DNA of 64,000 nucleotides from Fulvivirga sp. M361. Lineage in GTDB: Bacteria > Bacteroidota > Bacteroidia > Cytophagales > Cyclobacteriaceae. This document shows, one piece after another, positions 1 to 64,000 of the stretch. The position numbers and the translations under genes were made by a program. Below the pieces are notes generated by a model. It was given only the letters and a program-made list of their open reading frames with translations. It made no database searches and was not told the origin of the DNA. The first letter of the stretch is position 1, and the number at the start of each line of letters is the position of its first letter. Where the stretch lies: NCBI RefSeq assembly GCF_007097395.1, contig NZ_VKDC01000004.1:124001-188000 (forward strand). The letters run 5' to 3'.

Positions 1-1239
1 GGAATTCTCTTTATTAAACCCGTCACTCACATCTTTCAACAATGCCAGTGTGGCTTCTTGTTTCCCCTTTACTTTAATGGGAAAGGCTATGATTGATCGG
101 TAAGAAGAACCTTTTAAGGTGGACAGGTACCTATTGAGATTTTTCGTCTTATCACTCCCCTGATCAAGTATTCCCTTTATATTATTTGCTTCAAGGTGAA
201 ATTTGATTTGCCTGATCTCCTCTGCATTAATATTCTGTGTGTAATAAACAGGCTCCTTAGGATTATCATTTACTTCAATCCATGCCGCATCTGCGAAGAC
301 CGTATTTGAGGAACTTTCCAAAAGTATCTCATAAACACGCTCTTCATTTTGTTCTGTCTGAATGGACTGGCTAAGTTTCTGAAAATTAACTACTTCCTCT
401 AGTTTTTGCTCAAATACAGATGAGGTAGGTAAGTTAAAGAGAAGCACGAGTAAAGAGAAAAGTGCGTAGATAAATATGAACCCAATCAACGCTACAATAA
501 ACATATTCCCCCGGAAATCAAGAAAATCAACGGTCTGCTCAGAGATATCTTCAGCAGCTCCTAAAAGTGTAAATGAAAAATACCCCAGGTAGAACATGGC
601 GAGCGCTATGAGGAGTATACTCTTCCACTTTTGCTTGAAATTAAGATAAGCTACCCACTTCATATTAGCAGATAAGAACATACCCATCAGCACCAGGAGT
701 CCTGCATAAATGTCTTTAACATAAGTTATGGTGGGTATCGGTAAAGCGTTAAAAACGAGGCTTATTAACAGGGAGTACTCAAATATTTTCCAGGTAGTCA
801 GGAGAAAACGTGACTTTTGATAGAGGATAAGTCGTTTCCACACAATGAAAGTGGAAATCAGAAACGCAGCGACCAATCCCAAATTCGACAGATAGATAAA
901 GTCAAGAAAAATCAGATTTTGGGCCAACTTGGTATTGCCCAACATATTCAATACCAGTTGGAAAAGTAACGAAACTATAGTCGCAATAAGTCCGGTAACA
1001 AAAACCTTCCATAGCAGATCAACAAAGTTGATACTTTCCGCTTTTTCAATCCGGTACTTATAGAAGGTAAAAAGAGAAAGAATAAATAAGCTGAACAATA
1101 CGGGAGGTACTTCATCCCCAACACCTTGATTTATTCCAGTTGTTTTGCTGAATAGGATAGACAATGCAGTAAACACTGTTCCCAGCCAGGAGACTCCCGC
1201 CACAATGGCGCTTAACCGTATGATTGCCTTACTGCTCAA
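1..1239 (-). CDS. Multi-pass membrane protein with GAF-like domain (partial, C-terminus cut by window edge)
   Basis: A continuous minus-strand frame of 413 codons runs off the left edge. It opens right after an in-frame TGA at 1249-1251 and has no early ATG; TTG at 1239 is the first usable start. About the first 250 residues hold some seven or eight hydrophobic helices. After a charged linker (VFEQKLEEVVNFQKL), residues from about 270 look like a GAF-type soluble domain. From memory, Cytophagales proteins of this build often end in a PP2C/SpoIIE phosphatase domain, but that part is outside the window and is not seen here. It lies downstream of guaB on the same strand, separated by a hairpin terminator. 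The frame is certain, the function is not; another signalling output domain is equally possible. Confidence 0.7.
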   Translation of the reverse strand, partial: MSSKAIIRLSAIVAGVSWLGTVFTALSILFSKTTGINQGVGDEVPPVLFSLFILSLFTFYKYRIEKAESINFVDLLWKVFVTGLIATIVSLLFQLVLNMLGNTKLAQNLIFLDFIYLSNLGLVAAFLISTFIVWKRLILYQKSRFLLTTWKIFEYSLLISLVFNALPIPTITYVKDIYAGLLVLMGMFLSANMKWVAYLNFKQKWKSILLIALAMFYLGYFSFTLLGAAEDISEQTVDFLDFRGNMFIVALIGFIFIYALFSLLVLLFNLPTSSVFEQKLEEVVNFQKLSQSIQTEQNEERVYEILLESSSNTVFADAAWIEVNDNPKEPVYYTQNINAEEIRQIKFHLEANNIKGILDQGSDKTKNLNRYLSTLKGSSYRSIIAFPIKVKGKQEATLALLKDVSDGFNKENS

Positions 1240-1287
1240 TTGTCTGGATCAGACCGATTCTTCAAAAAGTAAATATAAATGATTCAA

Positions 1288-1319
1288 AAATAAAAGAGGG
1301 TAAAAGTCGTATTACCCTC
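1288..1319 (-). terminator. Intrinsic terminator after guaB
   Basis: On the minus strand an 8-bp stem GAGGGTAA/TTACCCTC (arms 1312-1319 and 1296-1303) is followed by TTTTATTTTT. It lies 36 bases past the guaB stop and separates guaB from the next minus-strand gene. Confidence 0.7.
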
Positions 1320-1354
1320 CTCTCTTTACCGGAAAAATATAATTCTCAAATTAT

Positions 1355-2824
1355 TTATCTGCTATAATTTGGTGCTTCTCGTGTGATAAACACATCGTGA
1401 GGGTGACTTTCCTGAACCCCTGCTGATGTGATTTTAACAAATTTGGCCTCTTGAAGTTTTTCAATCGAAGGCGCACCACAATAGCCCATGCCAGCCTTTA
1501 ATCCTCCTACAAGTTGGTACAAAACTTCGGATACCAATCCTTTATAGTTCACCCTACCCACGATACCCTCAGGCACCAGTTTCTTAATGTCGTCCTCAGC
1601 GTCCTGAAAATAGCGATCCTTGGAACCATCCTCCATAGCTTCCAGCGAACCCATACCCCTGTAGGACTTAAATTTCCGTCCCTCATAAATGATCAACTCT
1701 CCGGGAGCCTCTTCTGTACCTGCCAATAGTGAACCTATCATCACACTATTTGCACCGCCTACCAGCGCCTTTACCACATCTCCCGAAAATCTTATACCCC
1801 CATCCGCTATTACTGGCACACCGGACCCTTTAATGGCCTTAGCCGACTCATAAACTGCAGATAGCTGAGGAACACCCACACCGGCTATGATACGGGTGGT
1901 ACAAATACTACCTGGCCCAACTCCTACCTTGATCGCATCGGCGCCAGCTTTTACCAAGGCTTTTGCCGCTTCTGCCGTAGCAATATTACCTACAATAACA
2001 TCCAGGTCTTTATATTCTTTTTTCACCATTTTACAGGCATCAATCACTCCTTTAGAATGGCCATGAGCAGTATCTATACTTATAACATCTACGCCTGCCT
2101 GACGTAATGTATTTATTCTTTCCAATAAATCCGGCGTCACTCCTACTGCCGCGCCTACACGAAGTCTTCCATAATTATCTTTGCACGCATTGGGCTTATT
2201 TCTTTTCTTCAAAATATCCTTATAAGTGATCAGTCCCATGAGGGTGCCGTCCTTATTTACGATCGGTAGCTTCTCTATTTTGTACTTCTGAAGAATGTCC
2301 TCCGCTTTTTCAAGATCGACATCTTCATAGGCCGTGATCAGGTTTTCAGTAGTCATCACTTCCTTAATTGGGGTAGACATGTCTTTATGAAAGCGAAGGT
2401 CCCGATTGGTAATGATGCCTATGAGCCTCTTTTTAGCGTCTATGACCGGAATCCCACCAATCTTAAATTCACGCATAATGTTCTCCGCATCTTGTACGTT
2501 AGAATCTACATGAAGCGTGATAGGATCCAGGATCATCCCGCTTTGTGACCTTTTTACACGACGTACCTGCTGTGCCTGCTGATCGCTGGTCATGTTTTTA
2601 TGAATAAACCCAAGGCCTCCTTCCAGTGCTATGGCTATCGCCAGATCAGATTCCGTCACAGTATCCATGGCAGCAGATACCAGAGGAATATTCAATTTGA
2701 TATTTCTTGTCAGATGAGAGGAAGTATCCGTATCTCTTGGAAGTATTTCCGAGTAATCGGGAAGCAGAAGCACATCGTCATAGGTAAATGCTTCATAAAG
2801 GAATTTGGAAGTGTCGAAGGACAT
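1355..2824 (-). CDS. guaB: Inosine-5'-monophosphate dehydrogenase
   Basis: Oxidises IMP to XMP with NAD+, the committed step of GMP synthesis in the cytosol. At 489 residues it is full length. The TIM barrel starts with [11 protein letters not shown] (residues 15-25). Two CBS domains occupy roughly 97-205. The catalytic loop [10 protein letters not shown] places the nucleophile at Cys308, and RGMGSLEAM marks the IMP/flap region. The start gives the usual MSFDTSKF-like N-terminus. A TAnnTTTG -7 box lies about 30 bases upstream and a hairpin terminator follows, so it is probably monocistronic. Nothing is unusual. Confidence 0.97.
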
Positions 2825-2854
2825 AGCAAATAAGCGTTTGTGTTATTTGCCGAG

Positions 2855-2862
2855 CAAAACTA
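2855..2862 (-). promoter_or_regulatory. guaB promoter -7 box
   Basis: The minus strand reads TAGTTTTG, an exact match to the Bacteroidetes TAnnTTTG element, 30 bases before the guaB ATG. No clear TTG at -33 is seen, so support rests on the -7 box and its position. Confidence 0.5.
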
Positions 2863-2973
2863 AATATAACACATCAGAAAAAAACAGAATACCCAAAAAG
2901 AATTTAATTGTACCTTCAATTAGATTGAATTAAATCATGTAACGTTCTATAAAGGAAACGTCAGTAGATTATT

Positions 2974-3330
2974 ATGTACAAGTATTTGATAATTATCAGC
3001 CTATTATGTTTGGGTTTCAATACTTACCAGCTCAAAATACAGAAGGGAAAAGCATCCTACTATGCGGATCGATTTGAAGGAAAGCCCACAGCCAGCGGAG
3101 TAATCTATCAGCATAAAAAAATGACCGCTGCACATAAGACACTACCCTTCGGCTCAAAAGTTAAAGTGACCAACCTTAACAATAAAAGAGAGGTCATTGT
3201 GCTCGTCAATGATCGCGGTCCGTTTGTTAAAGGTAGAATTATAGATGTTTCAAAATCCGCAGCAGAACAGCTGGGCTTTGTAAGACAAGGTATAGCCGAC
3301 GTGTCAATTGAAGTATTGGATACCAATTAA
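2974..3330 (+). CDS. rlpA: RlpA-like septal ring lytic transglycosylase (single DPBB domain)
   Basis: A 118-residue exported protein: a hydrophobic N-terminal helix (residues 4-18, LIIISLLCLGFNTYQ) precedes a double-psi beta-barrel. The conserved RlpA signatures are present: KGKASYYADRFEGKPTASG, TAAHKTLPFGSKVKVTN with the conserved His, and NDRGPFVKGRIIDVSK with the conserved Asp. RlpA cleaves denuded peptidoglycan glycan strands in the periplasm. There is no SPOR domain and no lipobox cysteine, so this is the minimal form; septal targeting is therefore not supported. It stands alone between guaB (divergent) and a toxin-antitoxin pair (convergent). Confidence 0.88.
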   Translation: MYKYLIIISLLCLGFNTYQLKIQKGKASYYADRFEGKPTASGVIYQHKKMTAAHKTLPFGSKVKVTNLNNKREVIVLVNDRGPFVKGRIIDVSKSAAEQLGFVRQGIADVSIEVLDTN

Positions 3331-3387
3331 GGAGTTTAATGCTCTTAAATAAAAAGAAGCACAAGCCCTGTTATAAAACCATCTCTA

Positions 3388-3801
3388 TTAAAAATAGTTA
3401 GTGATAAATTCCCTGCAACCCAGCACTTCCATTTTTCCAAAATAGAAATCCTCCTGATTTTCGGTTAGAATGATCTGACATTCTCCGTCCACGGCAGAAT
3501 AATATTCCAGTCCGTCTTCAAAATCATGTACACTAAGATTATGCAACGCCTTTTTTACGATTGCTCCGTCAATAGATGTGACTTTGAGGTTCGCTGCCAG
3601 AATACTGATTTTACGCTTTGCCATAGTCTGTCCACTTTTTTTTGAAGCAAAATAAAAGGCAATTGCCAAACACAGTGGTGAGGTGTATAAGGAATAAGAA
3701 GTACTGTTGGCAAGACTTAATATCCGTGAAGAATAGGTGTAGAGTGGATATTCTTTGTTCAGTACAGAAATGATTACGTTAGCATCAAGAAATACCCTCA
3801 T
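3388..3801 (-). CDS. PIN-domain ribonuclease toxin (VapC-like)
   Basis: 137 residues with PIN-fold acidic positions: MRVFLDANVIIS near the N-terminus (Asp6), DFEDGLEYYSA in the middle, and ILTENQEDF near the C-terminus. These are the carboxylates that coordinate Mg2+ in PIN nucleases. It overlaps the upstream small gene by 4 bases (3798-3801), the normal order antitoxin then toxin. The cellular target cannot be told; VapC-type enzymes cut tRNA or rRNA. The pair points tail to tail at rlpA. All key acidic residues are present, so it looks intact. Confidence 0.82.
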   Translation of the reverse strand: MRVFLDANVIISVLNKEYPLYTYSSRILSLANSTSYSLYTSPLCLAIAFYFASKKSGQTMAKRKISILAANLKVTSIDGAIVKKALHNLSVHDFEDGLEYYSAVDGECQIILTENQEDFYFGKMEVLGCREFITNYF

Positions 3802-4049
3802 TTCTTGGATTGCAGATATTCGTTTCGGGTATCTTTTCTGGACCGTCTTTTGTATTCGGCCTCACCTTCTGAAACCTGCAATACCCAATCTGAAATAGGT
3901 AATTCTTCAAGGTTTTTGTAATTGCCAGAAGTGATTTTATCATAGATAAACTCAGTTAGCCTTGATAAGCTGATGTTATTTTTAGCAGCAAAGGCTTTGG
4001 CCTTATTTATAACCTCTTGATTGAAGTGCAAGGTGACTTTAGTATCCAT
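3798..4049 (-). CDS. Antitoxin of the PIN module, DUF6364-like
   Basis: 83 residues, start MDTKVTLHFNQEVINKAKAF, with a ribbon-helix-helix-like first half (KNNISLSRLTEFIYDKI) and a charged C-terminal tail (KRRSRKDTRNEYLQSKK) that would bind the toxin. I recognise it as resembling the DUF6364 antitoxins common next to PIN genes in Bacteroidetes. It is translationally coupled to the toxin through a 4-base overlap. Such antitoxins usually repress their own promoter; no clear TAnnTTTG box or operator was found upstream. Confidence 0.75.
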   Translation of the reverse strand: MDTKVTLHFNQEVINKAKAFAAKNNISLSRLTEFIYDKITSGNYKNLEELPISDWVLQVSEGEAEYKRRSRKDTRNEYLQSKK

Positions 4050-4151
4050 ACGTCATTTCTTTACGTTAAAAATAATTATATATCACGTGAAGATAAAATC
4101 AACACCTTCTTTTTTTGCCTATCTACACACACCTGATGTGCTTATTAAGAA

Positions 4152-4159
4152 TATATTTG
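4152..4159 (+). promoter_or_regulatory. pnuC promoter -7 box
   Basis: TATATTTG matches TAnnTTTG exactly and ends 22 bases before the TTG start codon of pnuC. The -33 region lacks a clear TTG at standard spacing. Transcription would start near 4166, leaving a leader of about 16 bases. Confidence 0.5.
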
Positions 4160-4181
4160 TGGCTTATCATCTTGACCTACT

Positions 4182-4781
4182 TTGGACAGTATTACTTCCT
4201 ACATTTTACAAATTGATGTTCTTGAGGCAGCTGGCTTGCTATTTGGCCTTCTGGCAGTCTATTATCTTATCCGTGAAAACAGTCTGACATGGCCCAGCGG
4301 TATTATTTATGTACTAGTGTCATTCGTTATTTTCTGGCGTGCCAGATTATATGCTGATTTTGGATTACATATCGTTTTCCTGGTGCTCAATATCTATGGT
4401 TGGTGGTATTGGAAAGGTGGCAGCAAAAATGAACAAGACGATATCCCCGTTACTACAACACACCCGACACTTCAATTAACACTTTGGACTATTTCAGGGG
4501 TTGGCATCTTTATCATGGGCTCATTGCTCCATCAGTATTCTGATGCTGCATTACCTTACTGGGACAGCGCCACTACGGTTCTAAGCCTCACCGGTATGTG
4601 GCTTACTGCAAGAAAAAAAATTGAAAACTGGCATTTCTGGTTAGTAGTGGATGTTTTGGCTACAGGTATATATTTTTATAAAGGCATACATTTTTATGCG
4701 TTGCTCTATCTGATCTATATTATATTGGCTGTTATCGGATTCATAACCTGGAACAAAACAATGAAGTTACAGAAAGCATGA
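4182..4781 (+). CDS. pnuC: PnuC-family nicotinamide riboside transporter
   Basis: 199 residues with about seven membrane helices. PnuC hallmarks are the Trp-rich stretches ENSLTWPSGIIYVLVSFVIF and LNIYGWWYW in the first half and NWHFWLVVDVLATGIYFYKG in the second. The start is TTG at 4182: the frame is closed by TGA at 4173 and no early ATG exists. It ends in a 4-base overlap with a NadR-type kinase, so uptake and phosphorylation are coupled. That partner argues for nicotinamide riboside rather than thiamine, which PnuT relatives carry; there is no thiamine kinase or visible THI-box nearby. Confidence 0.9.
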   Translation: MDSITSYILQIDVLEAAGLLFGLLAVYYLIRENSLTWPSGIIYVLVSFVIFWRARLYADFGLHIVFLVLNIYGWWYWKGGSKNEQDDIPVTTTHPTLQLTLWTISGVGIFIMGSLLHQYSDAALPYWDSATTVLSLTGMWLTARKKIENWHFWLVVDVLATGIYFYKGIHFYALLYLIYIILAVIGFITWNKTMKLQKA

Positions 4782-5296
4782 AAAAAGTAGTGGTTATAGG
4801 GCCGGAATGTAGTGGCAAAACCACATTGTCGTCATCACTGGCCACTTATTATAACACTACTTGGGTACCGGAATACGCGCGCTACTACATCGATCGGTTA
4901 GACAGGCCTTATAACGAAGCTGACCTTTTACCTATAGCAAAAGGGCAACTGTTGTCAGAAGATCAATGGACAAAAAAGGCTGATAGAATTGTCATTTGTG
5001 ATACTAACTTACTTGTAATAAAAATATGGCAGGAATATAAGTATGGGGACTGCTACCCTAAGGTATTGGAAATGATCAAAGGCCGTACGTATGATCTATA
5101 CTTGCTCACCCATGTGGACATTCCCTGGAAAGAGGACCCTCAACGAGAGAACCCTCACTTAAGAGACTTTTTCTTTCATCTTTTCAAAAAGGAATTGGAA
5201 GAAAAAGGCCTACCCTTTATAGAGATCAAAGGAGAATTCCATAGCAGAAAGAAAACAGCTATTGACGCAATAGATAACTTGTTAGCAGGACGTTAA
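4778..5296 (+). CDS. NadR-like ribosylnicotinamide kinase (P-loop ATPase)
   Basis: 172 residues corresponding to the C-terminal kinase half of NadR. Walker A is GPECSGKTTLSSSL (residues 8-21). VPEYARYYIDRL is the usual substrate-binding follow-on, CDTNLLVIKIW resembles the Walker B area, and LLTHVDIPWKEDPQRENP resembles the LID region. It would phosphorylate incoming nicotinamide riboside to NMN. The NMN adenylyltransferase and DNA-binding parts of enterobacterial NadR are absent, so adenylylation must come from another gene. It overlaps pnuC by 4 bases and is followed by a strong bidirectional terminator. Confidence 0.85.
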   Translation: MKKVVVIGPECSGKTTLSSSLATYYNTTWVPEYARYYIDRLDRPYNEADLLPIAKGQLLSEDQWTKKADRIVICDTNLLVIKIWQEYKYGDCYPKVLEMIKGRTYDLYLLTHVDIPWKEDPQRENPHLRDFFFHLFKKELEEKGLPFIEIKGEFHSRKKTAIDAIDNLLAGR

Positions 5297-5381
5297 AAGA
5301 AAATAGGTCTGAGCCCATTATTCCCCTCTAATCATAAAATCATGATTTCGTAAATGCGTTGATTTTGCATGATCCTACAAC

Positions 5382-5414
5382 AAAAAAGGCCATCTAAACA
5401 TCAGATGGCCTTTT
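5382..5414. terminator. Bidirectional terminator between the NadR-like gene and secDF
   Basis: The stem GGCCATCT (5388-5395) / AGATGGCC (5403-5410) with a 7-base loop is flanked by A6 on the left and T4 on the right, so it can act for both converging genes. Confidence 0.85.
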
Positions 5415-5435
5415 CACAGTTTACTTTATAGCTAG

Positions 5436-8400
5436 CTATTCTATCTTTCTTTTATCCAGGTCCACCACTGCTGGGGATGCAATGAAAACGGAAGAGTAGG
5501 TACCGATCATAACACCGATCAGCAAGGCAAATGAAAAACCTCTTAACGCTTCTCCTCCAAAAATGAATAGAATTAAAATCACGATCAGCGTAGTAACAGA
5601 TGTGATCAACGTTCTGTTGAGTGTGCCATTAATAGCATCATTAAATACTTTCTGACGGTCTGTATTGGTACCCAGATTTAAAAACTCTCTGATACGGTCA
5701 AATACCACCACTGTATCATTGATAGAGTAACCAATGATCGTCAATATCGCTGCCACAAATACCTGGTCGATTTCATATTTAATACCGAACAATCCTGCTA
5801 TGGCAAAAGCAGAAATAACAAAGGCCGTGTCATGCACTAAAGCAATAATAGCCCCGGTACTGAACTGCCATTTTCTAAATCGGATCAAAATGTATAGGAA
5901 GATGATCAATATGGCAAAAATGCCTGCCTGATAGGAAGCTTTTTCTATGTCGTCCGCAATGGTTGGTCCAACTTTCGATGACCCTGAAATAATGAAATGT
6001 TCATCATCCAACTCGGAATCACTGTAGACATATTTTTTACCTGTAAACGTTTCAATACCATCGATAAGCGCATTTTTCACCTTTTCATCTGCTACATCTG
6101 ATTCATCGTCAATCAGGTATGATGTGGTAACTTTTACAATATTGTTACCGCCGAAATTCTTTACTTCCGTACCTGTTTTTTCAAAAGCATCACTTAAGGC
6201 AAGATCCAGATTAGTCGCTTCTACGGGGTTTTGGAAATTGACGATGTACGACCGCCCCCCTTTGAAATCCACTCCAAGGTTCAACTTTTGGATTGCTGTG
6301 ATCGACATTCCCACAGCAATCACAATTCCTGAAAACAGATAAGCCATGCGTCTTTTACCCATGAAATCAATTCCCAAATTAGACAGAAGGCCTGCAGATA
6401 AAGGTGTTTTAAAGGATACATTCTCCTTATCCCCTTTTCTTGTCATCCATTCCACCACCACTCTGGTAATGTATACTGCTGAAAAGAATGAGCAGAATAT
6501 TCCAATGATCAGCGTAATAGCAAAACCTTTGATAGGTCCCTGACCTAACACATATAAAATAAAAGCGGTTAGTAATGTAGTAAGGTTAGCATCTACAATG
6601 GAGCTAAATGCCTTTTTGTATCCCAGAGTGATCGCCTCGCGCAACTTCACACCGTTACGCATTTCCTCTCTGATCCGTTCAAAGATCAGCACATTGGCAT
6701 CTATGGACATACCAATGGTCAGTACGATACCGGCGATACCAGGAAGCGTGAGTGAAGCATTGAGCTGGGCCAAAATTCCAAGTATAAAGAAGATATTAAA
6801 CACCAAAGCTATGTTGGCTACAAATCCTCCTTTGGCGTAATAAGCTACCATAAACAAAACAACCACTGCCAACCCGGCAAGAATTGATATGATCCCCTGA
6901 TTTCTGGCTATTGCTCCCAGTGTAGGCCCTACAATGGCTTCTTCTACAATACGTGTTGGCGCCGGTAGAGAACCCGCTTTTAATATATTAGCCAGGTCTT
7001 TTGCCTCTTCCGTGGTGAAGTTTCCTGATATCTGGGAACTTCCGTTAGGGATCTCACCCGAAACAGATGGCGCTGAATACACCAGGTTATCCAGCACAAT
7101 GGCGATTCTTCCCTGGGGGCTCCTTCTTGCTGCCTCCGCAGTCATTTTTCTCCAGACACGTGTACCTAAAGCGTTCATTTGCATACTTATGGCTGGGCGT
7201 GCATATTCATCCAGGTCCTGACGAGCGTCTGTGATCACCTCACCGGTAAGCTGAGCATTGCCACCGCGACCCACACGTACAAAGAAGAGTTGAAGCAATT
7301 CTTCTCCGGTTTGTTCATTCACATTAGGTTTTACTTCCCAAAGTGGCTTGATAGTACGTGGCAACAATGATTTAACATCTTTTCTTCTTAAGACCTTACC
7401 GATTTCAGCCGTATCTCTTACATCATAGATTAATGCTCCTCCCGCTTTTGTCAGCGCAAACAACGGAGAGAGCTGAGCATTAGCCAATGAATCAAGTTGT
7501 GATTGGTTTTCTTCCAGGCTGTCCCTGGAATCCAGTGCAGCGTCCAGCTCGTTGGCAGTAGTATCCGTTTCAGTATCATTGCTTAAAGCTTCACCCAAAC
7601 TTTCAATAGAAGCCTCTTCATCACCATTTTCTTCGGTAGCTTTCAAGGCGTCGGCTGCTTGCCTTTCTTTTACAAGCATATCGTTGATCGCAACCATGGA
7701 ACTGTTATACTCAGAGATCTCAGCCAGTTCCCAAAATTCCAGCTTGGCTACTCCTTGTAAAAGCTTTCTGACTCGCTCGGGGTTGTCTGCTCCGGGTATT
7801 TCTATCTGTATTCTACCTGTACCCGGCAACCGTTGAATATTAGGCTGAGAAGTACCAAATTGGTCAATACGTGTTCTTAAAATAATAAATGACCGGTCTA
7901 TAGCATCTTCAATCTCTTGATTGATAATAGCCATCACATCATCATCAGAATCTCCACGGCTAATTCTACCACGATTTGCTGCGGTAGAAAAAATGTCAGC
8001 TAAAGGTTTTGATGTAGCCTCCCGATACGATTCGTAAAAAAGATCACCAAACCTGTCCTGACTGTCCCTTTGTTTTGCTACTGCATCGTTTATGGCCTGA
8101 TTAAAGTCAGCGTCTTCACTACCGCCGCTTAAGCCCTTAATAATATCAACAGGTGATATCTCCAGAGTCACGTGCATACCGCCTTGTAAATCCAGCCCCA
8201 GGTTAAGTTCAGTATCTTTTATTTCCTTATAGGTATACTCTATCCCAAAAAGGTTATGTACCGGAAGGTTCCATATCGAGTCAAGGTAAGCTTGTTTCTT
8301 TGACAGATCCACTACGCCCGCTTCATTAGTGGCAAAAGATATTGCATCCTGATTGATGGACCTCGATACAAATGTGAACGACAAATAGTAAATGCATAGT

Positions 8401-8447
8401 AACGTAATAATGACTGTTAGCATTATTACTGCTCCTTTGTTTCGCAT
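5436..8447 (-). CDS. secDF: Protein translocase subunit SecDF (fused)
   Basis: Proton-driven auxiliary of the Sec translocon that pulls exported proteins out of the membrane. The 1003-residue chain fuses SecD and SecF, as is common in Bacteroidota. SecD starts with one helix (residues 7-28), then the D1 motif LGLDLQGGMHVTLEI (about 83-97), a periplasmic region, and a five-helix bundle at about 515-660. SecF begins near 690 with LNLGVDFKGGRSY and has its own helices at the end. Residues about 265-330 form an acidic, low-complexity insert (NGDEEASIESLGEAL and following) in the periplasmic part. It is a single gene, with terminators on both sides. Confidence 0.96.
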   Translation of the reverse strand: MRNKGAVIMLTVIITLLCIYYLSFTFVSRSINQDAISFATNEAGVVDLSKKQAYLDSIWNLPVHNLFGIEYTYKEIKDTELNLGLDLQGGMHVTLEISPVDIIKGLSGGSEDADFNQAINDAVAKQRDSQDRFGDLFYESYREATSKPLADIFSTAANRGRISRGDSDDDVMAIINQEIEDAIDRSFIILRTRIDQFGTSQPNIQRLPGTGRIQIEIPGADNPERVRKLLQGVAKLEFWELAEISEYNSSMVAINDMLVKERQAADALKATEENGDEEASIESLGEALSNDTETDTTANELDAALDSRDSLEENQSQLDSLANAQLSPLFALTKAGGALIYDVRDTAEIGKVLRRKDVKSLLPRTIKPLWEVKPNVNEQTGEELLQLFFVRVGRGGNAQLTGEVITDARQDLDEYARPAISMQMNALGTRVWRKMTAEAARRSPQGRIAIVLDNLVYSAPSVSGEIPNGSSQISGNFTTEEAKDLANILKAGSLPAPTRIVEEAIVGPTLGAIARNQGIISILAGLAVVVLFMVAYYAKGGFVANIALVFNIFFILGILAQLNASLTLPGIAGIVLTIGMSIDANVLIFERIREEMRNGVKLREAITLGYKKAFSSIVDANLTTLLTAFILYVLGQGPIKGFAITLIIGIFCSFFSAVYITRVVVEWMTRKGDKENVSFKTPLSAGLLSNLGIDFMGKRRMAYLFSGIVIAVGMSITAIQKLNLGVDFKGGRSYIVNFQNPVEATNLDLALSDAFEKTGTEVKNFGGNNIVKVTTSYLIDDESDVADEKVKNALIDGIETFTGKKYVYSDSELDDEHFIISGSSKVGPTIADDIEKASYQAGIFAILIIFLYILIRFRKWQFSTGAIIALVHDTAFVISAFAIAGLFGIKYEIDQVFVAAILTIIGYSINDTVVVFDRIREFLNLGTNTDRQKVFNDAINGTLNRTLITSVTTLIVILILFIFGGEALRGFSFALLIGVMIGTYSSVFIASPAVVDLDKRKIE

Positions 8448-8480
8448 GATTATAAATTAGTTTGTTGGATTTATTAAATA

Positions 8481-8507
8481 GAAATTAAAACTCCGTAAAA
8501 CAGGAGT
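8481..8507 (-). terminator. Weak intrinsic terminator of the small membrane protein gene
   Basis: On the minus strand ACTCC (8503-8507) / GGAGT (8490-8494) forms a 5-bp stem with an 8-base loop, followed by TTTAATTTC. It lies between the 120-residue gene and secDF; some read-through into secDF is likely. Confidence 0.4.
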
Positions 8508-8532
8508 AAAAGGGTGGATATAACTATATCGA

Positions 8533-8895
8533 CTAGGGCGCGTTAGGTGATATGATTAAATTAAATAGCGCCTTGAAATACGAATTTGGACTAACTTCAG
8601 ACGAATAAGTATGTTTTACCTCGCTATCATCTGAAAAAAGGATATCTGTTACAGAGCGTATAGCCTGAACAAGAATGACCTGTACCACTGAAGTGATTGC
8701 TTCCTGCCCTACTTTTATAACGGGTACTTCTTCACCCTCTTCCTGATCAGCCATTTCTTTTTTAGTCTGCTCGGCTGTTTCAGCATTAAGGTTGTAATAC
8801 AGGCTTTGATTACTAAGTATTATTAACCCGGCAAAAATACCGAATAAAATACCTGTAAAATGCTTGTGTTTCAATATTACTCTTACCCAATTCAT
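8533..8895 (-). CDS. Small single-helix membrane protein, unknown function
   Basis: I do not recognise this gene. From ATG 8895 it gives 120 residues: a basic N-terminus (MNWVRVILKHKHF), one membrane helix (about residues 14-32), an acidic segment (EQTKKEMADQEEGEEVP) and an amphipathic C-terminal half. A longer frame from ATG 8919 is open, but a consensus promoter at 8907-8936 would start transcription near 8900, so the 8895 start is preferred. It lies between udk and secDF with its own promoter. A single-pass topology with an exposed C-terminal domain is inferred. Confidence 0.7.
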   Translation of the reverse strand: MNWVRVILKHKHFTGILFGIFAGLIILSNQSLYYNLNAETAEQTKKEMADQEEGEEVPVIKVGQEAITSVVQVILVQAIRSVTDILFSDDSEVKHTYSSEVSPNSYFKALFNLIISPNAP

Positions 8896-8906
8896 ACTAA
8901 GGGCTA

Positions 8907-8936
8907 CAAAACTAGTCATAATTCAAGATAAAACAA
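8907..8936 (-). promoter_or_regulatory. Consensus promoter of the small membrane protein gene
   Basis: Minus strand: TTG (8934-8936), a 19-base spacer, then TAGTTTTG (8907-8914). Both elements match the Bacteroidetes consensus at ideal spacing. Predicted initiation near 8900 gives a leader of about five bases before ATG 8895. Confidence 0.7.
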
Positions 8937-8987
8937 GTAGCTGGACTGATTGCATTAGAAAGTACTTCTCAGAAGATAAAAAGCCTA

Positions 8988-9611
8988 TTATTCTCTTTTC
9001 CGAAGCTTAGAATCAATAAAACCCGCCAATACCTCAAGTGCTCTGTCAAAACTCTTATTGTTGGGAATGATTATGTCAGCCTGCTCTTTCATGGGTGCCA
9101 GGTATTTGTCATACGTCGGCATGACGTGTTTTTCAAACCGGTATAACACATCATCAAGGTCATACCCCCTTTCCACTTTATCACGAATAATCCTTCTTTT
9201 AAGCTTAACATGCGCTTTTGCATCAATAAAAAGACGCAAGTCCATCAGCTCATTGAGCTCCGGAAAATGCATAACAAAAAGTCCTTCTACTATCACCAGT
9301 GGCGCAGGGCTAAATTTCAATAACTTAGGAACTACCTTTGGGTTATTGAATGTATATTCCTGGCGTTGAAAACCTTCTCCGGCTTTGATCTTTCTAATGT
9401 CACTACTAAAAGCGGCAGAATCGATGGATTGCGGTGTATCAAAATTCTTGACTCCATTTTCATCCACGGGCTGTTGATCCCGCGGAAAATAATAATTGTC
9501 CTGGGAGATAAGGCAGATATCCCGGCTATCGAAAAGGTGTAGCAGGCTATTGAGGAACATGGTTTTGCCTGAGGCGCTACCTCCCGTTATACCAACTAAA
9601 AATGGTTTCAA
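8988..9611 (-). CDS. udk: Uridine kinase
   Basis: Phosphorylates uridine and cytidine in pyrimidine salvage. 207 residues, the usual length. Walker A is GITGGSASGKTMFL (residues 8-21); ISQDNYYFPRDQQPVDENG carries the conserved substrate-binding DxYY motif; NFDTPQSID and the following region fit the uridine kinase core; FIDAKAHVKLKRRIIRD is the lid. It is the last gene of the minus-strand nrnA-FKBP-FKBP-rdgB-udk run and overlaps rdgB by 4 bases. It could also be annotated simply as a uridine kinase-like P-loop kinase. Confidence 0.88.
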   Translation of the reverse strand: MKPFLVGITGGSASGKTMFLNSLLHLFDSRDICLISQDNYYFPRDQQPVDENGVKNFDTPQSIDSAAFSSDIRKIKAGEGFQRQEYTFNNPKVVPKLLKFSPAPLVIVEGLFVMHFPELNELMDLRLFIDAKAHVKLKRRIIRDKVERGYDLDDVLYRFEKHVMPTYDKYLAPMKEQADIIIPNNKSFDRALEVLAGFIDSKLRKRE

Positions 9612-10201
9612 TGCTCCTCCTGGTAATGTTTGATGAGATAAGCAACCAACTTGCTTATGGCAACGGCCCGATGACTTATTTCATTCTTTTGTTCTAATGA
9701 CATTTCGGCAAATGTCTTACTCTTGCCCTTGGGTAAAAATACCGGATCATAACCAAATCCGTCGGTACCTTTCAATTCGTCCAGGATCTCACCTTTTACC
9801 ATACCTTCAAACTGTTTTACCTTACCGTGTTCATTGATAAAAGTGATTACAGTTCTAAATTGCGCCTTCCGGTCCTCACTCCCACTTAGCTTATCCAGGA
9901 GCAATTGAATGTTATCCGCATTACCTCTGTGTTCTCCGGCATACCGTGCAGAGTATACTCCCGGTTCGCCATCCAGGGCAAATACCTCTAAGCCTGTATC
10001 ATCGGCAAAGCAGGGGATACCATACTTTTTGTACACATATTCAGCCTTCTGATGTGAATTACCCTCCAGCGTATTTTGCGTTTCAGGCAGTTCTTCAACA
10101 CAGCCGATATCCAACAAACTGATCAACTCAATATCTTCAGGTAAAAGGCTCCGTATTTCGTTGACCTTAAACTGGTTATTAGTAGCGAAGCAAATACGCA
10201 T
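9608..10201 (-). CDS. rdgB: XTP/dITP diphosphatase (Ham1/RdgB family)
   Basis: House-cleaning enzyme that hydrolyses non-canonical purine triphosphates (dITP, XTP) to monophosphates and keeps them out of DNA. 197 residues, typical. Family motifs are CFATNNQFKVNEIRSLL at the N-terminus, FADDTGLEVFALDGEPGVYSA, GTDGFGYDPVFLP and SHRAVAISKL near the end. Its ATG overlaps the stop of the upstream FKBP gene by one base, and its stop overlaps the udk start by four, so all three are translationally coupled. Confidence 0.95.
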   Translation of the reverse strand: MRICFATNNQFKVNEIRSLLPEDIELISLLDIGCVEELPETQNTLEGNSHQKAEYVYKKYGIPCFADDTGLEVFALDGEPGVYSARYAGEHRGNADNIQLLLDKLSGSEDRKAQFRTVITFINEHGKVKQFEGMVKGEILDELKGTDGFGYDPVFLPKGKSKTFAEMSLEQKNEISHRAVAISKLVAYLIKHYQEEH

Positions 10202-11094
10202 TAATTCACAGATATGAATTCGATGTCAAATTCCAGGATGGCGTTGGGAGGGATCACACCATCCTGGGTACCATTTACACCATAACCATAAGGTGATGGA
10301 AGGTAAATCGTCCGGGATTCTCCTATTTTCATTTCTGGTATCATTACTTGCCATCCGATAATCAAACCTTCGGCAAGAGAAAACGGGCTGTTCGTTCCAT
10401 CATCGAAGGCTACTGTTTCTCCAAATATCCTTCCTTCATAATTGGCCCTGAAATTAGGGGAAGTACTGAAATTTGGTGAATCACTGGTGCCAATGTCATT
10501 TATAACATAACGTATACCGCTTGGATGCTCCGCAGGAGTAATATTACGTTCCGCTAAGGCATTATCTATGACCTGAATATCCTGTTTCAACCGTATATGG
10601 TTCAGCTCTTCAAAGTCAATATCCATTATTAGCACTGAGTTAGCGGGCACGCCGTCCACTTCACGCGTACCATACCCTAAGCCAGAAGGAATGTATGCCG
10701 TTACAGACCCTCCTTCTCTGACCTTAGTGATAGCAGAAATAATACCGCGAATACCATTATTAAATACAGCAAGTGTATTGGATTTTTTACTGGTGACTGA
10801 TGTAAATTGGGCTCCTGTGGACATTACCCGGCCTTCATACGAAAGTGTGATCGAATCTGCAAAAAAAACAAGGGCCAGACCTGTTCCCGGGTTAGTTACA
10901 ACATAGCTTATTCCTGAACTTTCATCCCGTTGAGCATTTATACCATTGGTAGCCAGGTATTGATCAATTAATTCCAAGTCAATCCTGAACTGCTCTGACG
11001 TATCAATCCCATCGTCGGAGTCTAAACAACCCGATAAAAACAGAGAAGATAACAACGCAGTTACCGTAAGGAATAAATAGCCCGGTTTTCTCAT
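10201..11094 (-). CDS. Tandem-domain FKBP-type peptidyl-prolyl isomerase lipoprotein
   Basis: 297 residues. A signal peptide ending in the lipobox LSGC (Cys about residue 23) predicts a lipoprotein facing the periplasm. Two FKBP-like domains follow, each preceded by an IDQYL/IDNAL helix: one at about 85-165 (ending PSGLGYGTREVDGVPANSVL) and one at about 205-295 (PSPYGYGVNGTQDGVIPPNAIL). Several hydrophobic pocket residues differ between the copies, so one domain may serve only as a chaperone. It follows another FKBP lipoprotein with a 22-base gap and probably arose from it by duplication. Confidence 0.88.
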   Translation of the reverse strand: MRKPGYLFLTVTALLSSLFLSGCLDSDDGIDTSEQFRIDLELIDQYLATNGINAQRDESSGISYVVTNPGTGLALVFFADSITLSYEGRVMSTGAQFTSVTSKKSNTLAVFNNGIRGIISAITKVREGGSVTAYIPSGLGYGTREVDGVPANSVLIMDIDFEELNHIRLKQDIQVIDNALAERNITPAEHPSGIRYVINDIGTSDSPNFSTSPNFRANYEGRIFGETVAFDDGTNSPFSLAEGLIIGWQVMIPEMKIGESRTIYLPSPYGYGVNGTQDGVIPPNAILEFDIEFISVN

Positions 11095-11116
11095 CTTTTA
11101 ACAGTTAAAGTAAAAA

Positions 11117-12046
11117 CTAATTAAAATCTATTAATTCTACATCAAAGACCAAAATAGAGTTCGCTCCTATCTGTGCACTCCTTTGGCGTGGCCCGTAAGC
11201 CAATGGTGACGGGATATATAAGGTGGCCTTTGAACCTTTATTTAACAAAGCTATGCCTTCATCCCATCCTTTTATCACAGAACCTGTTCCCAATTGAAAC
11301 TCAAAAGGTCCATAATCACGACCTTCTGTATACAAGCCTTTTTCCTTGGCAACTTCCTCCACACTACTATCAAAGTACTCTCCATTAAGTACATATCCTG
11401 TATAATTTACTTTTACCGTAGAGCCACTGGAAGCATTTTCTCCACTACCTTCCTCTGTGATCACATAACTTATACCTGATTCCGTCTTCTGAGCTTCAAT
11501 ATTATTTTCTGACAGATATTTATCAATGGTTTCTATGTCTTCTTCCAGTTGCTGTGCAGCGCCTTCTTCTTCCTTTTGTTGCTGTTTTTGTTGCATTTCA
11601 ATTTGCCAGGCCTGGAAGCCTTCTCTATCATATATCTCTGCAATACCCACCTGGAATGTCAGCGTACTGGTACTATCCAATGACGGCGGCATAGGCGCTT
11701 TAAATGTCTTTGAAAAAAGTTGCGTGGCGCCAATAGAAAATTGTGCACTATCTCCCTTTTTCAAATCCGAGAAAATAGAATAAATACTACCTTCCGCCAT
11801 AGCCCATGTAGAATCTTTCTGAAGAACTACCGGAAAACCATTGTCTGCAGTATTCATCCAGGTAGAATCGTTTTGATCAGTATAACGCATATTCATGAGA
11901 ATAAATTCACCATTTTCAGCTGTTGCACCTTCACCGCTCGCGATGAGCGTATATTTTAACCCGTTTGTGGCTATAGTTTCACTGTTACCACAAGACGAAA
12001 TCACCCATGCCAACAAGGCCATCAAGCCTAAATTTAATTTTCTCAT
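11117..12046 (-). CDS. FKBP-type peptidyl-prolyl isomerase lipoprotein (GldI-like)
   Basis: 309 residues with a lipoprotein signal ending ISSC (Cys about 19). The N-terminal half (about 25-130) is a divergent FKBP-like domain. A Gln/Lys/Glu-rich linker (QQKQQQKEEEGAAQQ) leads to a complete FKBP domain at about 190-309, with VKVNYTGYVLNGEYFDSS, GSVIKGWDEGIALLNKGSKA and LAYGPRQRSAQIGANSIL. It starts directly after the nrnA stop with no gap. In gliding Bacteroidetes the lipoprotein isomerase GldI is, as I recall, found next to nrnA and ndk, so this gene or its neighbour may be that orthologue; the context, not a unique motif, is the argument. Confidence 0.85.
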   Translation of the reverse strand: MRKLNLGLMALLAWVISSCGNSETIATNGLKYTLIASGEGATAENGEFILMNMRYTDQNDSTWMNTADNGFPVVLQKDSTWAMAEGSIYSIFSDLKKGDSAQFSIGATQLFSKTFKAPMPPSLDSTSTLTFQVGIAEIYDREGFQAWQIEMQQKQQQKEEEGAAQQLEEDIETIDKYLSENNIEAQKTESGISYVITEEGSGENASSGSTVKVNYTGYVLNGEYFDSSVEEVAKEKGLYTEGRDYGPFEFQLGTGSVIKGWDEGIALLNKGSKATLYIPSPLAYGPRQRSAQIGANSILVFDVELIDFN

Positions 12047-13072
12047 TTATGCGTACGTTTTAATAGTATTACTTAGTTGTTCTTTATATTCTTTTACCAA
12101 GCCTTCAAACTTAGCTACAGTATCCTCTAATGTCAATTCTGATTTCCCTCCGGCGGCATTTCTGTGTCCTCCACCCTCAAAATGTTTTCTTGCGAATTCA
12201 TTTACTGAGAATTCACCAATAGAACGAAAAGATATTTTGATCATCACTGACCGATCTACGATCAATGTCGCAAATTTGATCCCGGTGATGGATAAAGCAT
12301 AGTTCACCAACCCTTCGGTATCTCCTGTTTGCGATTTAAACCTTTTCAGATCGTCTGATGAAATGGCAAAATAAGCTGTATTATATTCAGGAAGTATAGT
12401 AAGGCGTTCGCTCAGCGCAAAGCCCAGAAACTTTACTCTATCTACAGAATTAGAATCATAAATAAGTTTAGCCACCTTAGCCGTGTCTGCACCTTTTCCA
12501 ACAAGGTCAGCACATACCTTAAATACATTACCTGTTGTATTGGGGTGTTTAAAGCTACCTGTATCAGTCATTATACCGGCATACAAGCTTTCTGCCATGT
12601 CTGCATCGATCAGGTCTGTATCCTCCATATCTTCAATAAGCTGATAGGTCAGCTCTGCTGTAGCCGCAGCAGCCGTACTCCAATACATAAAATCAGCAAA
12701 ATCGTCAGGTTGCAGATGATGGTCTATCAAAACCTTTTTTGCCGAAGATTTCGCTACTATTTCACCAAGTTCATTGAGCCTGGCAAGGTTGGAGAAGTCC
12801 AGACAGCACACAATATCTGCTTCTTGAATAAGTTGTGCAGAAAGCACTTTCTGCTCTTCATAGACAATTACCTCCTCATTGCCTTTCATCCAGGCAAGAA
12901 AACTTGCATAGTCTGTTGGGGAAATGACATTTACCTGATGGCCCTTTTTCTTAAGGTAACCGGCCAGGGCTAAAGAAGATCCCAGTGCATCTGCATCTGG
13001 TTTATGGTGAGTGGTAATGATCACTTTGCCAGGGGAACTTACCAGCTCTCTAAATATTTCAACATTCTGCAT
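12047..13072 (-). CDS. nrnA: DHH-family oligoribonuclease / pAp phosphatase (NrnA-like)
   Basis: 341 residues. The N-terminal DHH domain shows THHKPDADALGSSLALAGYL (about 21-40), CCLDFSNLARL, and the name-giving LIDHHLQPDD. The C-terminal DHHA1 domain has FEGGGHRNAAGGKS. NrnA enzymes degrade 2-5-nucleotide RNA fragments and convert 3'-phosphoadenosine 5'-phosphate to AMP with Mn2+. It is the first gene of a five-gene minus-strand run and divergent from ndk, with a 187-base shared upstream region. No minus-strand TAnnTTTG match was found there (nearest has one mismatch). Confidence 0.92.
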   Translation of the reverse strand: MQNVEIFRELVSSPGKVIITTHHKPDADALGSSLALAGYLKKKGHQVNVISPTDYASFLAWMKGNEEVIVYEEQKVLSAQLIQEADIVCCLDFSNLARLNELGEIVAKSSAKKVLIDHHLQPDDFADFMYWSTAAAATAELTYQLIEDMEDTDLIDADMAESLYAGIMTDTGSFKHPNTTGNVFKVCADLVGKGADTAKVAKLIYDSNSVDRVKFLGFALSERLTILPEYNTAYFAISSDDLKRFKSQTGDTEGLVNYALSITGIKFATLIVDRSVMIKISFRSIGEFSVNEFARKHFEGGGHRNAAGGKSELTLEDTVAKFEGLVKEYKEQLSNTIKTYA

Positions 13073-13200
13073 CTTAAAACCCCACCTTTTATTCAGGAAG
13101 GTTACTGCTTAAGTAAGCGGCAAAATTGATAATAAAATAAATCAAATACAAAACACAATGCCGGATAAGCTTACGTGATATAATTAAGGGAATTAGGCTA

Positions 13201-13230
13201 TTGAGGTATTCATTCAAAGTGCTACTTTTG
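13201..13230 (+). promoter_or_regulatory. ndk promoter
   Basis: TTG (13201-13203), a 19-base spacer and TACTTTTG (13223-13230): the full Bacteroidetes consensus. Initiation is predicted near 13237, with a leader of about 23 bases to the ndk ATG. Confidence 0.75.
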
Positions 13231-13259
13231 CGCCAAAATTCAAAAGATATTAAAATACC

Positions 13260-13679
13260 ATGGCGGGAAAAAGAACTTTTACAATGATAAAACCGGACGC
13301 AGTAGGGGCCGGAAATACGGGCGCTATCATCAAAATGATAGAAGAAGCAGGTTTCAGGATCATAGCGATGAAAAAGACGCATCTCTCAAAAGAACGTGCC
13401 GGACAGTTTTATGAAGTTCATAAAGAAAGACCCTTCTATAATGACCTTACATCTTACATGTCATCAGGTGCTATTATTCCCATGATATTGGAAAAAGACA
13501 ATGCTGTTGAAGACTTTAGAAAACTCATTGGAGCTACTAATCCAAAAGAAGCCGCTGAAGGAACAATACGTGCTTTGTTTGCAGAATCTATTGAAGCGAA
13601 TGCAATTCATGGTTCTGATTCAGACGAAAATGCACAGATAGAAGGAAGTTTTTTCTTTTCTGCAACGGAGCAATTCTAA
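13260..13679 (+). CDS. ndk: Nucleoside diphosphate kinase
   Basis: Equilibrates nucleoside di- and triphosphates through a phospho-His intermediate. 139 residues, typical. [20 protein letters not shown] is the N-terminal signature, and [14 protein letters not shown] contains the active-site His (about residue 117). It is divergent from nrnA, has a full consensus promoter, and is followed by a hairpin, so it is probably transcribed alone. Confidence 0.98.
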
Positions 13680-13691
13680 GACCATTTGAGG

Positions 13692-13717
13692 CCCTGGCTC
13701 ACACCAGGGTCTGTCTT
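13692..13717 (+). terminator. Probable terminator after ndk
   Basis: The stem CCCTGG (13692-13697) / CCAGGG (13704-13709) with a 6-base loop is followed by TCTGTCTT, a poor U-tract. It sits 12 bases past the ndk stop. Confidence 0.5.
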
Positions 13718-13782
13718 CCTACTTCATACTGTGAGCAGCACAGCATTCCTTGCTTTCCTGGGATTTAATACTGTTTGGAAAA

Positions 13783-15222
13783 TCACAACTTTATGCAAAC
13801 ATTCTTAGGCTCTGTAAAAAACCGGAGTGCCTCCCAGCCACCTTCTCTACCCACACCTGATTGTTTCATACCACCGAAAGGTGTTCTCAGATCTCTCAAA
13901 AGCCAACAGTTAATCCAAATGATACCACTTTTTAACCGGTCGGCCATACGATGAGCACGCGTCAGGTTTTCAGTCCATAAGGTAGCAGAAAGGCCATAGG
14001 CTGTGCTATTCGCATATTCAATCACCTCGTCTTCCCTAGTAAATGGCATAATGGTGACCACAGGTCCGAAAATCTCTTCCTGATTGGTACGGCAATTTGA
14101 TGCCAGCCCGGTGATTACCGCAGGACGAATGAAATAACCATTCTCACAGCGTCCTGAAAGTTGCTCCTCGCCTCCGGTCAGAAGCGTGCCTCCCTCTTCT
14201 TGCGCCAATTGGATATAGCTTAACACTTTGTCCCGATGTGCTGCCGACACAAGTGCTCCGACACGAGTCCCATCTTCCAGCGGATCACCAACGGTAAGGG
14301 CTTTGACCTGCCCGACAAAGGCTTCTACAAATTTTTCATAAAGATCTTCTTCCACAAATATCCGGGAACCACACAGACATATTTCTCCCTGATTGGAGAA
14401 TGAAGAATGTATGGAGGTAGATACTGCCTGATCGAAGTCACAGTCACTAAAAATAATATTAGGATTCTTTCCTCCCAGCTCTAAGGAAGTTTTTTTGAAC
14501 ATAGGCCCTGCGATAGAAGCAATGCGTTTGCCGGTAGTTGTTCCCCCGGTAAAAGAGATAATGGGCACATCCGGATGTTCGACTATGGGCTGCCCCACTT
14601 TATCACCTGCCCCATGCACAATGTTCAGCACGCCGGGAGGAAGGCCTGCTTCTACACATAATTTTGATAATAAAAACGCTGTATATGGAGTGAGTTCCGA
14701 CGGTTTGGCCACTACTGTATTTCCGGCAGCTAACGCAGGAGCTATTTTCCAGGTAAACAGATAAAGTGGCAGGTTCCATGGGGAAATGCAGCATGTTACA
14801 CCTACCGGTTTTCTTAAGGTATAGTTAATAGCAGCCTGGTCCGTATGATGTGCCTCCGAGGCAAAATGTAAAATGGCAGTTGCATAAAAACGTAAATTCG
14901 CCGAAGCCCTGGGAATATCGACTTTACCGGCAAGTTTTACAGGTTTACCATTGTCAATAGACTCTGCCACCGCCAGCACCTCATGATCTCGATCTATGAG
15001 ATCAGCTATTTTCATAAGAATATCCGAACGCCGTTGTGCAGGTACCTGAGACCATATTTCGAAAGCCATCCGTGCAGACTCCACAGCATGTTTTACATCC
15101 CTCATATCCGAATCTGGTATAAGGCTGTAAACCTTACCTATAGCCGGGTCATAGTTATCCAGGTACTCATTCGATACAGGAGGTACCAGCTCACCATTGA
15201 TATAATTACTGATTTTTTGCAT
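13783..15222 (-). CDS. Aldehyde dehydrogenase, 2-aminomuconate-6-semialdehyde type
   Basis: 479-residue NAD-dependent aldehyde dehydrogenase. Catalytic features are Asn150 in SPWNLPLYLF, Glu248 in SLELGGKNPN and the nucleophile Cys282 in SNQGEICLCGSR. The C-terminal segment GIIWINCWLLRDLRTPFGG, with its Cys-Trp-Leu-x-Arg pattern, is characteristic of the ALDH8A1/2-aminomuconate-semialdehyde dehydrogenase subfamily. It would oxidise 2-aminomuconate semialdehyde to 2-aminomuconate, downstream of 3-hydroxyanthranilate. The neighbouring HAO, kynureninase and kynurenine monooxygenase genes support this. The required ACMS decarboxylase is not in the window. It trails the SDR on the same strand by 84 bases. 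Confidence 0.88.
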   Translation of the reverse strand: MQKISNYINGELVPPVSNEYLDNYDPAIGKVYSLIPDSDMRDVKHAVESARMAFEIWSQVPAQRRSDILMKIADLIDRDHEVLAVAESIDNGKPVKLAGKVDIPRASANLRFYATAILHFASEAHHTDQAAINYTLRKPVGVTCCISPWNLPLYLFTWKIAPALAAGNTVVAKPSELTPYTAFLLSKLCVEAGLPPGVLNIVHGAGDKVGQPIVEHPDVPIISFTGGTTTGKRIASIAGPMFKKTSLELGGKNPNIIFSDCDFDQAVSTSIHSSFSNQGEICLCGSRIFVEEDLYEKFVEAFVGQVKALTVGDPLEDGTRVGALVSAAHRDKVLSYIQLAQEEGGTLLTGGEEQLSGRCENGYFIRPAVITGLASNCRTNQEEIFGPVVTIMPFTREDEVIEYANSTAYGLSATLWTENLTRAHRMADRLKSGIIWINCWLLRDLRTPFGGMKQSGVGREGGWEALRFFTEPKNVCIKL

Positions 15223-15306
15223 ATGGTAAGGTTAACTTGAAGTTAGATAATAAGGCTTATCAGAAGTAGCAGTGCATATTTCTTGGTGCCCTCAAAAATC
15301 TCGACA

Positions 15307-16095
15307 TTATAAGCAACTCAACCTTCCTCCATCAACCGGCACATTGATGCCATTGATATACCCGGCGGCCGGGCTGGCAAGAAAGGTTATAGCGGCAGCC
15401 ACCTCTTCCGGTTCCGCAAATCTTCGTGCTGGTATCTCTGACTTCATATGATTCACTACATCTTCTTCAGACTTACCTGATTTAACCGCATTATTTTTAA
15501 TAATGGTCTCCAGCCGGGCGGTCATCGTTGCTCCCGGAAGCACGTTATTCACAGTAATACCATAAGGTCCCAGTTCATTAGCCAGTGTCTTAGCCCAGCT
15601 TGCAACACCTCCGCGTATAGTGTTAGAAACACCCAATCCATTTATCGGAGCTTTTACAGATGTAGAAATTACATTAATAATACGTCCATAATTTACCGCC
15701 TTCATCAACGGCACAAATGTCTGTGCCATGATCTGGTTACAGATGAGATGTCGATTAAAAGCGACCCGAAATTCCTCCAGATCGGCGTCAATGGCCATTC
15801 CGGCAGGCGGGCCACCAGAATTATTCACCAGAACGTGGACTTCACCTAGGTCAGCAATATAGCCGGATAAAGCTTCCTGGAGTGACTTTGGTTGGTCAAA
15901 ATTTGCTTTGACGTAGTGATGGTCCTGTTCATTTTCATTGGCCAGCTCATCTTTTACGCCTTGTAAAGCTGTTTCATTGCGAGCTATCAATGTAATATCT
16001 GCACCCAGCCGGGCCAGTTCAATAGCAGTAGCCTTTCCTATGCCCTGTGTACTTCCACAAACTATGGCGCGTTTACCTGTAAAGTCTAAATTCAT
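15307..16095 (-). CDS. Atypical short-chain dehydrogenase/reductase lacking the YxxxK pair
   Basis: 262 residues, SDR fold: dinucleotide motif CGSTQGIGKATAIE (residues 13-26), VLVNNSGGPPAGM, NVISTSVKAP with the usual Ser, and NNVLPGATMTARL. At the place of the catalytic Tyr-x-x-x-Lys, counted back from the following KTLANELG helix, the sequence is SNTIR: Tyr is Ser and Lys is Arg. I recall an SDR subgroup described as beta-ketoacyl-reductase-like without the tetrad, which fits. Whether it is a catalyst, and of what, is open. It is divergent from HAO by 68 bases and upstream of the aldehyde dehydrogenase, so a role in 3-hydroxyanthranilate catabolism is inferred from place only. Confidence 0.8.
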   Translation of the reverse strand: MNLDFTGKRAIVCGSTQGIGKATAIELARLGADITLIARNETALQGVKDELANENEQDHHYVKANFDQPKSLQEALSGYIADLGEVHVLVNNSGGPPAGMAIDADLEEFRVAFNRHLICNQIMAQTFVPLMKAVNYGRIINVISTSVKAPINGLGVSNTIRGGVASWAKTLANELGPYGITVNNVLPGATMTARLETIIKNNAVKSGKSEEDVVNHMKSEIPARRFAEPEEVAAAITFLASPAAGYINGINVPVDGGRLSCL

Positions 16096-16163
16096 ACGAT
16101 CAATTCGTTATCAGCATGGTTTTATTTTCACTAAATTTAGCGAGAAATAAAGAAACTACTTCT

Positions 16164-16691
16164 ATGGCTATTCAAAGACCCTTTAACCTGAAAAAATGGA
16201 TTGAAGATAATAGGGATATCCTCAAACCTCCTATTGGAAATAAAAACCTGTACGCTGACGCCGGGGATTATATCGTGATGATAGTAGGTGGGCCTAATGC
16301 CCGTAAGGATTATCATTATAATGATACGGAAGAGCTGTTTTATCAGTTGGAAGGAGACATTACTGTCAAAATACAGGAAGACGGGAAGGCTGTTGATGTA
16401 GCCATCAAAGAAGGTGATATGTATTTGCATCCTGCTAAAGTCCCGCATTCTCCTATTCGACCGGCAGGCAGTGTAGGTCTTGTCATCGAACGAAAAAGAG
16501 AGAAAGCTCATACGGACGGGTTGTTATGGTTCTGCGATAACTGTAACCACAAACTTCATGAAACCTATTTTCCACTGGTGGACATTGAAAAAGACTTTTT
16601 GTCACGCTTCAGGGAGTTTTACAGTTCTGAAGACTTAAGAACGTGTAATAACTGCGGCCAAACCATGGAAACTGATCCACGATTCGTCTAA
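16164..16691 (+). CDS. 3-hydroxyanthranilate 3,4-dioxygenase
   Basis: Opens the ring of 3-hydroxyanthranilate to 2-amino-3-carboxymuconate semialdehyde. From ATG 16164 the protein has 175 residues and starts MAIQRPFNLKKWI, the normal family start; a longer frame from 16116 adds 16 unlikely residues. The cupin iron ligands are His51, Glu57 (KDYHYNDTEELF) and His95 (HPAKVPHSP). Arg47 and Arg99 fit the substrate-carboxylate positions. A second, rubredoxin-like metal site is given by Cys124, Cys127, Cys161 and Cys164, as in bacterial homologues. TAAATTTA at 16132-16139, one base off TAnnTTTG on both strands, may be a shared divergent -7 box. The stop overlaps the next ATG by one base. Confidence 0.96.
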   Translation: MAIQRPFNLKKWIEDNRDILKPPIGNKNLYADAGDYIVMIVGGPNARKDYHYNDTEELFYQLEGDITVKIQEDGKAVDVAIKEGDMYLHPAKVPHSPIRPAGSVGLVIERKREKAHTDGLLWFCDNCNHKLHETYFPLVDIEKDFLSRFREFYSSEDLRTCNNCGQTMETDPRFV

Positions 16692-17173
16692 TGAAGAAAA
16701 AAACGATAGCATCTCCCATTGGGCCGCTGGCAATATACGAGGATGACAAATGTATCGTTGAGATAAAATTCGATGAAGAAACAAAGGCCAATGATACCTC
16801 TGAGCTCCTGGATGCATGTGAGCAGCAGCTTTCCGAATACTTCAAAGGAGAGCGATCCGAATTTTCACTGCCTGTTGAATTAAGGGGAACAGACTTCCAA
16901 AAACAGGTTTGGACCGAGCTGCGAAAAATCCCTTACGGCAAAACGATATCATATTCTGAGCTGGCCATTCGTCTCGGAGATATTAAAACAATACGTGCTG
17001 CGGGTAGCGCCAATGGAAAAAATAAGCTGCCTATTCTAATACCTTGTCATCGCGTCATTGGCAAAAATGGTTCTTTGGTAGGTTTTGCCGGTGGGTTATA
17101 CACCAAAAAGTGGCTGCTTCAGCGTGAAGGAGCTATTCCCGGAGAGCAAATAGACTTATTCCCAAAGAGTTAA
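16691..17173 (+). CDS. ogt: Methylated-DNA-[protein]-cysteine S-methyltransferase
   Basis: 160-residue suicide repair protein that takes methyl groups from O6-methylguanine. The acceptor is Cys119 in the ILIPCHRVIGKNGSLVGFAG signature; the helix-turn-helix lies at about 68-115 (FQKQVWTELRKIPYGKTISY). There is no Ada-type N-terminal regulator. Its ATG shares one base with the HAO stop, so it is translationally coupled to a catabolic gene although a repair role has no obvious tie to kynurenine breakdown. The 126-base gap to kynU leaves open whether one transcript covers all four genes. Confidence 0.95.
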   Translation: MKKKTIASPIGPLAIYEDDKCIVEIKFDEETKANDTSELLDACEQQLSEYFKGERSEFSLPVELRGTDFQKQVWTELRKIPYGKTISYSELAIRLGDIKTIRAAGSANGKNKLPILIPCHRVIGKNGSLVGFAGGLYTKKWLLQREGAIPGEQIDLFPKS

Positions 17174-17298
17174 TAAAATATTGTATACTAGTAGCACCTC
17201 CCATTTTATCCGTATCGTATCCACTAGCAACTAACGTCTTTCAAAGCTATACAAAGCTCACAAACAATGTATTTACCAGCCCTCTATCACACATTCAT

Positions 17299-18582
17299 AT
17301 GACGTACGAAAACTCTCTTGAATTTGCTCTCAGGCTTGATGAAAAGGACCACCTGAAAAACTATAGGTCACAATTTCACATTCCGCAACACAACGGAAAA
17401 GATTGTGTTTATTTCACTGGCAACTCGCTGGGATTACAGCCAAAAACCACTAAAAAAATCATCGAGGAAGAGCTTTCAGGCTGGGCCACACTGGGTGTTG
17501 AAGGTCATTTTCATAACAATAAAAGACCATGGTTTTATTATCATCAATTCAGTAAGCAGTCACTTGCACAGCTTTTAGGGGCTAAGCCGGTGGAAGTGGT
17601 ATCTATGAACAACCTCACTTCCAACCTTCATTTGATGCTAGCCTCTTTCTACCGACCAACTGGTAAAAGGTGCAAAATCCTAATAGAAGGGGGTGCCTTC
17701 CCCTCTGATCAATATGCGGTGGAAAGCCAGATAAAAAACCATGGCTACGACTGGAATGAAACTTTAATAGAAGTAACTCCAAGAACCGGCGAATATACAT
17801 TGAGAACGGAAGACATCATAAAAGCCATAGAAGCTCACAAAGATGATCTTGCGCTGGTACTCTTAGGAGGGGTGCAGTATTTCACCGGGCAGTTGTTCGA
17901 TTTTAAGACGATCACAAAAGCAGCCCACAAAGCCGGCGCATTTACTGGTTTTGATTTGGCCCATGCCATCGGTAACGTACCAATGCAGCTTCATGATGAC
18001 AATGTAGATTTTGCTGTTTGGTGTAGCTATAAGTATTTAAACTCCGGCCCTGGTGGTGTAAGTGGCGTTTTCATTCATGAAAAACATGGGCTAAATCCCG
18101 ATACACCACGACTTGCCGGCTGGTGGGGACATGATGAGTCGGAACGGTTTAAAATGGAAAAAGGCTTTAAACCAATGCCTGGTGCCGATGGATGGCAACT
18201 GAGCAATGTAAACATATTGAGTAGTGCAGCACATCTTGCTTCATTGGAGATATTTGATGAGGTGGGTATTGAAAGTTTATCGCAAAAAAGTAAGCAGCTA
18301 ACAGGCTTTTTAGAGTTTTTACTAAACAGTATTCCAAAAGAAAAGTTAGAGATCATAACACCAGAGAATCCGGCCGAGCGGGGCTGCCAACTTTCCATAT
18401 TGGTACACCATAATGGTAAAGTAGTGTTTGACCAACTGTCTGAACAAGGTGTAATAACAGACTGGCGTGAACCCCATATACCGGGAACGGGTGGTGTGAT
18501 ACGAGTAGCGCCTGTTCCTTTATACAATACCTACTCTGATGTGTATCATTTCTATGATCTAGTACGTAAGGCATTACAATGA
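17299..18582 (+). CDS. kynU: Kynureninase
   Basis: PLP enzyme that splits (3-hydroxy)kynurenine into (3-hydroxy)anthranilate and alanine. 427 residues, full length. CVYFTGNSLGLQPK near the N-terminus, LGGVQYFTGQLFD, TGFDLAHAIGNVP with the PLP-nitrogen-binding Asp, and WCSYKYLNSGPGG with the Schiff-base Lys245 are all family motifs. Overlaps kmo by 4 bases. With kmo and HAO it covers kynurenine to the ring-opened aminocarboxymuconate semialdehyde. Confidence 0.97.
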   Translation: MTYENSLEFALRLDEKDHLKNYRSQFHIPQHNGKDCVYFTGNSLGLQPKTTKKIIEEELSGWATLGVEGHFHNNKRPWFYYHQFSKQSLAQLLGAKPVEVVSMNNLTSNLHLMLASFYRPTGKRCKILIEGGAFPSDQYAVESQIKNHGYDWNETLIEVTPRTGEYTLRTEDIIKAIEAHKDDLALVLLGGVQYFTGQLFDFKTITKAAHKAGAFTGFDLAHAIGNVPMQLHDDNVDFAVWCSYKYLNSGPGGVSGVFIHEKHGLNPDTPRLAGWWGHDESERFKMEKGFKPMPGADGWQLSNVNILSSAAHLASLEIFDEVGIESLSQKSKQLTGFLEFLLNSIPKEKLEIITPENPAERGCQLSILVHHNGKVVFDQLSEQGVITDWREPHIPGTGGVIRVAPVPLYNTYSDVYHFYDLVRKALQ

Positions 18583-19919
18583 AAAAATCTCAATCAATCA
18601 CCATAGCAGGTGCAGGGTTAGTCGGTTCACTGATAAGTATATACCTGGCAAAGCGCGGCTATGCGGTAAATGTTTTTGAAAAACGCCCGGACATGCGCAC
18701 AAAAAGCCTGGACGGTGGACGGTCGATTAACCTGGCACTGAGTAATCGCGGATGGTGGCCATTGAAGGAAGTGGGATTGGAATCTGCTGTTATGGATATG
18801 GTGATACCTATGACAGGTCGTATGATGCATGATACATCCGGCATACTGACCTTCCAGCCCTATGGTAAAGAAGGACAAGCCATCAACTCTATCTCACGAG
18901 GAGGTTTGAATGCTCTGTTAATGAATGAGGCCGAAAAGGAAGGAGTTCAGATCCATTTTAACTGTTCCATTCATCATGTGGACTTCGATACCAGCACCAT
19001 ATCTTATCAAAGAAGTAATGGTCCGCTCACTCAACAGCAGGCGGATATTATTATAGGCTCGGATGGTGCTTTTTCAGCCATAAGAAAGTCCATGCAGCTG
19101 ACAGATCGCTTCAATTATTCACAGCATTATATTGAGCACGGTTATAAAGAACTGACCATTCCGGCAGGCAAAAACGGTGAATATCTGCTAGATAAACACT
19201 CCCTCCATATCTGGCCCAGAGGCAACTATATGTTGATCGCTCTGCCTAACAAAGATGCCAGTTTTACCTGTACGTTATTTTTCCCTTATGAGGGGCCACA
19301 TTCTTTCGAAAAAATTAATTCCGACAAGGACATTTTGGACCTTTTTGGAAGGGACTTTCCCGATACATTATCCATTATACCCTCCGTAGTTGATGACTAC
19401 AAAAATAACCCAACCTCATCATTAGTAACCGTTAAATGTTACCCATGGGTAAAAAACAAAACGTTGATCATGGGTGATGCTTCACACGCTATTGTACCCT
19501 TTTATGGCCAGGGCATGAACAGTGGCTTTGAAGACTGTAGGGTATTGAATGCTTTACTGGACACCTTTGATGATAACTGGAACGAAGTACTTCCCACCTT
19601 TCAACAGGAACGTAAGCCAGATGCTGACGCTATTTCACACCTGGCATTGCAAAACTTTATAGAAATGCGTGACCTGGTAGGGGATGAAAGTTTCTTACTC
19701 CGAAAAAAAATTGAAGCCAAACTCCAGGAGCGCTATCCCGATAAATGGGTACCCCTGTATTCCATGGTTACCTTCCGGGAGTCATTAAGGTATTCCCAAG
19801 CATTGGAAAAAGGGCTACAGCAAAAAAAGATCATGGATGAAGTAATGAATACTCCCGGAATTGAAAAAAACTGGGAGCAGTTGGATCTGGAAAATATTGT
19901 GATTCAATTAGAGCAGTAA
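18579..19919 (+). CDS. kmo: Kynurenine 3-monooxygenase
   Basis: FAD/NADPH hydroxylase forming 3-hydroxykynurenine. 446 residues. The N-terminal GAGLVGSLISIYLAKRGY (residues 10-27) is the FAD dinucleotide fold; GGRSINLALSNRG is a KMO signature; DIIIGSDGAFSAIRKSM is the DG motif; and GDASHAIVPFYGQGMNSGFE binds the FAD ribityl chain. The C-terminal roughly 80 residues include a helix that in mitochondrial KMO anchors to the membrane, but no clear membrane segment is seen here. Coupled to kynU by the ATGA overlap. Converges with mltF, with only six bases between. Confidence 0.97.
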   Translation: MKKSQSITIAGAGLVGSLISIYLAKRGYAVNVFEKRPDMRTKSLDGGRSINLALSNRGWWPLKEVGLESAVMDMVIPMTGRMMHDTSGILTFQPYGKEGQAINSISRGGLNALLMNEAEKEGVQIHFNCSIHHVDFDTSTISYQRSNGPLTQQQADIIIGSDGAFSAIRKSMQLTDRFNYSQHYIEHGYKELTIPAGKNGEYLLDKHSLHIWPRGNYMLIALPNKDASFTCTLFFPYEGPHSFEKINSDKDILDLFGRDFPDTLSIIPSVVDDYKNNPTSSLVTVKCYPWVKNKTLIMGDASHAIVPFYGQGMNSGFEDCRVLNALLDTFDDNWNEVLPTFQQERKPDADAISHLALQNFIEMRDLVGDESFLLRKKIEAKLQERYPDKWVPLYSMVTFRESLRYSQALEKGLQQKKIMDEVMNTPGIEKNWEQLDLENIVIQLEQ

Positions 19920-19925
19920 TATGTA

Positions 19926-21398
19926 CTATGAGTTCATTAATTGTTCATACTGGTAATAGCGGTTCAAAATATAATGGACGTAATTCACCGGTTCTTCTCC
20001 ACGACAGTAACCGAAGCGAACAATTGGATCATTCATGTACTCTTTTTTGCTTTTATGGAGCAAATAGTATTCTACATTATTATCCCACACCGTTGGGTCT
20101 TTTCCGTACTTTTTAGCCAGATTACGTGCATCCACAACGTGACCCAGACCCACGTTGTAAGACGCCAACACAAATTTGATCCGCTCCTCTTCATCATGTA
20201 TCGTACCAGCCCATAATCCGTCAAGGTAACGCAGGAAACCAACTCCTGCCCATATGCTCTGAATTGGGTCAGTCAGCTGACGGGCACCGTATCTCTTCCC
20301 TGTTTCGGGTATTAATTGCATGAGACCAATCGCTCCGGCCCAGGATTTTGCATTAGGATCAAACCGTGATTCCTGGTAGATCTGTGAAGCAAGAAGCAAC
20401 CAGTTCCACCCTATGGAATCTGCGGCGGCTTTAATGACATCATCATACGCTGAAATACTTTGCCCTGAAATAGAAGAAAAATCACTCTTGGCACGAATAG
20501 CAAAAGCACGCGGACTACGATAATATTTATTATAAATAACATTAAACGTAGGTTGCCTTTTTATGCTTCTTAACCAGTCATTAAGTTCATCTAACAGCTC
20601 AGGATCGTTCTTACGTACCGCCCAGGCAATTTGCTGCGGAAAACTGATTGGCGTCTTTACATCAATGTTGGAATAGTAAGAAGCATTCACCAGGGCCACT
20701 GACTCATCTGCGACCGTATAAAGTAAATCGCCACGGGCGACCATCTTTATCAGAGACTCTGTTTCAAGACTATCTTCCGTTTCTATAATGATTATATCTC
20801 CTCCTATTTCATGAGCCAGGTTATGCAAACGATCAGCATATGCCGAGCTTCTCCGCACGTACAATTCCTTCCCAATAAGGTCTACCTGATTTCTGATTAC
20901 AGCTCTCTCAAACTGATCCAACGTTAACTGTCGCCAGTTATCAGGCTTACGCTGTACTAATACCTGGCGTGTTGTATAATGGCTATTCGTAAAATTCGCA
21001 AGCTTTTTTCGTTCTTTCGTAACGGTTAACTGATTGGCAATAATATCTCCCTTGCCTTGATTGAGCATTTTGAACGAATTATCAATACTTTGAGTGATCT
21101 TTATTTCCAATCTTACACCCAAGTGCTCTGCAAAAAGCTGTAGCAGGTCATAATCATAACCCATAGGCTGGCCTTTATAAAGAAAGTAGCCTGTAGAACT
21201 GTTGTCAACAATAGCAATCAGCGAGCCACGATCTTTGATTTTCTTGAGATTAAAATCTATTACCGTACTTGTTAAAGCCGGGTTATCTTTACCAGCTACA
21301 CCTGTACTCTCATTTCCAGGTCCTTTACAACCTGAAAGTAATAAAATCCCAAAAAGAACTGCCCATATGCTTTTTTTCTGTGACAACATTTGCCGCAT
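19926..21398 (-). CDS. mltF: MltF-like membrane-bound lytic transglycosylase
   Basis: Two-domain cell-wall enzyme. From ATG 21398 it has 490 residues: signal with lipobox LLSGC (MRQMLSQKKSIWAVLFGILLL), then a solute-binding-protein type 3 domain (about 45-290), then an SLT catalytic domain (about 320-450) with the catalytic Glu in YQESRFDPNAKSWAGAIGLM and NVGLGHVVDARNL. In MltF the binding domain controls the transglycosylase through muropeptides. The frame is open to 21437, but that N-terminus (MLFRYQKYHYFEI) would spoil the lipoprotein signal. It is divergent from the DUF4286 gene. Confidence 0.93.
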   Translation of the reverse strand: MRQMLSQKKSIWAVLFGILLLSGCKGPGNESTGVAGKDNPALTSTVIDFNLKKIKDRGSLIAIVDNSSTGYFLYKGQPMGYDYDLLQLFAEHLGVRLEIKITQSIDNSFKMLNQGKGDIIANQLTVTKERKKLANFTNSHYTTRQVLVQRKPDNWRQLTLDQFERAVIRNQVDLIGKELYVRRSSAYADRLHNLAHEIGGDIIIIETEDSLETESLIKMVARGDLLYTVADESVALVNASYYSNIDVKTPISFPQQIAWAVRKNDPELLDELNDWLRSIKRQPTFNVIYNKYYRSPRAFAIRAKSDFSSISGQSISAYDDVIKAAADSIGWNWLLLASQIYQESRFDPNAKSWAGAIGLMQLIPETGKRYGARQLTDPIQSIWAGVGFLRYLDGLWAGTIHDEEERIKFVLASYNVGLGHVVDARNLAKKYGKDPTVWDNNVEYYLLHKSKKEYMNDPIVRFGYCRGEEPVNYVHYILNRYYQYEQLMNS

Positions 21399-21422
21399 GA
21401 TTTCAAAATAGTGATATTTTTG
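21389..21422 (+). promoter_or_regulatory. Promoter of the DUF4286 gene
   Basis: TTTG (21389-21392), a 22-base spacer and TATTTTTG (21415-21422). The -7 box is exact and the spacer slightly long. Predicted initiation is near 21429, 35 bases before the ATG. It overlaps the 5' end of mltF, so the two divergent genes may interfere. Confidence 0.5.
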
Positions 21423-21463
21423 ATACCGAAAAAGCATACGATAAGTTAAAAAAAAGATTACGC

Positions 21464-21772
21464 ATGGTTCTGTATAATGTTACAGTGGGTATTGATATAA
21501 CAGTAGAGCAGGAATGGTTGATATGGATGAAGGAAGAACATATTCCCGAAGTAATGGGTACAGGGCTTTTCGTTGAGTCTAAAATGTACAAAGTACTCGG
21601 ACAAAATGAAGATCCGCAGACTAACTCATATTCTATTCAGTATTTCGCTAAGAATGTGGGTATTGTCGATGAATATTTAAGCAAACACGCTCCAGGCCTT
21701 ATTCAAAAACATCAGGACAGGTATGGAAAACATCACGTGGCTTTCCGTACGTTATTGGAAGAAGTGATCTGA
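21464..21772 (+). CDS. DUF4286 family protein
   Basis: 102-residue soluble protein, recognised as the DUF4286 type found across Bacteroidota: MVLYNVTVGIDITVEQEWLI at the start, WMKEEHIPEVMGTGLFVESKMYK, SYSIQYFAKNVGIVDEYL, and a C-terminal helix with RYGKHHVAFRTLLEEV. The fold is probably ferredoxin-like (alpha-beta, dimeric-barrel style); no catalytic residues stand out and the function is unknown. It has its own promoter and lies upstream of the SiaC-like gene. Confidence 0.82.
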   Translation: MVLYNVTVGIDITVEQEWLIWMKEEHIPEVMGTGLFVESKMYKVLGQNEDPQTNSYSIQYFAKNVGIVDEYLSKHAPGLIQKHQDRYGKHHVAFRTLLEEVI

Positions 21773-21857
21773 CATCCACTTAAAGAACTTAAACATGTCC
21801 CGAACGGACAAATAGGGCCTTTAACGTTTCTAATTTCACATACCTGAGGCATTCATT

Positions 21858-21865
21858 TAAATTTG
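21858..21865 (+). promoter_or_regulatory. Promoter -7 box of the SiaC-like gene
   Basis: TAAATTTG matches TAnnTTTG exactly. Initiation near 21872 would leave an 18-base leader before ATG 21890 and rules out the overlapping TTG at 21863 as a start codon on this transcript. Confidence 0.5.
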
Positions 21866-21889
21866 AATTTCCATCAACTTTCTAAAGGT

Positions 21890-22270
21890 ATGTCAAAGTT
21901 ATTTTTAGAACCCACAGAAGATAGCCCTCGTATACTCTTTAATTCTGATACAGGGCACCTGGTTATCCGGGGTCGATCGTTCATGGAAGATACCAGTCCT
22001 TTCTATTTTGCTATTATAGAATGGCTCCGTGATTACTTTAAAAACCCAAAGCCATATACATTACTCGAGCTTGAATTTGACTACATTAATTCTGCCTCTT
22101 ATCGCATGGTAGTAGATGTCATTGGAGAGCTTAATAAATACTTCGTGATCGGATATATCATAGAAGTAAGGTGGGGGTACTATCCGGATGATGAGTGCCT
22201 GGCTGAAATGGGTGAGGAGTTGAAAGATATGTTTGACCTACCTATACAGTCTAACGTTATAGCCAGCTAA
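21890..22270 (+). CDS. SiaC-like regulatory phosphoprotein (DUF1987)
   Basis: 126 residues from ATG 21890 (MSKLFLEPTEDSPRILFNSD). It matches the DUF1987/SiaC fold: VIRGRSFMEDTSPFYFAIIE is the conserved early signature, LELEFDYINSASYRMVVDVI contains the Asn-Ser-x-Ser stretch where SiaC is phosphorylated, and EVRWGYYPDDECLAEMGEEL ends the domain. In Pseudomonas, SiaC activates the diguanylate cyclase SiaD when dephosphorylated, with SiaB as kinase and SiaA as PP2C phosphatase. No siaA, siaB or siaD partner is adjacent, so its role here is inferred to be regulatory only. The 3' end converges with GNAT, five bases apart. Confidence 0.82.
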   Translation: MSKLFLEPTEDSPRILFNSDTGHLVIRGRSFMEDTSPFYFAIIEWLRDYFKNPKPYTLLELEFDYINSASYRMVVDVIGELNKYFVIGYIIEVRWGYYPDDECLAEMGEELKDMFDLPIQSNVIAS

Positions 22271-22275
22271 TTGAT

Positions 22276-22725
22276 CTACCAGTCTATACTACAATTCACC
22301 CACTCATCGTCCAGAGTGGCCTGGTAATATTTTTTATAGAAATTGATGGCCGGTTCATTCCAATCCAGTACCTGCCACATCATCCCTGTACATCCTGTAC
22401 TTTTACCTTGATCAATAATAGCGTCAAATAGCTTTTTACCTGTCCCACGGCCTCGTTCATTTTCAGTAACAACAAGGTCTTCCAGGTAGATCCGCTTGCC
22501 TTTCCAGGTAGAATAGCGATAGTAGTAAAGCGCTATACCGACTATTCCTTTGTGTTCCTCCACTGCGACAAAAAAGCCAAAAACCGGCACCTCTCCAAAA
22601 CCATCTTCTTCCATCATTTGCACAGTATTAGAGACCTGATCTGCTGCCTTTTCATATTGGGCCAACTCCTTGATCAATGATAAAACCTGCGGTAAGTCCT
22701 CTTTCGTTCCTCTTCTAATAATCAT
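22276..22725 (-). CDS. GNAT-family N-acetyltransferase (diamine/spermidine acetyltransferase-like)
   Basis: 149 residues. The N-terminus IRRGTKEDLPQVLSLIKELA, KGKRIYLEDLVVTENERGRG and TGKKLFDAIIDQGKSTGCTG cover GNAT motifs A and D/C; the acetyl-CoA loop is RGRGTGKKL. YYRYSTWKGKRIYLEDL and DWNEPAINFYKKYYQA resemble eukaryotic-type spermidine/spermine acetyltransferases, suggesting a small polyamine or amino-acid substrate. Substrate is not provable from sequence. It follows the prolyl oligopeptidase gene on the same strand by 43 bases. Confidence 0.85.
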   Translation of the reverse strand: MIIRRGTKEDLPQVLSLIKELAQYEKAADQVSNTVQMMEEDGFGEVPVFGFFVAVEEHKGIVGIALYYYRYSTWKGKRIYLEDLVVTENERGRGTGKKLFDAIIDQGKSTGCTGMMWQVLDWNEPAINFYKKYYQATLDDEWVNCSIDW

Positions 22726-22768
22726 GTAATAATTAACAATGATCGTTACTAAAATTGCACTTGGTTCA

Positions 22769-24901
22769 TTATTGCGCCTCTTTAGCTAAAGGGGGGATAA
22801 CCCCCATGTTATACCAGGCAAACGAATAGATATCCGCCACCTGCTCTATCCTTTTACTTATGGGAGTACCAGCACCATGACCGGCATCCGTTTCTATTCT
22901 GATCAACACCGGGTCTTCACCGGCCTGATGCTCTTGTAATGTAGCAGCATATTTGAATGAATGTGCCGGCACCACCCTGTCATCATGATCCGCTGTAGTT
23001 ACCATAGTGGCAGGATAAGAGGTTCCCGAGCGCAAATTATGCACCGGAGAATATCCTTTTAGGTATTCAAACATCTCTTTTGAATCTTCAGAAGTGCCAT
23101 AATCCGTAGCCCAGGCCCAGCCTATGGTAAATTTGTGGTAACGTAACATATCCATAACTCCTACAGCAGGAAAAGCTACTTTCATCAAATCCGGTCGTTG
23201 TGTCATAGTGGCTCCTACTAATAAACCACCGTTACTTCCACCAGCTATGGCAAGATAATCACTGGAGGTGTATTGGTTTGCTATGAGGTATTCCCCGGCA
23301 GCGATAAAATCGTCAAATACATTTTGCTTCTGCATTTTGGTACCTGCTTCGTGCCATTTCTCGCCATATTCACCTCCTCCACGAATATTTGGCTGTGCAT
23401 ATATTCCACCATTTTCTAACCAAAGAATACGCTGAGTACTAAAAGAAGGCTTCAAGCTTATATTAAAACCTCCATAGGCATACAGGTAAGTAGGGTTTGT
23501 GCCATCCAGCGTAAGACCTTTTTTATGCACAATGAACATGGGTACCTTAGTACCATCCTTACTGTCATAAAATACCTGCCGGGTTTCATAATCTTCAGGG
23601 TTGAAATCAACTTGCGGGCTTTCATATAATTCAGAGCTCCCTGTGGCCAGGTCGTATTTAAATATGGTGGGCGGATAGGTAAAAGAAGTAAACGTATAAT
23701 AAAGTTCGGCATCAGCCTGTTTACCACTAAAACCGTACGCTGTTCCTATCCCTGGCAAAGCTACGTTCCGCACTAGTTTTCCCTCCATGTCATGTTGCTT
23801 TATAGCCGTTTTTGCATCTTCCAGATAATCAGTAAAAATAAACCCTCCTGCCGTGGCAGCAGAAAGTACCTGATCGGTTTCAGGAATTACGTCGACCCAA
23901 TTTTCAGGCAGTGGATTTTCCGGATCGACTGCTACCACTCTGTAATTAGGTGCTTCAAGATTAGTTTCTACCAAAAGTCGCCCATTATAGACATCAATTA
24001 CCTGGTGGTCATTATCAAAATGGTCCACCGCGGTAATAATTTCACTGCTTCCGGTCAAGTCTTTTATAAACAACTGATTCCCCGAAGTACCCTGAAAAGT
24101 TGTGATCACCAGAAAACGATTATCTTCCGTAAGATAGCCATTCACACCTACCTTCTCCCCTTCAGGTTCAAAGATCATCTCATCGGCTGATTGAGGTGTA
24201 CCCATTTTATGATACATCAATTTTGCTTTCGTATTCAATCCTGAAAGTTCTTTGCCCTCTTCAGGCGCATCATATCGGGCATAGTAAAACCCGTCATTAT
24301 TTAACCATGAAAGGCCACTGAACTTGATGTGTCTCAGTGTATCTCCTACCTGTGATCTATCACCGGTTTTGATTACAATTGCTTTTCTCCAATCTGAGCC
24401 CCCTTCTGAAATCAAATATCCAAAAAGACTACCATCGTCTGAAAAACTAGTCCCTCCCAGAGATATCGTTCCATCTTCCTTAAACCCATTGGGATCAAGG
24501 AAAACTTCTTCATCCGAACCTTCTAAAGGTTTCCTTAACAGCACATTCTGATTTTGAAGACCATCATTACGATAAAAATAAAGATAGTCTCCATGCTTCG
24601 AGGGAGCACTAATACGCTCATAGTTGAACAAGGTTTCCAGACGGCTTTTGATTTTTTCTCTAAATGGGATATCAGACAAATAATCAAATGTCAATTTATT
24701 TTGTGCCTGCACCCACTTAGCGGTCTCATCAGAATTATCATCTTCTAACCATCGATATGGGTCCGGGATCTCCGTACCAAAGTATGTATCCACGGTATCC
24801 ACTTTATCTGAAGTAGGGTAAAGGAATGATTGTTCAGGTTCAGTTTTCGAACAGGCTCCAAACAACGTTACTAAAATCAAAAAATGTACTAACCGGTCCA
24901 T
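22769..24901 (-). CDS. Prolyl oligopeptidase, S9A family lipoprotein
   Basis: 710 residues from ATG 24901. The signal ends in the lipobox TLFGAC (Cys about 17), so it is probably membrane-anchored and periplasmic. YPTSDKVDTVDTYFGTEIPD and PDPYRWLEDDNSDE open the family; a seven-blade propeller spans about 80-420; the alpha/beta-hydrolase domain holds the nucleophile Ser in AGGSNGGLLVG, the Asp in TADHDDRVVPAHS, and the His in DAGHGAG. It cleaves short peptides after proline. A 19-codon upstream extension is open to 24958 but would hide the signal peptide. Confidence 0.94.
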   Translation of the reverse strand: MDRLVHFLILVTLFGACSKTEPEQSFLYPTSDKVDTVDTYFGTEIPDPYRWLEDDNSDETAKWVQAQNKLTFDYLSDIPFREKIKSRLETLFNYERISAPSKHGDYLYFYRNDGLQNQNVLLRKPLEGSDEEVFLDPNGFKEDGTISLGGTSFSDDGSLFGYLISEGGSDWRKAIVIKTGDRSQVGDTLRHIKFSGLSWLNNDGFYYARYDAPEEGKELSGLNTKAKLMYHKMGTPQSADEMIFEPEGEKVGVNGYLTEDNRFLVITTFQGTSGNQLFIKDLTGSSEIITAVDHFDNDHQVIDVYNGRLLVETNLEAPNYRVVAVDPENPLPENWVDVIPETDQVLSAATAGGFIFTDYLEDAKTAIKQHDMEGKLVRNVALPGIGTAYGFSGKQADAELYYTFTSFTYPPTIFKYDLATGSSELYESPQVDFNPEDYETRQVFYDSKDGTKVPMFIVHKKGLTLDGTNPTYLYAYGGFNISLKPSFSTQRILWLENGGIYAQPNIRGGGEYGEKWHEAGTKMQKQNVFDDFIAAGEYLIANQYTSSDYLAIAGGSNGGLLVGATMTQRPDLMKVAFPAVGVMDMLRYHKFTIGWAWATDYGTSEDSKEMFEYLKGYSPVHNLRSGTSYPATMVTTADHDDRVVPAHSFKYAATLQEHQAGEDPVLIRIETDAGHGAGTPISKRIEQVADIYSFAWYNMGVIPPLAKEAQ

Positions 24902-25064
24902 ATTCTCATGGTTTTTATGATGAAGATCGAAAGTACTATGCATAAGACTAACATGCACGTAGTTATTGACGAAAGGTAAATGGCTAACGTAAATTAACTG
25001 ATTAAGTAAGCTAACGTGTTTAACTCAAGAGCTATAAAACAAGGTGCTACAGGCCAAAATAATC

Positions 25065-26339
25065 TTAGTTAATCCTGTCAAAGCCTGTGTATGGCACTAG
25101 TATTTCAGGAATGACTATACCATCTTCGGTCTGATTATTTTCCAGAAGCGAGGCTACTATCCTTGGTAGCGCCAGTGCACTGCCATTGAGCGTATGTAAC
25201 AATTGTTTTTTCTTATCTGCAGCCTGATACCTGAGTTTTAATCGATTGGCCTGGTATGTTTCAAAGTTACTCACTGAACTGACTTCTAACCACTTCCCTT
25301 GTGCTGCAGAAAATACTTCCATATCAAAGGTCTGAGCAGAAGTAAACCCTAAATCTCCGGCACATAGATTGAGTACACGATACTGTAATCCCAGTTTTTC
25401 CAAAAGCCCCTGGACATACTTACACATTTCTTCCAGCGCCTGATAAGACTCTTCCGGGCGCCTGATCTGTACTACCTCAACTTTGTCAAATTGGTGCAGT
25501 CGGTTAAGTCCCCGAACGTGCGCCCCCCATGAGCCTGCTTCACGTCTGAAGCATGGGGTAAATCCTACATTTTTGACGGGAAGGTCTTGCTCTTTCAGGA
25601 TCACATCACGATACATATTGGTAATAGGTACCTCTGCAGTAGGGATCAAGAAAAAATTCTCTTCACTAATGTGATACATCTGTCCGTCTTTATCAGGCAG
25701 TTGACCGGTACCGTATCCGGAAGCTTCATTGATAACAATGGGGGGTTGTACTTCCATATAACCGGCTTTGGAAGCTTCTTCCAGGAAGAAATTGACCAGG
25801 GCACGCTGTAGTCGGGCACCTTTACCCTTATACACCGGAAATCCGGCGCCGGTTATTTTAACACCAACCTCAAAGTCTATGATATCATACTTCTTTATTA
25901 ATTCCCAATGAGGTAAAGCACCGGAAGGCAGTGAAGGAGTGCTGCCGTGCTCATAGACTACCTCGTTATGGTCTTCACTCGCCCCTTCAGGCACATTGTT
26001 ATTCGGGATATTAGGGATAGTATACAGTAACGCCTTTAACTCTTCCTCAGCTGAAGACTGAACGTCTCCCAAACTTTTACTTTTTAACTTTATTTCAGCC
26101 GTTTGAGCTTTAATGGATTCCGCTGCTGCCACATCACCTTGTTTCATCAGCCCTCCAATTTGTTTGGAAAGATGATTCGCTTCTGCCAACAAGCTGTCCA
26201 ACTCTTGCTGGGCAGACCGCCGGGATTCATCTATGGCTAAGACTTGGTTTATAACCTGCTCAGCGTCAGCAAATTTTCTTTTCCCCAGTGCCTTTATCAC
26301 AAAATCTTTGTTTTCCCGAATGTAGGCTACTTGTAACAT
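25065..26339 (-). CDS. serS: Seryl-tRNA synthetase
   Basis: 424 residues, class II synthetase. Residues about 1-105 form the coiled-coil arm that reads the tRNA-Ser variable arm (SRRSAQQELDSLLAEANHLS). The catalytic core has the class II motifs: motif 2 at FTPCFRREAGSWGAHVRGLN with the QFDKVEVV follow-up, and motif 3 at LNGSALALPRIVASLLENNQ. EVSSVSNFETYQANR is the serine-specific region. It is divergent from rho, 297 bases apart. CAAAATAA at about 26365-26372, one base off a minus-strand -7 box, might be its promoter. Confidence 0.97.
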   Translation of the reverse strand: MLQVAYIRENKDFVIKALGKRKFADAEQVINQVLAIDESRRSAQQELDSLLAEANHLSKQIGGLMKQGDVAAAESIKAQTAEIKLKSKSLGDVQSSAEEELKALLYTIPNIPNNNVPEGASEDHNEVVYEHGSTPSLPSGALPHWELIKKYDIIDFEVGVKITGAGFPVYKGKGARLQRALVNFFLEEASKAGYMEVQPPIVINEASGYGTGQLPDKDGQMYHISEENFFLIPTAEVPITNMYRDVILKEQDLPVKNVGFTPCFRREAGSWGAHVRGLNRLHQFDKVEVVQIRRPEESYQALEEMCKYVQGLLEKLGLQYRVLNLCAGDLGFTSAQTFDMEVFSAAQGKWLEVSSVSNFETYQANRLKLRYQAADKKKQLLHTLNGSALALPRIVASLLENNQTEDGIVIPEILVPYTGFDRIN

Positions 26340-26433
26340 GTCTTGATTGTGGTTTTAAAAAGCTGCAAAATAATGGATTTAGGTGCAAATCTTTAGATTT
26401 TAACCTCAAGAATGATTATTTCATAACAAATAA

Positions 26434-26465
26434 TTTGGCGATTGAAAGTCGTTCATCTATTATTG
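26434..26465 (+). promoter_or_regulatory. Probable rho promoter with long leader
   Basis: TTTG (26434-26437), a 20-base spacer, then TATTATTG (26458-26465), one base off TAnnTTTG. Initiation near 26472 would give a leader of roughly 165 bases, long for this window. Confidence 0.4.
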
Positions 26466-26552
26466 CAAAGTCCAAAAAAGACATCTAGGCTTTAGTAGTC
26501 TCTCTGATTTCAAAAAGCTTACTCTATTTAATCATCACGATACGTCATTTTT

Positions 26553-26612
26553 ATAAGGTAATAAGCAACAAACCTTATTACATACACAATTTACTCAACA
26601 TATCTATCCCAA
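26553..26612 (+). promoter_or_regulatory. Candidate autoregulatory leader of rho
   Basis: Two competing stems overlap here: ATAAGGT/ACCTTAT (26553-26559 with 26572-26578) and GTAATAAG/CTTATTAC (26558-26565 with 26574-26581). From 26566 to 26612, 47 bases contain no G and 14 C, the composition of a Rho loading site, ending 24 bases before the rho ATG. Autogenous Rho-dependent attenuation is known for enterobacterial rho; here it is an inference. Confidence 0.35.
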
Positions 26613-26636
26613 GTCGTAAATGACTCTAACAGTTTT

Positions 26637-28289
26637 ATGTACACTATTGAAGAACTTAATGTAAGGCTTCTTTCGGAACTGAAAGAAATAGCCGAGGAGA
26701 TGGGCCTGAAAAACTATCGCAAGCTTACCAAGCAAGACCTTATCTATAAAATATTAGACCAGCAGGCAGTGACTCCTGAAAACAAACTTCCTCAGAAAAA
26801 GGAAGTTGAAAAACCTGAAAAAAAAGCACCTCAGAAAAAGCGGGCTGAAAAAGCCGAAAAAAAGGAACCCCAGGAAAAGCCTGAAAGAAAAAACGAGAGA
26901 AAGAACGAAAAGGCACCCCGTAAAAGAGAGAATGTAGCCAGAAAAAATACAGCGCCTCAGAAAAAAGAGGAGAAAAAAATATCCTCAGATGAGGTCTTAG
27001 AATCTTTCAATATCGAAATTGACGATAGTTCAGCTGCTAAGGCTACACCAAAAACTGATAAGCCAGAACCCGTAACTACTCCTGAAGTAGTTGAAAACAA
27101 GGAGGAATCTCCCAGAAGAAAAGAAGAAAGAGAAGATAATAGAAACCGCAAGAAAGAAAGCAATGTCAAGGATTTTGACGGTGTGATAGAAAACGAAGGT
27201 GTTTTGGAAATCATGCAAGATGGTTATGGTTTCCTCAGATCTTCAGACTATAACTACCTGGCCAGCCCTGATGACATTTACGTTTCACCTTCCCAGATCA
27301 AATTATTCGGCCTGAAAACCGGGGATACTGTCAAAGGACAAATAAGGCCTCCAAAGGAAGGAGAAAAATATTTCGCTCTACTCCGTGTCAGCAATGTTAA
27401 CGGGAAAACTACCGAGGAAATCCGTGACCGGGTACCTTTTGAATACCTTACTCCGCTTTTTCCCGAAGAAAAAATAAAGTTAAGCGCCAAGCCTGACAAC
27501 TATTCCACACGAATATTGGACCTTTTCTCACCTATTGGTAAAGGACAACGCGGAATGATCGTAGCACAGCCTAAAACAGGTAAAACAGTACTGCTTAAAA
27601 ATGTGGCCAATGCCATTGCTGAGAATCATCCTGAATGCTACCTGATCATCTTACTTATAGATGAGCGCCCTGAAGAGGTAACTGATATGGCTCGCAGTGT
27701 GAAGGCTGAGGTAATTTCTTCCACCTTTGATGAGCAGGCAGAAAGACATGTAAAGGTATCCAGTATGGTGCTTGAAAAAGCCAAGAGGATGGTAGAATGT
27801 GGTCATGATGTGGTGATACTTCTTGACTCTATCACCCGACTGGCCCGCGCTTACAATACAGTGGTTCCTTCATCAGGAAAAATTTTATCTGGTGGCGTAG
27901 ACGCTAATGCACTACACAAACCAAAACGCTTTTTTGGTGCAGCGAGAAATGTAGAAAATGGTGGTTCGTTGACCATTATAGCTACCGCACTAATAGAAAC
28001 AGGTTCTAAGATGGACGAAGTTATCTTCGAAGAATTCAAAGGAACAGGTAATATGGAACTTCAATTGGACAGAAAGCTTTCCAACAAGCGTGTATATCCT
28101 GCCATCGACGTTCCGGCTTCCGGCACACGAAGAGAAGATCTGTTGATGACAGAAGAAGAACTGCAACGCGTTTGGATACTACGCAAATTCATGTCAGACA
28201 TGAACTCCAACGAAGCCATGGATTTCCTGCTATCCAAAATGAGAGGAACGAGGAACAACGAAGAGTTCCTGATCTCAATGAACGGATAG
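26637..28289 (+). CDS. rho: Transcription termination factor Rho
   Basis: 550-residue hexameric RNA helicase, about 130 longer than E. coli Rho because of a Lys/Glu/Pro-rich insert (about 48-175, with repeated PQKK-type units) between the N-terminal helical bundle ([20 protein letters not shown]) and the cold-shock RNA-binding domain ([20 protein letters not shown]). Walker A is [16 protein letters not shown], followed by [29 protein letters not shown] and the R-loop [20 protein letters not shown]. Such inserts are usual in Bacteroidota and are thought to bind RNA or drive condensation. A strong intrinsic terminator follows. Confidence 0.98.
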
Positions 28290-28317
28290 CGTATCCATCA
28301 ACGTTCGATATACCGGA

Positions 28318-28351
28318 AACGGGCTGTAATGTAATCATACAGCCCGTTTTT
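28318..28351 (+). terminator. Intrinsic terminator after rho
   Basis: An 11-bp stem AACGGGCTGTA (28318-28328) / TACAGCCCGTT (28338-28348), 9-base loop, then a T-run. The strongest classical terminator on the plus strand in this part of the window. Confidence 0.9.
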
Positions 28352-28533
28352 GTTACCTACCTTTCAAGATGTTAGCAATTCATCAAACATTAGTATTGCA
28401 GTATACTTACGGATCCCTGGCATACATTCTAAATTTAAGTTATAACTGATCAGCAGCTTAAAAAGACAAACCTATCACACTACGTACTATAGCTATGTAT
28501 CCACGTATTTTTCATTAACTTTACCAAAAAACG

Positions 28534-29442
28534 ATGGCCTTTTTATTCGATAATTTTGCAGGCTGGAAAACTTATTGCCAGGAACATAACATATCATTGT
28601 TCGAGACTGTATTGGAATACGAAAAAAAACAAAAGGGGCATACACACGATCAAATCCAGCAGGGCCTCGCCAACGCTTATAATGTGATGAAAGAGGCTGT
28701 GGATACAGGCCTTAAAGAAGAAATGACCTCCCGATCAGGCATGATCAATAACGGAGCAAAAAAAGTATATAACAACTCTACCGTTGTACTGTCAAAGGAA
28801 TTTCAAAACCTTATTTCCCGGGCACTTGCCGCAAAAGAGGTAAACTCCTGTATGGGTCGTGTGGTGGCTGCTCCAACTGCCGGCGCTTCAGGGATACTAC
28901 CAGGTACTTTATACACATTACAGGAAATCCACCAATTGGACGACAATAAGATCATGGAAGGCTTGTTAGTGGGGGCCGGCATTGCACTTATCATAGAGCA
29001 ACGGGCCTCCCTTGCAGGAGCTGTAGGTGGCTGCCAGGCAGAAACAGGTAGTGCTGCCGCTATGGCATCGGGAGCTATTGTGCATTGTTTGGGTGGAGAT
29101 ATAGATCAGGTCTTTAATGCTGTCGCTATCACAATCCAGTGCATGCTTGGCCTTGTCTGCGACCCTGTCGCAGGCCTGGTAGAAGTGCCATGTGTTGTGC
29201 GAAATGCCAGCGCTGCCGCTATAGCCAATTCATCTGCACAGATCGCTCTGTCCAACGTGAGTGGTGTAATACCTGTTGATGAATGCGTTCAGGCTATGGG
29301 AGAAGTAGGACAGAGTATGGAAAGTCGTTATAAAGAAACTGCTTTAGGCGGACTTGCCGCAACAAAAACAGGGCAAGCCATTTCCAAAAAGGTATTGATC
29401 CAGGACATTGAAATACTACCTGACGAAGAAGTCAAGGAATAA
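28534..29442 (+). CDS. sdaAA: L-serine ammonia-lyase, iron-sulfur type, alpha subunit
   Basis: Deaminates L-serine to pyruvate. 302 residues, the catalytic alpha chain of the two-subunit type. Signatures are CMGRVVAAPTAGASGILPG, GGCQAETGSAAAMASGA, and CMLGLVCDPVAGLVEVPCVV, with the Cys residues that hold the 4Fe-4S cluster (C..LGLVCDPV, PCV). The beta subunit is not in the window. Its 3' end overlaps the convergent membrane-protein gene by 11 bases. TAACTTTA just before the ATG is one base off a -7 box but would leave almost no leader. Confidence 0.95.
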   Translation: MAFLFDNFAGWKTYCQEHNISLFETVLEYEKKQKGHTHDQIQQGLANAYNVMKEAVDTGLKEEMTSRSGMINNGAKKVYNNSTVVLSKEFQNLISRALAAKEVNSCMGRVVAAPTAGASGILPGTLYTLQEIHQLDDNKIMEGLLVGAGIALIIEQRASLAGAVGGCQAETGSAAAMASGAIVHCLGGDIDQVFNAVAITIQCMLGLVCDPVAGLVEVPCVVRNASAAAIANSSAQIALSNVSGVIPVDECVQAMGEVGQSMESRYKETALGGLAATKTGQAISKKVLIQDIEILPDEEVKE

Positions 29443-29887
29443 ATTTTTCAAGGAACGCTGTACCTAGTAAGTAGATCCCTGCGGTAAACACTACTGACCA
29501 AAAAGTAGCGCTGATCAGCATTGCTATGATCACTTTCGCTTTAGGAGTACCAAAACTCACAACAAGAACAGTGCCCCCTATAGGTGTAAGGATGAGTGGA
29601 GTTAAAAAAGAGACACCCGCCAGTCCGTATTTTCTCCAGATACTTACAAACCGCCTGTTTTTCTTGTTGAAGAGCTTCCTGGGTTTAAGAAAGCGTGAAA
29701 GTACTTTTTCTCTAAGAAGTGTGCCCAAATAAGTAAATAGTAGCACACTCGCCATCATACCCCCCGTAGTAATCAAAACAGTAGTAATAAAACTAAATCC
29801 AGCAGCATACCCTAACGTGGGACCTGCAATGAATTTCACCATCGTCAAGAGGAATATAGTAATCCCCTTCAGAATTTCAGCTTCCAT
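29432..29887 (-). CDS. Small polytopic membrane protein, unknown function
   Basis: 151 residues with four hydrophobic segments (about 8-32, 38-55, 95-115, 122-145) around a basic loop (REKVLSRFLKPRKLFNKKNRR). TPLILTPIGGTVLVVSFGTP, a Pro/Gly-rich re-entrant-like stretch, recalls small export-protein families such as Sm_multidrug_ex, but the match is too weak to name it. It is the last of three closely packed minus-strand genes (upp, antiporter, this), four bases after the antiporter. Its end overlaps sdaAA on the other strand. Confidence 0.7.
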   Translation of the reverse strand: MEAEILKGITIFLLTMVKFIAGPTLGYAAGFSFITTVLITTGGMMASVLLFTYLGTLLREKVLSRFLKPRKLFNKKNRRFVSIWRKYGLAGVSFLTPLILTPIGGTVLVVSFGTPKAKVIIAMLISATFWSVVFTAGIYLLGTAFLEKFIP

Positions 29888-29891
29888 TGCT

Positions 29892-30845
29892 TTATGAAAT
29901 TACGGAGTAGGTATATACAGTATAAACAATTAATAAGATAACACCGGACAACTTGCCCAAAGACCTTTTATATAACATAAGAGGTAAGATAAGCAGTGTT
30001 ACCCCCAACATTACCGTTACGTCTTGCTCTATAATTGCTTTGCTCACGTGAATATCCTTGATGAGGCTGGTTATTCCAAGAATAGAAAGAATATTAAAAA
30101 TGTTGGACCCCATCAGGTTTCCCAGGGCCAGGTCCGTTTCTTTTTTAATGGATGCTACAATAGCAGTAACCAGTTCCGGAAGGCTGGTTCCCAGTGCTAA
30201 CACTGTAATACCAATGACTCTTTCACTCACCCCAAGATTCAGCGCCAGTTCCTGTGCTCCTCCTACAAACCAGTCAGAGCCAAAATAAAGCCCGGCGCAT
30301 CCACCAATGATATATACAAGGTCTTTCCAAAGATTGGACGAAGCTTGTATCGTATTTTTGTCTGTATCCAAATCCATCAAAGCCCTGTTTTCTTTTCTGG
30401 ATTTTCGAATGATCAACACAGTGTAGATAATAAGAAGTACAATAAATAATACCCCTTCATAGGTGTCGATCGTAGCCTCTTTGCCCTTAATGACCAAATA
30501 CAACAAGATGGAACTCCCCATAGTAACCGGCCAATCGATCTTAATACTGTCCGTCTGGACTTTTATAACTCCTATCAAGGAAGTGACACCCAGCACAAGC
30601 GCCAGGTTGCATATGTTGGACCCTACCACATTACCCATGGTCAGGTCAGGACTACCCGCTAATGCTGCTTTAATGCTGATCAATAATTCAGGTGCAGAAG
30701 TACCAAAAGCCACCACAGTCAGCCCCACCACTAAGGGAGAAATATGTGCCCTGAGTGCCATATTTGACGCTCCACGTACCAAAAAGTCACCTCCTAAGAT
30801 CAAAATAAACAAGCCGGAAATGAGGAGTACAATATTAAAGAGCAT
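29892..30845 (-). CDS. Calcium/sodium antiporter (CaCA family, YrbG-like)
   Basis: 317 residues, about ten membrane helices in two inverted repeats. The two alpha-repeats are clear: VVGLTVVAFGTSAPELLIS with MGNVVGSNICNLALVLG in the first half, and VIGITVLALGTSLPELVTA with LGNLMGSNIFNILSILG in the second. These contain the Glu and Asn/Ser residues that bind Ca2+ and Na+. A charged cytosolic loop near the middle (RKSRKENRALMDLD) splits the halves. It lies 10 bases after upp on the same strand and is probably co-transcribed with it. Confidence 0.95.
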   Translation of the reverse strand: MLFNIVLLISGLFILILGGDFLVRGASNMALRAHISPLVVGLTVVAFGTSAPELLISIKAALAGSPDLTMGNVVGSNICNLALVLGVTSLIGVIKVQTDSIKIDWPVTMGSSILLYLVIKGKEATIDTYEGVLFIVLLIIYTVLIIRKSRKENRALMDLDTDKNTIQASSNLWKDLVYIIGGCAGLYFGSDWFVGGAQELALNLGVSERVIGITVLALGTSLPELVTAIVASIKKETDLALGNLMGSNIFNILSILGITSLIKDIHVSKAIIEQDVTVMLGVTLLILPLMLYKRSLGKLSGVILLIVYTVYTYSVIS

Positions 30846-30855
30846 CTACAAAAAC

Positions 30856-31503
30856 TTAGTTTTTAGGACCATAGCACAGATCACCTGCATCACCCAATCC
30901 TGGAACAATATAAGACTTATCATTTAAATACAAATCAACCGCCCCTGCCCAAATCGTGGCAGGAAAATCGTCCAATTGGTCTGTCACATAGTCAATACCC
31001 TCTGGTGCGGCCACAGCACAAGCCAAATGAAGGTGCGTGGGCAAGCCATTCTCACATAGCTGTTTGACTACCTTAACCATGGATTTTCCGGTGGCTAACA
31101 TTGGGTCTACAACGATAACGTCTCTGTTGATTACATCAGGCAAGGCATAATAATCCGCACTTATTTCAACTTCTTCCGTCCCTTTTTTACGGTAAGCGCC
31201 TACAAAGCCCACTTCCGAATGATGGAAAATATCCAAAAATCCTTCCATAAAAGGTGTCGCTGCCCTAAGAATAGTGATAATAACCGGATCCAAGGCTATT
31301 ACCGGCATATGCATAGAAGCCAGTGGAGTAATCAGATCCTTTTGCTCATAATGCAACTTTTTTGATACCTCATATGCCATTACCCAGCCTAATCTTTTCA
31401 AATTATGACGGAACCTAGCCCGGTCATTTTGAATATCTTTGTTGCGAAGTTCAAAGAGAAACTGGTTAGCTACAGAGTTAGTTTCAGATAGAATATGGAT
31501 CAT
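30856..31503 (-). CDS. upp: Uracil phosphoribosyltransferase
   Basis: Joins uracil and PRPP to UMP in pyrimidine salvage. 215 residues. The PRPP loop is VVDPMLATGKSMVKVVK, and ILRAATPFMEGFLDI and GFVGAYRKKG are UPRTase signatures. The C-terminus IVPGLGDAGDLCYGPKN contains the uracil-binding loop. It is first of a three-gene minus-strand unit and has a good consensus promoter. Confidence 0.96.
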   Translation of the reverse strand: MIHILSETNSVANQFLFELRNKDIQNDRARFRHNLKRLGWVMAYEVSKKLHYEQKDLITPLASMHMPVIALDPVIITILRAATPFMEGFLDIFHHSEVGFVGAYRKKGTEEVEISADYYALPDVINRDVIVVDPMLATGKSMVKVVKQLCENGLPTHLHLACAVAAPEGIDYVTDQLDDFPATIWAGAVDLYLNDKSYIVPGLGDAGDLCYGPKN

Positions 31504-31567
31504 ACTGTTTTATAAGAAGCCTTCTCAAAGATCAATTCTGATGCACTCATAAAAACTGGCGCATCAG

Positions 31568-31599
31568 CAAAAATAGGTATAACTAAGTTATGACGACAA
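31568..31599 (-). promoter_or_regulatory. upp promoter
   Basis: Minus strand: TTG (31597-31599), a 21-base spacer and TATTTTTG (31568-31575), both consensus. Initiation near 31561 gives a leader of about 58 bases to the upp ATG. Confidence 0.65.
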
Positions 31600-31628
31600 G
31601 ATAAAAATTATTCTTCGTATATATTTTT

Positions 31629-32546
31629 ATGGAAACAAGATTATTAAAACAGCTTTGTGAATCATTTGGCCCTTCCGGCAACGAGGTTATGGTAAAAGAT
31701 TACATCCTGGACTATATAAAAAGAGAATCTAATGCATGGGTTACCGTACCGGAAGTCTATCACGGAGATGAGTTTCAGGACAATATTATTTTAAAATTCG
31801 GCACACCTAAAACAGCTATTTTCGCACATATGGATAGCATAGGTTTTACGGTCAGGTATCAAAATCAACTGGTAGCCATTGGCGGCCCCGACACAAAAAG
31901 TGGCTACTTACTTACAGGGTCCGATGCCATGGGGCCTATAGAATGTGAATTAGATGTCAGCAAGGATCATCAACTATTTTACAAGTTCGGACGACCCATC
32001 GCCACCGGTACCAACCTCGTGTACAAATGTGACTTTAGAGAAACATCGGATACAATATCATCCTGTTGCCTGGATAATCGACTTGGAGTATACAATGCAC
32101 TGCGTGTAGCTGAAACACTGGAAAATGGTGTCATTGTATTCAGCACTTGGGAAGAACATGGTGGAGGTTCTGTCCCTCATTTGATACGTTTTCTCTATGA
32201 ACGATGGAGCCTCCGACAGGTATTGATATCTGACATCACCTGGGTAACCGACGGAGTACATCCCGGGCAAGGTGTGGCTATATCTATGCGTGACAGAAAC
32301 ATTCCGAGAAAATCTTTTATCGATAAAATCATTGCACATGCTGAAGCGTCAGGCGTAGATTATCAACTTGAAGTAGAAGGAAACGGGTCTAGTGACGGAC
32401 GCGAAATACAGCTGTCTCCCTATCCAATAGACTGGTGCTTCATAGGCGCGGCTGAAGAAAACGTACATACACCAAATGAAACCGTTAACAAACATGATAT
32501 AAAATGTATGATAACGCTATATCAATACCTGATGAAACACCTTTGA
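31629..32546 (+). CDS. M42-family aminopeptidase
   Basis: 305-residue dinuclear metallopeptidase. N-terminal LLKQLCESFGPSGNEVMVKD opens the family. Metal ligands fall in FAHMDSIGFTV (His), SSCCLDNRLGVYNAL (bridging Asp), STWEEHGGGSV (catalytic Glu-Glu) and LISDITWVTDGVHPGQG (Asp). The last ligand His is in AAEENVHTPNETV. M42 enzymes form large cytosolic complexes that trim short peptides. Followed by a hairpin terminator that overlaps the hpt promoter. Confidence 0.9.
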   Translation: METRLLKQLCESFGPSGNEVMVKDYILDYIKRESNAWVTVPEVYHGDEFQDNIILKFGTPKTAIFAHMDSIGFTVRYQNQLVAIGGPDTKSGYLLTGSDAMGPIECELDVSKDHQLFYKFGRPIATGTNLVYKCDFRETSDTISSCCLDNRLGVYNALRVAETLENGVIVFSTWEEHGGGSVPHLIRFLYERWSLRQVLISDITWVTDGVHPGQGVAISMRDRNIPRKSFIDKIIAHAEASGVDYQLEVEGNGSSDGREIQLSPYPIDWCFIGAAEENVHTPNETVNKHDIKCMITLYQYLMKHL

Positions 32547-32556
32547 ATCCTTCATT

Positions 32557-32584
32557 TTGCCTTTCAATATAATTTCTATATTTG
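32557..32584 (+). promoter_or_regulatory. hpt promoter
   Basis: TTG (32557-32559), a 17-base spacer and TATATTTG (32577-32584). The -7 box is exact and the spacer a little short. Initiation near 32590 falls inside the 5' arm of the terminator that follows. Confidence 0.6.
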
Positions 32585-32585
32585 C

Positions 32586-32620
32586 ATGCCTTTTGACAAT
32601 CGAAAGGCATTTTTATTTTA
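32586..32620 (+). terminator. Terminator of the M42 gene overlapping the hpt start of transcription
   Basis: The stem ATGCCTTT (32586-32593) / AAAGGCAT (32603-32610), with a 9-base loop, is followed by TTTTATTTT. It ends M42 transcripts. Transcripts from the hpt promoter begin within the first arm and so should not form the stem. Confidence 0.7.
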
Positions 32621-32626
32621 ACTAAC

Positions 32627-33160
32627 ATGGTCACAATCAAGGATAAAGATTTTGAAAAGTTCATTAGTCACGATGAAATCTCAGATAAGATCAAGCTCAT
32701 CAGTGACCGTATCAACGAGGATTATAAAACCAAAAAACCACTTTTCATTGCTATACTAAATGGCTCATTCATTTTTGCCGCTGATCTGCTAAAGGAAATA
32801 AATGTTGAATGTGAGATTTCTTTTGTAAAATTGGCCTCTTACGAAGAAATGGAAAGTACCGGTAACGTTAAGCAACTGATAGGGCTTAATGACAATATTT
32901 TCAATCGTGACGTAGTCATTATAGAAGATATTATAGATACGGGGAGGACGATCGTAAAAATTTTGGAAGAATTTAAGTCTCTGGGTGCAAATTCAATAGA
33001 AATTGCCACACTCCTGCGGAAGCCAAAATCAGAGGCAATCAGTGATCAGCTTAAGTATGTAGGTTTCCAATTACCTGAAGTTTTTGTTCTGGGTTATGGT
33101 TTGGATTATGACGGGCTTGGTCGTAATTTAAAGGACTTATATAAACTAAAAGAGGAATAA
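32627..33160 (+). CDS. hpt: Hypoxanthine phosphoribosyltransferase
   Basis: Salvages hypoxanthine and guanine to IMP and GMP. 177 residues. FIAILNGSFIFAADLLKEI contains the PPi loop; VVIIEDIIDTGRTIVKIL is the PRPP signature; EVFVLGYGLDYDGLGRNL carries the purine-binding Asp-Tyr region. It is first in an apparent hpt-adk-obgE unit (gaps 38 and 4 bases). In several Flavobacteria I recall a fused Hpt-Adk protein; here the two are separate neighbours. Confidence 0.96.
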   Translation: MVTIKDKDFEKFISHDEISDKIKLISDRINEDYKTKKPLFIAILNGSFIFAADLLKEINVECEISFVKLASYEEMESTGNVKQLIGLNDNIFNRDVVIIEDIIDTGRTIVKILEEFKSLGANSIEIATLLRKPKSEAISDQLKYVGFQLPEVFVLGYGLDYDGLGRNLKDLYKLKEE

Positions 33161-33198
33161 TCCAAACCCCTAACGCAACAAGGAAAAACGTAAGCTAT

Positions 33199-33783
33199 AT
33201 GTTAAATATCATCATATTTGGCCCCCCAGGGGCAGGAAAAGGCACGCAAAGCGAACGATTAATAGAAAAATACAATCTCAAACATATTTCTACGGGAGAC
33301 TTATTCAGATGGCATACTAAAAATGACACTGAATTAGGAATTCGTGTTAAAGAAATTATGAACAATGGAGAGTTGGTATCCGATGATATCACCATTGCAA
33401 TGCTAAAAGAAGAGGTAGAAAAAAATCCGGAGGTGAATGGTTTTCTGTTTGACGGTTTCCCCAGAACAGTAGCCCAGGCCCAGGCACTGGATACATTAAT
33501 GACCTCTATGAACTCATCCATTCATGGCGTAATAGAGCTGAAAGTTTCGGAAGAAGAGGTGCGATCAAGAATTGCAAAACGGAAATCCATTCAGAACAGA
33601 GCTGATGATGAGGAAGACAAACTTAACAGGAGAATAGCTGAATACTTCAATAAAACCGTTCATGTACTACCTTACTACCATGAACAGGGACGGCTTCAAA
33701 CTGTAAATGGTATCGGCCCAATTGATAAGATCTTCGAAGACATCATTGCGGTAACGAATGGCTTTGAGGTAGCCAAACCTTAA
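33199..33783 (+). CDS. adk: Adenylate kinase (short-LID type)
   Basis: Interconverts ATP, ADP and AMP. 194 residues. P-loop FGPPGAGKGTQSERLIEKY (residues 6-24), AMP site HISTGDLFRW, and FLFDGFPRTVAQAQAL are standard. The LID is short (KRKSIQNRADDEEDKLNRRI) and has no zinc-binding Cys, as in eukaryotic cytosolic adenylate kinases. Sits between hpt and obgE. Confidence 0.97.
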   Translation: MLNIIIFGPPGAGKGTQSERLIEKYNLKHISTGDLFRWHTKNDTELGIRVKEIMNNGELVSDDITIAMLKEEVEKNPEVNGFLFDGFPRTVAQAQALDTLMTSMNSSIHGVIELKVSEEEVRSRIAKRKSIQNRADDEEDKLNRRIAEYFNKTVHVLPYYHEQGRLQTVNGIGPIDKIFEDIIAVTNGFEVAKP

Positions 33784-33787
33784 ATGA

Positions 33788-34795
33788 GTGTCATCCGCTA
33801 ACTTCATTGACTATGTAAAGTTTTGTTCCCGGTCAGGTGCCGGAGGGCATGGATCGGTACACTTTCGGAGAGAAAAACATGTGCCAAAGGGCGGACCTGA
33901 CGGAGGTAACGGGGGCCGGGGCGGCCATGTTATCTTAAAAGGCAATACCCAGTTGTGGACACTCCTTCACCTGAAGTACAAAAAACATGTAGTGGCTGAT
34001 AACGGCAAGCCCGGTGAAGGTGGGCGCAGGTCAGGAGCACAAGGTGAAGACATTATTTTAGAAGTGCCATTGGGTACTGTGGCCAAAGACAGCGAGTCTG
34101 GTAAAACCTTATTTGAAATTACGACTGAAGGGGAAGAAAAAATACTGACACCCGGTGGGCGAGGTGGTCTGGGCAACGAAAACTTTAAAACAGCTACCAA
34201 CCAAACTCCAAGATATGCTCAACCCGGTGAAGAAGGCAAAGAAGAGTGGATCACATTAGAGTTAAAAGTACTGGCAGATGTAGGGCTTGTAGGTTTCCCA
34301 AATGCTGGTAAATCCACTTTACTCTCTGTACTTTCAGCCGCCAAGCCGGAAATTGCGGATTATCCTTTTACTACGCTAACCCCTAATTTAGGAGTAGTGC
34401 CTTACCGCGATTTTAAATCATTTGTAATTGCTGACATCCCTGGCATTATCGAAGGAGCTGCAGACGGAAAAGGACTTGGCATAAGATTTCTCAGGCATAT
34501 TGAGCGTAATAGTATACTCCTGTTTATGGTCCCGGCAGACTCTGACGACATCAAAAAGGAATATGAAATATTGCTTCAGGAATTAAGAAAATACAACCCT
34601 GAGTTATTAGATAAACAACGCTTTTTAGCCATATCCAAATGTGATATGCTGGACGATGAGCTAATGCAGGAAATGAAAGAAGAATTACCCTCAGAGTTAC
34701 CTCATATATTTATTTCCAGTGTTGCCCAAATAGCTATCGATCAGCTCAAAGATGAGCTTTGGAAAACACTGAATACTGAAAAGATGTCAAAATGA
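33788..34795 (+). CDS. obgE: Obg-family GTPase
   Basis: 335 residues. The Gly-rich Obg fold occupies residues about 1-157 ([18 protein letters not shown]). The G domain follows: G1 [15 protein letters not shown]2/G3 [11 protein letters not shown] and [17 protein letters not shown]4 SKCD. There is no C-terminal TGS-like extension. The start is GTG at 33788: the codon just before it is a stop and no ATG is in frame nearby; the overlapping ATG at 33784 is in another frame. Obg works in 50S assembly and (p)ppGpp signalling. Four bases after adk. Confidence 0.96.
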
Positions 34796-34867
34796 CATCT
34801 TACAATTTTTGGCAATATAATTGTCTATCAGTGATTGGTTAAATGAAAGTTGTCAAAGATAATCATC

Positions 34868-35479
34868 ATGAAAAGTAATAATACCGACGAAAAAGAAGTA
34901 AAAGAGGTCGAGGAAGGGGAGGTAAAAGAGGAAGTTGTAGATGAAACCTCCTCAGAAGATAAAACTGATAACACTGACGCAGAACAGGAAGAAGAGATTC
35001 ATGACAGAGATGAGGCAGAAGAAAGCAGTGAGCAAGTTTTACAAGACGAATTGGCAGAAAGCAAGGACAAATACCTCAGGCTATATTCTGAATTTGACAA
35101 TTTCAGGAGGCGTACTGCCAAAGAGAAGCTGGAAATGGTCCAAACGGCAAATGAAGATCTCATCAAATCTCTATTACCGGTAATGGATGACATAGAAAGA
35201 GCTGAAAAATCTTTTTCAGAAGAAGGCACAGATATCAAAGCAATTAAGGAAGGGATAGAACTTATCTTTAATAAATTCAAAAAAGCGCTGGAGCAAAAAG
35301 GCTTGAATAGTATGGATGATAAAGAAGGATTGGATTTTGATCCCGAATTTCATGAAGCTATTACACAAATTCCTGCACCAAACAAAAAGCTTAAGGGTAA
35401 AGTAGTGGATACGGTAGAAAAGGGATATTTATTGAACGAGAAAGTAATACGATACGCCAAAGTAGTCATTGGAAATTAA
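34868..35479 (+). CDS. grpE: Nucleotide exchange factor GrpE
   Basis: 203 residues from ATG 34868; a TTG six codons upstream is also in frame but less likely. A long acidic N-terminal segment (about 1-60) precedes the coiled coil (LQDELAESKDKYLRLYSEFD) with the GrpE signature FDNFRRRTAKEKLEM and the C-terminal beta wing (NEKVIRYAKVVIGN). It releases ADP from DnaK. The dnaJ gene follows at 124 bases; dnaK is 14 kb away. Confidence 0.95.
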   Translation: MKSNNTDEKEVKEVEEGEVKEEVVDETSSEDKTDNTDAEQEEEIHDRDEAEESSEQVLQDELAESKDKYLRLYSEFDNFRRRTAKEKLEMVQTANEDLIKSLLPVMDDIERAEKSFSEEGTDIKAIKEGIELIFNKFKKALEQKGLNSMDDKEGLDFDPEFHEAITQIPAPNKKLKGKVVDTVEKGYLLNEKVIRYAKVVIGN

Positions 35480-35603
35480 CAGACTATTTCTACAGGAAAA
35501 AGAACTGGTTCATAGCAATATAGATAAATAGGGCACCCTATAATTCAGAACTTTTATAAGGCAGTAACAAGGCGAAGTCATACCAGCCAAAGAAATAAAC
35601 ATT

Positions 35604-36716
35604 ATGGCAAAAAGAGATTATTACGAAGTTTTAGGGGTAGATAAATCTGCCAGTGAGAGTGAAATCAAAAAGGCTTATCGTAAAGTAGCCATTAAATTCC
35701 ACCCGGATAAAAATCCTGGTGACAATGAAGCTGAAGAAAAATTCAAAGAAGCCGCTGAAGCTTATGAGGTCCTGAGTAACCACGAGAAACGTCAACGTTA
35801 CGACCGGTTTGGGCACCAGGGAATGAGTGGTGGTGGTTTCGGCGGTGGCGGCGGAATGAATATGGATGACATATTCTCCCAATTTGGAGATATTTTTGGC
35901 GGCGGAAGCCCTTTTGAGAGCTTTTTTGGCGGTGGTGGTGGCAGACAGAGGCAGCGCCGTGGCTCAAACCTGCGAATCAAATTAAAACTTACGCTGGAAG
36001 AAATAGCAGAAGGAGTTGAAAAGAAAATAAAGGTAAATCGTCTGGTAAAAGCGGATGGTGTCACTTTCAAAACCTGCTCTACTTGCCAGGGCGCAGGGCA
36101 AGTACGTAAGGCTGTAAATACAATGCTTGGTCAGATGGTATCCACCAGCACTTGCCCTACCTGTAGCGGGTCCGGACAAATCATTGATCACAGACCTCCG
36201 GGAGTAGATAGTTCAGGGCTAGTACCTAAGGAAGAAGTAATCCCTATAAAGATTCCTGCTGGTGTAAGCGATGGCATGCAGCTTTCCATGTCAATGAAAG
36301 GGAATGAAGCTCCGGGAGGAGGGCCTGCCGGTGACCTGCTTATCCTGATCGAAGAAAAAGAAAGCGAGGAATTAATTCGTGAAGGGAACAATGTCGTTTA
36401 CGACCTTTATATCAGTTTTATAGACGCCGCGCTAGGTACAAATGTGGAAGTCCCTTCCATTTCGGGAAAAGTACGGATCAAAATAGAGCCTGGCACACAA
36501 AGTGGTAAAATACTTCGTCTTAGAGGGAAAGGGATAAAAGATATTAATGGTTATGATAAGGGAGACCAGTTGATCCATGTCAATGTATGGACACCAAAAA
36601 ACCTGACGCATGACGAAAAAGGAATATTAGAAGGCCTGCGTACTTCTTCCAATTTCCAACCTAAACCTGGTAAGAGTGAGAAAGGATTTTTTGAAAAGAT
36701 GAAAGAATTCTTTTAA
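35604..36716 (+). CDS. dnaJ: Chaperone DnaJ with reduced zinc-finger domain
   Basis: 370 residues. The J domain (1-70) has the HPD motif in [11 protein letters not shown]; the Gly/Phe region (about 73-115) is very Gly-rich; two substrate-binding beta domains follow. The cysteine-rich domain contains only two CxxCxGxG units (CSTCQGAG and CPTCSGSG) instead of four, so it can form one zinc site, not two. I recall the same shortening in other Bacteroidota DnaJ proteins, so it is probably a lineage trait. It stimulates the DnaK ATPase. Confidence 0.96.
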
Positions 36717-36821
36717 AAAAAGAGCGTCACAATTCAAATTAAAGACATGTAAGGTTTTGTCGTTTTTTTGGCTAAAAAAACGCAAATTAAACGTAACACC
36801 CTTCTCATTTTCACGTATTTA

Positions 36822-37721
36822 ATGGTCATGCGGAGAAGAATTGTAGTTCTGGGGGCGAGTATTTTTAGCGCAACGTTATCTTTTTCCCAGGTTAAGAAGC
36901 AATTTTCAGTAGATAGTAACGAGAAGATTGAACAGATAGATCTGGACTTTAAGGTTAACAGCGGCTCCTGTTTTATTAAAGGGGGAGAAGGTAAAGAATT
37001 GTTAAACGTTTACAGTAATCTGCAATACGACGATTACGGGCATTCTTTTCAAAAATCCATTAACAATAAGGTCTGTAAAATTAACCTTGCATTAGAAGAT
37101 GTCAAATCCGAAGGATTAAGTCAATCCATCTCCTACCGTATGTTTGGAAGGTCTGATGATGAAAAGGAAAATATTTGGAAAGTTTATCTCTCCGAAGACA
37201 AAACATACAATCTCAATTTAGATTACGGCGTTGGCACAGCAGACATAGACTTATCGGGTCTGTCAATTGAAAAATTAAAAGTACGTACGGGAAGTGCTGA
37301 TGTTAACATAGGATATTTTGAAAACCTGAATAACCCAGTGCCTATGGACACCTTTTATGTAAAGGTAGATCTGGGTTCAGTATCTGTGAAAAAGGTAAAT
37401 CTATCCAAGGCAAAAAATGTTGTAGCTGACATTGGGTTTGGAAATCTCATGTTGGATTTTACGGACAAATCACAAGTTTCCAGTAATATCAAAGGTTCTG
37501 TAGGTGCCGGTAATTTAATGATCCTTCTGCCCAAAAACGGCACGCCTATTAAAGTAACCATTAATGATTCCTGGCTCTGTAAAGTGAAACTGACTAAATC
37601 TTTCAAGCGCCTTTCCAATAACACTTACGTCAATGCCGATTACAGTGAAAACGCCGATAATTTATTAAACTTCGACCTGGATGTAAGTATGGGTAGTATA
37701 GTTTTCAAAGAGCAACAATAA
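36822..37721 (+). CDS. Exported beta-rich protein, DUF4097-like
   Basis: 299 residues from ATG 36822 (ATG 36828 also possible). The signal peptide is MRRRIVVLGASIFSATLSFS, cut near FSQ. The rest is rich in short alternating beta-strands with repeats of the type LKVRTGSADVNIGYFENL and VKVDLGSVSVKKVNLSKA, as in adhesin-like right-handed beta structures (DUF4097). No catalytic motif is seen. The frame extends upstream only from TTG codons that would bury the signal peptide. It stands alone between dnaJ and an ABC exporter. Confidence 0.75.
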   Translation: MVMRRRIVVLGASIFSATLSFSQVKKQFSVDSNEKIEQIDLDFKVNSGSCFIKGGEGKELLNVYSNLQYDDYGHSFQKSINNKVCKINLALEDVKSEGLSQSISYRMFGRSDDEKENIWKVYLSEDKTYNLNLDYGVGTADIDLSGLSIEKLKVRTGSADVNIGYFENLNNPVPMDTFYVKVDLGSVSVKKVNLSKAKNVVADIGFGNLMLDFTDKSQVSSNIKGSVGAGNLMILLPKNGTPIKVTINDSWLCKVKLTKSFKRLSNNTYVNADYSENADNLLNFDLDVSMGSIVFKEQQ

Positions 37722-37874
37722 GAACTTCACTCACCACGTTCGATTACCATTCCTCACTTTAACCTTTGTATTTGCTATCAATGATTTAAATTCACCGATG
37801 ACTTTATTTGGTTTTAATGTAATAAAATCAATCATAAAGCATACTAACCAGTCAGAATTTAAATCGTATCATTT

Positions 37875-38792
37875 TTGGAAGCACTAAAAGCAACCCACAT
37901 TACTAAGCAGTATGCTGAACATATTGCTCTGGATGATGTCAGTCTGACCATACCTAAGGGAAGCATATACGGCTTGCTGGGTCCCAATGGAGCTGGCAAA
38001 ACAACGTTCATCAGGATTATCAATCAAATAATAAACGCTGACAGCGGTGAAATATTGATTAATAATGAACCACTCAGTACGAAGCACATCGCAATTATAG
38101 GCTATTTACCGGAGGAGCGTGGGCTCTACAAAAAGATGAAGGTAGGTGAACAATTGGTATACCTGGGGCAGCTTAGGGATTTACCAAGGCGTGAGGCAAT
38201 TAAACGTAGCAGGGCCTGGTGTGAAAAGCTGAATATATACGATTGGTGGAACAAAAAAATTGAAGACCTTTCCAAAGGCATGGCCCAAAAGATCCAGTTC
38301 ATATCCACAATACTCAATGAGCCGGAACTCATCATCCTGGATGAGCCTTTTTCAGGTTTTGATCCGGTTAATGCCAATCTAATAAAAGATGAAATACTGG
38401 CATTAAGAGAGCGTGGTAGTACTGTCATATTTTCTACGCATAGAATGGAGTCCGTAGAAGAATTATGTGACCATATTGCCTTGATCAATAAAAGCAAAAA
38501 AATACTGGAAGGGACTAAAAAGGAGATCAAAGAGTCTTATAGAAATAATACCTATATAGTAGAACATAACGGTACGCTTAATGGAAGCCTCTCTAATGAT
38601 TATTCTATTCTGCAACAAAGCTGCCTGGAAGGTGATTACCATCAGTCTATCGTAAAAATGACGAACGGTGATGGGCCAAATAACTTATTGCAGCATTTGA
38701 TATCCTCTGTAGAAGTACATTCTTTCATCGAAAAGATCCCAAGTATTAATGATATTTTTATAACCAACGTAGAAGGAAGAGGTCATGAATAA
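37875..38792 (+). CDS. ABC transporter ATP-binding protein (NatA-like)
   Basis: 305 residues. Walker A LLGPNGAGKTTFIRII (residues about 35-50), signature LSKGMAQKIQF (a variant of LSGGQ), Walker B LIILDEPFSGFDPVN and the switch His in IFSTHRM. The C-terminal extension of about 80 residues is typical of DUF4162-type ABC-2 ATPases. The start is TTG at 37875: a stop lies five codons upstream and no early ATG exists. It overlaps the permease gene by 8 bases, so the two form an exporter. Confidence 0.92.
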   Translation: MEALKATHITKQYAEHIALDDVSLTIPKGSIYGLLGPNGAGKTTFIRIINQIINADSGEILINNEPLSTKHIAIIGYLPEERGLYKKMKVGEQLVYLGQLRDLPRREAIKRSRAWCEKLNIYDWWNKKIEDLSKGMAQKIQFISTILNEPELIILDEPFSGFDPVNANLIKDEILALRERGSTVIFSTHRMESVEELCDHIALINKSKKILEGTKKEIKESYRNNTYIVEHNGTLNGSLSNDYSILQQSCLEGDYHQSIVKMTNGDGPNNLLQHLISSVEVHSFIEKIPSINDIFITNVEGRGHE

Positions 38793-40077
38793 ATTATTCT
38801 TAGTCATACAAAGAGAATTCACCAGCCGGGTAAAGAAAAAGTCTTTTCTTCTGACTACAATATTAGTCCCTCTCGTGTTTCCGGCTATCTTCGGTGGTAT
38901 CTTCTACTTTATGCAAAAAGAGGATGAAAGTGCCAAACAACAAGTCATACAGGTATTGGATGAAAGTAACACACTGGAACTTACATCATCCGATAAATTT
39001 AAATATATAGCCACGCAAAGCTCTCTGGAAGAGGCCAAAACAGTGCTAACTGAAAGTGATAGCTATGGTCTGCTATATATTCCGGAATTCAATGTAGAGA
39101 ACCCGACTGGATTCACCTTTTATGCAAAGAGTAATCCTAACTTCTCAGTGATGAATGAGCTCGAGAAAAAGATAGAAAGATCAGTTCGGGATGAAAAGCT
39201 AAGATATTACAATATTGATAAATCCGTATTGGACAAACTACACACCTCAATAGACCTGAAAGCGCTGAACATAAGTCAAGGCCAGGAGAAAGAAAGTAAT
39301 GCCAATCTGGCTTTTGGTATTGGCTATGTGACAGGTTTCCTGATCTACATTTTTATGTTCGCCTACGGAGGCCAGGTTATGCAAGGTGTAATAGAAGAAA
39401 AGAGCAGTAAAATAGTGGAAGTTATTATATCTTCTGTAAAGCCTTTTCAGCTAATGTTAGGCAAAATTCTCGGGCTGGCTTCCGTTGGGCTGTTCCAGAT
39501 GGTTATCTGGATAGTACTCATGACAACCATAATCACTGTTGTTACCAGCATATTAGAGCTGGAAATGCCACAAACAGCGCAGCTGTCAGAAGCTACACAA
39601 GCCATGGAAGCATCTGCTGAAGGAGAAAAATTCATGCGTTTATTAGCGGGTATACCCTTTACCAAAATCATACTTACCTTCATTTTTTACTTTATTGGGG
39701 GCTACTTATTATATGGCTCCTTATTTGCTGCAGCCGGATCGGCAGTAGATTCACCATCAGAAGCTCAGCAGTTTATGTTACCTATCATGATCCCACTTAT
39801 CGCAGGGATCGTGGGAATGAGTAGTATCATTAAAAACCCTGATGGTATGGTTAGTTTCTGGCTTTCCATTATACCCTTTACCTCACCTATTGCCATGATG
39901 GGGCGAATAGGATTTGGTGTGCCTGTATGGGAGTTAGTTTTATCCATGGTACTGCTTATTCTGGGATTTATATTCACTGTTTGGCTGGCAGGGAGGATCT
40001 ATCGCGTGGGTATTTTAATGCACGGCGCTAAGGTCAACTACAGAGTACTGGCTAAATGGTTCATGATGAAAACCTGA
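38785..40077 (+). CDS. ABC-2 type permease (NatB-like)
   Basis: 430 residues: one N-terminal helix (REFTSRVKKKSFLLTTILVP), a large extracytoplasmic domain (about 45-175), then five helices (about 180-425). GQVMQGVIEEKSSKIVEVII is the conserved ABC-2 (NatB/YhaP) motif. Partner of the preceding ATPase. The cargo is unknown; Na+, drugs or lipids are all seen in the family. A 38-bp perfect palindrome terminator follows. Confidence 0.9.
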   Translation: MNKLFLVIQREFTSRVKKKSFLLTTILVPLVFPAIFGGIFYFMQKEDESAKQQVIQVLDESNTLELTSSDKFKYIATQSSLEEAKTVLTESDSYGLLYIPEFNVENPTGFTFYAKSNPNFSVMNELEKKIERSVRDEKLRYYNIDKSVLDKLHTSIDLKALNISQGQEKESNANLAFGIGYVTGFLIYIFMFAYGGQVMQGVIEEKSSKIVEVIISSVKPFQLMLGKILGLASVGLFQMVIWIVLMTTIITVVTSILELEMPQTAQLSEATQAMEASAEGEKFMRLLAGIPFTKIILTFIFYFIGGYLLYGSLFAAAGSAVDSPSEAQQFMLPIMIPLIAGIVGMSSIIKNPDGMVSFWLSIIPFTSPIAMMGRIGFGVPVWELVLSMVLLILGFIFTVWLAGRIYRVGILMHGAKVNYRVLAKWFMMKT

Positions 40078-40090
40078 AAACACGTACAAG

Positions 40091-40128
40091 AGCAAAAAAC
40101 AGGATATGATCATATCCTGTTTTTTGCT
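40091..40128. terminator. Perfect 38-bp palindrome, bidirectional terminator
   Basis: From 40091 to 40128 every base pairs with its mirror position around GATC (40108-40111). The GC core is CAGGATAT/ATATCCTG, flanked by A6 and T6 tracts, so it can terminate in either direction. It ends the ABC exporter operon. Confidence 0.85.
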
Positions 40129-40214
40129 TAATTTACAGCTGATTCGTGAAAGCTTTATGCCAAAGAAGCCGCCGTTAGATCCACCTATAACTATAAACAT
40201 CATTTACCCGTATC

Positions 40215-41429
40215 ATGGCTGAAGTAAACAAGTCAGGAGGGATTGATCTGTATTATGACAAATCCAAACTCAAATGGATTATTTTGTCAATTTCGGTATT
40301 AATAAGTGTAGGTTCCATATTCTATACCAACGTACTTGTAAATCAGCTAAAGGAGCGGGAAAGAAGACAAATCGAGCTTTACGCAAAAGCCATACAATAC
40401 ACTCTGGATGCCAAGCTGGACAAAGACCTTAACTTTGTTTCAGATGAAATACTAGTACCAAATAACTCGATTCCGACCATATTATTATCTGAAAGCGGCC
40501 AGATCTTAGAGTACCGAAACATAGCCATTGATTCTACACTCAGCGACAAGGGGAAACAACAAACGCTCTACAAAGAGTTAGAAAAAATGCGTGACGAATA
40601 TGAACCCATTGAAGTGGTGGACAGGGACGAAATCACCAACGAAATATATGTTATCAATTATGTATACTACAGAAATTCTTTTTTGTTAACACAACTCAAG
40701 TACTACCCTATTGTACAACTTTCCGTCATTGCTATCATTGCCTTTATTTCATATATGGCCTTTGATTATTCAAAGGCGGCAGAACAAAATCGTGTGTGGG
40801 TTGGGTTGGCTAAAGAAACTGCACATCAATTAGGCACTCCTATTTCTTCTTTAATGGCCTGGGTAGAATACTTTAAGGACCAGTCTAACATAAAGGATAA
40901 AAACCTGATTGATGAACTGAATAAAGACATCAAAAAACTGCAAGTGATCACCGAACGATTTTCTAACATAGGTTCTACCCCGGCACTAAAAGAAGAAATG
41001 GTAGAAAACCTGATCAACAGTATCGTTGGATATCTTAAACCACGTATTTCTCAAAAGGTCTCCATTACAGTAGACGCGTTGACAGAGGGGATTATTGCCA
41101 GGGTAAATGCCCCATTGTTTGAATGGGTCATAGAAAATCTATGCAAAAATGCCGTGGACGCTATGGCCGGCTCGGGTTCTATCCACATCTATATACTCAA
41201 GGGTAGTGAAGGTCGTGTATTCATTGATATAAATGATACAGGAAAAGGTATACAAAAGTCACGGATAAAGCAGGTGTTTAACCCCGGTTTTACTACCAAA
41301 AAAAGGGGTTGGGGATTAGGCTTAACGCTGGCTAAACGTATCATTGAAATATACCATGAAGGTAAGATTTATATAAAATCATCAGAAGAAAATAAGGGTA
41401 CGACTTTCAGGATTGTACTTCAGTCATAA
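40215..41429 (+). CDS. Orphan sensor histidine kinase
   Basis: 404 residues: TM1 (about 18-38), a periplasmic domain of about 125 residues, TM2 (about 163-183), then HisKA with AKETAHQLGTPISSLMAW (phospho-His about 208) and HATPase with ENLCKNAVDAM, DTGKGI and GWGLGLTLAKRII. There is no HAMP domain: the kinase core follows TM2 directly. AHQLGTP in place of the usual SHELRTP is a subfamily trait I associate with Bacteroidetes kinases. No response regulator is adjacent. It lies between the ABC exporter and atpD, with no clear promoter box. Confidence 0.92.
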   Translation: MAEVNKSGGIDLYYDKSKLKWIILSISVLISVGSIFYTNVLVNQLKERERRQIELYAKAIQYTLDAKLDKDLNFVSDEILVPNNSIPTILLSESGQILEYRNIAIDSTLSDKGKQQTLYKELEKMRDEYEPIEVVDRDEITNEIYVINYVYYRNSFLLTQLKYYPIVQLSVIAIIAFISYMAFDYSKAAEQNRVWVGLAKETAHQLGTPISSLMAWVEYFKDQSNIKDKNLIDELNKDIKKLQVITERFSNIGSTPALKEEMVENLINSIVGYLKPRISQKVSITVDALTEGIIARVNAPLFEWVIENLCKNAVDAMAGSGSIHIYILKGSEGRVFIDINDTGKGIQKSRIKQVFNPGFTTKKRGWGLGLTLAKRIIEIYHEGKIYIKSSEENKGTTFRIVLQS

Positions 41430-41466
41430 CATTAGCAGATAAGATATCCAAAAAAGAAATCATGAC

Positions 41467-41497
41467 TTGGCTTTATACCGGATAAAACGTAGTTTTG
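41467..41497 (+). promoter_or_regulatory. atpD-atpC promoter
   Basis: TTG (41467-41469), a 20-base spacer and TAGTTTTG (41490-41497), all consensus. Initiation near 41504 gives a leader of about 44 bases. Confidence 0.75.
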
Positions 41498-41544
41498 CGC
41501 CTTAAAATATATAGGCATACTGAATTATTTCTATAAAACAATAA

Positions 41545-43053
<1,509 letters not shown>

Positions 43054-43061
43054 AAAGAACC

Positions 43062-43310
43062 ATGTTTTTAGAAATCGTAACACCTGGCAAGAAAGTATTT
43101 GAAGGCGAAGTAAATATTGTTACTTTCCCCGGAACCGACGGTTCTTTCCAGGTACTGAATGATCATGCCCCTCTTATAAGTACCCTCAGAGAAGGCACCC
43201 TTACTTATAAAGGGAAAGAAGGTGAAAGCGACGTAATGATCACAGGAGGTGTAGTAGAAGTGCTGCATAACAAGGTGATAGTACTCGCTGACGGATTACA
43301 GAAAAACTAA
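43062..43310 (+). CDS. atpC: ATP synthase F1 subunit epsilon (short form)
   Basis: 82 residues comprising only the N-terminal beta-sandwich (MFLEIVTPGKKVFEGEVNIV, FPGTDGSFQVLNDHAPLIS, GGVVEVLHNKVIVLADG). The C-terminal two-helix domain that inhibits ATP hydrolysis in other bacteria is absent, as is common in this phylum. Followed directly by a strong hairpin terminator. Confidence 0.95.
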   Translation: MFLEIVTPGKKVFEGEVNIVTFPGTDGSFQVLNDHAPLISTLREGTLTYKGKEGESDVMITGGVVEVLHNKVIVLADGLQKN

Positions 43311-43331
43311 GATTAGCACTCATATTAAGCC

Positions 43332-43358
43332 AAAAAGCCCCTTTCAGGGGCTTTTTTT
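43332..43358. terminator. Bidirectional terminator after atpC
   Basis: AAAAAGCCCCT (43332-43342), 3-base loop, AGGGGCTTTTT (43346-43356) plus more T. The stop codon of the convergent minus-strand gene (43344-43346) lies in the loop and first stem base. Confidence 0.9.
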
Positions 43359-43646
43359 ATTGCCAAACATCCTGGAAAACATTCTTTTTTCGAAGGCCCA
43401 GAAAAAACGGAACTGGCCAAATAAAAAGCCATATATAAGAAGCACAACATTGTAGACCGGAAGAATAAAAAGATAATAAAGGAGTGTAAACAGCCATGTC
43501 CGTTCTCCTTCAGGAACAAAAAGCGATAATACAGGAGCTTTAATCAACACTATGGTAAATCCGGTACACGCAAAAACGATCAATACAACTATCACCTGGC
43601 CCGTGCTCAGTTGCCATTTTGTTTTTAACTTGTCAATCCATCTCAT
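43344..43646 (-). CDS. Small two- or three-helix membrane protein, DUF6787-like
   Basis: 100 residues: a basic start (MRWIDKLKTKWQLSTGQ), a helix (about 19-40, VIVVLIVFACTGFTIVLI) and a long hydrophobic stretch (about 52-82) ending in LIYGFLFGQFRFFWAFEKRM. The closing GFLFGQFRFF/basic pattern and the W-Q-L start remind me of DUF6787; the assignment is tentative and no function is known. Its 3' end lies in the atpC terminator. The upstream 230 bases hold the interleaved inverted repeats at 43680-43738. Confidence 0.75.
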   Translation of the reverse strand: MRWIDKLKTKWQLSTGQVIVVLIVFACTGFTIVLIKAPVLSLFVPEGERTWLFTLLYYLFILPVYNVVLLIYGFLFGQFRFFWAFEKRMFSRMFGNKKSP

Positions 43647-43679
43647 GTATTACGTATTTGCCTGTCTATCAATTAATAA

Positions 43680-43738
43680 GGGTATATGCTGATTTTACTT
43701 TACAGACTAATGATATACCCTAAGTAAAATCACTTAGG
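43680..43738. repeat. Three overlapping inverted repeats
   Basis: GGGTATAT (43680-43687) pairs with ATATACCC (43713-43720). TGATTTTACTT (43690-43700) pairs with AAGTAAAATCA (43722-43732). CCTAAGT (43719-43725) pairs with ACTTAGG (43732-43738). The first two pairs interleave (A-B-A'-B'), which would be a pseudoknot in RNA; the third competes with both. The centres of the 11-bp arms are 32 bases apart, about three helical turns, so a protein operator is an equal reading. Confidence 0.6.
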
Positions 43739-43782
43739 CAAAATACCGAATTTAAACTATTTCACTCGCTATGTACAATATT

Positions 43783-43790
43783 TACATTTG
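43783..43790 (+). promoter_or_regulatory. Promoter -7 box of the barrel/kinase pair
   Basis: TACATTTG, an exact TAnnTTTG match, 88 bases before the ATG. The -33 position reads TTC rather than TTG. The predicted leader is about 80 bases. Confidence 0.5.
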
Positions 43791-43877
43791 TCAAACAATA
43801 TAAAAGATGTAATTACGTAGCCTCCCACCCTCAAAACATCTTTTAAAAGGTTTACTTAACCTACTTTTTGATTTGTT

Positions 43878-44627
43878 ATGGCTTTAAAGATTGGACGGTG
43901 GCTGATGGCAGGAATGTTTTATTTCATCTTCAGCTTCCAAATGCTGGCTCAGAACCGGCAAGAAAACACGGAAGAGGAGGAAGCAGAATATGAACAATAT
44001 ATTCAAGAGTTTTTCTTTACGGAAGCAGTTTATCCGCAAGAGAAAAACGAGTTGCAATTCACCGTTAGTAACTACTACCGCGAATACCATGATCTTCAAT
44101 TATTAGTAGAGTATGGGTTTACGGACAGGTTCCAAATTGAACTGGAGCTATCTGATCTGGCACTTCGTGGAGTGACTGAAAGTATTGCGGGTGAAATAGG
44201 ACTGCTATACAATGCAATAAATAGAAAAGGATTTTCATTATCGATAGCCACCGAAGTTGGAATAGAAGAAGAGTTCGATGAATCGTTGATGAAAGAATAT
44301 GAATTAGAATGGGGACCAAAGGTTGTCTTCTCTAATCCATTAGGTCCTTTACAACTTCATACAGACATCGGTGTGGAAATGTCTGAAGATACTGAATGGC
44401 ATTACAACGCCGGATTAATCGCCCCTTTAAATGATTGGAAAGGCATTCTGGAACTGAATGGAACTACCAATGAAAGTACAGACTGGCAGGTAACCCCAGG
44501 GATTATATGGAATGGTTTAGGTAAATCAGAATTTGCCTTTGGCGTACCTGTATCTCTTTCCGAGAAAAATAATAGAACAGGGTTTGTAGTACGAATGACC
44601 ATAGAATTTGGTGGTGACGAGGATTAA
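43878..44627 (+). CDS. Predicted outer-membrane beta-barrel protein
   Basis: 249 residues. A signal peptide (about 1-25, MFYFIFSFQMLAQ) is followed by a Glu-rich segment (QENTEEEEAEYEQYIQEFFF) and some ten amphipathic beta-strands with alternating aromatic/charged residues (LQFTVSNYYREYHDLQLLVE, FGFTDRFQIELELSD-like). It ends in a short acidic tail (TIEFGGDED), not a classical terminal Phe. The pattern resembles small transporter-like barrels (MetA-phenol type) but the substrate is unknown. It precedes the histidine kinase gene by only 11 bases; the pair is probably co-expressed. Confidence 0.75.
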   Translation: MALKIGRWLMAGMFYFIFSFQMLAQNRQENTEEEEAEYEQYIQEFFFTEAVYPQEKNELQFTVSNYYREYHDLQLLVEYGFTDRFQIELELSDLALRGVTESIAGEIGLLYNAINRKGFSLSIATEVGIEEEFDESLMKEYELEWGPKVVFSNPLGPLQLHTDIGVEMSEDTEWHYNAGLIAPLNDWKGILELNGTTNESTDWQVTPGIIWNGLGKSEFAFGVPVSLSEKNNRTGFVVRMTIEFGGDED

Positions 44628-44638
44628 ATAGCAGGGTG

Positions 44639-46300
44639 ATGAGAATAGGAATTAAAATAATGCTTGGTTTTGGGTTAATTACGATAAGTGGAGCCATATC
44701 AGGATACCTCCTGGTGAATCGTTCTCAAAAATCTTTGAACAGCATCAACTTTTTTGCTCAGGAAAGTATTCCGGAGCTATTGAAAAATCATGAAATCGCT
44801 ACTTTGACAGAAGAAATGATTTTAAACATGGAATTAGGAAAAGAAGAAATGGCTGATTCCTTGTATCATAGAGTTCTCACCGTTCTAGATGAGTTAGAAG
44901 AATGGGAAGAAGGAGATGATGAATTCGAGACTCTTGTACAAAACGAGGATGAAGAATTAGCACTAATCGAGGAGAGCAAGAAAAACATCATTCAACTATA
45001 TGAAACCGTCTCTTTAGCCTATAGTGACGGTAAGGTGGTGGATGAACAAAAGGCCCGGGAATTGCTGCTGCAGCAAAAGGTATTTTCTGATCTTTCACTG
45101 GAACGAATGAAAAGTGAAATTCTGGAGTTCGATAAGAACAGGTTAGGAGCTGAAAGTATTCTTCAAAAATCACGGGTAGAAGCCACCACTATCATACTTA
45201 TCACAGGGTTTCTGGCTATTGTGATCGGGGTTTACCTTTCCAAATCTGTGACTTACCCATTGATTAAGCTGGAAAAATCTATGGAGAGTATCATTTCCTC
45301 AGGCCAGATCCATGAAGTGCAAATATATGGGGATGGTGAAATGAAAACACTCAGTGAAGCCTTTAACCTGATGATACTAAAAATAAAAGAGGCTTTTAGA
45401 GTTCAGGGCGAACTGAATAGGGAGTTATCAATAAGTAATACGCAGTTAGTAGAAACCACTGAGGAAATAGAAACTCAGAAAGAGAAAATTGAAGAACAAA
45501 ACCAGATGCTGGTCAATGCAAAGTACGAGTTAGAAGAAATCAATCAAACGCTTGAAAGTAAAGTCAGTGAGAGAACACAAGAGTTGAGTGACACTATTAA
45601 AGAACTGAATAAAACAGTATCAGAACTGGATAGGTTCGTGTATAGTGCCTCTCATGACCTTAGCGCCCCGTTAAAATCTGTGTTAGGATTGATCAACATT
45701 TCAAAATTTGAGTCAGACCCGGCCAGCCTGGCATCTTATATGGAACGTATAGAAGCCAGCGTTTTTAAGCTGGAAGACGTTATTAAAAACCTGATTGATT
45801 TCAGCAGAAATTCCAGAACAGAAACCCGGGTAGAGTCAATTGAAATGGAACAGTTAATACAGGAATGCCTGGGCGATCTATCGTATGAAAAAGAGTTCAG
45901 TGATATTGAAATTATAAATAACATTGAACACTTTCCTATAGCCCAATCTGACCGTCAGCGTCTTAGAGTAATACTGAGAAATCTCTTAAGTAATGCGATA
46001 AAATATCAGGATACAATGAAAGACAAAAAACGCATTACAGTAGTGTCCAAAAAAGAAGAAAACTCATGGTTACTTCGTGTGGAAGATAATGGTATAGGTA
46101 TTAAACAGGAATATATGGATAGCGTTTTTAAAATGTTCTATCGTGCCACTGAACAGTCCGATGGCTCAGGTCTGGGGCTTTATATCGTACAGGAATCTGT
46201 TAAAAAACTTGACGGTAAGATTAAAGTAAGTTCCAGTTATGGTCAGGGAACCAGTTTTCAGGTGAGTTTTCCAAATGCAACTCAGACAGTGGCAGTTTAA
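44639..46300 (+). CDS. Sensor histidine kinase with helical periplasmic domain
   Basis: 553 residues from ATG 44639 (GTG 44636 one codon earlier is possible). TM1 about 4-24; a periplasmic four-helix-bundle-type region rich in Glu (about 27-180, with VLDELEEWEEGDDEFE); TM2 about 183-203; HAMP about 204-258; a coiled coil (about 262-330); HisKA with FVYSASHDLSAPLKSVLGLI; HATPase with LRNLLSNAIKYQ, DNGIGI and GSGLGLYIVQ. No receiver domain and no adjacent response regulator. The helical sensor type is used for small molecules or for signals from partner proteins, and the preceding barrel is an obvious candidate partner, by inference. Confidence 0.9.
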   Translation: MRIGIKIMLGFGLITISGAISGYLLVNRSQKSLNSINFFAQESIPELLKNHEIATLTEEMILNMELGKEEMADSLYHRVLTVLDELEEWEEGDDEFETLVQNEDEELALIEESKKNIIQLYETVSLAYSDGKVVDEQKARELLLQQKVFSDLSLERMKSEILEFDKNRLGAESILQKSRVEATTIILITGFLAIVIGVYLSKSVTYPLIKLEKSMESIISSGQIHEVQIYGDGEMKTLSEAFNLMILKIKEAFRVQGELNRELSISNTQLVETTEEIETQKEKIEEQNQMLVNAKYELEEINQTLESKVSERTQELSDTIKELNKTVSELDRFVYSASHDLSAPLKSVLGLINISKFESDPASLASYMERIEASVFKLEDVIKNLIDFSRNSRTETRVESIEMEQLIQECLGDLSYEKEFSDIEIINNIEHFPIAQSDRQRLRVILRNLLSNAIKYQDTMKDKKRITVVSKKEENSWLLRVEDNGIGIKQEYMDSVFKMFYRATEQSDGSGLGLYIVQESVKKLDGKIKVSSSYGQGTSFQVSFPNATQTVAV

Positions 46301-46544
46301 CCCGAATGTATTAAGATCCGTTATAAAAGTTCAAAATGCAATAAGATCAAGTATTTCGGGTTATTTTGACAAGGAAACTTGGGCTAAGTCCACCCTCATG
46401 GTGAGTAGCAAAACATCCTAAAATGCTTGATATTGAAGCAGTTTGGGCTTGGAATAGAATATCAGCATATGATCTGGATTTAAGTAAAGCCTCAGCTAAA
46501 GCCAGAAAAGTAAAACACTTTCAAACTGGTTTCTCACCTCACTG

Positions 46545-47228
46545 TCAATAGTGGCTGAATAGATTCCAGATATCATCTTGTGGAAGTGGCGCCTCAACCG
46601 TCAGGGGCTCTTTTTTCACAGGATGTTCAAAACTAACCGCACGAGAGTGTAAATATATTTGCCTTGAGTTTTCTGCCTTATAGCCCCCGTATTTCAGATC
46701 TCCAAGGATAGGACAACCTATTTTAGCCAGTTGTACACGGATCTGGTGCGCCCGACCGGTAACAGGCTCAACTTCTAAAAGGTAATACTCAGCTATTCTT
46801 CCTATCAATTTATAAGAGAGTATCGCTTTTTGAGTTTCTTTCCCCTCCTTATTGAAGGCAGCCGTTCTATTGGCAATATGATCTTTTTTCAACCAATGAA
46901 CTAACTCTTCCTGGGTTTGAGGCGGACGATGTTTTACCAACGCCCAATAGGTTTTGGTCACTTTCCTATCTCTGAAAAGCGCATTCATACGTTCCAACCC
47001 TTTGGAAGTACGTGCAAAAATTACCGCACCGCTTACCGGCCTGTCCAGGCGGTGGACTATCCCTAAGAAAACATCGCCAGGCTTCTTATATTTTATTTTT
47101 ATATAGTCTTTAACATTATCTGCAAGCGTCTCATCTTGCGTACTGTCACCCTGTACCAGCCAACCGCCTGATTTATTCACTATTATCAAGTGATTATCTT
47201 CATACAAAACAGGAATTCCCTTCTTCAT
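46545..47228 (-). CDS. RluA-family RNA pseudouridine synthase
   Basis: 227 residues. The catalytic motif VHRLDRPVSGAVIFARTSKG holds the nucleophilic Asp; VTKTYWALVK, VEPVTGRAHQIRVQLAKIGC and LGDLKYGG complete the family pattern. No S4 domain precedes it, as in RluC/RluD-like enzymes lacking it or TruC-like ones; whether the target is rRNA or tRNA cannot be told. It lies 47 bases after prfC on the same strand. The 244 bases beyond its stop (46301-46544) hold no convincing gene. Confidence 0.9.
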   Translation of the reverse strand: MKKGIPVLYEDNHLIIVNKSGGWLVQGDSTQDETLADNVKDYIKIKYKKPGDVFLGIVHRLDRPVSGAVIFARTSKGLERMNALFRDRKVTKTYWALVKHRPPQTQEELVHWLKKDHIANRTAAFNKEGKETQKAILSYKLIGRIAEYYLLEVEPVTGRAHQIRVQLAKIGCPILGDLKYGGYKAENSRQIYLHSRAVSFEHPVKKEPLTVEAPLPQDDIWNLFSHY

Positions 47229-47275
47229 AAACTCGCTAATTCAGGTTAAATAAGTAAATGTAGTTTTACCCCAGG

Positions 47276-48856
47276 TTAAAATTCAGACGTAAGATGAAAG
47301 CTGACCTCCGGAAAATTATCCTGAACCATAGTAAGCCATGATCTGGATTCTGCCATAAACACCACTTTACCATCTTTGTCTCTGGCAATATGTCTCATTT
47401 TTGAATCAATAAATTCTTTCAGTTTCTTTTTATCTGAACTGTCCACCCAGCAGGCCTTAAAAAGGTTGATCGGCATAAAATCACAGGACGCACCATATTC
47501 ATTTTTCAATCGGTGCTGAATGACCTCAAACTGAAGCGCCCCCACTGTACCTACTACTTTCCTTGAACCCAGCTCATAGGTAAACAGCTGCGCAACCCCC
47601 TCTTCCATCAGTTGATGTAGTCCCTTTTCCAGTTGCTTGGTTTTCATTGCATCTTTATTGATCACTTCCTTGAAGATTTCCGGTGAAAAGCTGGGGATAC
47701 CCTTAAACATTCCTGGCTCACCTTCAGACAAGGTATCACCTATTTTCAGATTACCTGTATCATAAAGCCCTACGATATCACCAGGCCATGCCTCGTCAAC
47801 CAGCTCTTTTTCCTGGGCCATAAAAGCCGTAGCATTTGAAAAACGGATCTTTTTATCTGCTCTAACATGATAATAATTAGTGCCTCTTTGAAATTTACCT
47901 GCACATATTCGTACGAACGCAATCCTGTTCCTGTGGTTAGGGTCCATATTAGCATGGATCTTAAAAATAAACCCTGAAAATTTTTTTTCATCAGGATGGA
48001 TAACACGCTCCTCGGTCTCTCTGGGCAGAGGTCCCGGGGCCAGCTCTATGAAACAATCCAATAGCTCTTTCACTCCAAAATTATTCACAGCACTTCCAAA
48101 AAATACCGGTGCTACTTTACCTTCCAGATATTCATTTACATCAAACTCCGGATATACACCTTCTATGAGCTCTACATCTTCCCGAAGCTGCGCAGCATCA
48201 GCCTCCCCTACTTGCTCATCAATTTGCGGATCATTAATATCATCTATTTCTATTCCATCCTGCTCAATTTTCGATCGGCTGGCCTGAAAAAGGTGCAGAC
48301 TCTTATTAAACAAACTATATACACCTTTGAAGGTCTTACCCATACTGATCGGCCAGGATAAAGGCCTTACATTAATGTTCAGCTTTTCTTCTATTTCATC
48401 CAACAGATCATATGGGTCTCTTCCTTCACGGTCCAGCTTATTAATAAAGCACATTACAGGGGTATTTCGCATTCGACATACTTCCATAAGTTTCTCCGTT
48501 TGCATCTCCACACCCTTCACACAATCTATCACCATAATAACACTATCCACAGCGGTAAGTGTACGATAAGTATCTTCAGCAAAGTCCTGGTGACCAGGAG
48601 TATCCAGGATATTGATCTTTTTGTCCTTATAATCAAAAGCCATCACAGAAGTAGCCACTGAAATCCCACGCTGCTTTTCAATCTCCATCCAGTCGGACCT
48701 GGCATGCATTTTTATTTTATTGGACTTCACAGCTCCCGCTGACTGGATAGCTCCACCAAAAAGCAATAATTTCTCTGTTAGTGTCGTTTTTCCCGCATCT
48801 GGGTGACTTATGATCCCGAAGGTCCTTCTCTTTTCAATTTCCTCTGTAAGTGTCAT
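47276..48856 (-). CDS. prfC: Peptide chain release factor 3
   Basis: 526 residues from ATG 48856 ([20 protein letters not shown]). A GTPase that recycles RF1 and RF2. G1 [16 protein letters not shown]2/G3 with ERGISV-like [10 protein letters not shown] and [15 protein letters not shown]4 FINKLDRE. The RF3-specific C-terminal domain includes [20 protein letters not shown]. The frame is open to 48877, but an exact -7 box at 48875-48882 puts initiation downstream of that ATG, so 48856 is the start. Confidence 0.96.
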
Positions 48857-48874
48857 ATGCTTAAAATGAAGGTG

Positions 48875-48882
48875 CAAAGTTA
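48875..48882 (-). promoter_or_regulatory. prfC promoter -7 box
   Basis: Minus strand TAACTTTG, an exact TAnnTTTG match, 19 bases before ATG 48856. No clear -33 TTG. Confidence 0.5.
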
Positions 48883-49007
48883 GAATTTGTGAGATGTATC
48901 ACCTAATGGAAATACTTTGATCATTTCGGAAACGATAGTTTAATATAAGTTGAGCAACTTATCAAGTTTTTAATACTTTGCATCAAATTTTAAATATATA
49001 GTTGGTT

Positions 49008-49595
49008 ATGAAAATTTATAAAATCACCTCATTCACATTATTCCTTTTAATTAGTTTCTGTATTACTTCCTACAGCCAGGAGAACTACTTTGGTTTAAAG
49101 GGGGGTGCTAACTTTGTGACACAAAAATTCTCAGGGAGCGGCATAAGCGGTTCTTCCACGCCAGACCGGGCCATCAAGCCCCACTTCGGTATTCTTTATA
49201 ATGCGATGGTATCTGATAAAGTGGCCATCCAACCGGAATTACAATATTCAGGTCATGGTTTCAAACCTGTCGATAATAGTCCTATCGATAAAATAGACTT
49301 CAATTACATAGCCTTACCTGTTATGGTAAAATACTATTTTAATCGTACCGTAAATATCCACGGAGGGCCGGAATTGTCCTACCTGGTGGACGGAACCTCC
49401 GTAAACGGGGTAAGCATAACGGAAGAAACCACCTCAATCAATCTGGCACTTGCTATCGGTTTGGAAGTCTTTATCGAACAAAATATAACACTAGTGGGGC
49501 GCTATATAGGGGGCGTTGTAGATATTGACGACACGACAGACCTTATAGACCAAAAAACAAATAACCTTCAAGTTTCATTGGTATTTGTTTTTTAA
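49008..49595 (+). CDS. Outer-membrane beta-barrel protein (PorT-like barrel family)
   Basis: 195 residues from ATG 49008. The signal peptide MKIYKITSFTLFLLISFCIT precedes SQENYFGLKGGANFVTQKF, the typical opening of Bacteroidetes OMP_b-brl_2/PorT-like barrels. It continues with GILYNAMVSDKVAIQPELQY, KYYFNRTVNIHGGPELSYL and a final strand ending VSLVFVF with a terminal Phe, the barrel assembly signal. Function unknown; it stands alone between prfC (divergent) and dnaK. Confidence 0.85.
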   Translation: MKIYKITSFTLFLLISFCITSYSQENYFGLKGGANFVTQKFSGSGISGSSTPDRAIKPHFGILYNAMVSDKVAIQPELQYSGHGFKPVDNSPIDKIDFNYIALPVMVKYYFNRTVNIHGGPELSYLVDGTSVNGVSITEETTSINLALAIGLEVFIEQNITLVGRYIGGVVDIDDTTDLIDQKTNNLQVSLVFVF

Positions 49596-49660
49596 AACAA
49601 GTCAATCCACCTGATATTTATTGTCTTTTCATTTCCTGCCATTCTGTCACTCAAAACCAA

Positions 49661-49676
49661 TTGGCACAACCATTGA
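49661..49676 (+). promoter_or_regulatory. Sigma-54-like promoter upstream of dnaK
   Basis: TTGGCACAACCATTGA carries GG (49663-49664) and, after exactly ten bases, GA (49675-49676), where the -24/-12 consensus has GG and GC. Ten of the twelve non-N consensus positions (TGGCACG-N4-TTGCW) match. Initiation near 49688 would leave about 50 bases to the ATG. No TAnnTTTG box is seen in this gap. Confidence 0.4.
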
Positions 49677-49738
49677 TAAATGCACGGTATACAAGTGAAA
49701 CATATATTGAATACTAATACTATTAAGTAATAACGATC

Positions 49739-51667
49739 ATGGGAAAAATAATTGGCATTGATTTAGGGACTACCAACTCGTGCGTCGCAGTGATGGAGGG
49801 TAATGAGCCGGTAGTAATTCCTAACAGTGAGGGAAGAAGAACTACCCCCTCTATTGTAGGTTTTTTAGACGAGGGTAAAGGAGAAAGAAAAGTAGGAGAT
49901 CCTGCTAAAAGACAAGCGATCACTAACCCACAGAATACCATAAGCTCTGTAAAAAGGTTTATGGGTAAAAAATATACCGATGTAGGTGAAGAACTTAAAA
50001 CGGTTTCTTACCAACTCGAAAAAGGAAATAACGATACAGTAAGGGTAAAAATAGGGGACAGAAACTACACACCGCAAGAAATTTCAGCGATGATCCTTCA
50101 AAAAATGAAGTCGACTGCTGAAGACTTTCTAGGCACTGAAGTAAAAGAAGCTGTAGTAACCGTACCCGCTTATTTCAACGATGCTGAGCGCCAGGCCACC
50201 AAAGAAGCCGGACAGATAGCCGGTCTGGAAGTAAAAAGGATCATCAACGAGCCTACTGCAGCAGCATTGGCTTATGGCCTGGATAAGAAAAATGCCGACA
50301 TGAGAATCGCTGTGTATGACCTTGGTGGTGGTACTTTTGACATCTCTGTTTTAGAACTTGGTGATGGTGTATTTGAAGTAAAGTCAACTAACGGTGACGT
50401 ACATCTTGGTGGGGATGACTTCGATCAGGTGATTATCAACTGGCTGGCAGAAGAGTTCCTGGCCGATGAGAACATTGACCTGAGGAAAGACCCTATGGCG
50501 CTTCAACGATTAAAAGAAGCTGCTGAAAAAGCTAAAATAGAATTATCAAGTTCTACGGAAACTGAGATCAACCTGCCTTACATCATGCCGGTAGATGGTG
50601 TGCCTAAGCACCTGGTAAGGAAACTCACACGTTCTAAATTCGAACAGCTTTCTGACACATTGGTAAAAAGGTCTATGGAACCTTGTAGGATTGCATTGAA
50701 TGACGCTGGTATGAACGCTTCTGAAATTGACGAAGTCATATTGGTAGGTGGATCTACCAGGATCCCTAAAATACAGGAAGAGGTAGAAAAATTCTTTGGC
50801 AAAAAACCTTCAAAAGGAGTTAATCCTGACGAGGTTGTGGCCATTGGAGCAGCTATCCAGGGGGGTGTGTTAACCGGGGAAGTAAAAGATGTATTACTTC
50901 TGGACGTTACACCTCTTTCATTAGGCATAGAGACAATGGGCGGTGTTTTCACCAAACTTATTGAGTCCAATACTACTATTCCTACCAAAAAGTCTGAAGT
51001 GTTCTCTACGGCAGCTGACAACCAGCCATCTGTTGAAATACACGTACTTCAGGGAGAGCGGTCAATGGCAAAAGATAACCGTACCATAGGTAGATTCCAC
51101 CTGGATGGTATACCACCGGCACCTAGAGGAGTTCCACAGGTAGAGGTATCATTTGATGTTGATGCTAACGGTATCATGAATGTCTCTGCTAAAGATAAAG
51201 GCACAGGTAAAGAGCAGAAGATCCGAATTGAAGCTTCCTCCGGACTGACCGATGAGGAAATCGAAAAAATGAGACAGGAAGCTCAGGCAAATGCTGAGGC
51301 CGATAAAGAGGTAAAAGAAAAAGCCGATAAGATAAATGCTGCTGACTCATTGATCTTCCAAACGGAAAAGCAGATGAAAGAATATGGTGATAAGCTTTCG
51401 GATGATAATAAGACTAAGATAAACAGCGCATTAGAAGAGCTTAAAAAAGCACATCTATCACAAGACATAGCTGCTATCGACGGTGCCATGGAAGTACTGA
51501 ACAAAGCCTGGGAAGGTGCAGCGCAAGAGATGTACGCCGCTACAGGTGGGGCAGACGGCGGCGCTCAGCCAGGTGCAGATGCTTCTGAGGCAGATAACGG
51601 AACAGCTGACAGTGACGGCGATGTATCCGATGTAGAATTCGAGGAAGTGGACGATACTAAGAAGTAA
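49739..51667 (+). CDS. dnaK: Chaperone DnaK (Hsp70)
   Basis: 642 residues. ATPase signatures are [36 protein letters not shown] and [15 protein letters not shown]; the hydrophobic linker [18 protein letters not shown] leads to the peptide-binding domain ([15 protein letters not shown]). The helical lid ends in a Gly/Ala and Asp-rich tail ([12 protein letters not shown]) with the conserved EEVD-like end. It stands alone, away from grpE-dnaJ, and is followed by a strong terminator. Confidence 0.98.
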
Positions 51668-51695
51668 TCACCACGGATTTTATATAGATAAATAG

Positions 51696-51719
51696 AAAAG
51701 GGGCTTTGGGCCCCTTTTT
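51696..51719 (+). terminator. Intrinsic terminator after dnaK
   Basis: AAAAGGGGC (51696-51704), loop TTTGG, GCCCCTTTT (51710-51718) and a further T. It lies 28 bases past the dnaK stop. Confidence 0.9.
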
Positions 51720-51833
51720 GTTTTACAGATATTTTTGCTCTTAGTATGCTATATACTAAACATAACAAGCACCTTTATCCTAACTTCATTAAATTACTCT
51801 CCGACAGAAGAGACAGTACACGCATAACCCAGG

Positions 51834-52517
51834 TTAAAGTATCAATTTGTACCCTGACCCATGCACTGTAATAATTGTTTTAGGCGAGTTAGGATTGGTT
51901 TCAACCTTTTGCCTCAGCCGAACGATAAAATTATCCACTGTTCTGGTGGTAGGCTGCTCTTCATAACCCCAAATATCTTCCAGTAAATCATACCTGCTTA
52001 CTACCTGATTGCGATGGTTGAACAAGTAATTTAATATCTCAAATTCTTTATGTGATAGCTTTACCTCTAATTCACCTTCATGAGCGACATATGATTCAAA
52101 ATCCAGTGCCAACCGACCTATTGTCAGTTGATGCCCCCTTACTTCATTACCAGCCTGGCTTCTTCGTAATATCGCTTTTATCCTTGCCAGGAGTTCACGT
52201 ACGCCAAAAGGTTTAGTAATGTAATCATCCGCTCCAAGTTCAAGGCCCAGTACTTTATCGATTTCTTCTCCTTTAGCTGTAAGCAAAATGATAGGGGTGC
52301 CGATCTGTTTGGACCGTACTGATTTACAGACGTCAAAACCGGACATATTCGGAAGCATTACATCCAGAAGCACAAGATCATATACATTGGTAAGGATCAT
52401 TTCCAGGCCGTTGTTGCCATCATCGGCCGTTTCCACAGTATAACCTTCAAACTCCAGGTTATCTTTTAGCCCCATTTGCATAGCGGGCTCGTCTTCTACA
52501 ATCAATATCTTGGGCAT
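51834..52517 (-). CDS. OmpR-family response regulator
   Basis: 227 residues. The receiver domain has acidic residues VEDE, the phospho-acceptor Asp52 in DLVLLDVMLP, LLTAKG and the switch Lys102 in YITKPFGVREL. The C-terminal winged helix (about 130-227) shows LSHKEFEILNYLFNHRNQVV and TVDNFIVRLRQKVE. It is the partner of the kinase four bases upstream. DNA targets unknown. Confidence 0.96.
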   Translation of the reverse strand: MPKILIVEDEPAMQMGLKDNLEFEGYTVETADDGNNGLEMILTNVYDLVLLDVMLPNMSGFDVCKSVRSKQIGTPIILLTAKGEEIDKVLGLELGADDYITKPFGVRELLARIKAILRRSQAGNEVRGHQLTIGRLALDFESYVAHEGELEVKLSHKEFEILNYLFNHRNQVVSRYDLLEDIWGYEEQPTTRTVDNFIVRLRQKVETNPNSPKTIITVHGSGYKLIL

Positions 52518-52521
52518 GATA

Positions 52522-54105
52522 CTATTCTTTTTGATTTGCTAAAGGGAAATATATCGTGAAAGTTGATCCTTTCTTTAACTCACTGACTACTTCAATTCTT
52601 CCCTGATGATTTTCCACAATCTCTTTGACCAGAGACAATCCAAGACCAGTGCCCCGGCTTTTAGCCAGATCACCGCTCGATACGCGATAGAATTTTTCAA
52701 AAATATGTTTTTGGTCTTGCCTGGAGATACCGGCACCCTTATCTATAATACGCACAATACCAAAAGCATCTTTTCTGGCCGTATTGATCTCAATATTTTT
52801 CACAGAATCACTATACTTTATAGCATTATCAATAAGGTTTACAATAACCTCCACTGCCGCCTGATCGTCCACCAGAACATCTGATTTCAAATTAGGAGTA
52901 AACTGCCACTGAAACCCCTTGTTTTTCAAATGGAACTCGTATGTATTAAGTACATCCTGCACTATGGTATTTAAATTTGCCGGTTGAATAGTCAATGCTT
53001 TATCATTTGCCTCTACACGACTGAAAGTCAATATACGATTAACAATACCTGTAAGGCGGTTCGTCTCTTTATGGATAATACTGTAATATTCCTGCTTCTT
53101 TTCTTCAGATTTAACCCTGCCTAATTTCAGTGTTTCTGCAAACATGCTAATCAAGGCAAGTGGAGTGCGGATCTCATGGGAAACATTTGAAACGAAATCT
53201 GACTTGTTTTGTGCCAGTTGTACCTCTTTTTTTACACTTGAAAATACCATCCATACTCCTAAAATGAGTATAATATCCAGAACTACGATCAATGAGATGT
53301 TCGTATAGGTACGATCTTTTATAATCTGCTGGATCGATACTCCCAAAGTGGCTATACCCAGGTAATAATCTGGTAACACCCACAAATCTTTCGTTAATGC
53401 CGCAGAATTTGAGGTCTGATCACCTTCAAAAGTACTGTATGTTGGAGAAGGAGAGCCTTTCCGATATACCCTGAGGACAAACTGATCTTTGGCAATGGAT
53501 TGTAATTTAGGTCCAAGTAATTCTTCTATAAACATATCAGGCTGCAAAACCATACCACAAATGCGCTTGTGGTTTACAGGACTATCCAAAATAAAGATCA
53601 AAACAACATGGTTATTGCAATCTGGCAGATCATAGTTCAGTGGCTCTATCTTTTGGAAGCCGCTTTCCTGGTAGCGAAGCAGCTGCCTCATTCTTTTTCC
53701 TGCGGTAGATAAAGCTTTCCTCAAACATACTCTCGTCTGTTTTATATCAAATTCAGGATCATCCAGGTGATAAAGTTTTACAGACGCTTCGTTGTTCAGT
53801 GTGTCTCCGGTAAATACGACAGGCAGCGCAGGATGTAACGAAAGTAAAGATTCAATCTTAGAAGGCAGGCCACCGGCAACACCATGTTCTTCGAATCCTA
53901 CCTGCACTTTGGCTATCCAGTTATTCAATACATCATCCGAATATTGGTTAGCTGAAAAAAGAATAGCGTCTAGCTGGTTTCGATAGGTCTCTTCTATCAT
54001 CTTTTCCTCCTCACTTAAAGCTGATATCTCATAAGCCGAAAAGAAAATGGCCGGCAACAGAAAGACCAGCAATAAGATCAACGCTATTTTCCGTAAAGAA
54101 CTCAT
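52522..54105 (-). CDS. Two-component sensor histidine kinase
   Basis: 527 residues: TM1 about 7-26; a large extracytoplasmic domain (about 27-265); TM2 about 268-290; HisKA with KSDFVSNVSHEIRTPLALIS (phospho-His about 308); HATPase with NLIDNAIKYS, DKGAGISRQD and GTGLGLSLVKEIV. No HAMP is evident. It forms a pair with the OmpR-type regulator. The MFS gene ends only 32 bases upstream on the same strand, so the three may share a transcript. Confidence 0.95.
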   Translation of the reverse strand: MSSLRKIALILLLVFLLPAIFFSAYEISALSEEEKMIEETYRNQLDAILFSANQYSDDVLNNWIAKVQVGFEEHGVAGGLPSKIESLLSLHPALPVVFTGDTLNNEASVKLYHLDDPEFDIKQTRVCLRKALSTAGKRMRQLLRYQESGFQKIEPLNYDLPDCNNHVVLIFILDSPVNHKRICGMVLQPDMFIEELLGPKLQSIAKDQFVLRVYRKGSPSPTYSTFEGDQTSNSAALTKDLWVLPDYYLGIATLGVSIQQIIKDRTYTNISLIVVLDIILILGVWMVFSSVKKEVQLAQNKSDFVSNVSHEIRTPLALISMFAETLKLGRVKSEEKKQEYYSIIHKETNRLTGIVNRILTFSRVEANDKALTIQPANLNTIVQDVLNTYEFHLKNKGFQWQFTPNLKSDVLVDDQAAVEVIVNLIDNAIKYSDSVKNIEINTARKDAFGIVRIIDKGAGISRQDQKHIFEKFYRVSSGDLAKSRGTGLGLSLVKEIVENHQGRIEVVSELKKGSTFTIYFPLANQKE

Positions 54106-54137
54106 GCTTTTATGTTACGCCAATTTATCTAATGAAG

Positions 54138-55367
54138 TTAAGTACCAGCTGTCAATCTCCTGCCTGACAATGCACGAAGAGATAAAGCCAAACTCATCAA
54201 TGTAAGTACCGCACCTACAAAGAACGGCGCTCCCGGCAGGTAAAGGTCCCAGAGATTTTGGCCTGTAAAGTAAGCAAAAATAAGGGTCATCAACGGGGGG
54301 CCTGTAATAGAGGTCACACTGATCAGACTGGTGAGCCCTCCTTGAAGTTCTCCTTGCTCTGTGGGGGGCACTTCATTCGACATGATACCTTGTAAAGCCG
54401 GTCCGGCAATCCCACCCAACGTATATACCACAGTAAATGCAAACAGCATCCATTCCTGGTTAGCAACACCAAATAACACAAAGCCTATAGCGTAAAGTAA
54501 TAATCCTATATATACTGCCCTGTTCTGTCCGAGAATAGGCATAAGCCACCGGATCAGCACTCCTTGGACAAAAGCTACCATCACCCCCACAAAGGTAAGT
54601 GAATACCCTATCCATGCAGGATTCCAGTCAAACCGTTCTTTGGTATAATAAGCCCAGGTACTTTGTGTAGCATGACCGGCTATGTAGATCAGCATCAGCG
54701 CTCCGGCCATACTTATGATTACGGGGTACTTCTTAAGCTGCATAAGAGTGCCTAAAGGGTTAGCTCGTTTCCAGCTGAATTTTCTCCGATTTTTCTTTTC
54801 TAATGATTCCGGTAAAATAAAATATCCATAGAGCCAATTAATAAGTGTAAGCGCAGCAGCAGCAAAAAACGGCACCCTGGAACCATACTGCCCCAGTAGT
54901 CCGCCTATTGACGGACCTATAATAAAACCAAGTCCAAAGGCTGCTCCGATCAATCCGAAATTTTTGGCCCGTTCTTCGGGTTTACTAATATCTGCTATAT
55001 AAGCTGAGGCAGTTGTAAAGCTAGCCCCCATTATCCCCGCAATCAACCTGCCAACAAAAAGCCAAGCCAAGGTAGGGGCCCACGCTACAAAAAGGTAATC
55101 TACAGCAAAACCAAATAAGGAAATCAGTAATACGGGCCTCCTGCCAAACTGATCACTGAGTCCACCTAAAATAGGCGCGAATATAAATTGCATAATGGCA
55201 AATGAGAATATAAGCCACCCACCAATAGCCGCAGCCTCGCTGACAGAGACATCCGTTAACTCAATAATCAGGTCGGGTATCACAGGGATAATGATCCCTA
55301 TGCCGGTAACATCAATAAGTAAGGTAACAAAAATAAAACCTAGTGCTGCTTTTCTGTTTTTCGCCAT
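54138..55367 (-). CDS. MFS transporter, TetA-like drug/H+ antiporter family
   Basis: 409 residues from ATG 55367, twelve membrane helices. [20 protein letters not shown], the motif A loop [14 protein letters not shown] between helices 2 and 3, and [19 protein letters not shown] (motif C, antiporter-type) are TetA/DHA1 signatures. A charged central loop ([19 protein letters not shown]) divides the halves. The longer frame to 55409 has an unlikely N-terminus. Substrate not known. Transcribed toward the kinase-regulator pair. Confidence 0.9.
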
Positions 55368-55470
55368 GGTGAGATTGTGAACGATTGAATTTAGGAAAAG
55401 TAATGACATGAGTGATGAATGGTAGTGTCATTTTTTTAAAGGCTTGCCATATTTATGAAATAGTGAATTT

Positions 55471-55478
55471 TAACTTTG
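55471..55478 (+). promoter_or_regulatory. Threonine aldolase promoter -7 box
   Basis: TAACTTTG, an exact TAnnTTTG match, 18 bases before ATG 55496; the nearest TTG upstream is at a long 24-base spacing. It rules out the longer frame that begins at 55412. Confidence 0.5.
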
Positions 55479-55495
55479 GTAAAAAAGATGCCGTT

Positions 55496-56521
55496 ATGAT
55501 TGTAGACCTGCGCAGTGATACACTGACAAAACCCACTCCTGAGATGATGGAAGCCATGATGAATGCTTCCGTAGGAGATGACGTATTTGGGGAGGACCCT
55601 ACCGTGAATGAGCTGGAAAAAAAGTGTGCCGAATTATTTGATATGGAAGATGCTATCTACTGTCCTTCAGGCACCATGACCAACCAGATAGGCCTTAACG
55701 TACTGTCACAGCCTTATGAAGAAGTAATATGTTATGAAGGTGCTCATATCTACCGTTATGAAGGCGGAGGTGTAGCAGGTAATAGTGGTTTATCTTTCCG
55801 TCTTTTAAAGGGCAACCGTGGCCGGTTAAATGTAGATGACATCAAAGCCAACATCAATCCGGATGACATTCACTTTCCTAAAACCTCCGTAATCGCTTTG
55901 GAAAATACCGTGAATAAAGGGGGTGGATGCCATTATCAGCTTGATGAAATAAGGCGGATCAGGGAACTGAGCATGGAGTATGGTCTTAAAATGCATTTGG
56001 ATGGCGCTCGTTTGTTCAATGCCTTGGTGGAAACAGGAGAAGGTCCGGCAGCCTATGGCAAATGTTTTGATACTCTATCGTTATGTCTCTCCAAAGGGCT
56101 CGGTGCTCCTGTCGGTTCAGTACTCATAGGCAAAGCAAAGCATATTAAACAGGCCAGACGCGTGCGTAAATTTTTTGGCGGTGGTATGCGCCAGGCTGGC
56201 TACCTGGCTGCTGCAGGATTATATGCATTGGACCATCATGTAAATCGATTAAAAGAAGACCATTACCGTGCAAATGAAATTGGTAAAGCACTTATCGGAC
56301 TAAACTTTGTAGACGAAGTATTGCCTGTAGATACTAACATTGTCATATTTCGCCTGGCAGATGATCTTACAGCCAATGATTTTCTTCAAGAGCTGTCTGG
56401 TCATGGAGTGAAGGCTGTACCGTTTGGGTCAAATGAGGTTCGTTTTGTCACTCATTTGGATTTTAATGATGAGATGCTGGAAAGGACCATTGAGATCCTG
56501 AAAAGCCTTAAGATCAAATAA
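55496..56521 (+). CDS. ltaE: Low-specificity L-threonine aldolase
   Basis: 341 residues from ATG 55496 ([20 protein letters not shown]). A PLP fold-type I enzyme that splits threonine or allo-threonine to glycine and acetaldehyde. [50 protein letters not shown] and [17 protein letters not shown] (Schiff-base Lys) are family motifs; [14 protein letters not shown] holds the PLP-binding Asp. A 28-codon upstream extension is open but excluded by promoter position and lack of homology-like sequence. Confidence 0.95.
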
Positions 56522-56853
56522 GATGAATACAAAAGCCAACGATGAAAGCTTTATGTTGCTTTCACAGGCTTAAATGCATGCAATAATCCAGGTTTGAATC
56601 CATTAATAGCTTTACTGAATCTCTTCAAAAGTCAATCCCGCTTTTGCGTAATGTAATAGATAATAGCAGTAATAACGCTAAAGAAAATGGCACATATTGT
56701 CCATATGAGTTTTTCTGTATCAGAAAGCCGTTTATTTTGTGACCATACTTCGTAAATCACCCAAACGGCGGCAGCAACTCCCAGTAAATAAAATAATCCA
56801 GACATATTCTAAAATATCAAACTTTTGAGGTAAGTGCCAACTCTATTCCTTTA
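56522..56853. other. 332-base gap between ltaE and the DMT exporter
   Basis: The two flanking genes converge. The region from 56632 to 56805 holds a 57-codon minus-strand gene (next entry). I see nothing definable in 56522-56631 apart from a T-loop-like word that is not part of a tRNA. Confidence 0.6.
56632..56805 (-). CDS. 57-residue membrane protein with PLDc_N-like (two-helix) domain
   Basis: ATG at 56805 to TGA at 56632 gives MSGLFYLLGVAAAVWVIYEV, then WSQNKRLSDTEKLIWTICAI and a second hydrophobic helix ending in ITQKRD. Two membrane helices joined by a short polar loop with a Trp in the second helix match the small PLDc_N (phospholipase D/cardiolipin synthase N-terminal) type, often a stand-alone protein in Bacteroidota. 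No catalytic domain follows. It lies 48 bases after the DMT exporter on the same strand and could be co-transcribed. Short, but coding-like composition and clear topology. Confidence 0.72.
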   Translation of the reverse strand: MSGLFYLLGVAAAVWVIYEVWSQNKRLSDTEKLIWTICAIFFSVITAIIYYITQKRD

Positions 56854-57747
56854 TTATTTCTGTAAAGCTGTTTTTTTACTTACCAAATACACCCCTGACA
56901 TGATAAATACAGCGTAGATAATGGTTTTTATATCCAATGAATCATTTCTGAAAGTAATGGCTATAACGGTGGCGATGACCGGCTGTAAGTAAATGTAAGT
57001 GCCGACAACTGAAGCATTCACATGTTGAAGTGCCCAGGTGTTGAGCAAGTACACTGAAAATGTAGCGCCAATAATTACATAGAAAACACTCATCCATGCC
57101 TGGAATGGTAATGTTGACCATTCGACTATACTTAATTCATAACCTCCAAATGGCAAACACATGAACATACCGATTAAAAAAGCCCACTTAATGACAGTCA
57201 AAGGTTTATATTTCAACATGAGGGGTTTAACCACAACCAGGTAAACGGCAAAGAAAGAAGCGTTGAGTAAGATGAAAAGGTCTCCTATAAGTGTACCGGA
57301 TTCAAATGTAAATCCATCTTTCGTAACTAATAAAAATGCGCCGACAGCACCAACAGATACTCCCAGTATTTTGGGTCTGGTAAACTTTTCCTGACCCAGT
57401 ACATTTGCCGTAACCAGCACAGCTATTGGTGTAAGTGTCATGATCACAGAGGCATTAATGGGGTTGGTGAGGCTTAAACCTTGAAAAAAACATAACATGT
57501 TGGCGGCCGCACCGAAGAACGCACATTGCACTAGCTTCCAGAAGTCTTCTTTGGCAATAAGTTCAGCAGGTTTGAAAGCACTGATACTCCAGAAAAGGGC
57601 AGTGGCAATAGCAATACGTAATACTATAAACCCAAAAGGGCCAATGTAGGCCGGCAATGCTATTTTGGCTATGGTATAATTAGCTCCATAGAGTAGCGCA
57701 ACCGTAAATAAGGCAAAGTGTACTTTATATTTTGCAGGCACGGCCAA
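56854..57747 (-). CDS. EamA/DMT-superfamily transporter
   Basis: 297 residues, ten membrane helices in two EamA repeats. First repeat: YGANYTIAKIALPAYIGPFG and the FLQGLSLTNPINASVIMTLT area; second: LINTWALQHVNASVVGTYIY-type stretch and LQPVIATVIAITF. The usual start is a problem: the first possible codon is TTG at 57747, then GTG at 57741, with no ATG before the first helix. A word CAAATCTA overlaps the TTG on the minus strand but is probably not its promoter. Probably exports metabolites or amino acids; substrate unknown. Confidence 0.87.
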   Translation of the reverse strand: MAVPAKYKVHFALFTVALLYGANYTIAKIALPAYIGPFGFIVLRIAIATALFWSISAFKPAELIAKEDFWKLVQCAFFGAAANMLCFFQGLSLTNPINASVIMTLTPIAVLVTANVLGQEKFTRPKILGVSVGAVGAFLLVTKDGFTFESGTLIGDLFILLNASFFAVYLVVVKPLMLKYKPLTVIKWAFLIGMFMCLPFGGYELSIVEWSTLPFQAWMSVFYVIIGATFSVYLLNTWALQHVNASVVGTYIYLQPVIATVIAITFRNDSLDIKTIIYAVFIMSGVYLVSKKTALQK

Positions 57748-57844
57748 ATCTACGGCTATTGAAAGTTGAAAATATTACCTTTATGAAAATTGTCCGTTTC
57801 AGCGCCTGAGAATCTTTGGATGCCAGGCTTATCTTGAATGTAGT

Positions 57845-59113
57845 ATGTTTGATCTCAACTTACCACTTGCAGAACGTCTTCGTCCTTCCTCATTAGAAGA
57901 ATTAATAGGTCAGGAACATTTGGTGGGAGAAAGCGGGATATTACGAAGAACCATTACCTCCGGCATTATACCTTCTATGATCCTGTGGGGCCCGCCAGGT
58001 GTAGGTAAAACTACCATAGCGAATATTATAGCCAATGAGGTAAAATCACCTTTTTATACACTCAGCGCGGTAAGTGCCGGGGTAAAGGACGTACGTGAAG
58101 TCATAGATAAAGCCAGGCGCCAATCAAAGGTCATCCTGTTTATTGATGAGATCCATCGCTTCAATAAATCACAGCAAGATGCATTGTTAGGCGCTGTAGA
58201 AAAAGGCATTATCACTCTGATTGGAGCTACTACCGAAAACCCTTCTTTTGAAGTAAATGCTGCTTTGTTAAGCCGCTGCCAGGTATATACACTTAAATCG
58301 TTGAATGAAAATGACTTATTGCTACTGGTAGACCAAGCATTGGCAAAGGACGAGCAGCTTGGTAAAAAAGAAGTAATCTTAAAAGAACATAAAGCCTTGT
58401 TTCAAATATCAGGCGGTGACGCTCGTAAGCTGTTGAACTTACTTGAGTTGGTCACAGATGCAGTAAAAGGAGACAAGGTGGAGATCACAGATGAACTGGT
58501 AAAAAATATTGCGCAACAGCGTGTGGCCATTTACGATAAAAGTGGCGAGCAGCACTATGACATTATTTCAGCTTTTATCAAGTCCTTGCGCGGCAGTGAT
58601 CCCAATGCCGCCGTTTATTACCTGGCCCGAATGATAGAAGGTGGAGAAGATGTAAAGTTTATTGCCCGGAGAATGGTCATACTGGCTTCAGAGGATATTG
58701 GCAATGCAAATCCCACAGCTTTGGTAATTGCTACCAATGCTTTCCAGGCAGTGAATGTCATCGGCTATCCGGAAGCGAGGATTATACTGTCTCAATGTGC
58801 CACCTACCTGGCATGTTCGCCGAAGAGTAACGCAAGCTACATGGCTATTAATAAGGCACAAGCCCTGGTAAGGGAAACCGGGGACCTTCCTGTACCTATG
58901 GCTTTGCGCAACTCTCCTACCAAACTGATGAAAGACGCAGGCTACGGCAAAGGATATCAGTACGCACATGATCATAAAGGTAATTTTGTGGCGATGGATT
59001 TCTTGCCTGAAGAGATCCGGGACACCAAACTCTACGAACCGGGCCATAATGCACGTGAAGAGGAAATGAGAAAAAGGTTGAGGGCGTTATGGAAAGAGAA
59101 GTATGGGTATTGA
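57845..59113 (+). CDS. rarA: Replication-associated recombination protein A (AAA ATPase)
   Basis: 422 residues related to the clamp-loader ATPases. Walker A WGPPGVGKTTIANIIANE, Walker B ILFIDEIHRFNKSQQDALLG, sensor GATTENPSFEVNAALLSRCQ, and a C-terminal oligomerisation domain (SGEQHYDIISAFIKSLRGSD, ARMIEGGEDVKFIARRMVIL, PKSNASYMAINKAQALV). RarA/MgsA acts at stalled replication forks. Convergent with the next gene, 17 bases apart. TACCTTTA about 70 bases upstream is one base off a -7 box. Confidence 0.96.
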   Translation: MFDLNLPLAERLRPSSLEELIGQEHLVGESGILRRTITSGIIPSMILWGPPGVGKTTIANIIANEVKSPFYTLSAVSAGVKDVREVIDKARRQSKVILFIDEIHRFNKSQQDALLGAVEKGIITLIGATTENPSFEVNAALLSRCQVYTLKSLNENDLLLLVDQALAKDEQLGKKEVILKEHKALFQISGGDARKLLNLLELVTDAVKGDKVEITDELVKNIAQQRVAIYDKSGEQHYDIISAFIKSLRGSDPNAAVYYLARMIEGGEDVKFIARRMVILASEDIGNANPTALVIATNAFQAVNVIGYPEARIILSQCATYLACSPKSNASYMAINKAQALVRETGDLPVPMALRNSPTKLMKDAGYGKGYQYAHDHKGNFVAMDFLPEEIRDTKLYEPGHNAREEEMRKRLRALWKEKYGY

Positions 59114-59130
59114 TTCTCCCGTACTAAACC

Positions 59131-60105
59131 TTATCTGAACAAGGCTGTGGCCATAGAACGTATTACATCTAAAAAAGGGAGTTGTAAATTTCCTTTTAAG
59201 CCGTGTTTATCCCTTATTTTAAAGGTATCCATTAACTCCTTTTTTAATTCTTCCCCCAGTTTGATGAAACCACTGTTACGATAATACCGTGTTTTAGGCT
59301 CCCCGCTTGAACCTCTGGATAATGCCTGATTGTAGAAGACGACATAGGCTGTTCGGTCTGTATCTGAAACATACAGAACCAGCTCCGTATATTCCCGGCT
59401 ATAATCACCTAATAGTGGCTTGCTCTTTAATTCGGAAAGTTCATTTTGTCCAATTTCCTTAATGATCTTTGATACACCTCTTATCAATGTTATCCTTTCC
59501 TTTAACGTCACTTTTCGGTACCATTTTAAATCATATTCCGAATAGGGGAATTCACTCCATTTTTTATTCACTTTCCAGGCTACTGCCAGAATGATAGCCA
59601 GCTCCATAACCCAGGTTGCTATCAGGGCTTCCTGGTTGATCACAACTGACCCAATACTCCACGAGCCATACTCATACAGCACAGCTATATCTTGCAGCAT
59701 AGCAAAGGGATTAAAAACATAATTAAGAAAATCTACAATAGTAAATGAAGAAGCTGTAATTAACCCGGGGTCACCAGATGCATTATACCATAGTACTAAG
59801 TAAGCTGCCCAGGAATAATACCAACTTAAGAACACGATGATAGCCATAGCCAAAAGCTCAATTTTCCAGGATCGCACATGACCAAGGCGAATCACGGGAT
59901 ATACCATCACTCCCAAAATGCTACCGAAAGCCGCTGTTATGATAAAATTGAAATAGATCACTGGGACGAACCATGTCAGTGTGCTGTATAGCACACCAAG
60001 CACGGGTAACACAGTGAGTCCAAAAAGCAATAGTATTATGTAGACTTTTAGTGAAAATAATCCGCTGGGTTGATACTGGTTCAAACCGATGTTTTGCATC
60101 TTCAT
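59131..60105 (-). CDS. Polytopic membrane protein with cytosolic C-terminal domain, unknown
   Basis: 324 residues (ATG 60105, or Met3 at 60099). About six helices span residues 17-200, with a Trp/Tyr-rich loop after helix three (WYYSWAAYLVLWYNASGDPG). The last 115 residues are soluble and basic (KVTLKERITLIRGVSKIIKE, YNQALSRGSSGEPKTRYYRN). I do not recognise the family. No enzyme motif is seen. It lies back-to-back with the binding-protein-like gene at 60277, 171 bases apart. Confidence 0.7.
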   Translation of the reverse strand: MKMQNIGLNQYQPSGLFSLKVYIILLLFGLTVLPVLGVLYSTLTWFVPVIYFNFIITAAFGSILGVMVYPVIRLGHVRSWKIELLAMAIIVFLSWYYSWAAYLVLWYNASGDPGLITASSFTIVDFLNYVFNPFAMLQDIAVLYEYGSWSIGSVVINQEALIATWVMELAIILAVAWKVNKKWSEFPYSEYDLKWYRKVTLKERITLIRGVSKIIKEIGQNELSELKSKPLLGDYSREYTELVLYVSDTDRTAYVVFYNQALSRGSSGEPKTRYYRNSGFIKLGEELKKELMDTFKIRDKHGLKGNLQLPFLDVIRSMATALFR

Positions 60106-60168
60106 AAAGTTTAGGACCTTTTAATGTAACAGATTATATAGTATTTATAAAGTGGGACAGGCTTTTCT

Positions 60169-60176
60169 TACTTTTG
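60169..60176 (+). promoter_or_regulatory. Promoter -7 box of the binding-protein-fold gene
   Basis: TACTTTTG, an exact TAnnTTTG match, 100 bases before the ATG; no TTG at -33. The predicted leader is about 95 bases. Confidence 0.4.
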
Positions 60177-60276
60177 GTAGGTGATTTGATTGTATTTGAC
60201 GCTCAACTGACTTGTTAAGCCCGATTTTGCACTTAACTTGCACGGCCTAACGGAGAAGACCCTAAGAAGACAGTAG

Positions 60277-61134
60277 ATGGATACCAAAGTAAGAGTGGGC
60301 GGGGTGCCTGAACATTTTAACCTTCCCTGGCACCTGGCATTAGAAAATAATCTTTTTGAAAGAAGTGGTGCCCTTGTAGAGTGGATAACCTATAAGGAAG
60401 GTACCGGCGCTATGACCAATGCCCTCAAAAATGGTGACGTAGACTGTTGTGTACTGCTTACTGAAGGAATCATTGCTGATATTATTAAAGGAGGTACTTC
60501 AAGGATCATTTCAGGCTTTATAAAAACACCTTTGATCTGGGGTGTACATACTGGTGTACATAACACGCTGAACTATTATGGTGAAATTTTTGACCGGCAA
60601 TATGCCATAAGTCGTTTTGGGTCAGGTTCTCATTTAATGGCCATGGTAGATGCCTATGGCAAAGACAAAACCCTGGCCAGCGAACAGTTTTCCGTTGTTA
60701 ATAACCTGGATACTGCACTGGTCTCATTAGATAAAAATGAAACAGACGTTTTTTATTGGGAAAAATACACAACAAAACCGTACGTGGATGAGGGGAAATT
60801 GAAACGAATTGGCGAATACGTCACTCCCTGGCCATGTTTTGTCATTGCAGCCTCAGAAAAGGCATTAGACAGCAAAAGCAATGAGCTTGATATAATGCTA
60901 AAAACGATCCATTTCGTCTGTCAGCAATTTATGCGATCTATGGATGTAATAGACCAGGTAAGTGAACGCTACCACCAAAATGGAGAGGACGTGGAACGAT
61001 GGTTCTACTCCACCGAATGGAGCACTGACAGGAATTTAAGTGAAAAGATGTTGGAAAATGTGATCTACACACTCATGAAAACCAATATTACCGATAAAAT
61101 AGTAGATACCTCCGACCTGGTATTTCCCTTGTAA
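60277..61134 (+). CDS. Substrate-binding-protein-fold protein without signal peptide (NMT1/THI5, Ca3427-like)
   Basis: 285 residues with a type 2 periplasmic-binding fold: RVGGVPEHFNLPWHLALENN (strand and helix one), LFERSGALVEWITYKEGTGA, ALKNGDVDCCVLLTEGIIAD, then YAISRFGSGSHLMAMVDAYG at the hinge and TKPYVDEGKLKRIGEYVTPW. Unlike normal ABC binding proteins it has no signal peptide or lipobox and no ABC partner genes, so it should be cytosolic. It resembles the Ca3427-like subgroup that also occurs in fungi. The ligand, a small molecule, is unknown. Its stop is one base from the end of the convergent basic protein. Confidence 0.8.
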   Translation: MDTKVRVGGVPEHFNLPWHLALENNLFERSGALVEWITYKEGTGAMTNALKNGDVDCCVLLTEGIIADIIKGGTSRIISGFIKTPLIWGVHTGVHNTLNYYGEIFDRQYAISRFGSGSHLMAMVDAYGKDKTLASEQFSVVNNLDTALVSLDKNETDVFYWEKYTTKPYVDEGKLKRIGEYVTPWPCFVIAASEKALDSKSNELDIMLKTIHFVCQQFMRSMDVIDQVSERYHQNGEDVERWFYSTEWSTDRNLSEKMLENVIYTLMKTNITDKIVDTSDLVFPL

Positions 61135-61135
61135 A

Positions 61136-61516
61136 TCAGTGTACGATACTACACTCTTTGCAGAACTTCCGCTTTCCTACCGGTCGTTTTTTAGGCTTAC
61201 GTTTATGTCCGAAATAGGAAGGGTCTGAATATTGAGGCTTTTGCATTTCGCGTTCCTTTTTTCGCGCCATTTTCGCATTAGCCTGCATTCGTTTGTCAAA
61301 TTCCTTTATCTTTTGATCCATGTCCTTGTTAAAACTATTCCGGAAGGATTTTTTCTTTTGACGTTTTTTGATCTGGCGCACCTGCGTCTTTTCTTCTTTT
61401 GAAGAATAAGGCGAAAATGAATTTGGGTTGCTACTGCTTTTCTCTTCCTTTGATTGAGCATAAGAACTTGCTGAATAGACAAGGATAAGGAAGGAAGTTA
61501 AGATCAATAATCGCAT
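61136..61516 (-). CDS. Exported, highly basic protein of unknown function
   Basis: 126 residues. The signal peptide MRLLILTSFLILVYSASSYA (cut near AYAQ) is followed by a Ser/Lys-rich segment and a strongly basic region (QVRQIKKRQKKKSFRNSFNK, FDKRMQANAKMARKKEREMQ) with many Lys and Arg, then a C-terminus with KFCKECSIVH (two Cys). No known domain is recognised. The extreme charge suggests binding to an acidic polymer such as LPS, DNA or polysaccharide on the cell surface, by inference only. It has a good -7 box. Confidence 0.72.
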   Translation of the reverse strand: MRLLILTSFLILVYSASSYAQSKEEKSSSNPNSFSPYSSKEEKTQVRQIKKRQKKKSFRNSFNKDMDQKIKEFDKRMQANAKMARKKEREMQKPQYSDPSYFGHKRKPKKRPVGKRKFCKECSIVH

Positions 61517-61536
61517 GACACTTTTATTAAGAAACT

Positions 61537-61544
61537 CAAAAGTA
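61537..61544 (-). promoter_or_regulatory. Promoter -7 box of the basic exported protein
   Basis: Minus strand TACTTTTG, an exact match, 21 bases before the ATG at 61516. No clear -33. Confidence 0.5.
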
Positions 61545-61592
61545 ATAGAAAAATTGCCTTTAAACCTATTCTGCTTCTTTGATTGTAATTAT

Positions 61593-62519
61593 TTAGCCGT
61601 CCTGCTTTGAACCGATCAATGAGTCAAGTGCAGCATCTAAATCTTTGTATAGGAATGAATAACCCTCCTCTACTAACCTTTGGGGTATTACATTTCTGCT
61701 TTTCAGTATCAGTTCTGTTTCAGTACCTATTACCAATGCTCCCATTTCCAGCAACCATTTTGAGATTGGGATACCAAAAGGCACTCTGAGCTTCGTTCGG
61801 AGCAGTTTCATGAACGTTCGATTATTCAAAGGGTTCGGTGCCGTTAGGTTATAAGTACCCTTCATCTCATCGTTTCGTATCATGTGGTCCATTATAACAC
61901 AGAAATCCTGAACATGTAACCAACTGATCATTTGATTACCGGGCCCCTGCCTTCCACCAAAACCAAGCCGGGCCAACCTCTTTAATGGAATAAATGCCCC
62001 TCCATCCTTACCCAATACAATACCAATCCTGGCAATGACCTTTCGCGTGTGTGGTAACTTGAAAGCATGAAAAGCAGCTTCCCATTTACAACAAACATCC
62101 ACTGAAAACCCCGTACCTAACGCACCTTCATTCTCAGTCATTGCCGGCTCTAATGAGTGCCGATATATGGTAGCAGAAGATGCATTGATCCACACTTTTG
62201 GAGGTTCAGGGCAGCTTTGAATGGCTTCTCCGAGCGCATTTGTCGCTGCTACCCTGGAGTGATGGATCTGTTGTTTATTCTTTTCATTATAACGGCAATC
62301 CACTGATCTGCCATTCAAATTGATGACAGCATCTGCCCGGATCAATTCGTCTCTCCAGACTCCGGGGTTTTCAGCATCCCACAAACAATACCTGACATTG
62401 CCAAAATTTTCACGCAATTGCCGGGTAAGCAATACTAATTCTACTTCCTTACCTTGAAAGTGATTGATAAGGCTGGAACCCAGAAATCCTGTGCCCCCTG
62501 AAATAATGATCTTCTTCAT
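61593..62519 (-). CDS. TIGR01777-family NAD-dependent epimerase/dehydratase (YfcH-like)
   Basis: 308 residues, extended SDR: ISGGTGFLGSSLINHF nucleotide loop (residues 6-21), VINLNGRSVDCRYNEKNKQQ, VWINASSATIYRHSLEPAMT and RIGIVLGKDGGAFIPLKRLA, then the TIGR01777-type C-terminal domain (VPFGIPISKWLLEMGALVIG). The catalytic Tyr lies in ATIYRHS; the usual Lys four residues on is not obvious, as in other family members. Exact reaction unknown. It overlaps the upstream membrane-protein gene by 4 bases. Confidence 0.85.
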   Translation of the reverse strand: MKKIIISGGTGFLGSSLINHFQGKEVELVLLTRQLRENFGNVRYCLWDAENPGVWRDELIRADAVINLNGRSVDCRYNEKNKQQIHHSRVAATNALGEAIQSCPEPPKVWINASSATIYRHSLEPAMTENEGALGTGFSVDVCCKWEAAFHAFKLPHTRKVIARIGIVLGKDGGAFIPLKRLARLGFGGRQGPGNQMISWLHVQDFCVIMDHMIRNDEMKGTYNLTAPNPLNNRTFMKLLRTKLRVPFGIPISKWLLEMGALVIGTETELILKSRNVIPQRLVEEGYSFLYKDLDAALDSLIGSKQDG

Positions 62520-62869
62520 CTATGTTTAATGCTAAGTTTGTAAGAAATATACCAGTAAAATGCTGCTATAAACCAGGGTACAATTAAGAACCAAGTGGCG
62601 CCGGCTTTATTGGCTAAAGAAATACCTGATACGCCTAATGCCACTGCCAATACGATATAGACAGTAGCAAGTTTCAGGTATAAAAGTAATGCAGTATCAG
62701 GTTGCCTTCTTTGAATGAACCATCCATTCAAATACTGTGTAGCTCCAAGTACAGCTTGAATAGTAAACAGAATTATCAGAAAGTCAGGATGGATAAAAAC
62801 CGAGGCAAGCAGCAGAATAACCACAATTATCAAAAACATGGCCTGAAGCCAGAAGTTAAACCTGATCAT
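62516..62869 (-). CDS. Small four-helix membrane protein, unknown
   Basis: 117 residues with about four hydrophobic segments (MFLIIVVILLLASVFIH, IILFTIQAVLGATQYLNG, TVYIVLAVALGVSGISL and WFLIVPWFIAAFYWYIS) and a basic end (KLSIKHR). No family is recognised. It overlaps the upstream gene by 14 bases and the downstream epimerase by 4, so all three are coupled. Confidence 0.68.
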   Translation of the reverse strand: MIRFNFWLQAMFLIIVVILLLASVFIHPDFLIILFTIQAVLGATQYLNGWFIQRRQPDTALLLYLKLATVYIVLAVALGVSGISLANKAGATWFLIVPWFIAAFYWYISYKLSIKHR

Positions 62870-63227
62870 GATGGGTGGGATTCTTTGTGGCGCGTTTGCG
62901 CAAATTGAAAAACATAAACAGGTTGAAGAAATGCATGCCTCCCAGTATTAAAATAATAGCCCCTAGTTTCAGGCTCAGTTTCTCTATTACAGCACGTGTA
63001 GTTTGGATATCATCCAGTATTTGAAGTGTATAAACAGCGTATCCAATATTGATGAGGTAAAAGCCTGTTACGAGTAACTTATTGACGCTATCTGCCAATA
63101 GTTCATTTCCATGGAATATATCAATCAGAAAGATCCGGCCATTGACAAATAACGTTTTCGCTACCCAAACCGTGAGGCCGATGGTGGCGGGTAGGTAGAG
63201 TGCATATGTTAAAATGATGTAATTCAT
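62856..63227 (-). CDS. Small membrane protein, unknown
   Basis: 123 residues with three or four hydrophobic segments (about 4-26, 44-68 and 88-110), ending in a basic tail (FFNLRKRATKNPTHHDQV). VWVAKTLFVNGRIFLIDIFH and NLFMFFNLRKR are its most distinctive stretches. I do not recognise it. It lies 67 bases after the methyltransferase gene and overlaps the next gene by 14 bases. Confidence 0.68.
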   Translation of the reverse strand: MNYIILTYALYLPATIGLTVWVAKTLFVNGRIFLIDIFHGNELLADSVNKLLVTGFYLINIGYAVYTLQILDDIQTTRAVIEKLSLKLGAIILILGGMHFFNLFMFFNLRKRATKNPTHHDQV

Positions 63228-63294
63228 AGTCTTAAAGGTTGTTTATTTTTCATTCATTATTTTCAATAACTTTTGAAAGTTAAAATCAAAAAAA

Positions 63295-64000
63295 CTATTT
63301 TGTCCCGCTGATCAGGTAATATCCAAAATGTTTTCTGGTAAGGCCCAAAATCAGGGTAAGTAAGGGAGATTTCAGGTTATCCCATCGCTCTTTGCACATA
63401 GGTGCACCTCCGAAGATGAGCTGACGTGTCAGAAATGTTAGCACCGTAAAAGGAACATGTGCGACAGACGGAGCTACATTCCAGGACCTCTCTTCTATAT
63501 GATAATCCTTAAAATTTAAGGCAAGGATAGATTTTTCTACATTCTTTATATTACCCAGTTCTGTGAGCGCCCAGGATTGGCACAGCTTGTTGTAAGCTCG
63601 ACGAATAAAGAGTCCCATACTGGCATTACTCTTCAAAAAACCATCAGCAATTACGAAATGCCCTCCTGGTTTGAGTACCCGGTAAATCTCTTTAAATAGC
63701 CTGTATTTTGAGGCGCCGGGAGCGTAACAGCTGCTTTCTATAGCTAATACAGAGTCTACAGATGCATCTTCCAGAGGTATCGCACAATAATCTGCTTCAA
63801 TGATTTGAATTTCCTTGTTACATTCCTGTACATTATTCAATTCTCTTGCCTGTTGTACTTGCCAGGGTACCAGTGTGAGCCCTATGAGTTGCAGATGCGG
63901 GAAGTTTGCACCGGCCGTTCTTAACGTTGCTCCTAGACCACACCCTAAGTCTACCAATGTACCATTGGAAACCCGATCTAATTTCAACCTTTTAAACACT
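63295..64000 (-). CDS. Class I SAM-dependent methyltransferase (partial, N-terminus outside window)
   Basis: The frame continues past the right edge; the in-frame GTG at 63999 is probably not the true start because a family member would have about 50-70 residues before motif I. Motif I is TLVDLGCGLGATLRTA, followed by PLEDASVDSVLAIESSCYAP (post-motif II) and VLKPGGHFVIADGF (motif III). The C-terminal part (FKDYHIEERSWNVAPSVAHV) resembles the small-molecule and tocopherol/ubiquinone-like methyltransferases. Substrate unknown. First of a minus-strand cluster with two membrane proteins and an epimerase. Confidence 0.88.
   Translation of the reverse strand, partial: VFKRLKLDRVSNGTLVDLGCGLGATLRTAGANFPHLQLIGLTLVPWQVQQARELNNVQECNKEIQIIEADYCAIPLEDASVDSVLAIESSCYAPGASKYRLFKEIYRVLKPGGHFVIADGFLKSNASMGLFIRRAYNKLCQSWALTELGNIKNVEKSILALNFKDYHIEERSWNVAPSVAHVPFTVLTFLTRQLIFGGAPMCKERWDNLKSPLLTLILGLTRKHFGYYLISGTK

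Follow-up and report, generated by a model that had tools for sequence, protein, structure and literature searches.

In the window, i.e., the 64,000-nucleotide stretch of Fulvivirga sp. M361 DNA that was analysed, a gene for an M42-family peptidase (31629..32546, +; open reading frame with Pfam PF05343 Peptidase_M42, E 1.4e-21) is followed on the same strand by hpt, which encodes hypoxanthine phosphoribosyltransferase, an enzyme of purine salvage (32627..33160, +, with an ATG start codon; TIGR01203, 155.7 bits against a cut-off of 150). When bacterial genes lie close together, the leading one requires a stop signal and the following one a start signal; one short element in this gap seems to be both, with the M42 gene as the possible source of read-through. 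The sequence TATATTTG (32577..32584, +), the only exact TAnnTTTG listed in the gap, represents the -7 box of a Bacteroidota primary-sigma promoter (-33 TTTG / -7 TAnnTTTG) and is found before hpt in all 15 Fulvivirga genomes, own genome included. Instead of a full -33 TTTG there is a TTG (32557..32559, +), 17 nt ahead of the box, a weak and only possible -33 element; the motif itself is poorly defined in F. johnsoniae (PMC6847099). A single C (32585) lies between the box and an 11-bp stem (32586..32610, +; 5' arm 32586-32596, loop CAA 32597-32599, 3' arm 32600-32610), that is, the box ends two positions before the stem, exactly as the earlier, sequence-only reading of this DNA had it.

The terminator scan describes the site as 11 pairs, four of them G-C, with a loop of 3 and a T tail, TTTTATTTTA being directly 3' of the stem, and the T-rich tail (32610..32620, +) is at the same time the U-rich part of the hpt leader. 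Folding z-scores are -3.25 for the 72 nt after the M42 stop codon and -5.2 for the hairpin plus tail. With a G-C-containing stem, a T tract immediately after it and a distance of 39 nt from the M42 stop codon (32546), the site has the sequence of an intrinsic (Rho-independent) terminator, except that the first arm extends into the initiation region of the promoter of the following gene. An Rfam search of 32400-32800 returned six matches at E <= 5, all far below gathering scores.

Mapped starts in Flavobacterium lie 4-5 nt past the -7 box (PMC6847099), and the F. psychrophilum -7 box spans -12 to -5 (PMC9723704). Applied here, the Flavobacterium rule (4 or 5 nt between box and start) predicts that hpt transcription starts at 32589 or 32590 (32589..32590, +), which agrees with the initiation near 32590 assumed earlier, and that the leader is 37-38 nt long (32589..32626, +). 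Hence, the terminator-like stem and the next promoter share sequence, since the stem (32586-32610) spans the predicted start. The exact -7 box and a predicted start 4-5 nt further on are those of a typical primary-sigma promoter of the phylum, whereas the weak TTG and an initial transcribed sequence consisting of a terminator-like stem arm are not.

The stability of the hairpin depends strongly on where the RNA begins. The complete hairpin has a fold energy of -12.6 kcal/mol; with a start at 32588 the value is -11.5, at 32589 -6.8, at 32590 -4.4 and at 32591 -1.3 kcal/mol, and from 32593 no stem is left, so a shift of one or two start bases matters greatly. The sequence-only reading had held that initiation removes most of the first arm and leaves hpt RNA unable to form the hairpin. 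Neither claim holds in the folding, where starts at 32589/32590 remove just 3-4 of the 11 first-arm bases and leave 7-8 bp; given these energies, initiation at the most probable positions would weaken the stem without doing away with it, and a good part of the hairpin is probably retained in RNA made from the hpt promoter. A pure insulator, in which removal of the first arm leaves hpt RNA unable to fold and the hairpin without any role for hpt, would be favored by a predicted start near 32590 and by a stem of only -1.3 kcal/mol from 32591 and none from 32593, but the 7-8 bp that remain at 32589/32590 speak against it and we consider it unlikely.

Box and hairpin in the hpt leaders of the family

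To place this arrangement, the regions upstream of hpt were compared in 95 family genomes (49 genera, own genome included), a non-random sample in that 22 genomes were added from sister members of sampled genera, several of them for having the hairpin. Eighteen of the 95 were excluded for want of a usable exact box, which left 77 leaders, and a leader was counted when an exact TAnnTTTG, located 12 nt or more ahead of the start codon, was followed by a T-tailed hairpin beginning 1-9 nt past the box (the hairpin criteria differ slightly among this family count, an earlier scoring and the background upstream of open reading frames described below). A T-tailed hairpin at the box was present in 29 of the 77 leaders, whereas 0.66 would be expected after dinucleotide shuffling of these leaders; by genus, it was present in 10/37 vs. 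0.31 expected from such shuffles. These leaders come from 11 of the 15 Fulvivirga genomes and nine other genera. The Fulvivirga exceptions are L006, which has a stem without a good T tail, and L010, L015 and L016, which have the box without the hairpin. Two further cases were treated separately: the bulged T-tailed stem of L027, which the criterion misses, counts as a hairpin in just two of the analyses below, the M42 table and the stem-position comparison, and L127, with a T-tailed stem behind a degenerate box, was left out.

Chance adjacency of a terminator and a box-like octamer could appeal to the rarity of the arrangement elsewhere (box beside stem in only 3/30 tight codirectional terminators of 1.99 Mb, two of the three being hpt itself), but with 29 leaders observed against 0.66 expected, spread over 11/15 Fulvivirga genomes and nine other genera, coincidence is an explanation that we regard as close to negligible. 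Instead, the comparison of leaders indicates that the box-plus-hairpin unit before hpt is selected. The sequences of the stem are plainly different between genera while its position is kept. Within Fulvivirga, 94% of the cells in 12 aligned rows are paired vs. 28-66% when the partners are slid; two pairs are changed on both sides, and covariation within the genus is weak to modest because 119 of 500 shuffles equal this two-sided count (26/500 reach the covariation score).

The position of the stem relative to the predicted start was assessed in 31 hairpin leaders chosen by eye, including L006 (no good T tail); in L008, the first G-C pair given, at offset 1, lies past a bulge, and the value taken was that of the main stem, offset 4. 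Nine of the 11 genera have their outermost G-C pair 4-5 nt past the box, i.e., at or within one base of the nearer predicted start, and 7 nt after the box in the other two. Seven of the 11 genera have no G-C pair before offset 5, and the whole core would thus be retained with a 4-nt start (e.g., -8.5 kcal/mol for L052, -10.5 for L065 and -10.6 for L175); a 5-nt start would cost five of these seven genera one G-C pair. That hpt transcripts escape by losing the hairpin, as proposed earlier, therefore survives in a mild form only: the hairpin is weaker in hpt RNA, but the strong form is not general since seven of 11 genera keep the whole G-C core at the nearer start, and escape in these genera needs another reason because hpt RNA there would keep all G-C pairs. 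The same retention counts against a hairpin that serves as an insulator and nothing else.

The sequence at the predicted start is itself unusual. A GCC or CCC within offsets 2-8 is found in 46 of 66 non-Fulvivirga hpt leaders (four of them from other families) vs. 11 of 100 other promoters, and base composition may contribute to this excess because the control promoters are those of two genomes of one genus, Fulvivirga, and the hpt set represents many genera. Among Fulvivirga hpt leaders, 14/15 have GCC at offsets 4-6. The C-rich start is also common in hpt leaders without a T-tailed hairpin (27/41, or 26/39 after removal of two that do have one), and the first arm therefore seems more widespread than the hairpin. 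Judged from these leaders, the first-arm sequence may be kept for the start itself and the second arm only in some lineages.

A start-coupled attenuator is one way in which such a sequence could matter. Nucleotide pools would choose between G32588 and C32589/C32590 as the first nucleotide, the choice would set the strength of the hairpin, and a strong hairpin would terminate hpt prematurely. In the pyrC/pyrD systems of enteric bacteria, start selection is nucleotide-sensitive; at hpt, likewise, start choice over a G/C-rich start would set the strength of a leader hairpin, although hpt is a purine gene, its hairpin would act on termination or stability and start switching is hypothetical. One-base shifts alter the stem in the window by 2-5 kcal/mol, with similar changes in other leaders, and the 46/66 vs. 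11/100 excess of GCC/CCC, together with its frequency of 26/39 where the T-tailed hairpin is absent, would also fit. However, this model is drawn from sequence alone, the excess compares many genera with control promoters of just two Fulvivirga genomes, and a start at G32588 would be 3 nt past the box instead of the usual 4-5; we judge it very unlikely. Equally speculative is its physiological version, in which GTP/CTP levels pick the first nucleotide of hpt and thereby the strength of the hairpin, so that salvage would be attenuated when GTP is plentiful and read-through would be stopped as well. The conserved hpt start sequence does make the nucleotide-sensing model directly testable.

The M42 gene and the role of the hairpin

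If the hairpin served to stop read-through from the M42 gene, the two might be expected to occur together. By genus, the hairpin is found in 10/29 with M42 upstream vs. 1/8 without (p = 0.39) and is thus not significantly tied to the M42 gene across genera; the M42 labels of L174, L180 and L183 behind these counts were set by hand, and the stretch of L121 is too short to show the M42 gene. All 15 Fulvivirga genomes have M42 upstream of hpt, and insulation is evidently not required everywhere because three of the 15 have no hairpin (and one more no good T tail) despite this. Outside one genus, g70, every hairpin match has M42 upstream (in L174, by manual reading of the gap).

Genus g70 represents a natural experiment. 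No M42 homologue was found in its genomes G084, G147 and G180 by a search that was positive in 5/5 other genomes (the own genome and four others at 54-61% identity, which served as positive control), and a separate M42 search of g70, run without control genomes, was also empty. The upstream neighbour of hpt is instead a divergent gene for uracil phosphoribosyltransferase (Pfam, in G084 and G180), which starts 386 nt from hpt in G084 and is likewise divergent in G180. The g70 hpt leaders nonetheless retain TATATTTG together with stem and T tail. When G147 is compared with G180, 55 of the 60 positions from the box to the start codon are identical vs. 77 of 120 in the 120 nt upstream (gapped alignment). 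Of the five differences, one precedes the stem, another replaces an inner A-U pair by G-U and three are in the loop, leaving the outer six stem pairs and the tail unchanged.

M42 read-through cannot hold the element in g70, because the box, stem and tail persist there without M42 and with a divergent neighbour, although the loss of M42 in g70 may be recent and read-through from another source is possible. Blocking M42 read-through is, therefore, not the only use of the hairpin, and the earlier description as an insulator-plus-promoter unit holds for the layout (a T-tailed stem over the initiation region, 39 nt past the M42 stop codon in the window), which recurs at the hpt and acyl-CoA dehydrogenase genes, and fails for M42-blocking as the sole purpose. 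The persistence of the hairpin in g70 is also the third point against an element that does nothing for hpt.

Alternatively, the hairpin could be primarily a structure at the 5' end of hpt mRNA that is maintained for message stability or translation, with the T tail being simply the U-rich leader and termination of M42 transcripts a side effect. In 9/11 genera the outermost G-C pair is no more than one base from the nearer predicted start, and g70 retains the whole leader without a codirectional gene upstream; both are what this alternative would lead one to expect, and 5' hairpins in E. coli impede RppH and can stabilise mRNA (PMC3997798). On the other hand, 48 of the 77 family hpt leaders fail the hairpin criterion, and M42 is upstream at every match except those of g70, which makes a leader structure by itself an improbable account. 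Nevertheless, a leader function of the hpt hairpin is a real lead.

Hence, we favor, at a probability of about 50%, a model that combines these roles: one element of ~45 bp would be a read-through terminator, a promoter and a 5'-flush leader hairpin of hpt. Polymerase arriving from M42 would transcribe the full 11-bp stem with the T tract directly after it and undergo intrinsic termination. Polymerase starting from the TATATTTG promoter would make an RNA that begins at the foot of the stem (32589/32590) with a shortened, 5'-flush hairpin, which would be without its lowest pairs and, in the window, 2-3 nt back from the U tract. Such a hairpin would terminate poorly and most hpt transcripts would pass; at the 5' end of the mRNA it may in addition protect hpt mRNA. 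That is, because the predicted start is at the foot of the stem, the same sequence should be a strong terminator for a passing polymerase and a weaker one for a polymerase that starts there. The anatomy, its conservation and the drop in folding stability with the position of the start are observed, whereas termination of M42 transcripts, escape of hpt transcripts and 5' protection are what we infer. RNA polymerase that remains on DNA after termination can restart nearby (PMC6978380), and polymerase released behind M42 might likewise initiate again at the neighbouring hpt promoter; AlpA- or Q-like factors are known to carry polymerase past a terminator downstream of a promoter (PMC9371919).

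Terminator-promoter overlap is not new as a kind since it is known between Salmonella operons: overlaps at tufB-secE and S10-spc-alpha regulate expression, and the tufB-secE overlap is reported to affect expression, its interruption having lowered fitness (PMC7055797). At hpt, as in these cases, a terminator-like site and the promoter of the following gene on the same strand share sequence. The hpt element belongs to another phylum with another sigma consensus; its stem foot at the predicted start and its persistence without the upstream gene may be further differences. With ompA-type stabilising hairpins it shares a stem flush with the (predicted) 5' end, from which it differs by the terminator-like T tract after the stem and by a stability effect that is putative. 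What may be distinctive at hpt is the combination of a stem foot at the predicted start in most genera, persistence independent of M42 and a conserved start sequence. Overall, the parts are known and their arrangement is conserved; the original observation is confirmed and its interpretation partly supported. If the favored model is true, it would represent a compact form of gene insulation in a phylum with poorly known regulation, and a possible part for expression work in Bacteroidota.

Other genes and the genome-wide background

The clearest second example precedes a gene for acyl-CoA dehydrogenase (Pfam), where a box is flush with a T-tailed stem in 8/15 Fulvivirga genomes, including the own genome (element upstream of gene G000:C83:353345-354484, minus strand; L222). 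The stems differ between species, and in L229 the T run begins 4 nt past the stem. In the other seven leaders, the 110 nt examined (fewer in L227, at a contig end) contain no exact box, and a hairpin is visible by eye in each of them. With a 4-nt start, fold energies of -14.0 to -21.6 kcal/mol are reduced to -3.9 to -10.8 kcal/mol; the RNA would be without 3-5 first-arm bases, and half or more of the stability is lost (offset 5). On sequence grounds, then, this unit is a better fit to clipping of the first arm than hpt is, and it speaks for an insulator whose downstream RNA can no longer fold properly.

The sequence-only reading had also suggested a genome-wide search for boxes directly followed by a T-tailed stem. 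Such a search did yield the acyl-CoA dehydrogenase locus, and five cases were seen vs. a mean of 0.6 in Markov simulations of C83, in which simulated sequence has fewer terminators than the real one. As background, 100 intergenic regions with a box ahead of an open reading frame were taken from ~1.19 Mb of G000 and G004; under nearly the same criterion, five of the 100 have such a hairpin, and hpt accounts for two of the five. A set of 207 intergenic terminators (dG <= -7) came from 1.59 Mb of the own genome plus 0.40 Mb of G004 (1.99 Mb in all). In this set, the box is beside the stem in 3/30 tight codirectional gaps vs. 1/120 in other orientations (p = 0.025), and in none of 57 looser codirectional terminators, which were left out of that test. 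We give the gap-orientation test no weight because hpt, known beforehand, provides two of the three cases and 1/28 tight gaps remain without it. In a looser terminator set (dG <= -5, 1.19 Mb), the box is at -4 to 12 in 6/212.

Pattern searches give a similar picture. The pattern TATATTTGNNNGCC...GGCNTTTTT has one match per genome in 10/15 Fulvivirga genomes, always at hpt, and 0 in the control, while a looser pattern ending in seven T gives 38 matches vs. 31 for the reversed control.

A few additional arrangements were observed along the way. In the window, the upp leader (31575-31568, minus strand, plus ~35 nt downstream) has TATTTTTG with a strong hairpin (-15.0 kcal/mol) flush against it, with no clear T tail in the window and no such unit seen among the relatives listed. 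In G004:C1 (within 1-400000, reverse), a 14-bp T-tailed stem is flush with a TACCTTTG box ahead of a gene that we take to be glycine-dehydrogenase-like; its upstream neighbour is divergent, and leader regulation of the gene is possible. Finally, the mirror image of the hpt layout, with an exact box just past a terminator, occurs in other tight gene pairs (e.g., G004 214376 and 395019, and G000_C83 191202, minus strand), in one of which the box is partly formed by the T tail of the terminator.
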